DNA of 23,554 nt from a virus, in the IMG/VR virus record IMGVR_UViG_3300048032_000007, positions 1-23,554 of that record; one strand, 5' to 3'. The position numbers were made by a program, and so were the translations under genes. The notes under the pieces are model-generated. The model was not told the origin of the DNA, ran no database searches, and saw nothing but the letters and a program-made list of their open reading frames with translations. The first letter of the stretch is position 1. Each line of letters starts with the position of its first letter. Shown here one piece after another: positions 1-23,554 of this stretch.

Positions 1-57
1 CTTGTAACCTTTACCACTTTTCATCCAGTGATGGCCTTTAGGTGCATTGACTTTCAT
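1..57 (-). CDS. Small basic phage protein, N-terminal fragment (cut by window edge)
   Basis: Only the first 19 codons are visible, read from an ATG at 57-55; the rest lies to the left of the window. The start MKVNAPKGHHWMKSG, rich in Lys, Gly and His, resembles short basic proteins that I recall next to structural genes in marine podoviruses; this is a memory-based match. It follows the DUF6321-like gene after a 4-base gap in the same late operon, which suggests a virion or assembly role, but no function can be assigned. A weak purine-rich stretch precedes the ATG. Confidence 0.55.
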   Translation of the reverse strand, partial: MKVNAPKGHHWMKSGKGYK

Positions 58-61
58 ATTA

Positions 62-328
62 TCACCACTTCTTACACGACCAATATCGTGCCGTTAGTTT
101 ACTAGGTGGGTTTGTGTCACACTTGTGACGTGCCCTGAACGACTTACGACGTGCAGGTTGGTCTTTTTTAATAGTCATCTTAGCATCACCAAAACGAATA
201 GTCTTAGTCTTGTCGCCTTCCTTAGCTACTACTACAAACTTCTTCGTAGGGTGACTAGGCGTCCTTTTTGGTTTGTTGTACCCGCTTACGCCCGCTCGTG
301 CTAGTTTTGGGTCCTTGGACTTTGGCAT
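62..328 (-). CDS. DUF6321-like small basic phage protein
   Basis: 88 aa, strongly basic. It begins MPKSKDPKLARAGVSGYNKPK and continues with VVVAKEGDKTKTIRFG and a C-terminal RRKSFRARH segment followed by AARYW-like aromatic residues. This pattern (SKDP..ARAG..G.NKPKRTP.HP.K, then KEGDK.KTIRFG, then RKSF.ARH) matches what I recall of the DUF6321 family, found in many phages. The biochemical role is unknown; the Lys/Arg richness and position among virion genes suggest a nucleic-acid-associated or structural role. A good ribosome site (AGAGGA) lies about 8 bases before the ATG, inside the end of the preceding coiled-coil gene, which it overlaps by 74 bases in another frame. One Cys is present near residue 70 and one near the C-terminus. 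Confidence 0.7.
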   Translation of the reverse strand: MPKSKDPKLARAGVSGYNKPKRTPSHPTKKFVVVAKEGDKTKTIRFGDAKMTIKKDQPARRKSFRARHKCDTNPPSKLTARYWSCKKW

Positions 329-437
329 TTTGTAATTCCTCTACTTGCTTTGTTAGCTCTTGTACTTGCGCTTCCAAAGGACTTACCATTTGTTGCATCC
401 TATCTAGAAACATTTGAAACTCAGTGTTTGTTAACAT
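255..437 (-). CDS. Small coiled-coil protein
   Basis: 60 aa. Residues about 5-40 form a likely amphipathic helix with heptad-like hydrophobic spacing (FQMFLDRMQQMVSPLEAQ, then VQELTKQVEELQNAKV). The tail is basic, Ser/Thr/Lys-rich and probably disordered. A ribosome site (AAGGA) precedes the ATG. It starts 9 bases after the stop of the upstream gene and overlaps the next gene by 74 bases, unusually long even for this compact genome. Possible roles are an oligomerisation or chaperone-like factor for the neighbouring fibre or portal; this is inference only. I do not recognise a family. A false gene is possible, but the ribosome site, the operon spacing and the clean heptads favour a real one. 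Confidence 0.6.
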   Translation of the reverse strand: MLTNTEFQMFLDRMQQMVSPLEAQVQELTKQVEELQNAKVQGPKTSTSGRKRVQQTKKDA

Positions 438-446
438 GTTTTATCC

Positions 447-794
447 TTAGTTATAAGGGAACCATTCTCCAAACTTACGGACATATATCAGTATAACCGT
501 AGTGTCTGGTGTGTTGATTGTTACCGTTGTTCCGCCGTACTCATCTATGTTGTACTGGGCGATGTTAAAGAAAGAAGAAGAAGACGTAATGTTAATGTCA
601 CCTATAATCTTTACGGTGTTGGCTGTAGTCAGCTTTACCATTACCGTTTCACGATCTTTAGGTGTTGGGTTTAACACGATGTCTACGTCAGCACTGCACC
701 GTAGTATCTCAGTACCAGAAGTAGTATGACTTCCTGAAACCTCATACGCCTGCGCTATACCTAAGTCTGCTCTGGATTGTGGTATGTAACTCAT
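447..794 (-). CDS. Stand-alone paralogue of the collagen-like protein's C-terminal domain
   Basis: 115 aa if translation starts at the ATG at 794-792 (MSYIPQSRADL), which overlaps the upstream stop as TAATG; a start five codons earlier is possible. The whole protein aligns by eye with the last ~115 residues of the upstream collagen-like protein. Shared landmarks in the same order are SRADL, TTSGTEIL/TTGGSEIL, P.DRETV.V, V.I.G.INI, A.YNI.EYG and Y...F.EW. The alternating polar/hydrophobic pattern suggests a beta-rich domain, probably a trimeric fibre head or virion decoration. The tandem arrangement looks like an intragenomic duplication that kept only the terminal domain. A virion role is inferred from position and the paralogue. 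Confidence 0.75.
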   Translation of the reverse strand: MSYIPQSRADLGIAQAYEVSGSHTTSGTEILRCSADVDIVLNPTPKDRETVMVKLTTANTVKIIGDINITSSSSFFNIAQYNIDEYGGTTVTINTPDTTVILIYVRKFGEWFPYN

Positions 795-1483
795 TAGATT
801 GCCAACCACTCTTTAAATTCTTGGATGTACACCAAGTGCAATGTTGTGTCGTCTTGTTCAACAATAATACTACGAGCGCCATACTCATTAATGTTGTACT
901 TAGCTACGTCGTAGTAAGACATATTGACAATGTTGATTTCACCTACAATGTCTATTCGATCATCAGTACGGCAGTTGACAATAACTGTCTCACGATCCTG
1001 CGGATGTTCTCTAAGGTTGATAACAACACCAGAGGTAACCTTTAGGATCTCAGATCCACCTGTTGTGTGGTTAGCAGTGATAATCCTAGCGTTAGCATTC
1101 TTAAGATCTGCACGACTAGCCATGCTACCCATAGAGATGTTGTACACATTGGGCGCCTGAGCCTCGTTAATGTCCTTCACGGAGCCTGCGTCTACTTCCT
1201 CACCGTTGGTAAGGGTTAACACTAAATGCCCGTCAAAGTCCACTGTGGCGTCCTGAACGCCTACTCCGTCTTCCCCATCAGAGCCGTCTGCTCCGTCCTT
1301 ACCAGCAACACCGTCCTTACCGTCTTTACCTACACCCGTATCACCCTTTTCACCTTTAGGTCCTTGTTCACCTGTAGGTCCGGGGTCACCCTTATCTCCC
1401 TTTTCACCACGAATAGCTTCTACTGCCTGTATCTTAGACAGTAGTTTATCGTAGAGGGCTGTAAGTTTTAGGTCCACGTTCAT
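794..1483 (-). CDS. Collagen-like virion/fibre protein
   Basis: 229 aa. Residues 1-25 form a short amphipathic helix. Residues 26-76 are about 17 Gly-X-Y triplets with one small interruption, starting GEKGDKGDPGPTGEQGPKG and moving to Asp/Lys-rich GKDG and GADG repeats; this is expected to form a trimeric collagen-like stalk. Residues ~77-105 (ending near LTNGEEVDAGSV) resemble the short beta segment often following phage Gly-X-Y stalks. Residues ~115-229 are a beta-rich head domain duplicated in the next gene. Phage collagen-like proteins are commonly tail fibres, capsid fibres or decorations. It begins on the ATGA that ends the portal gene, so it is probably translationally coupled to it. 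Which virion structure carries it is unknown. Confidence 0.8.
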   Translation of the reverse strand: MNVDLKLTALYDKLLSKIQAVEAIRGEKGDKGDPGPTGEQGPKGEKGDTGVGKDGKDGVAGKDGADGSDGEDGVGVQDATVDFDGHLVLTLTNGEEVDAGSVKDINEAQAPNVYNISMGSMASRADLKNANARIITANHTTGGSEILKVTSGVVINLREHPQDRETVIVNCRTDDRIDIVGEINIVNMSYYDVAKYNINEYGARSIIVEQDDTTLHLVYIQEFKEWLAI

Positions 1484-3483
1484 TCTTGATTAAGACGTTG
1501 CATCAACATTTGTTCAGCCTGACGTGTTTCTTCGCCACGTTTTTCTACCTGTTGGTTACCTTGCTCCCTAGCTTTTACTTCACGTTCTTTAAGCAGTGTT
1601 TCTGCTACACGCATACGACGCTCAAACTCTCTGTCGTCTTGGTCGCCTTCCTTAAGGTTACGTGTAATAGCGTTGATCTTGTCAATCTCAAGCTCTTGAG
1701 GAACAACTGCTGCTTCTGCTGCCAGCTTAGTAGCCCTAGCTTGTGACTCTTGAGCCTGAGCAGACAGTGCTGCAGTTTGTGACTGCTGGAACTGCATTTG
1801 CAACTGTTGTGTTTGTTGTTGCATCTGCTGTGCTTGAGGATTAGGCTGCATAGCTTGTTGCATAGCCGCAATAAGTTCTTCACGGTTAGACAAGTTCATG
1901 TTGTCAATGATACTTTGAATCAGTGTGTTGTACAACGGTGACTGTCGATCCATGGTCTGTAACAACTGTACAAGCTGTGTTACTTCGTACTCACGAGCAA
2001 TAATACCCAAAGTAGAACTTGCGTTGAACTTGTAGTCAGCTACAGGGTAGTTCTCAGGATCAAACTGCATGTAACGATAAGCTGCTTTCTTAACAAAAGG
2101 AATCAAGAAAGACTGCTGGAAGTTAATCAGTGTCCGTTTATGACGTTTAATAATAGCGCCAAGAGACATACTAATGCCAGCGGCAGTAGCCTCGCCGTTA
2201 ACACTACCAGCGATTCCTGCTGAGTCAACGGCTCCTGTTGCTTGCTGTACCATTTGTTGCAAGGCTCCAGCTTGAGCAAAAGTAATTTGATTGACTTGAC
2301 CAAAGTTAAAGGGTTGAAGAACTTCACGGGGATCTCCGCTCGTTAAAATTATCTTACCGGGACGTACTTCAGGTTTAGCGCCTCTTGGTAAACGTGTAGC
2401 GTCCATAGCCATCATAGGATGGATAGTTAGGCTTAAAGCGTCAATACGTGCTCTTAACTCAGTGTCAAGTGCTTTCTGACTGTTGTACCCTTTTTCACAT
2501 ACGCCACGACCCCAGAAACGTCCGGGTACTACGTCCCAAGGAAACGCAACTACTGGCCGGTCCTGCATCATGTAAGGGTTAGCTTCAGCTTTAAGTAGGA
2601 TACCGCCATTAGCAATCACTACAACAGCTTCTACGTACTTTGAGTCCGGCCCTTCTTCTTCTACTAACTTTTCTTCATCGTCGCTTACAGCGTCATCTAG
2701 AAGCTCTCGTGGCACTAAACCATAGTACTTAGTAAGTCTTACTTTGTCGTCATTGTAAATTGTAAGGTCTTGGTCTGGCTCAAGATCAGTATTAGGAGCA
2801 GCAGAACCAACATAAGTGTCACGATAGACGCCTTGTTCTTGCAGGAGTTCTACTTGGTGACGACTAACAAACTCGTCTACTGCTACGCCCATAGCGTCTT
2901 CTACAGACGTTGCTACAGGGTCAATCAAGAAGTTCTGAGGCAGTACAGGCTTAAGCTTAACTTTTACTCGTTCAGTAATGTTTACACCAACTGCCTGAAG
3001 ATCCCCACCCATTACAGGCTGAGTAGCAGGAGCCATCTCCTTCATTTCTTCAATTACAATTTCGCCAATGCCTACACCAAAGACTGCTGAGTTAATAAGG
3101 CACTCTGCTACAGCCTTACGTACCATACAGTCTTCAAAGTCTTCCGTCAGTTTGTTACGAAGGAACAACACGTCTTGCTTTTCAGTGTCTCCTAAGTTGT
3201 CACTAACGTCAAACCACTTACCACGACCAAACGTGGCTTCTTCTAGCTCTGCTACATTAGACTCAACTGCCTGTTGAAGTGCAGGAGAAATAATACGGGA
3301 ACGCTCAGACCCACGCTGGCTGTCAGCAGGATCCCATTGACCACGCCATAATCTATAATATTCTTCAAACCTTTCTTCATAATTGCTTTCGTAGTAATCC
3401 CTCCAATCTTCACATTTAGTAATAACCCAGTCTTCAAGAGATTCTTCAATCATCAACGGGTCTGCTTCGTATAGTTCTGCCAT
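1480..3483 (-). CDS. Portal protein (head-to-tail connector)
   Basis: 667 aa, the usual size for a podovirus portal. The dodecameric portal sits at one capsid vertex, is the docking site for the terminase, and is the channel for DNA entry and exit. The assignment rests on position directly after the large terminase, length, and a portal-like N-terminal region (helical, with YRLWRGQW and RSRIISPALQQAVESN), an acidic central domain, and a GSVNGEATAAGI segment near residue 425. The last ~140 residues are Gln/Ala-rich and then highly charged helical, resembling the long C-terminal barrel or coiled coil of P22-like portals. The gene begins 1 base after the terminase stop and ends on ATGA with the fibre gene. 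It is minus-strand, in the late operon. Confidence 0.85.
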   Translation of the reverse strand: MAELYEADPLMIEESLEDWVITKCEDWRDYYESNYEERFEEYYRLWRGQWDPADSQRGSERSRIISPALQQAVESNVAELEEATFGRGKWFDVSDNLGDTEKQDVLFLRNKLTEDFEDCMVRKAVAECLINSAVFGVGIGEIVIEEMKEMAPATQPVMGGDLQAVGVNITERVKVKLKPVLPQNFLIDPVATSVEDAMGVAVDEFVSRHQVELLQEQGVYRDTYVGSAAPNTDLEPDQDLTIYNDDKVRLTKYYGLVPRELLDDAVSDDEEKLVEEEGPDSKYVEAVVVIANGGILLKAEANPYMMQDRPVVAFPWDVVPGRFWGRGVCEKGYNSQKALDTELRARIDALSLTIHPMMAMDATRLPRGAKPEVRPGKIILTSGDPREVLQPFNFGQVNQITFAQAGALQQMVQQATGAVDSAGIAGSVNGEATAAGISMSLGAIIKRHKRTLINFQQSFLIPFVKKAAYRYMQFDPENYPVADYKFNASSTLGIIAREYEVTQLVQLLQTMDRQSPLYNTLIQSIIDNMNLSNREELIAAMQQAMQPNPQAQQMQQQTQQLQMQFQQSQTAALSAQAQESQARATKLAAEAAVVPQELEIDKINAITRNLKEGDQDDREFERRMRVAETLLKEREVKAREQGNQQVEKRGEETRQAEQMLMQRLNQE

Positions 3484-3484
3484 A

Positions 3485-4735
3485 TTAGTATCCTGCTACC
3501 ACGTCTAAGATTTCGTGGTCCTCAATTTCGTAGTCGTAGTCGTACGCTACATTTGCCAGTTGGTCAATGTACGCCAAAGCGTCAATCAAGTCATCGTGCG
3601 TCAAAGGATCAGGGAACTGAAAGAGTTGATCCAAGAATCTACTGTTCCATTCACCTTTGTTTAATGTAATGTAGCCGTTCTCGAAACGACCTTGTAGTGC
3701 CCACATTACTCTGTCGGTCTTCTTTTTGTTACCGTGGGTAAGCTCTTCTACTCTAAAGAACATACCGTATCTCTTTTGCATGTCTAACAGAGGAGACATT
3801 ACAGCCTGTTTAGCAATACCTCTTTCGATTCCAACCGACACGGGACGGTAATCTCTAACGGCCTGAAATATCTTAGCTGCTGTTTCGTCAAGTGACCATC
3901 TACCGTATATGATATTGTCAACATACCAACCATGCTCATTGACCTTAACCACGGCGATGGCTGTGTCGTCAAGCTTGGAGTTCTTAGTTTTCTTTTTGTT
4001 GACTTCTTCAAAGCCTGCCAAGTCAACGGCAATGTAGTAGTCTCCTATTTCAGGTTCGTCTTCGCTAAAAGAGACCCAGTCCTCTTTAAACATTTCCGAC
4101 CCACGAGCTTCAAACGACGCCATAAATTCTTGACGGAACGCATAACTCGACATACTGCGTTTAGCAATATCAATTTCTGACGGGTCAAGTAAAGGATTAT
4201 CGTAAGATGTAAAATGCCAAGCTTTGTACGTAGGGTCATCATCTAGTTCCGCATACTTGTATAGTTCGTAAAAGTGGTTCCTTCCCATAGGTGTGCCTAT
4301 AAACATTGCACATCCCTTTTGGTCAGCCAAGGCAGGTCTCAAGATCTGCTCAAATACCTCTGGCTTCATGTCAGCGTATTCGTCCATGACTAGAAACTTG
4401 AGGCTGACACCTCGCATTGTTTCTGGTCTGTCGGCACCTTTGAGGCTGATGGTAGCACCGTTGACAAGCTTAATTTGCAGATTATTAATGTGACTACCAG
4501 CGATAACAGGGTGTCCCAGTTCAAGCAAGGTTTGCCACATGATGTCTCTGGCTTGTCCCTGAGTAGGTGCGACGTAAAATACATGGCCTCTGTCTGCCTG
4601 AAGTGCGTTAACTATTAATAACCATGCTGCTAACCTAGACTTGCCTGTACGTCGTCCAGCAGCTACTATTTTAAATCTTGTGTCGTCTGCCCAGACATCT
4701 TGTTGCCAAGGCAGTAGTTCTATATTAAGATCCAT
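3485..4735 (-). CDS. terL: Terminase large subunit (packaging ATPase/nuclease)
   Basis: 416 aa. It pumps DNA into the prohead and cuts it into genome lengths. Visible in order are: Walker A at residues 26-33 (AGRRTGKS); Walker B at about 114-119 (FLVMDE, Asp118/Glu119); a coupling motif near 145-151 (FIGTPMG); and the RNase H-like nuclease domain with a first catalytic acid at Asp238 (YIAVDLAG), a second candidate in VGIERG near residue 300, and a third in the HDDLIDALAY segment near 390. All key residues are present, so the enzyme looks intact. It overlaps the preceding small gene by 11 bases and is followed by the portal gene. Headful versus site-specific packaging cannot be told from this sequence. 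Confidence 0.95.
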   Translation of the reverse strand: MDLNIELLPWQQDVWADDTRFKIVAAGRRTGKSRLAAWLLIVNALQADRGHVFYVAPTQGQARDIMWQTLLELGHPVIAGSHINNLQIKLVNGATISLKGADRPETMRGVSLKFLVMDEYADMKPEVFEQILRPALADQKGCAMFIGTPMGRNHFYELYKYAELDDDPTYKAWHFTSYDNPLLDPSEIDIAKRSMSSYAFRQEFMASFEARGSEMFKEDWVSFSEDEPEIGDYYIAVDLAGFEEVNKKKTKNSKLDDTAIAVVKVNEHGWYVDNIIYGRWSLDETAAKIFQAVRDYRPVSVGIERGIAKQAVMSPLLDMQKRYGMFFRVEELTHGNKKKTDRVMWALQGRFENGYITLNKGEWNSRFLDQLFQFPDPLTHDDLIDALAYIDQLANVAYDYDYEIEDHEILDVVAGY

Positions 4736-5078
4736 TGAAATTATTAAATACCGCTGGTGCTTCTAACAAGTCAAACGTAACGACTACTTCGATGTTACCT
4801 GCACTACCTGCTGCTGCTTTAATAACGTCTCCCGGCTGTAGAACAAATACTGCATTGCCATCAATCAGTAAGTTTTCTTTTGACGATATGTTAGTACCGT
4901 TATAAATATATACATCTGGAGTAGGATTAGGTTTGTCTACAAACAGCGTAATGTCGTTAGTTGAGTTATGCAAGTTAGCAATAAACGCCATGTTCCAATG
5001 TGCAACATAACCATTAGGTATTGTTACAATTGTTTGCGTACTAGTGTCTGTCAGGTTCTTGTTCTTTGTATATAACAT
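4725..5078 (-). CDS. Small beta-rich protein of unknown function
   Basis: 117 aa from the ATG at 5078-5076, which overlaps the stop of the endolysin gene as TAATG; a GTG start four codons upstream is also open. The protein alternates short hydrophobic strands and turns (TIVTIPNGYVAHWNMAF, DITLFVD, NAVFVLQPGDVI, NIEVVVTFDLLEAP) without predicted helices or membrane segments. It looks like a compact beta-sandwich, as in head decoration, neck or fibre-tip proteins. The phrase VLQPGDVIKA is reminiscent of small phage virion proteins with jelly-roll-like folds, but no specific family is recognised. It lies between the endolysin and TerL genes in the late operon, overlapping TerL by 11 bases. Confidence 0.65.
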   Translation of the reverse strand: MLYTKNKNLTDTSTQTIVTIPNGYVAHWNMAFIANLHNSTNDITLFVDKPNPTPDVYIYNGTNISSKENLLIDGNAVFVLQPGDVIKAAAGSAGNIEVVVTFDLLEAPAVFNNFNGS

Positions 5079-5428
5079 TAGTATGTCCACATAACAGGTG
5101 TTGTACCACGGGTGTCAACGTGGATAAAGTCAGAAGCAACACCAATACCTGTAAATCCTAGAGCCAAAGCAGAATGTACAAGCTTAAGGCGATCAGCAGC
5201 GTTTGTTATTTTTATGTCCGCTGCGATCCCTTGGGCGTGTGTTCCGGGAACATCTTTTCTTGACTCTATTGGATGTAGTGTCGGGTGTCTATATCCGCTA
5301 GTAATCACAAAAGGAAATCCACAGTACGCCCTTAACTCGTCTAACTTCTCTAGGAACTCTTGTTCCATGTTGTTGGTTCCGGAGACCTGACAATCGAATT
5401 CTTCTCTAGTAAAATGCTTAAGACTCAT
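5078..5428 (-). CDS. M15-family peptidase endolysin
   Basis: 116 aa, a single-domain zinc peptidase of the Peptidase_M15_3/VanY-like type that cuts peptide bonds in peptidoglycan. Motifs: SGYR at residues 44-47; zinc ligands His64 and Asp71 in GTHAQGIAAD; and the third ligand His103 in FIHVDTR, with the GFTGIGV segment ahead of it. Spacing and length fit the family, and the active site looks complete. No signal peptide or membrane anchor is seen, so release would need a holin, and none is identifiable among the late genes here. It could instead act during entry if packaged. It overlaps the end of the upstream TerS-like gene by 11 bases, so the lysis gene sits between the two terminase genes. 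Confidence 0.88.
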   Translation of the reverse strand: MSLKHFTREEFDCQVSGTNNMEQEFLEKLDELRAYCGFPFVITSGYRHPTLHPIESRKDVPGTHAQGIAADIKITNAADRLKLVHSALALGFTGIGVASDFIHVDTRGTTPVMWTY

Positions 5429-5801
5429 CTACTACTTCTCCTTCGATTATCTCTGGTGTTGATACCTCTGCAGTACCTACACCACTAATGTTGATCTGTA
5501 TAGCGTTTCTACCATTGTCTTTTACTACGTCCTTCTCAAAGGCACCCACTGGTAGTATACGGTCCATCACAAGTTTCCAAGCAGCAGCCTGATTCTTATG
5601 GTCATGGTCCAAAGCAGCATCAAAAATAGTCTCTAGGACCTTACGAGACTTAGGACTAGCCAACATCCTAGCCTTGTACTCATTAATTATCGCTGCGTCA
5701 CCCTTTGGTCGGCCTACTACACCCTTGTTACCGGGCTTTACAGCGGCTACTTCGGACTTCCGGGGTCTGCCACGACCTCTTTTTTTAACTTCTGTGGTCA
5801 T
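5418..5801 (-). CDS. AT-hook protein, candidate terminase small subunit
   Basis: 127 aa and the first gene of the late minus-strand operon. The N-terminus has two AT-hook-like motifs, RGRGRPRKS (residues ~8-16) and VVGRPKGD (~28-35), which typically bind the minor groove of AT-rich DNA. The middle is helical (EYKARMLASPKSRKVLETI, then AAWKLVMDRILP) and the C-terminus is acidic (EIIEGEVVDES). A DNA-binding N-terminus, helical core and acidic tail, two genes upstream of TerL, fit a small terminase that recognises viral DNA. This is inference, as the sequence does not clearly match a known TerS family. A DNA-binding regulator or nucleoid-like protein is the alternative. A sigma70-type promoter lies directly upstream; the ribosome site (AAGGGA) is rather far from the ATG. 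Confidence 0.65.
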   Translation of the reverse strand: MTTEVKKRGRGRPRKSEVAAVKPGNKGVVGRPKGDAAIINEYKARMLASPKSRKVLETIFDAALDHDHKNQAAAWKLVMDRILPVGAFEKDVVKDNGRNAIQINISGVGTAEVSTPEIIEGEVVDES

Positions 5802-5822
5802 GAAAAAAATTATCCCTTAATA

Positions 5823-5858
5823 TGACTATAGTATAACATAAGTTAACACGAAAGTCAA
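5823..5858 (-). promoter_or_regulatory. Strong sigma70-type promoter for the late (structural) operon
   Basis: On the minus strand the -35 box TTGACT lies at 5858-5853 and the -10 box TATACT at 5835-5830, with an exact 17-base spacer. Each hexamer differs from consensus at one base. Transcription would start near 5823, about 20 bases before the ATG of the TerS-like gene. The surrounding AT-rich sequence favours melting. It is the only clear promoter I see for the minus-strand genes. Confidence 0.8.
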
Positions 5859-5912
5859 GCCATTTTTAGGTTAATTCCTGGGACTATTGAAACTTGAGTA
5901 AAAACAAGAGGT

Positions 5913-5960
5913 TATACTGCTTTTATTTTTACTTAATTTTTCTAATTTTACCTTATTTTG
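5913..5960. other. AT-rich tract, candidate DNA unwinding element
   Basis: Positions 5919-5960 contain only 7 G/C in 42 bases and consist mainly of T-runs separated by A (TTTTATTTTTACTTAA style). The tract lies next to the DnaA-box array, separated from it by a pyrimidine/GC-rich cluster at about 5998-6012. An easily melted tract beside phased DnaA boxes is the usual plan of bacterial origins. A TATACT hexamer at 5913-5918 could be a plus-strand -10, but the nearest good -35 (TTGAAA, 5887-5892) is 20 bases away, too far for a confident promoter. Confidence 0.5.
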
Positions 5961-6017
5961 TGCCTAAGTGGCTACCACAAGTATTCTTACGTTGCAACCC
6001 CCTCCCCCGGCCTAAAG

Positions 6018-6210
6018 TTATCCACAGGTTATACAAAGTTATCCACAGGTTTTACACAGGCTGTGGACAACTTGTGTACAACTTTAGCGCGCACTGTGGA
6101 TAAGTCTGTGGATAACTTTAGTTGCTGCCTAGGTTGTGGATAAAGTTATGCACAGGTTATCCACAGGTTTTCCACAGGGTCAACCTAAGTTATCCACAGG
6201 TTTATCCACA
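6018..6210. repeat. DnaA-box array, candidate phage replication origin
   Basis: Eight perfect 9-mers TTATCCACA occur in 193 bases: plus strand at 6018, 6039, 6157, 6190 and 6202; minus strand (as TGTGGATAA) at 6095, 6107 and 6135. Near-matches sit at 6146 (TTATGCACA), 6168 (TTTTCCACA), 6050 (TTTTACACA), 6029 (TTATACAAA), 6062 (minus, TTGTCCACA) and 6073 (minus, TTGTACACA). Starts are often 10-12 bases apart (6018/6029/6039/6050, 6062/6073, 6095/6107, 6146/6157/6168, 6190/6202), placing sites on one helix face. This is the consensus bound by bacterial DnaA. The array fills the non-coding region between divergent late and early genes and abuts an AT-rich tract, as an origin would. Alternatives are titration of host DnaA or DnaA-controlled transcription. 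Confidence 0.85.
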
Positions 6211-6464
6211 TGGTCCTCAGACGCCCTCAGAAGCCGCTCACGGGGTTTTAACCTTGGGGTATGCTAGAGCATCAACTAAAGTTTATTCGAGTTTTTGCAT
6301 ATTTGGGGTTGACAAGTGTGTGGACTTATGTTGAACCCTCAGGGCCTTTCATAACGTGTGCACGTGCGAGTAACATAAGACACCAAAAGCAGTCAAGAAA
6401 TAATTAATGTAAATATTCACACAAAATAAATGTTGCACTCAGGTCTCACTATGGCATTATGAAC
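6211..6464. other. Non-coding leader between origin array and first early gene
   Basis: No credible gene is present. Visible elements are: an isolated TTGACA at 6309-6314 without an acceptable -10 at 16-18 bases; a 9-base odd palindrome CCCTcAGGG at 6336-6344 flanked by TGAA/TTCA; the 8-base palindrome GCACGTGC at 6360-6367; and an AT-rich stretch around 6396-6432. A weak promoter-like pair TTGCAC (from about 6433) and CATTAT (16-base spacer) could give a start near 6465. The early promoter presumably lies in this region, but I cannot fix it. Confidence 0.4.
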
Positions 6465-6490
6465 TCAAGCCAAGGCAATCAAGCCAAGGC
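6465..6490 (+). repeat. Tandem 12-base direct repeat before the first early gene
   Basis: TCAAGCCAAGGC occurs at 6465-6476 and again at 6479-6490, 14 bases apart, in the leader just upstream of the ribosome site of the 61-aa gene. An upstream in-frame ATG at 6459 would translate through it, but the strong AGGAGG before 6519 argues that it is untranslated. It may be an operator, an mRNA-binding site or a chance duplication. Confidence 0.45.
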
Positions 6491-6518
6491 CTACAAAAGC
6501 CCAAGGAGGGCAAACAAC

Positions 6519-6704
6519 ATGGAAAACGTAACCACATCAAAAATCCTAGGTCGGTCAGTAATCCTTCGCAAGCGTAAGATCCTGAGCAAGCCCTTCAGCT
6601 ATAACCAAGGCGAGTGCTACCACAATCTGACCGGTGGGCTTTGGTCGCTCTACATTGAGCACAAGAAGGGACGACCAGTGAACGTATCCATCGACGACCG
6701 TTAA
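6519..6704 (+). CDS. Small basic early protein, unknown
   Basis: 61 aa. The ATG at 6519 is chosen over the in-frame ATG at 6459 because a perfect AGGAGG sits at 6504-6509, 9 bases upstream. The protein is basic, with an ILRKRKIL cluster near the N-terminus, and ends NVSIDDR. It contains aromatic residues (YNQGECYHNL, WSLYIEH) that suggest a small beta-rich fold. No membrane segment and only one Cys are present. It is the first gene after the origin region on the plus strand and is followed by a hairpin, so it may be made in larger amounts than later genes. The position is typical of host-takeover or regulatory proteins; the function is unknown. Confidence 0.7.
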   Translation: MENVTTSKILGRSVILRKRKILSKPFSYNQGECYHNLTGGLWSLYIEHKKGRPVNVSIDDR

Positions 6705-6722
6705 ACGACGGTCAACCCTTGG

Positions 6723-6743
6723 GCCTCGCTTATGCGGGGCTTT
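6723..6743 (+). terminator. Hairpin, possible attenuator or weak terminator
   Basis: GCCTCGC (6723-6729) pairs with GCGGGGC (6734-6740) around a TTAT loop, giving seven pairs including one G-U. Only three T follow before CGG, so termination would be partial. It lies between the 61-aa gene and the gp88-like gene, where it could reduce downstream transcription or protect the upstream mRNA 3' end. Confidence 0.5.
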
Positions 6744-6772
6744 CGGCGTACCAGAAACAAAAGGAGTTCATC

Positions 6773-7420
6773 ATGGTCAAACTTTCGAAGGCCTCAAAGA
6801 TGCCGGGTCGCTCGTGGTCACTGCAAGCGCTGGACACTTGTCCCGGTTCAAAGAAACGTGACGGGTCATTAGTGGACGCTTGTTCGGGATGCTATGCCAC
6901 TACGGGCAACTACCGATTCAAGAACGTTAAAGCCCCTAGAGAGCACAATCGGGAAGACTGGAAGCGGTCCGAATGGGTCGACGACATGGTGGCAGAATTA
7001 GACAATGATCGGTACTTTCGATGGTTCGACAGTGGTGACGTATACGACGTACGCCTTGCGTTTAAGATCCTTGAGGTAATGAAGCGAACGCCATGGTGCA
7101 ATCATTGGCTACCGACACGCATGCATAAGTTTTCAAAGTTTGGTTCAGTGTTGGCAGAAATGTCAGCATTGCCGAACGTAGTAGTTCGCCTATCGTCCGA
7201 CAGCATTACGGGGGACACCGTAAAAGGCCCTCAGACGTCCACCATAGCGACGTTGGATAATGTCCCTAGTGGTGCCCTAGTTTGTGAAGCTTATCAGCGA
7301 GGGGGAAAATGCGGGCCTTGTCGGGCATGCTGGTCAAAGGATGTCGCACTTGTGTGTTACATTGGGCACGGTAAGAGCATGGAAAAGAATCAACGGGATA
7401 TAATAGCGAGGGTGGCGTGA
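6773..7420 (+). CDS. gp88-like Cys-rich phage protein
   Basis: 215 aa from the ATG at 6773, preceded by AAGGAG at 6761-6766. The N-terminus has KMPGRSWSLQALDTCPGSK with Cys23, then DACSGCYAT with Cys37 and Cys40. A conserved-looking FRWFDSGDVYD segment follows near residues 82-92, then WLPTRMHKF and VVVRLSSDS, and a C-terminal cluster CGPCRACW. This layout matches what I recall of the phage 'gene product 88' family, which resembles the Gp37/Gp68 proteins. The seven or more spaced Cys could bind zinc or an iron-sulfur cluster, and the repeated strand/helix pattern suggests a TIM-barrel-like enzyme; both are inference. The role is unknown. The next gene starts on its stop codon (TGATG). Confidence 0.7.
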   Translation: MVKLSKASKMPGRSWSLQALDTCPGSKKRDGSLVDACSGCYATTGNYRFKNVKAPREHNREDWKRSEWVDDMVAELDNDRYFRWFDSGDVYDVRLAFKILEVMKRTPWCNHWLPTRMHKFSKFGSVLAEMSALPNVVVRLSSDSITGDTVKGPQTSTIATLDNVPSGALVCEAYQRGGKCGPCRACWSKDVALVCYIGHGKSMEKNQRDIIARVA

Positions 7421-7527
7421 TGATAGAACAATGGCAACCATGGTTCGACGTGGTGTTATTACTTGGGGTTTGTGGTATACTCACGCCCTTATTTATTTAC
7501 ATTGATAAAAAGGAACGGGACAAATGA
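7420..7527 (+). CDS. Mini-membrane protein 1 (35 aa)
   Basis: The ATG overlaps the upstream stop as TGATG, and the gene's own stop overlaps the next start as ATGA, so it is tightly coupled at both ends. The protein is MIEQWQPWFD, then a hydrophobic helix (VVLLLGVCGILTPLFIYI, residues 11-28), then a charged tail DKKERDK. The Trp/acid N-terminus and Lys/Arg tail predict one membrane span with the C-terminus inside by the positive-inside rule. No family is recognised. It could alter the host membrane, block superinfection or influence lysis timing. Its DNA contains an extended -10-like TGGTATACT at 7473-7481. Confidence 0.65.
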   Translation: MIEQWQPWFDVVLLLGVCGILTPLFIYIDKKERDK

Positions 7528-7715
7528 AAACATTCTACACGTGCCAGATCACCGGTAAGTATTTCGAGGACACCTTGATTGCTAAGACAGCGGTAAGGGT
7601 GTCAGATTACCCTAGCGAACCATCATGGGGCATATACAAGACGTACGACGGTGCCGCTATACTATGCGATTGTGACGTGGACCACGCAAAAGGAGAGTTA
7701 AACGATGATAGTTGA
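7524..7715 (+). CDS. Small soluble early protein, unknown
   Basis: 63 aa, starting on the ATGA that ends the first mini-membrane gene, with AAGGAAC upstream as a ribosome site. The N-terminus (MKTFYTCQITGKYFED) has one Cys, and CDCDVDHAKGE near the C-terminus has two more plus a His. This could be a small metal site, but Cys spacing C7 to C48/C50 is not a classic zinc ribbon. The middle, PSEPSWGIYKTYDGAAIL, looks beta-rich. The opening resembles small 'YTCQ.TGK' zinc-ribbon-type phage proteins that lost a CxxC, which is speculative. The end overlaps the next gene by 11 bases. Confidence 0.65.
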   Translation: MKTFYTCQITGKYFEDTLIAKTAVRVSDYPSEPSWGIYKTYDGAAILCDCDVDHAKGELNDDS

Positions 7716-8034
7716 AATGCTAGACGATAGGACATCCATTGAGGCCCTAGGACTGCTACCGCACTTCTTCGAACGATCACTGTACATTGAAGGGCAATCC
7801 ATACAGTCAGTCGCTGACAAGATGGACGACCTATATCATTATGGCGGCTTTGTGTACCCCTTTGAGGGTACTGTAGACGACAAAGGTACTTATATATCGT
7901 CCAGTGATGAAGACGATCCTCTTGAGCCTCTGGCACGTATTGATAAGCTTGGGTTTACCCTTTGGGTTTATCCTTATGCAATCGTAGGGCTTACCGATAA
8001 CAAAGGTAATCAAAAGGTAGCGAGGTTTGACTGA
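7705..8034 (+). CDS. Small acidic early protein, unknown
   Basis: 109 aa, preceded by an AAGGAGAG ribosome site within the end of the previous gene. It is acidic, with helical N-terminal half (SIEALGLLPHFFERSLY, then SVADKMDDLYHYGGF), a polar SSSDEDDPLEPLARI segment, and a beta-like C-terminus (GFTLWVYPYAIVGLT). No Cys, no membrane span and no known motif. Such acidic small proteins in phage early regions often bind host proteins or mimic DNA, but nothing specific shows that here. The stop overlaps the next ATG as TGATG. Confidence 0.7.
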   Translation: MIVEMLDDRTSIEALGLLPHFFERSLYIEGQSIQSVADKMDDLYHYGGFVYPFEGTVDDKGTYISSSDEDDPLEPLARIDKLGFTLWVYPYAIVGLTDNKGNQKVARFD

Positions 8035-8120
8035 TGGAGACAAGCGTATTGTTTTTACTTTGGTTTTGCTGTATACTTGGAGCAGTTTGGATTGTAATTA
8101 AAGGGGATAACGATGCCTAG
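8034..8120 (+). CDS. Mini-membrane protein 2 (28 aa)
   Basis: Starts on TGATG with the upstream gene and overlaps the following gene by 8 bases. It is almost entirely one hydrophobic helix (SVLFLLWFCCILGAVWIVI, residues 4-22) with a short acidic tail KGDNDA. The helix has two adjacent Cys. It resembles mini-membrane protein 1 in helix length and in the C.ILG/CGIL segment, so the two might be distant paralogues; sequences this short cannot prove it. The coding DNA has a TATACT at 8072-8077 with TTGTTT 17 bases upstream, a possible weak promoter. Without a ribosome site of its own it likely depends on coupling. Confidence 0.55.
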   Translation: METSVLFLLWFCCILGAVWIVIKGDNDA

Positions 8121-8277
8121 GGAATCTTGGGAAATTGCACACGATAACTATTATGATGACCTTGAGGCCGATCATTACGACGGTCTTGATGATTCCGAAG
8201 CTTGGAAGGAGGAGGAACAGAAAGTGATAGATGAATTAATACAACGAATGCAGAGGGCTTATGGTGGGGTACATTGA
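8113..8277 (+). CDS. Small acidic protein, unknown
   Basis: 54 aa, preceded by AAGGGGAT at about 8100-8107 as a ribosome site. The first half is rich in Asp, His, Tyr and Glu (HDNYYDDLEADHYDG), and the second half is a charged amphipathic helix (SEAWKEEEQKVIDELIQRM). The Asp/His/Tyr cluster could bind metal or imitate a charged surface. It overlaps the mini-membrane genes on both sides in other frames. No known family. Confidence 0.6.
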   Translation: MPRESWEIAHDNYYDDLEADHYDGLDDSEAWKEEEQKVIDELIQRMQRAYGGVH

Positions 8278-8374
8278 TATACTGTGCTGGACTGTCGTTT
8301 GTGTCTTGGGTATCAAGTTTACTTTTGCTATGGTGGATATACTTTTAAAGAGGAGAAAAAGAAATGACCATTGA
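8261..8374 (+). CDS. Mini-membrane protein 3 (37 aa)
   Basis: Starts at the ATG at 8261 inside the end of the previous gene (17-base overlap) and overlaps the next gene by 11 bases; GAGGG lies upstream at about 8253-8257. It has a hydrophobic helix (ILCWTVVCVLGIKFTFAM, residues 7-24) extending to DILL and a strongly basic tail KRRKRNDH. The tail predicts a cytoplasmic C-terminus. The VVCVLGI segment resembles the cores of the other two mini-membrane proteins. An extended -10-like TGATATACT lies at 8275-8283 within the gene. Function unknown. Confidence 0.6.
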   Translation: MVGYIDILCWTVVCVLGIKFTFAMVDILLKRRKRNDH

Positions 8375-8582
8375 CGAGTACGCTACTGACAGCGGCGCTT
8401 TAGACGACAACTCAGGTCCAACAAAGGACCCCATGGACCAAGCCATGGTAGAACATATAGTAGAATTTGAAACTGAAATGTTTCGTATGGACTGCTTACG
8501 CAAATACTCTAGGCTCAACACTAGACACCTAGAGAAACTAATGATTGAGATACATGGGGAGTACTGGCGAGATGCGTTGTAA
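8364..8582 (+). CDS. Small acidic helical protein, unknown
   Basis: 72 aa, with a strong ribosome site GAGGAG at about 8350-8355. The N-terminal 28 residues are acidic and probably disordered (MTIDEYATDSGALDD). The rest is predicted helical (AMVEHIVEFETEMFRM, then LRKYSRLNTRHLEKLMIEI). One Cys near residue 44. It overlaps the next gene by 11 bases. No family is recognised. The acidic tail and helical bundle suggest a protein-protein interaction role. Confidence 0.7.
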   Translation: MTIDEYATDSGALDDNSGPTKDPMDQAMVEHIVEFETEMFRMDCLRKYSRLNTRHLEKLMIEIHGEYWRDAL

Positions 8583-8766
8583 AGCTTGTAATGTAATTTT
8601 AGACGATACTGAACTAACAAAGAAGGACGCAAACGGTGACTTTATTGATATGTGCAACTATTGTATTCATGCTTCTGGTTCTGTCGAAGTAGATAACGAT
8701 ACTTTTGTGACAAACTACCCTAATGAGGTATTTACAAATGACGAAGATTGTGATACCCTCTTCTAA
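8572..8766 (+). CDS. Small zinc-ribbon protein
   Basis: 64 aa from the ATG at 8572, with GGGGAG at 8556-8561 as ribosome site; an in-frame ATG at 8545 is possible but lacks a site. Cys3 and Cys6 (CKAC) and Cys28 and Cys31 (CNYC) form two CxxC knuckles 22 residues apart, the spacing of a zinc ribbon. The C-terminal half is acidic (EVFTNDEDCDTLF). Similar small CxxC proteins are common in phage early regions, and may bind nucleic acid or host polymerase, but no specific partner is evident. Confidence 0.75.
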   Translation: MRCKACNVILDDTELTKKDANGDFIDMCNYCIHASGSVEVDNDTFVTNYPNEVFTNDEDCDTLF

Positions 8767-8777
8767 GGTATATATCT

Positions 8778-8801
8778 AAGAAGTAAACTAAAGAAGTAAA
8801 C
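8778..8801 (+). repeat. Short direct repeat in an intergenic gap
   Basis: AAGAAGTAAAC occurs at 8778-8788 and 8791-8801, 13 bases apart, in the 68-base gap between the zinc-ribbon gene and the 83-aa gene. The gap is A-rich and one of few real gaps in this tightly packed region. It could be an operator or a translation-linked A-rich leader. No promoter or hairpin is obvious around it. Confidence 0.4.
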
Positions 8802-8834
8802 AGTAGTAGTTAAACCTAAGGAGCAACTTAAGTT

Positions 8835-9086
8835 ATGCTGATTGACGAAAAGAGTATCTACGTGGTCGATGGGGGTGACTACTCCATTTACTGCTTAGGC
8901 TACACTCAGGCCCGCACAGTGACCAATGACATCATGAAGGCCGACCCTTGGGGTGGTATACCCTTTGTGCTACGTAAGGACCTAGAGATTTCTTTGGACG
9001 ACCGTGGGAACGTGGTCATGCCTAGGGTGGTGCTTGACAAGATTCTATTTTTAGCAAGTGACGACCTGCCGGAGGGTGAACAGTGA
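8835..9086 (+). CDS. Small early protein, unknown
   Basis: 83 aa, preceded by AAGGAG at about 8817-8822. Predicted mixed alpha/beta: strands IYVVDGGDYSIYCLGY, a helix ARTVTNDIMKAD, then IPFVLRKDLEISLDD and VVMPRVVLDKILFLA. The end is acidic. There is one Cys and no membrane span. The arrangement 'strand, helix, strands' would fit a small regulatory fold, but I do not recognise it. The next gene starts at a GTG on its stop codon (GTGA). Confidence 0.7.
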   Translation: MLIDEKSIYVVDGGDYSIYCLGYTQARTVTNDIMKADPWGGIPFVLRKDLEISLDDRGNVVMPRVVLDKILFLASDDLPEGEQ

Positions 9087-9361
9087 AACAACCAGAGAAC
9101 GGCCACACGAAGCACTTTGGCAACGACGGACCCATAGGCAACGACGCTGAAATCATTGTGTACTATGAAGAACGAGGGCCAGCGGAGCCAGTCCTACGCA
9201 TACCCTTTTGGTACTGTAAGGACGAACTGGGGATGCACGAGCACTTCGAGGCGTCAATACGAAGGACAGCCAAGGCGCTCGCAGAGTCCTACACGTACTG
9301 GCCCGACGGGTACGTCCATGTGCAGACAATCATTAATCAGGAGTACGTAAACATAATATGA
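9083..9361 (+). CDS. Small early protein, unknown (GTG start)
   Basis: 92 aa from a GTG at 9083 overlapping the upstream stop (GTGA), with GGAGGG at 9071-9076 as ribosome site. It has an N-terminal His/Asn/Gly-rich stretch (GHTKHFGNDGPIGND), a beta-like part (AEIIVYYEERGPAEPVLRI), a helix with ASIRRTAKALAES, and a C-terminal VHVQTIINQEYVNII. No motif is recognised. It overlaps the fourth mini-membrane gene by 4 bases (ATGA). Confidence 0.65.
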   Translation: MKQPENGHTKHFGNDGPIGNDAEIIVYYEERGPAEPVLRIPFWYCKDELGMHEHFEASIRRTAKALAESYTYWPDGYVHVQTIINQEYVNII

Positions 9362-9510
9362 TGACGGAACAGCAGTTAGAGCAGTGGATACGGGATAACC
9401 CGTGGAAAGCCAATGTGATCTGTCCTGCTGGGGGTATAGGGTTTATGATGTTCATTATGTACACTTGTGTGCAGATCATAGATTCTTTTTTGACAGGTAA
9501 ATTCATTTAG
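9358..9510 (+). CDS. Mini-membrane protein 4 (50 aa)
   Basis: Starts at tandem ATGs at 9358/9361 on the ATGA ending the previous gene. The N-terminal 17 residues are polar and helical (MTEQQLEQWIRDNPWKAN). They are followed by a hydrophobic span of about 22 residues (VICPAGGIGFMMFIMYTCV, then QII) and a short tail DSFLTGKFI. One membrane span is predicted. It is the last of the early block: its final codons contain the -35 and part of the spacer of the SSB promoter. It could be a membrane-directed early effector or a holin-like peptide; nothing distinguishes these. Confidence 0.6.
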   Translation: MMTEQQLEQWIRDNPWKANVICPAGGIGFMMFIMYTCVQIIDSFLTGKFI

Positions 9511-9518
9511 TGTATACT
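9490..9518 (+). promoter_or_regulatory. Strong sigma70-type promoter for the replication operon
   Basis: Perfect -35 TTGACA at 9490-9495 and -10 TATACT at 9513-9518 with an exact 17-base spacer; start predicted near 9525. The -10 differs from TATAAT at one base. The transcript would have a ~46-base leader before the SSB ATG, with ACGGAG at 9557-9562 as ribosome site. The leader holds a small direct repeat (ATGCAAT at 9530 and 9538). The -35 lies within the end of the fourth mini-membrane gene. Confidence 0.88.
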
Positions 9519-9570
9519 ATTAGTATGATATGCAATAATGCAATCATGAAACGATGACGGAGATTATTCC

Positions 9571-9948
9571 ATGACAGCAGCAACAATCGAAGGCGTAGTT
9601 AATTTCAGTAACCTAACCCAGCATGACGTATTCAATGGGCAGGACACCGGTCAGTACTCTTTGACCATTACGATGACTGAAGATGACGCCTCGGCGTTGT
9701 CCGCAATGGGGGTCAAGATCAAAGACTACCAAGGCGCTAAACAACGTAAGTTTAAATCTAAGTACGACGTAAAAAGCTTTGACGAAGACGGTAACCCTTA
9801 CGGTGGTGAGATTCCTTACAATTCTAAGGTACGTCTCAAGTACAAGCTTGGGCCAGCACATCCAGTACACGGTGTGTCAACCTATCTCGAAGCAGTGAAA
9901 GTCCTTGAGGAAGCTGAGATGGCTGTGGGCGATGCCGCAGACTTCTAA
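9571..9948 (+). CDS. Single-stranded DNA-binding protein (T7 gp2.5-like)
   Basis: 125 aa. It probably coats single-stranded DNA during replication and recombination. The sequence is beta-rich with basic and aromatic residues in the middle (GAKQRKFKSKYDVKSF, then VRLKYKLGPAHPV) and an acidic C-terminus ending in Phe (EEAEMAVGDAADF). In T7 gp2.5 an acidic tail with a terminal Phe contacts the polymerase and helicase, so the same ending here supports the assignment. It is shorter than T7 gp2.5 (232 aa), fitting the short SSB-like proteins of marine podoviruses. It is the first gene after a strong promoter, expected for a protein needed in quantity, and overlaps the primase-helicase start by 17 bases. 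Confidence 0.8.
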   Translation: MTAATIEGVVNFSNLTQHDVFNGQDTGQYSLTITMTEDDASALSAMGVKIKDYQGAKQRKFKSKYDVKSFDEDGNPYGGEIPYNSKVRLKYKLGPAHPVHGVSTYLEAVKVLEEAEMAVGDAADF

Positions 9949-11551
9949 GTTTGTACGTCACGAGAGTTGTCCGGAGTGTGGTTCTTCGGACGCTCTCGCT
10001 ATTTACGACAACGGAGGCCAGCACTGTTTTGCTTCCGGTTGTGACTACCATGTATTTGGAGACGGTGAAACACCAATGACGACTCAAGAACTACCAAAAG
10101 CTAAACCCCTGAACATGGGTGGTGTAGTAGCGGCAATACCTCAGCGTAGACTCTCGCAGGAAACCTGTAGCCGCTTTGGTGTTACCGTTGAGTACTCCAG
10201 CACAGGGGAGATTCAAAAGCACTACTATCCTTACTACAACGGCGAGTCAGGGGAAGTGTGTGCAGCTAAGGTGCGTGACGTAAAAACCAAAGGATTCCAC
10301 GCAACCGGAGACATGTCCGGTGCTGGTTTCTTTGGACAGCAGCAGTGTAGCGGTAATAAGTACATCACAATCACCGAAGGAGAACTCGACGCACTTAGTG
10401 TGTACGAGATGTTTAACAAACAGTACGACGTGGTTTCCCTACGGTCAGGTGCTAGTAATGCCGCCAAGGAAATTAAAGAACAGCTAGAGTGGCTTGAGTC
10501 ATACGAAAACATAGTTATTTGTTTCGACAATGACAAAGCAGGAGATGCGGCTTTGGAGCAAGTTAAGGACCTCTTTAGTCCTAACAAGCTAAGAATCTGT
10601 AAACTTCCTGTGAAGGACGCCAGTGACATGCTCATGGCTAATAGGGTTAAGGACTTTACGCAAGCATGGTGGAATGCGAAAGTTTACCGACCTGATGGCA
10701 TTGTGGCAGGTACTGAAACATGGGACACTCTGGTAGAGAAAAGACAGGTGAAGTCCATCCCGTACCCTTGGGAGGGCCTCAATCATATAACTAGGGGACA
10801 TAGACCTTATGAGTTGGTCACGATCACAAGCGGCAGTGGTATGGGAAAGTCCCAATTTATCAGAGAAATTGAGTACGATCTACTACGCCGATGCGAAGGC
10901 AATATTGGAGTCTTGGCGCTTGAGGAAGATCTGGCCCGAACAAGCCTTGGTATCATGTCGGTGGCGGCAAACAGGCCCCTACACTTGGAAGAGGACACGC
11001 CTGTGGACCAACTTCGACCTTTTTGGGAGGCCACACTGGGCACAGGACGTTACTACTTATTCGACCATTGGGGGTCTACTTCAGCAGACAACTTGCTCGC
11101 CCGTGTTCGCTACATGGCAAAAGCGCTTGACTGCAGGTACGTCGTACTGGACCACTTGTCCATCGTCGTGTCTTCCCAAGAGTCCGGAGACGAGCGTAAG
11201 GCCATTGACGAGATCATGACCAAGTTACGTACGCTTGTGGCGGAGACAGGCATTGGTCTGTTCCTCGTGTCACACCTTCGTCGATCCCAAGGTAAGGCAC
11301 ACGAGGATGGTGCTCAGATATCTTTGGGTGAACTACGTGGGTCACAAGCGATTGCACAACTGTCCGACATTGTGATTGGTATGGAGCGTGACCAGCAGAA
11401 CGCTAACGAAGACATCAGGAACACGACTACTGTTCGAGTCCTGAAGAATCGTTACACCGGTGAAACTGGACCGGCGTGTTACTTACAGTACGACAGAAGT
11501 ACCGGAAGAATGACAGAAGTAGCTAACCCTGAAGTAGGAGCAGACTTTTGA
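9932..11551 (+). CDS. Primase-helicase (T7 gp4-like, fused)
   Basis: 539 aa from the ATG at 9932; an ATG nine codons upstream is open but falls deeper in the SSB gene. The N-terminal zinc site has Cys13, Cys16, Cys32 and Cys37. A TOPRIM-type primase domain has TEGELDA (Glu149-Asp153) and FDNDKAG (Asp199, Asp201). A RecA-type helicase domain carries Walker A SGSGMGKS at 300-307, a Walker B-like YVVLDHLS near 410, a HLRRSQ segment and a C-terminal IAQLSDIVIGMERDQ. The length matches T7 gp4 (566 aa), and all motifs look intact, so one protein should lay primers and unwind DNA. It ends on a TGA that overlaps the TTG start of the polymerase gene. Confidence 0.95.
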   Translation: MPQTSKFVRHESCPECGSSDALAIYDNGGQHCFASGCDYHVFGDGETPMTTQELPKAKPLNMGGVVAAIPQRRLSQETCSRFGVTVEYSSTGEIQKHYYPYYNGESGEVCAAKVRDVKTKGFHATGDMSGAGFFGQQQCSGNKYITITEGELDALSVYEMFNKQYDVVSLRSGASNAAKEIKEQLEWLESYENIVICFDNDKAGDAALEQVKDLFSPNKLRICKLPVKDASDMLMANRVKDFTQAWWNAKVYRPDGIVAGTETWDTLVEKRQVKSIPYPWEGLNHITRGHRPYELVTITSGSGMGKSQFIREIEYDLLRRCEGNIGVLALEEDLARTSLGIMSVAANRPLHLEEDTPVDQLRPFWEATLGTGRYYLFDHWGSTSADNLLARVRYMAKALDCRYVVLDHLSIVVSSQESGDERKAIDEIMTKLRTLVAETGIGLFLVSHLRRSQGKAHEDGAQISLGELRGSQAIAQLSDIVIGMERDQQNANEDIRNTTTVRVLKNRYTGETGPACYLQYDRSTGRMTEVANPEVGADF

Positions 11552-13182
11552 TCTACCTTGATCTTGAGGCCAACGGTTTAACTCCTGACACCATTTGGTG
11601 CGTTGTAACACGGGAGAACGGTGTTTCACAGGTACATACCAACCGTAGTACCCTCTGTGAGGCTCTGGCTGGCTCTGTGAGCGTTTGTGGACACAACCTG
11701 ATAGGTTATGACCTCCCAGTGCTAAAGCGTCTCTGGGGGCTTTCTGTGGCTCCTGAGCGCATAGTGGACACACTGGTGTTGTCACGTCTGTTTGACCCAA
11801 GCAGACAGGGTGGACACTCGTTGAGAGCTTGGGGTGAAACCTTGGGCTTCCCAAAGGGTGACCATGACGACTGGTCGTGTTTGTCTCCCGCTATGATTGA
11901 CTACTGCATACAGGACGTAGCAGTTACAGAAGCAGTACATCAGCAGCTTGTCAAGGACATGCAAGATTTTGACCCTAAGTGTATCGAATTGGAACACAAG
12001 GTTCAGTTTGCAGTCCAACAACAAGAGCGCAATGGTTGGGTCTTAGATCAGCAATTGGCTAATGAGTTATGTGCAACATTCAAGGAAGGCATGAATGCAA
12101 TTGAAGCCGAACTACAAGAGATGTTCCCGCCCATTGTCGAAGAAAGGATTTCTGAAAAGACAGGGAAACGACTTAAGGACAAAGTTACAGTTTTCAATGT
12201 TGGGTCCAGACAACAAGTTGCAGAAAGACTTGCAACTAAGGGTGCGAAGTGGAACGAGAAGACGCCAAGCGGAAAGCCTGTTGTCGATGAAAAGACGCTT
12301 AAGGAGAACAACCACGTCCCTGAGGCAGGAAAAGTTTTGGAGTACCTTACTCTTCAAAAGCGATATGCGCAAGTACATTCATGGTTAGAAGCTGTTCAGG
12401 AGGACGGCAGAGTACATGGTCGTGTCATCAGTAACGGAGCAGTCACTGGACGTATGACACATCAGAGTCCCAATATGGCCCAAGTCCCAGCAAGCCACAG
12501 TCCTTACGGACACGAGTGTCGCTCCTGCTGGACTGTACCTGAAGGGAAGAAGCTAGTAGGTTTCGACGCTAGTGGCCTTGAGCTACGAATGTTGGCACAT
12601 TACATGGACGACAAGGAGTTTACCAATGTCCTTCTCACAGAAGACATTCATACAAGAAACCAAATGGCTGCTGGCCTTGAAACAAGACCTCAAGCAAAGA
12701 CTTTCATCTACGCTTTCCTCTACGGAGCAGGAGATGCAAAAATTGGAAGTATCGTTGGAGGAAGCGCAAGAGACGGCGCAGATCTTAAGCAACGATTTCT
12801 ACGAAATACACCTGCTCTTGAAAGTCTACGAGAACGGGTTACTAGAGCATCTCAGCGAGGCTATCTCAGGGGACTTGATGGTCGAAGATTACGAGTTAGA
12901 TCTGAACATGCTGCATTGAATACTCTGCTCCAAGCAGCAGGTGCAATCGTAATGAAAAAAGCACTGGTGATCTTGGACGACTACGCACAGCAGTGGAAGC
13001 TTAACTACAAATTCATAGGTAACATTCATGACGAAGTACAATCGGAGGTGGCTGCAGACCAAGCAGAGAAGTATGGCTGGCTCGCAGTGGAGTGCCTCAA
13101 GGCGGCAGGCGTGGAGTATAACCTTAGATGCCCCCTTGACGGAGAATACAAAGTCGGCACAACATGGGCGGAGACGCACTGA
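11548..13182 (+). CDS. DNA polymerase, family A with 3'-5' exonuclease
   Basis: 544 aa from a TTG start overlapping the helicase stop, with AGGAG at 11536-11540. The start is fixed by the exonuclease motif right at the N-terminus, as in T7: Asp5/Glu7 in YLDLEANG. Exo II is GHNLIGYD (Asp55) and Exo III YCIQDV (Tyr119, Asp123). Polymerase motifs: TGRMTHQSPNMAQVP; motif A GFDASGLELR (Asp340); motif B AKTFIYAFLYGAG (Lys384, Tyr388); motif C IHDEVQ (His494-Glu496). Tyr388 sits at the site equivalent to E. coli Phe762 and T7 Tyr526. At 544 aa versus 704 it is shorter than T7 polymerase, consistent with a reduced thumb or no thioredoxin-binding loop. Motifs are complete, so it should be active. Confidence 0.95.
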   Translation: MIYLDLEANGLTPDTIWCVVTRENGVSQVHTNRSTLCEALAGSVSVCGHNLIGYDLPVLKRLWGLSVAPERIVDTLVLSRLFDPSRQGGHSLRAWGETLGFPKGDHDDWSCLSPAMIDYCIQDVAVTEAVHQQLVKDMQDFDPKCIELEHKVQFAVQQQERNGWVLDQQLANELCATFKEGMNAIEAELQEMFPPIVEERISEKTGKRLKDKVTVFNVGSRQQVAERLATKGAKWNEKTPSGKPVVDEKTLKENNHVPEAGKVLEYLTLQKRYAQVHSWLEAVQEDGRVHGRVISNGAVTGRMTHQSPNMAQVPASHSPYGHECRSCWTVPEGKKLVGFDASGLELRMLAHYMDDKEFTNVLLTEDIHTRNQMAAGLETRPQAKTFIYAFLYGAGDAKIGSIVGGSARDGADLKQRFLRNTPALESLRERVTRASQRGYLRGLDGRRLRVRSEHAALNTLLQAAGAIVMKKALVILDDYAQQWKLNYKFIGNIHDEVQSEVAADQAEKYGWLAVECLKAAGVEYNLRCPLDGEYKVGTTWAETH

Positions 13183-13727
13183 TGATCTTAACTAAACAGT
13201 GTTCAAAATGTGGTGAAGAAAAAGAGGTAACTAAATTTAGCAAAAGCTCTTCACGTAAAGACGGAAGACAAGATTACTGTAAATCCTGCAAAAGTGAGTA
13301 CAACAGGACTCACCAAAATAGGAATAAAACAAGAATGTTTGTAAATGGTAAGTTTGTTCCGAAGTCTCATCCTTTACATAAACCAGGGAAGTACAAGACC
13401 TTTGAGGACGCTGCCTTTAGCAGTCTTGAGAAGTACGAAAGCAGTACAGAAGGTCAGGTTTATGTTATTACAAACCCTAACTTTTGTAGTTGGGTTAAGG
13501 TTGGAATGGCTGTGGAGGCAGAAGATAGACTGAATGGGTACCAAACGTCTTCCCCTTTTAGAGATTATATGTTAAACTATAGTTGGGACGTTAACGATAG
13601 ACGTGCTGCAGAATCAAAAGCCCATAGCGAACTACAAAAGTTGTACGAAAGGCGTAGTGAGTGGTTTAAATGCACACCAGAGCAAGCCCAAGAGGTTGTC
13701 TCAGGCATAGTAGGAAGTTACCAATGA
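13182..13727 (+). CDS. Zinc-ribbon plus GIY-YIG-like nuclease (T5orf172/MUG113 type)
   Basis: 181 aa, starting on TGATG with the polymerase stop. The N-terminal zinc ribbon has Cys7, Cys10, Cys33 and Cys36. After a basic linker, a domain from about residue 90 contains GQVYVITNP and WVKVGMA (GIY and YIG equivalents), then an Arg in AEDRLNGYQ, and a Glu in RRAAESKAHSEL, followed by EWFKCTPEQA. This pattern matches T5orf172/MUG113 members of the GIY-YIG superfamily. It may be a homing endonuclease-like element, a DNA-processing nuclease or a repair factor. It interrupts an otherwise standard polymerase-exonuclease order, and its sequence looks more AT-rich than its neighbours, which suggests a later insertion. 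The end overlaps the next gene on ATGA. Confidence 0.75.
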   Translation: MILTKQCSKCGEEKEVTKFSKSSSRKDGRQDYCKSCKSEYNRTHQNRNKTRMFVNGKFVPKSHPLHKPGKYKTFEDAAFSSLEKYESSTEGQVYVITNPNFCSWVKVGMAVEAEDRLNGYQTSSPFRDYMLNYSWDVNDRRAAESKAHSELQKLYERRSEWFKCTPEQAQEVVSGIVGSYQ

Positions 13728-14590
13728 AGAATGTATACACATTAGTAGACGACATCTACAAACTTGTTAAGACCAAGAGAGTAGACAAAGACGTTGACAT
13801 CGAAGAGTGCATAGACCAATTCGGTGAAAACGTAAAGGACCTTATGCGTAAGGAGTTTGGACAGAGACGTGCTTGGGACGGTCGTAAGCTACGTATGTCC
13901 AACATAGGCAAGGGAGACCGCTTCTTATGGAACCATTACAACAATGTTCAGAAGTCAGAGGAGATGCAAGGACATACTCTTGTTAAGTTCCTTTACGGCC
14001 ATCTGATTGAAGAACTATTACTATTCCTAACGAGGGCATCAGGACATGAGGTTACCGCCGAACAGAAGCAGTGTGAAATCAAGGGCATTACGGGTTCTAT
14101 GGACTGCAAAATTGACGGTGTTGTCACAGACGTTAAGAGTGTTTCGAGCTACGGGTTTAAGAAATTCAAAGACGGTACTCTGGCTTACGATGATCCATTT
14201 GGATACGTCGCTCAAATTAAAGGATATGCAGAGGCAGAGGGTCAGACAACTTTTGGCTGGCTTGCGATGGACAAACAAAATGGACACCTGACTTACCTCA
14301 TGTACGATCAGGAGGACACTCAAGCCCCTGTGTACGAGAAGATAGGGTTTGACATCACAGACCGCATTGAGCATGTACAGTTAATGGTAGAGGAACAGGA
14401 GCCGCCAAAGCAGTGCTACGAGCCAAAACCAGATGGCAAGAGTGGTAACATGAAGTTGGACATCGGATGTTCGTACTGTGCGTACAAGAAAGCTTGTTGG
14501 CCCGGTCTACGTGCCTTCTCTTATTCAACAGGTCCAAGGTTTTTAACGGAGGTGGTCAATGAGCCGAAGGTCCAAGAAATCAGCATTTAG
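13724..14590 (+). CDS. PD-(D/E)XK exonuclease, Cas4/RecB-like, possibly iron-sulfur
   Basis: 288 aa from the ATG at 13724 (ATGA overlap). An acid pair Glu96/Glu97 in HLIEELL is followed by GSMD (Asp127) and TDVKS (Asp136, Lys138), then YVAQIKGYAEAEG with the Gln-Tyr motif of RecB-type nucleases. The C-terminus has CSYCAYKKAC, that is C-x2-C-x5-C, and Cys29 lies in the N-terminal part. One N-terminal Cys plus this C-terminal triplet is the iron-sulfur layout of Cas4 and AddB-type nucleases, though metal binding here is inferred. It probably degrades or processes DNA ends and host DNA for replication and recombination, filling the T7 gp6 role. It overlaps the endonuclease I gene by 32 bases. 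Confidence 0.85.
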   Translation: MKNVYTLVDDIYKLVKTKRVDKDVDIEECIDQFGENVKDLMRKEFGQRRAWDGRKLRMSNIGKGDRFLWNHYNNVQKSEEMQGHTLVKFLYGHLIEELLLFLTRASGHEVTAEQKQCEIKGITGSMDCKIDGVVTDVKSVSSYGFKKFKDGTLAYDDPFGYVAQIKGYAEAEGQTTFGWLAMDKQNGHLTYLMYDQEDTQAPVYEKIGFDITDRIEHVQLMVEEQEPPKQCYEPKPDGKSGNMKLDIGCSYCAYKKACWPGLRAFSYSTGPRFLTEVVNEPKVQEISI

Positions 14591-14948
14591 AAGCACGTTC
14601 GAAGAAGATGTTAGCAAGATACTGAAGGATTTTGATTATGAACCATTCACGGTCCCTTACGTTATTAGTCGGTCTTACCGTCCTGATTTCGTACATAATG
14701 CTTCCGGTACTCTTGTTGAATGCAAAGGATATTTTCGGGACGGAGACACGAAGAAGTACACCAGTGTTAGAGACAGTCTCCCCGAAGGACAAGAGCTAGT
14801 GTTTGTTCTGATGTCGCCCAACAAAAAGATACGAAAAGGTGCCAAAATGACAATGGCACAATGGTGTGACAAAGAAGGAATACTATGGTATAATATAGAG
14901 ACATTACAGGAGTTGATTAACTATGTCACTAACACTAGAGGAAGTTAA
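14559..14948 (+). CDS. Endonuclease I (T7 gp3-like Holliday-junction resolvase)
   Basis: 129 aa, slightly shorter than the 149-aa T7 enzyme, with GGAGG ahead of the ATG inside the exonuclease gene. Catalytic residues in order: Glu15/Glu16 (TFEEDV), Asp43 (RPDFV), and Glu54 with Lys56 (LVECKGYF), matching T7 Glu20, Asp55, Glu65 and Lys67. It should form a dimer that cuts branched DNA and debranches replicating concatemers before packaging. The basic patch NKKIRKGAKM fits DNA binding. All catalytic residues are present. Confidence 0.9.
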   Translation: MSRRSKKSAFRSTFEEDVSKILKDFDYEPFTVPYVISRSYRPDFVHNASGTLVECKGYFRDGDTKKYTSVRDSLPEGQELVFVLMSPNKKIRKGAKMTMAQWCDKEGILWYNIETLQELINYVTNTRGS

Positions 14949-15099
14949 GGAACGCCTCTTGAAAACCTTTGACCCAGACGACCTGCTGGAGGCCCTACAG
15001 ATAACCTCAGAAGAAATGCTGGACAGGTTTGAGGACAAGCTAATCAACAGACTAGATGTGTTTGAACAAGAGCTAGAGGAAGAAGAGAATGAGTATTGA
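14923..15099 (+). CDS. Small acidic helical protein, unknown
   Basis: 58 aa, with CAGGAG at 14907-14912 as ribosome site. It overlaps endonuclease I by 26 bases and the DUF3310 gene by 11. It is strongly acidic and almost entirely predicted helical (LTLEEVKERLLKTFDPDD, then SEEMLDRFEDKLINRL), ending in EELEEEEN-type repeats. The LEEVKERL..FDP.DLLE..QIT opening resembles small phage proteins next to endonuclease and nucleotide genes in marine podoviruses. No enzymatic motif is visible; it may act as an adaptor. Confidence 0.65.
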   Translation: MSLTLEEVKERLLKTFDPDDLLEALQITSEEMLDRFEDKLINRLDVFEQELEEEENEY

Positions 15100-15382
15100 T
15101 GAAGCGACTCCTGAAGAGTGGGACACAGTTACTGCACTAAACAACTTGTCCATCAGGAAACCAAAGAAGGTAGACCCTGTGGAGCAACCTGACCACTACA
15201 ACAAAGGAGCAATCGAAGCCATCGAAGCAATCAAAGCGTCCATGCCTGAACATGAGTTCAATGGTTATCTCAAGGGTAACGCACTGAAGTACCTCTGGCG
15301 CTATGACTACAAAGGTAAACCAATCGAAGATCTACGGAAGTGTCGCTGGTACATCGAACGACTAATTAAGGAACTAAATTAA
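15089..15382 (+). CDS. DUF3310 protein (T7 gp1.7-type nucleotide kinase domain)
   Basis: 97 aa, preceded by a purine-rich AGAGGAAGAAG stretch. Hallmarks of DUF3310 are PDHYNKGAIEAIEAI (residues ~36-50), FNGYLKGNALKYLWRY and GKPIEDLRKCRWYI. In T7 this domain is part of gp1.7, an unusual nucleotide kinase acting on dTMP and dGMP. Here the N-terminal third is a short acidic extension. It sits directly before the RNR gene, with stop and start overlapping (TAATG), consistent with a shared role in supplying nucleotides. Activity of the short form alone is unproven. Confidence 0.88.
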   Translation: MSIDEATPEEWDTVTALNNLSIRKPKKVDPVEQPDHYNKGAIEAIEAIKASMPEHEFNGYLKGNALKYLWRYDYKGKPIEDLRKCRWYIERLIKELN

Positions 15383-17253
15383 TGGACGCATATCAACAGT
15401 ACATACACAAGTCACGCTACGCTCGTTACCTACCAGAGGAGCAACGTCGTGAGACTTGGGAAGAAACAGTAAATAGGTACCTAGATTATTGGGTAGACCG
15501 TGTAGAACTAAACGAGTTCGATCAATCAGAAATATTCCACACTATTCATGAGCTGGACGTAATGCCTTCCATGCGGGCACTTATGACTGCTGGAGAAGCA
15601 CTGGACCGTGACAATGTAGCTGGGTTTAACTGCTCCTACATGCCTATTGACCACCCTAAAGCATTTGACGAGATGATGTACGTCCTTATGTGTGGCACTG
15701 GAGTGGGCTTTAGTGTAGAGCGTCAGTACGTAACAAAATTACCAGAAGTAGCAGAGGAATTCCATGATACCGATACCGTTATACATGTCGCCGATAGTAA
15801 AATTGGATGGGCTAAAGCTTACCGGGAACTTGTTAGCTTGTTGTATTCAGGCCAACTTCCAAAATGGGACGTGTCTGGAGTACGATCTGCAGGGGCAACC
15901 CTTAAGACCTTCGGAGGTAGAGCATCTGGTCCAGAGCCTCTTGTCGATCTGTTCAACTTCACAGTCAGCGTCTTTCGGGAGGCTGCTGGACGTAAACTTA
16001 GTTCCATCGAATGTCATGATCTCTGCTGTAAGATTGCACAGATCGTCGTCGTCGGCGGTGTACGCAGGTCCGCTCTCATCAGTCTGTCTAACCTCACTGA
16101 CGATAGACTCCGACGATGCAAGTCAGGCCAGTGGTGGCAAGATAACCCTCAACGGGGACTAGCGAACAACAGCGCATGTTATACAGAGAAGCCAGACTTT
16201 GAGGCGTTTTTAAATGAGTGGAAAAGTTTATACGAGTCCCGCTCCGGAGAACGAGGAATGTTCTCTAGAGTCGCAAGTCAAAAGCAAGCTGCAAAGAATG
16301 AGCGACGAGATGCTACCTATGATTTTGGAACTAATCCATGCTCAGAGATCATCCTCAGGCCCTACCAGTTCTGTAATCTATCGGAAGTTGTTGTCAGGGC
16401 AGGAGATACGCTGTCGGACCTCAAACGAAAAGTTCGTGTTGCAGCTATCCTTGGGTCTCTTCAGGCTACGCTAACCGACTTCCGCTACCTTCGTAAGGTG
16501 TGGCAGAAGAATACAGAAGAAGAAGCACTACTAGGTGTATCACTAACAGGCATCATGGATCACGCTGTGTTGTCAGGGAGGGAAGACCGTGAAAAACTTA
16601 AGGAGTGGCTCATTGCTCTCAAAGAGGAAGCGATTAGTACTAATGCGGAATGGTCTAACAAGCTTGGCATTAATCTGTCTACTGCCATTACTGCTGTTAA
16701 ACCTTCCGGTACTGTTAGTCAGTTGGTTGATTCTGCATCTGGCATCCACCCTAGATATGCAGATCAGTACATTAGACGAGTTAGAGCAGATGCAAGAGAC
16801 CCGCTCTGCCAAGTCCTAGAAGCCGCTGGAGTGCCCGTAGAGGACGACGTAATGTCACCCACTACCAAGGTATTCTCCTTCCCCATAAAGTCGCCTGAGG
16901 GGGCTGTGGTGGCCTCTGAGATGGGTGCTATGGAGCAACTTGAGCTTTGGGAGATCTATCAGGACTTCTGGTGTGAACATAAGCCGTCAATGACGTGTTA
17001 CTACCGTGACGACGAGTTCCTTGAGGTGGGTCAGTGGTTGTACAACAAGTTCGACAAGATCAGTGGTGTGTCGTTCTTACCGTACTCTGAACATACGTAC
17101 CAACAGGCTCCTTATGAACCTATTGATCTAGAGACGTATGAGAAGTTGAAGGAGGAGTTTCCTGAGATCATCGACTGGAACATCTCTGAGAACTCTGACA
17201 TGACTGAAGGGTCGCAACAGTTGGCTTGTACAGGTAATAACTGCGAGTTGTAA
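15382..17253 (+). CDS. nrdJ: Class II (B12-dependent) ribonucleotide reductase, monomeric RTPR type
   Basis: 623 aa. It converts ribonucleotides to deoxyribonucleotides using adenosylcobalamin, so needs no oxygen or separate radical subunit. Key residues: Cys84 (GFNCSY); Cys320 and Glu322 in NPCSE; Cys331 in QFCNLSE, 11 residues after Cys320; and a C-terminal CTGNNC pair, Cys616 and Cys621. The Cys320-Cys331 and Cys616-Cys621 spacings equal those of Lactobacillus RTPR (408/419 and 731/736), which identifies the class. The protein is about 115 aa shorter than that enzyme, mainly towards the N-terminus. A PSGTVSQLVDSASGIHPRY segment is also typical. The last gene before the operon terminator, it depends on host or environmental cobalamin. 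Confidence 0.95.
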   Translation: MDAYQQYIHKSRYARYLPEEQRRETWEETVNRYLDYWVDRVELNEFDQSEIFHTIHELDVMPSMRALMTAGEALDRDNVAGFNCSYMPIDHPKAFDEMMYVLMCGTGVGFSVERQYVTKLPEVAEEFHDTDTVIHVADSKIGWAKAYRELVSLLYSGQLPKWDVSGVRSAGATLKTFGGRASGPEPLVDLFNFTVSVFREAAGRKLSSIECHDLCCKIAQIVVVGGVRRSALISLSNLTDDRLRRCKSGQWWQDNPQRGLANNSACYTEKPDFEAFLNEWKSLYESRSGERGMFSRVASQKQAAKNERRDATYDFGTNPCSEIILRPYQFCNLSEVVVRAGDTLSDLKRKVRVAAILGSLQATLTDFRYLRKVWQKNTEEEALLGVSLTGIMDHAVLSGREDREKLKEWLIALKEEAISTNAEWSNKLGINLSTAITAVKPSGTVSQLVDSASGIHPRYADQYIRRVRADARDPLCQVLEAAGVPVEDDVMSPTTKVFSFPIKSPEGAVVASEMGAMEQLELWEIYQDFWCEHKPSMTCYYRDDEFLEVGQWLYNKFDKISGVSFLPYSEHTYQQAPYEPIDLETYEKLKEEFPEIIDWNISENSDMTEGSQQLACTGNNCEL

Positions 17254-17259
17254 ACAAAA

Positions 17260-17277
17260 GGGGGCCTTAGTGCCCCC
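17260..17277. terminator. Bidirectional hairpin terminator between convergent operons
   Basis: GGGGGC at 17260-17265 and GCCCCC at 17272-17277 enclose a 6-base loop. On the plus strand the stem follows the RNR stop by 7 bases and is followed by GTTCTTTC, a weak T-run. On the minus strand it is followed by TTTTGTTT, a better T-run, so it should stop the late operon after its last gene (ending at 17428). One hairpin probably serves both directions. Confidence 0.8.
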
Positions 17278-17296
17278 GTTCTTTCAAGGTGTGTTT

Positions 17297-17431
17297 ATGA
17301 ACATTAAACGTGATATTGAGATACGCATAAGGGTGCTTGAGAACAAGCTACATAGGTCTATCCCCGCAGCCCGAAATAACGAGATACGGGGTGAGATCAT
17401 GGGTCTGAAGTGGGTACTAGAGCGTCTCTAG
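17297..17431 (+). CDS. 44-aa basic helical protein beyond the operon terminator
   Basis: ATG at 17297 with AAGGTG at about 17286-17291. The 44-aa product (MNIKRDIEIRIRVLENKL, then ARNNEIRGEIMGLKWVLERL) has two likely amphipathic helices linked by a HRSIPAARNN turn and net positive charge, the look of a helical hairpin that could dimerise or bind nucleic acid. It lies after the RNR terminator and has no clear promoter, so it probably depends on readthrough. Its stop shares the bases CTAG with the stop of the opposing 917-aa gene. Unknown function. Confidence 0.6.
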   Translation: MNIKRDIEIRIRVLENKLHRSIPAARNNEIRGEIMGLKWVLERL

Positions 17432-20181
17432 GCCCCTGCTGCTCTTTTTAGTTCTTTGAACAACTTAGGGTCTTCAGCCTGTAGACGCTCAAGTCTTCCT
17501 TTTGACTCCAAGTTTCTGTACAAAGCACGTTTACCAGACTCAGGAAGATTGCGTATTGTTTTCTTACGCTCTTCGCTAAACATCATTTCTTTAGGCGTAA
17601 CAAGAGCACCTACAGCACCTGCCTGAGCGCCTACTGTAGTAGCTGAAGTAGCTCCTACAGATTCCAAAGCTTTTCCTGCCGCTGTAGTTGCTTCACGCAA
17701 AGAGGCTTGACCTTTGGTTTGTCTAGCAAGAATTCTTTGTGTTAGCTCCCTACTTAAAATGTTAGCAGCGCCAGTGCCAGCAGCAAGGGTCGCTCCAATA
17801 CTTGCTCCTAAACTTTCGGACGCTCTAGGAGTCGCAAACAAAACCGCCTGTCCTACTAAACTTGTGTTAAACAGGCTTTCAAAAACAGAAGCATCAAAGG
17901 TACTAGGCATCATGTCCTTTATCATTTTAGCTTCGTTCTTTGCGGTTGCTATCTTAGTATCAATGTCATTAAGCTGTAAAGTGTGTCTTTCTTTAGCGTC
18001 TGCTATTCTGAGTCTTAAAGATTCCCTAGCAGATTCCGATGTTTTTTCTACTTGGTTTTGTCGTTTTAGTTCTTTGATTTCTTCTGCAAGCTCTTCCTTA
18101 AGTTTTTGCTTTGATTTACTAAGCTGATTAGCTAACGAAGCCCTGTCTTTAATAGCTTGATTCGCCACTTGTTTTACTTGGTCATCAGCTAAATCAAGTA
18201 TGTTAGCTTTGTTTTGATCGTTAACCTTAGCAAGTTTTTGTGCTTCAGCCTGTAGTCTTCCTTTGCCTCTGGCAGCAAACCTTGGGCTATAGCTACGAAC
18301 AGCATCTAAGTACTCAGTTGCAGTAAATGCCCCAGCTTTAGCGTTTCCTCCTGAAGCTTTAGCAATAGCATCATCTACAGTACTGCGTATGCTCCACGCT
18401 TTACGGTCTGCAGCAAACTCAGCGGCTTCTTTCTTTGTAAGACCTTTTTCCAAGATGTCGTGGAAGTAGTCCTGTACTTCAGCAGAAAATCTTCTTGTAG
18501 ATATGCTTTCATTACTCAAGCTGTTAATAGCTCTACCAATGTTGCTCCTGAGTTGTAACAAGTCTTCGCCTTTCATTACGCCGTCAGGGGCTTTTGTTGC
18601 TATTTCTTCAGTAACATAGATTTTAATACTACGTAACAAACTACCGCTTTCAGTACCTATCAAAGCTAACTCAGGATGGTTTGCAGCAATTTTATCAATG
18701 AAAGAAGAAGCATCTTCCGGATTGAGTGTGTACTGTTTACCTTGCGCTGTCTTAAATCCGTACTTTCTCCACATGTCATCAAGAGCAGCGTTAGCGTCTT
18801 GAGGGTCCATCATCCCAAGATCGTTAATCATTTCATTAGGGGTTCCGGGAGGCGCAGACTGACGTAAGGCATCACCACGGAAAGCCGCATTAGCTGCATT
18901 TACTGTTGCGTCAGCTTCTTTAACCGCTAAAGTTTTTGCTACGTCTGCGTTTTGTTTAGCTTCCTGTAAAAGCAAAAGCTCGTTGTCGTACTCTTCTTTG
19001 AGTTTTCCAGTAGCTTTGCTTGAAAGAAGTTTAACTTGTGCTATTTGCTCATCTAACTTAAGAGCCATTTGATCTAAGTTTTCTTTAGATGTTGTTTTTA
19101 TAATTTCTTTTGCTCGTTTAGTTTGAGCAGCAGCGTCAGCAGCGAACTCGTCTCCAGCCTTCTTAGCCATCGCTGGAGTAAGCGCACGGCCTGCCATCTT
19201 TCTAGCCTGTTGCTCTGTTAGTGTACGTCCTCCGTAAGCCTTAGACACTACACTTTTGTAGACCTGTGCTAGACCATGCTCAGTAAACATAAGGTTAACA
19301 AAATCACCACCCTTTCCTATCTGTTGAGCCATTTTGTTTTCAGTAGCAAAGTCGTAAGTTTTTTTAGCTCCTGCAAAAGCAAAAGGAACAGCAGCAGAAA
19401 TACCTGCAGTAAAGGCAGCATTCTTAAGTTTTTCTTCTGTGGTTTCCCCTTCGTACCCTATAACAGCACCTTCAGCGCCTGCTACCCCTGCAGTAGCTAC
19501 TGGTGTTGGGCTTTTAGATACTATTTCAGCTACTTTACCAGACACAGGAACACCAAAAGTTTTTCCTGCTGCCTGCTGTCTACCTAACTGTTGTGCAAGC
19601 TGTGCCGCTTCGTCTGCTCGTGGAGCAAAAGCACCACCTAAAGTAGCAGCAACCTCGTCTGAAACTTTAGCGGCCTGAGCCCCTTGACGTATTCTTGCGG
19701 CTTGACTAAGTAACTGTCCCCCTGCTACAGAAGCAGGAGACGCAAAACTACCAGCAATGTTAGCTGTTGTTGCTACTACAGGTCTTCTTTCGGCAAACTC
19801 AGCGGACTCTGCCTCAAGCTTAGTTAACATGTCTTCACGTATATCAGACACACTACGTCCTTCAAACAACTCAGGATAGATCACTTTAACGGCTACAGCA
19901 GAAACATAACTACCAACTTCTTCTGCCTTATTGAGCCACATTCCGTCCACAAAAGCACGAGCAGCCAACTCAAGGTCGCTTGTACCAAGTCTTCCTGAGT
20001 CTACTTTTTCAGTTACTGCCTGCATTTGTTCGGCAACGTACTGCTCTTGTCTTTCTAAAGGAGGGAGCATTTCTGCTGCCACGGGATCAAGAAAAGCCTC
20101 TTCAGAAACTGCAGCCACTAATTCTGGGTCTAGCAACTCTTCAGGAATTTCTTTGCCTGTAAGCGAGTTTATAATAGCCAT
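17428..20181 (-). CDS. Large internal virion/ejection protein candidate (917 aa)
   Basis: 917 aa, preceded by AGAGGA before the ATG. The N-terminal ~140 residues are acidic and helical. Residues ~150-310 hold several Ala/Gly-rich weakly hydrophobic stretches (e.g. TAGVAGAEGAVIGYEG and FTAGISAAVPFAFAGAKK). Two long charged coiled-coil regions follow (about 340-450 and 660-770), and near the C-terminus SLVGQAVLFATPRASE and ASIGATLAAGTGAANI may be membrane-active. This mix of long helices and amphipathic stretches is typical of T7 gp15/gp16-like internal proteins that form the DNA ejection conduit; the specific role is inferred from position next to the tail nozzle gene. No lysozyme or transglycosylase motif is visible. 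Last gene of the late operon. Confidence 0.65.
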   Translation of the reverse strand: MAIINSLTGKEIPEELLDPELVAAVSEEAFLDPVAAEMLPPLERQEQYVAEQMQAVTEKVDSGRLGTSDLELAARAFVDGMWLNKAEEVGSYVSAVAVKVIYPELFEGRSVSDIREDMLTKLEAESAEFAERRPVVATTANIAGSFASPASVAGGQLLSQAARIRQGAQAAKVSDEVAATLGGAFAPRADEAAQLAQQLGRQQAAGKTFGVPVSGKVAEIVSKSPTPVATAGVAGAEGAVIGYEGETTEEKLKNAAFTAGISAAVPFAFAGAKKTYDFATENKMAQQIGKGGDFVNLMFTEHGLAQVYKSVVSKAYGGRTLTEQQARKMAGRALTPAMAKKAGDEFAADAAAQTKRAKEIIKTTSKENLDQMALKLDEQIAQVKLLSSKATGKLKEEYDNELLLLQEAKQNADVAKTLAVKEADATVNAANAAFRGDALRQSAPPGTPNEMINDLGMMDPQDANAALDDMWRKYGFKTAQGKQYTLNPEDASSFIDKIAANHPELALIGTESGSLLRSIKIYVTEEIATKAPDGVMKGEDLLQLRSNIGRAINSLSNESISTRRFSAEVQDYFHDILEKGLTKKEAAEFAADRKAWSIRSTVDDAIAKASGGNAKAGAFTATEYLDAVRSYSPRFAARGKGRLQAEAQKLAKVNDQNKANILDLADDQVKQVANQAIKDRASLANQLSKSKQKLKEELAEEIKELKRQNQVEKTSESARESLRLRIADAKERHTLQLNDIDTKIATAKNEAKMIKDMMPSTFDASVFESLFNTSLVGQAVLFATPRASESLGASIGATLAAGTGAANILSRELTQRILARQTKGQASLREATTAAGKALESVGATSATTVGAQAGAVGALVTPKEMMFSEERKKTIRNLPESGKRALYRNLESKGRLERLQAEDPKLFKELKRAAGA

Positions 20182-20194
20182 ACTTTCCTCTTAA

Positions 20195-21409
20195 TTATTG
20201 GTAGTAAGTAGGAACAAAACCTATGTACGTTTGAAATAGTCTTTTTGCTTCTTGTTCACTAATTTCTTTTCTTTGCAAACGCCCTTCAATAATTTTCATA
20301 GTGTTTGCATATCTTACTTCAAAATCTCCTATTCCTGCCGTTGTTGGAGTAACTCCGGCATCTCTTTGAAGTTGTATATGTTTTTCGTATAGTCTTGACT
20401 TATCTACTGCCGCTGCAAGAAGCCTTTCTTCAACTTCTAAATATTCTAAAATTTCTGTTTCTCCTGCGCTAGCGGGAGGAAGACCTTTACTAAAAATGGC
20501 AACATCAGTATCTGAAGCTACGCCCGGAGGTAGAGTAGTGAGAATATCGGTATTGATTCTTCTTAGGTATTGTGTTTTTTCTGATTCTTCTTTATCACGA
20601 ATCCCAGCAAGAGTAAAAATAGCTGTTCTAACGTCTCCTACAAGACCTGCAGACCTATCTCCGCTTGTTAGAATACTACTTCTTAAGCGTCTGCTTCTAT
20701 TAAAATCTACTGCTTTTTGTGTAGCTTCTTTAGTTCTACGAATAACTTCTCTTTCTACTTCCGGAGGGTTTTTAGGGGTATCTACGTCTCCTTTGTCTAA
20801 AGGTTCAATTTCGTTCCACTTAATATTTCCGTTTTCATCAGTTGAAATAGAAGCAGGGTCCCATTTCCCTGATTTTACTAATTCAAAAACTTGATTTTTT
20901 TGTTCTTGTTCTTTAAAAGGCGCCCTTGCTAATACTTCGCCAGTGGCTGTGTCCGCTAAAACACCCCCAGCAGAAATAACTGTTGTATCTCGTTCTTTAG
21001 GAGTCAAATACTGCTGAAGCTCTTCCGCAGTCATGCTAGTAATCCTAGCTGCTTCTGATGAGTAGTTTTCTATTGAGTTGTCGTCTCTAGCTTTCTTAAG
21101 CGCTGCACCGATTAAACGACTTTTTGTTGCCGTTTCTTGAGCAGCTTGGGTTGCTGCTTGTCGTTGTGCGCCAGCGGCAGCACCTGTAGTAGCGGCTTCA
21201 GTTAACTGCCCACGCTGCATCTGAAGTTTTGCTAAAGCTTCGCTGTACTCAGGAGTACCGGGGACCAAGCCACCCAACATTTGTTGTTCCTGACGTTTCT
21301 CTGCCATCTGCCTAGGTCTTGCCCCAAGTTGCTGTGCAGCAGTAAACATCCCTTGTTGATAAGCGGGTTGCAAAAGCCCCTGTATAAATTGTTGTCCGAA
21401 TCTAGCCAC
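20195..21409 (-). CDS. Internal virion/ejection protein candidate (404 aa)
   Basis: 404 aa if started at the GTG at 21409-21407, which has a near-perfect GGGAGG 6 bases upstream; a TTG ten codons earlier is open but overlaps the previous gene and has no site. The protein (MARFGQQFIQGLLQPAYQQ) is Gln/Ala-rich at the start, with coiled-coil-like helices (AEKRQEQQMLGGL, GAQRQAATQAAQETAT), a central beta-like part (DTTVISAGGVLADTATGE) and a charged helical C-terminus. It sits between two other large virion-type genes, 2 bases after one and 13 before the other. The order nozzle, internal A, B, C is that of T7-like phages, so a core or ejection role is likely, but no motif proves it. Confidence 0.65.
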   Translation of the reverse strand: MARFGQQFIQGLLQPAYQQGMFTAAQQLGARPRQMAEKRQEQQMLGGLVPGTPEYSEALAKLQMQRGQLTEAATTGAAAGAQRQAATQAAQETATKSRLIGAALKKARDDNSIENYSSEAARITSMTAEELQQYLTPKERDTTVISAGGVLADTATGEVLARAPFKEQEQKNQVFELVKSGKWDPASISTDENGNIKWNEIEPLDKGDVDTPKNPPEVEREVIRRTKEATQKAVDFNRSRRLRSSILTSGDRSAGLVGDVRTAIFTLAGIRDKEESEKTQYLRRINTDILTTLPPGVASDTDVAIFSKGLPPASAGETEILEYLEVEERLLAAAVDKSRLYEKHIQLQRDAGVTPTTAGIGDFEVRYANTMKIIEGRLQRKEISEQEAKRLFQTYIGFVPTYYQ

Positions 21410-21411
21410 GA

Positions 21412-22521
21412 TTAACCTCCCAAGAGCCTTGACCACCAAGTGCCGTCATTATTACTGTCAGTAATTCCTATAGCGTCCGTAATTGAGCCAAAGAGGCCTC
21501 CGCCTCCTCCGGCACCACCACCACCGCCTCCTGACATTCCTCCTACAAACGTAGGCTGTGCTGCCTGCTGTAAGAGACCTGTACCAATCTGACCCATGAG
21601 ATTAGCTTGTCCAATGCCTGAAGAAAGCAAAGCTTCAATACCGCTCATTTCCGCTTCTCCAAACAAACCTGCTCCTGTTAGCTGACCACGTTGTGCAAGC
21701 TGAGAAGTAGTTAAAGCGGGTTCTGCAGCAGAAATTAACTGCGCCTGAGGCACATAGCCGCCTGACAAGAACTGCCCACCTAGTTGTGCCTGCTGCATCT
21801 GCTCTGCTTGAGCCTGTTGCATAGCAGCTAACATAGCCCTGTCACGGGATTCTTGTAGTGCTGCTTCTTGGGCCATAAGCTCTGGTGTAGCGCCACCATA
21901 AGCCGCTGAAGACGTTCCTAATCGGCCCTGAGCCGCAAGTCTTTCTTCTAAGGCAAGACGCTGACGTTGCTCTTCAGGACGCTGTGCAGCTCTCATACGC
22001 TCAAATACAGCCTGCTCACGAGCATCTAAAGGCTGTTGTGCTTGACCGTAAAACTGACCTGCTCCTCCTAGGAGTTGGTTCTGAAGAGCCTGCTCTTGCG
22101 GAGACAGGGTCATTGTAGTGCCTCCTTCAGGTCCAACATCCATCATGCCACCAGTAGAAGTAGTGACGGTAAACGGCCTAAACTCTGACTGAGCCAGTCC
22201 TGTTTGAGCAACATTAGAAGCTTCTCGTCTAGCTCGTTCGCCGACATTGCCAAGCCGTTGGTACGCTTGTTGTGCTGCAAGAGCGCCTGCGCCTGCGCCT
22301 AAAGCTTGTTGGCCTCCGGTACTACCCATGAAGTTTCCTATGTCATTTACAATACCGCCTACAGTATTAAAAAAACCACCTCCGGGTGTCGGTAGGGTTC
22401 CAACTGCTGAAGCCATTTGTTGAGGGCTTAAGCCTGTTTGCGACGTATAAGCTACTGAAGGCATTTGAAACAAAGGCGTACTTATAGTTGGATTCATGTT
22501 TAAATTTTGAGCAGTCGTCAT
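21412..22521 (-). CDS. Gln/Ala/Gly-rich internal virion protein candidate (369 aa)
   Basis: 369 aa, starting on the ATGA that ends the nozzle gene. The N-terminus is Thr/Pro/Gly-rich with a GGFFNTVGGIVNDIGNFMG stretch, followed by AGAGALAAQQAY. Residues ~140-260 are Gln/Ala/Glu-rich helices (AAMQQAQAEQMQQAQ). A long glycine run (GGGGGGAGGGGG) precedes the C-terminus LFGSITDAIGI and WWSRLLGG. Glycine-rich amphipathic ends are common in small internal virion proteins that insert into membranes during entry. No enzymatic motif is seen. It could also be a tail chaperone; position and composition favour an internal virion protein. Confidence 0.6.
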   Translation of the reverse strand: MTTAQNLNMNPTISTPLFQMPSVAYTSQTGLSPQQMASAVGTLPTPGGGFFNTVGGIVNDIGNFMGSTGGQQALGAGAGALAAQQAYQRLGNVGERARREASNVAQTGLAQSEFRPFTVTTSTGGMMDVGPEGGTTMTLSPQEQALQNQLLGGAGQFYGQAQQPLDAREQAVFERMRAAQRPEEQRQRLALEERLAAQGRLGTSSAAYGGATPELMAQEAALQESRDRAMLAAMQQAQAEQMQQAQLGGQFLSGGYVPQAQLISAAEPALTTSQLAQRGQLTGAGLFGEAEMSGIEALLSSGIGQANLMGQIGTGLLQQAAQPTFVGGMSGGGGGGAGGGGGLFGSITDAIGITDSNNDGTWWSRLLGG

Positions 22522-23554
22522 AATGTTTTACCTATTAGCGCTAGTAGGTTAATCTCTTGTAGTGACAATGCAAAACCGTTGATGTCTGACTCAAGACCGA
22601 CAACAACAGTTGTACCACTGCCTACAGCATTCAAGCTGCGTTGGTTAGTAAGTTCACCACCAGTAAATTCTGATAGTGGGTTAGAATTTTCGCCAAACTC
22701 GTTGACAGCATAAAAAGCAGGATTCTGGTTACCTACTGTAAACTCTGTTGTCCTGTAGGACGTACCAAAGTCATAGGCAAACTTCATAAATACAGTCGCA
22801 CTGTTTGCACCTACCAGCGTCGGCTTGATCTTCTTAAGGATCTTAAGTCGAGAAGTGTCGCCAAATGTCAAGCTAGGACTAAAATATTTAAAGCGGTATC
22901 GTGTGCCGTTATCAGAATAACCTTTGTACTCACTAATACCGTCTGTTGTTCCTACGTACAGCGTACCATCAGTCAGTCTTTCGTAAGCTGTAAAGACAGA
23001 ACCGGGCCACCGTGTTACCCTAAACGAACCGTCTTCTAGCGTTCCTCTAACGTCGAAACAAAAGGTTGTGTTTTGACCAACAAATGTTAACAGATAGAAG
23101 TTTTCTTCTGGGCTGTAGATAGACCTAAAGAACTCTGTTTCTCCCTGTATCAGGCCAATGATGTCTTTTGTAATCGTACGGGATAACGTACTAATAGGCA
23201 TTGACTTTTCTTGTATCGTACGCCCAAAGCTACGTAAGCCCGTATGTGACAAGAAGATAACATCGGTTCCTGTCTGCTGTACTGTGTCTCTGTCAACGCA
23301 ACCAACGCCTGCCACAGTATCTGACAAAGACATTGTTGCTGGTGCTTCTGCTCCTTGGTACACAACAATGCTGTGCTGTCCAAAAATAATTAACAGCCCA
23401 TTGTGTGCTGCTAGTGAGACAATTTCATCATAACCGTCAGGCCATACCTTTGAAAGGTTGATGCTGCCGCTTGTGCCACCTGTCCAGTTATGTCCAATCA
23501 ACAGGTCAGACCAGTAGACAACAGACTTATTGTTAGTTACGTCAGCGCACCAGA
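22518..23554 (-). CDS. Tail nozzle/tubular protein B-like, C-terminal part (cut by window edge)
   Basis: The frame stays open to the right edge, so the visible ~345 residues are the C-terminal part; the ATG-like start near 23501 is an internal TTG (Leu). Repeated beta-blade phrases are visible: GLLIIFGQHSIVVYQGAE, VIFLSHTGLRSFG, YLLTFVGQNTTFCFDVRG and GTLYVGTTDGISEYKG. The order 'II.FG....V..GAEAP...' is characteristic of the P22 gp10/T7 gp12 tail hub, which forms the lower tube with a beta-propeller. It is followed by three internal-virion-type genes, the order seen in T7-like phages. Protein ends ALIGKTL, overlapping the next gene by 4 bases. Confidence 0.8.
   Translation of the reverse strand, partial: WCADVTNNKSVVYWSDLLIGHNWTGGTSGSINLSKVWPDGYDEIVSLAAHNGLLIIFGQHSIVVYQGAEAPATMSLSDTVAGVGCVDRDTVQQTGTDVIFLSHTGLRSFGRTIQEKSMPISTLSRTITKDIIGLIQGETEFFRSIYSPEENFYLLTFVGQNTTFCFDVRGTLEDGSFRVTRWPGSVFTAYERLTDGTLYVGTTDGISEYKGYSDNGTRYRFKYFSPSLTFGDTSRLKILKKIKPTLVGANSATVFMKFAYDFGTSYRTTEFTVGNQNPAFYAVNEFGENSNPLSEFTGGELTNQRSLNAVGSGTTVVVGLESDINGFALSLQEINLLALIGKTL

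Follow-up and report, generated by a model that had tools for sequence, protein, structure and literature searches.

A recurrent array of consensus DnaA boxes at the gene-divergence point of an uncultured phage family with a T7-type replisome

Why would a phage that encodes its own replisome carry a dense array of DnaA boxes? To our knowledge, phages with a T7-type replisome of their own are thought not to need DnaA, the host initiator. The question is raised by a 23,554-base viral record (IMGVR_UViG_3300048032_000007), analysed here over its whole length and referred to as the window. A recount confirmed the eight exact and about six near-matching boxes, in two orientations and largely spaced by 10–12 bases, that an earlier note had described: positions 6018–6210 hold 8 exact TTATCCACA boxes, 3 one-mismatch and 3 two-mismatch sites, making 14 in 193 bp. 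Start-to-start distances are 10–12 bp or multiples of this, both orientations are present, and across regions the spacing of boxes peaks at 11, 22 and 33 bp. The record contains no exact box outside this array. First-order Markov simulation (300 runs) gave an expectation of 0.18 exact boxes in the whole record and a maximum of 2, and 14 boxes with at most one mismatch were observed against 5.6 ± 2.4 in 100 shuffles (maximum 12), ruling out chance or low complexity as the source of the array. Rfam and tRNA searches of the window returned no match. The array most likely represents binding sites at which host DnaA is recruited; host DnaA is very probably the partner because the boxes match the consensus exactly and because they were gained convergently, as described below.

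The array marks the point where the leftward and rightward gene arms of the phage genome diverge (Table 1). The leftward arm runs from the 127-aa AT-hook, small-terminase-like (TerS-like) protein through an M15 endolysin and the terminase large subunit (TerL) to the portal, and the rightward arm also has small ORFs, a Cas4-type exonuclease and endonuclease I. Both replication enzymes named in the earlier note, the T7-type primase-helicase and the family A polymerase, were found in the window. The replication arm further contains a B12-dependent (class II) ribonucleotide reductase (15382–17253). Among the Autographiviridae criteria, T7-type primase-helicase, polymerase A and endonuclease I are present; no single-subunit RNA polymerase (PF00940) was found in 14 family records, full-length relatives among them, in a search that detected it in the positive control CRP-143; the window itself is a fragment. 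To the left, the DUE-like stretch ends 57 bp from the first box and adjoins the segment 5797–5876, also among the four least stable of the record. In 38 of 48 arrays, a C-rich run is located no more than 40 bp to their left. One relative of about 35 kb is circular, as shown by a 127-base overlap of its contig ends, and it has no exact box outside its array.

Table 1. Coordinates of the array and neighbouring features in the window.
Feature	Position	Strand	Remark
Exact TTATCCACA boxes (starts)	6018+, 6039+, 6095-, 6107-, 6135-, 6157+, 6190+, 6202+		
One-mismatch boxes	6062-, 6146+, 6168+		
Two-mismatch sites	6029 TTATACAAA, 6050 TTTTACACA, 6073 TGTGTACAA		complete the phase; found by eye
DUE-like stretch	5882..5961	.	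least stable 80 bp of the whole record (nearest-neighbour energies)
C-rich block CCCCCTCCCCCGGCC	5998..6012	+	immediately left of first box
Sigma70-like promoter, TTGACT-17-TATACT	5830..5858	-	leftward arm; read from sequence, predicted
Conserved element GGGTTGACAAGTGTGTGGACTTATGTTGAACCC	6306..6340	+	between array and rightward genes
127-aa AT-hook protein, probably small-terminase-like	5418..5801	-	first gene of leftward arm
TerL	3485..4735	-	
61-aa ORF	6519..6704	+	first gene of rightward arm
GP88-family protein (PF17338)	6773..7420	+	early cassette
109-aa ORF	7705..8034	+	early cassette
gp2.5-like ssDNA-binding protein	9571..9948	+	
T7-type DNA primase-helicase	9905..11551	+	
Family A DNA polymerase	11548..13182	+	

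Enrichment of boxes at the syntenic place in relatives, a check that the earlier note had named, was found. Of 80 polymerase relatives of the window, 11 share at least 88% polymerase identity with it and clearly extend as far as the spot, marked by the TerS-like gene; all 11 carry an array there (L009, L011, L014, L020, L027, L030, L033, L034, L037, L039 and L040), that of L034 with two exact boxes only. L013, cut within its array, and L025, which may end before the spot, lie outside this count; L010 has an array at the far end of its contig. The number, order and orientation of boxes vary among close relatives and the box sequence is constant; relative to the window, box positions are 85% conserved and spacers 66%, which points to box-specific constraint. 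In samples drawn by TerL at about 90–100%, 74% and 57% identity, with boxes not used for drawing, the kilobase upstream of the TerS-like gene contained 0.7–1.6 exact boxes per kb against 0.006–0.03 elsewhere, and across all box-blind samples the region contained 0.7–3.0 against 0–0.03 elsewhere.

As a fixed feature of the family the enrichment did not hold, many members being without the array: at least three exact boxes were present in 5/47, 11/43 and 8/52 records of the three TerL samples, respectively. Mapped onto a 137-row TerL tree, presence of the array requires at least 18 gains or losses, 11 of them forced by well supported branches, a count that recombination between TerL and the array spot could inflate. 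The array is thus no hallmark of this large uncultured family but recurs in it by repeated, convergent gain at a single spot. One mosaic phage with an array (L117/L331, IMGVR 3300048004_000053) has a TerL 97% and a polymerase 51% identical to those of the window; an array can thus move together with the packaging genes and independently of the replication arm. No cultured phage had a TerL match covering 80% of the window's TerL, and the 127-aa gene had no match in the phage collection. Some of the closest cultured relatives by polymerase, pelagiphages HTVC103P and HTVC115P and roseophage CRP-143, had no array in the parts read. Manatee Spring phage MW202484 was set aside, as its match comprises the GP88 region only, with no exact box in the part read. 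Host assignment from MAG contigs was likewise rejected, the Bacteroidota, Verrucomicrobia and betaproteobacterial bins probably containing misbinned viral contigs.

The most surprising result is the exchange of the array against sites of another kind. In relatives with 93–99% identical TerL and 84–86% identical polymerase, the boxes are replaced by 1–9 sigma54-type sites, TGGCAYR-N4-TTGCA/T. The surroundings are retained, namely the AT-rich DNA on the left, the C-rich block and the element before the rightward genes; GGGTTGACAAGTGTGTGGACTTATGTTGAACCC is common to DnaA-type and sigma54-type relatives, and the sigma70-like promoter of the leftward arm persists in relatives without the array. Across all regions, TGGCA-N6-TTGC occurs 223 times and other gaps 0–2 times each. 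The logo, YTGGCAYR-N4-TTGCW, fits the consensus YTGGCACG-N4-TTGCW with its fixed GG/GC spacing, which we take to be the textbook sigma54 −24/−12 promoter including its flanks, and these sites are predicted sigma54 promoters. In the polymerase-based sample, 26 of 26 face the early genes. Several relatives (L371, L376 and L363, also L366, L367, L370 and L372) pack 7–9 sigma54-type promoter sequences of both orientations into about 300 bp; these arrays lie about 200–450 bp upstream of the TerS-like gene, the place of the DnaA boxes in the window. When the polymerase-based and close TerL samples were pooled (some contigs are in both), no record combined at least three boxes with at least two sigma54 sites, 14 had boxes only, 34 sigma54 sites only and 20 neither; two more distant phages have both. 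Other clades carry other high-copy short repeats at the same spot, namely ACAGCCTGCA (L395), GCGCACACCTGCG (L444) and, among L477, L470 and L522, CATGACTAC, ATGGTCCACA and CGAGCGGGCCGA. By ORF clustering, the 61-aa and 109-aa ORF families were each present in 10/13 array phages versus 0/21 sigma54-type phages, and GP88 in 11/13 versus 2/21. The array is exchanged jointly with the early cassette, an association that kinship may explain.

Use of such an array as an origin or trap had been called unusual for this phage group, but the array itself is not unusual among T7-like phages. The cultured Autographiviridae A7 of Shigella and P483 of E. coli (both Berlinvirus), Enterobacter phiEap-1 (Eapunavirus) and Klebsiella ZK1 (Molineuxvirinae) have DnaA-box arrays, as do Klebsiella S16a, Vibrio BD1, Streptomyces LilMartin and Lactococcus LW81, with 4–7 exact boxes each in the stretches read. 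The window's array is matched by 89 phage records at E 0.1, weak matches included, and that of phiEap-1 by 34 at E 0.01; a search of plasmids gave four weak matches only. Like the window, the T7/SP6-like phages A7, P483, phiEap-1 and ZK1 combine 4–6 exact boxes, a phase of about 11–22 bp and long non-coding stretches; unlike it, they have boxes in a single orientation, and phiEap-1 encodes an RNA polymerase. Because phiEap-1 and BD1 have both an annotated RNA polymerase and an array, the array is not simply an RNA polymerase substitute. Three of these arrays lie near the left ends of their records (A7, L573, 22–147; phiEap-1, L579, 71–174; ZK1, L576, 19–198), with exact boxes in one orientation. 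T7 resembles the window in its row of short CCTAAAG repeats near the early promoters at its left end, a motif that precedes some boxes in the window (6011–6017), A7 and P483, and differs in that its first 1500 bases contain no box at up to one mismatch. Among the IMG/VR matches listed, L243 (12862–13093), L297 (656–902) and L239 (5348–5578) have 9–13 exact boxes within about 250 bp, and none of them matched any protein of the window. In Microvirus mar31 (L002, 3160–3283), the 11-mer TTTTCCACAGG, which is a variant of the DnaA box, is repeated in tandem in non-coding DNA. Searches of the open-access literature pairing DnaA with phages yielded lambda, Plasmaviridae and one Pseudomonas phage origin prediction, and nothing on arrays in lytic T7-like phages.

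What could the array do? The best single reading, which we put at rather less than an even chance, is that it works as a phage replication origin. Three observations favour this: the instability of the adjoining DNA, where the array is placed, and the lack of the opener that T7-type replication uses. Host DnaA would load onto the phased boxes at the divergence point and help to melt the very unstable AT-rich DNA 60–140 bp to their left, allowing helicase loading, and the phage T7-type primase-helicase and family A polymerase would take over the bubble. As in a bacterial oriC, a cluster of dense, phased consensus boxes above chance expectation lies beside a GC block and the record's least stable 80 bp, a neighbouring candidate unwinding element of low helical stability. 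In 42 of 47 arrays the unstable stretch is on the left side, and a region in the contig's top 0.1% of instability accompanied 22/34 array loci versus 4/29 sigma54-type loci. Array phages have the stretch in that top 0.1% more often (odds ratio 7, P = 1.7 × 10−4 before kinship correction; a trend only, with significance lost, in independent tree pairs). A GC-skew minimum, as at oriC, coincides with the array, seen cumulatively in the complete circular relative; a sigma54-type phage that lacks boxes has its minimum at this place too, and the direction of the genes accounts for it just as well.

Canonical origin geometry is only partly present. A DUE-proximal box pointing to the DUE was not seen as a rule, the leftmost box being on the plus strand, facing away, in 38 of 48 arrays, and in the window too this box is averted from the unstable stretch; E. 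coli R1 has the reverse orientation. No DnaA-trio (BUS) was found 3′ of any of 388 boxes, although E. coli is likewise weak for BUS and a missing trio is therefore not exclusive (PMC8287927). The window further differs from oriC in that most of its boxes are consensus and that it belongs to a lytic phage with its own replisome. Lambda and Plasmaviridae (L2) also have DnaA boxes in phage DNA at or near the origin (PMC3985674, PMC12662186), but these number one or two versus 8–14, lie beside a phage initiator or serve a host replisome, and belong to temperate phages. Against use as an origin stand the relatives with 93–99% identical TerL and no array, the cultured T7-like phages that have arrays with an RNA polymerase of their own, and the row in Microvirus mar31, as microviruses replicate by rolling circle.

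The exchange at the spot accommodates a broader reading, which we regard as possible but doubtful: a modular docking site at which, across the family, rows of consensus sites for one host protein have time and again given way to rows for another, serving as interchangeable origin openers or sponges. If so, these phages would choose which host regulator to plug into, whether DnaA, sigma54-RNA polymerase or perhaps others.

Sequence does not separate an origin from a trap, in which perfect high-affinity boxes, amplified with the phage, would soak up host DnaA and stop host replication rounds or alter DnaA-controlled genes. Whereas origins mix strong and weak DnaA sites, the main boxes here are mostly consensus. 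The canonical signals for unwinding are absent, and phages that replicate by independent modes also have arrays. The replacement of the array by rows of another host factor's consensus sites would also follow a sponge logic. E. coli datA, a cluster of strong boxes outside oriC, titrates DnaA through two boxes of consensus sequence and four that have one misfit (PMC5835720), but it is a locus of the chromosome, and its hydrolysis of DnaA-ATP depends on an IHF site. We consider a trap somewhat unlikely: the fixed position and neighbouring stability minimum are not needed for it, yet both are observed; each infecting genome brings only about 11–14 sites; the phage endonuclease I and Cas4-type exonuclease may destroy host DNA anyway; and the uniform direction of the sigma54 sites towards the early genes is more promoter-like than sponge-like.

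The same sigma54 sites, with their strict gap and logo at the same spot, fit a role in transcription, with DnaA switching divergent early and late promoters and sigma54 promoters doing the same job in relatives. The array lies between the leftward sigma70-like promoter and the conserved rightward element and is exchanged together with the early cassette, and DnaA boxes at lambda pO, with DnaA-stimulated transcription at the lambda origin, provide a precedent (PMC3985674). This role is nonetheless unlikely, as some members have both kinds of site and the array has far more sites than usual; DnaA-regulated promoters usually have far fewer. Terminase binding to the repeats as a cosB- or pac-like packaging site is very improbable: the array adjoins the TerS-like and TerL genes, and some T7-like phages have arrays near record ends, but 91–98% identical TerS-like proteins accompany completely different arrays, the repeat is the DnaA consensus, and contig ends do not pile up at the array, which also rules out a natural genome end there.

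In phages with a T7-type replisome, perfect boxes that are conserved as an array and have been gained again and again imply that lytic infection makes use of host DnaA or captures it. The exchange of the array against sigma54 sites at one spot constitutes a natural experiment on what that spot does, and because similar arrays occur in cultured phages of E. coli, Shigella and Enterobacter, the way in which such phages engage the host initiator is accessible to bench experiments. Together, the repeated gain, loss and replacement at this spot suggest that it serves the phage to borrow, or to capture, a regulator of its host.
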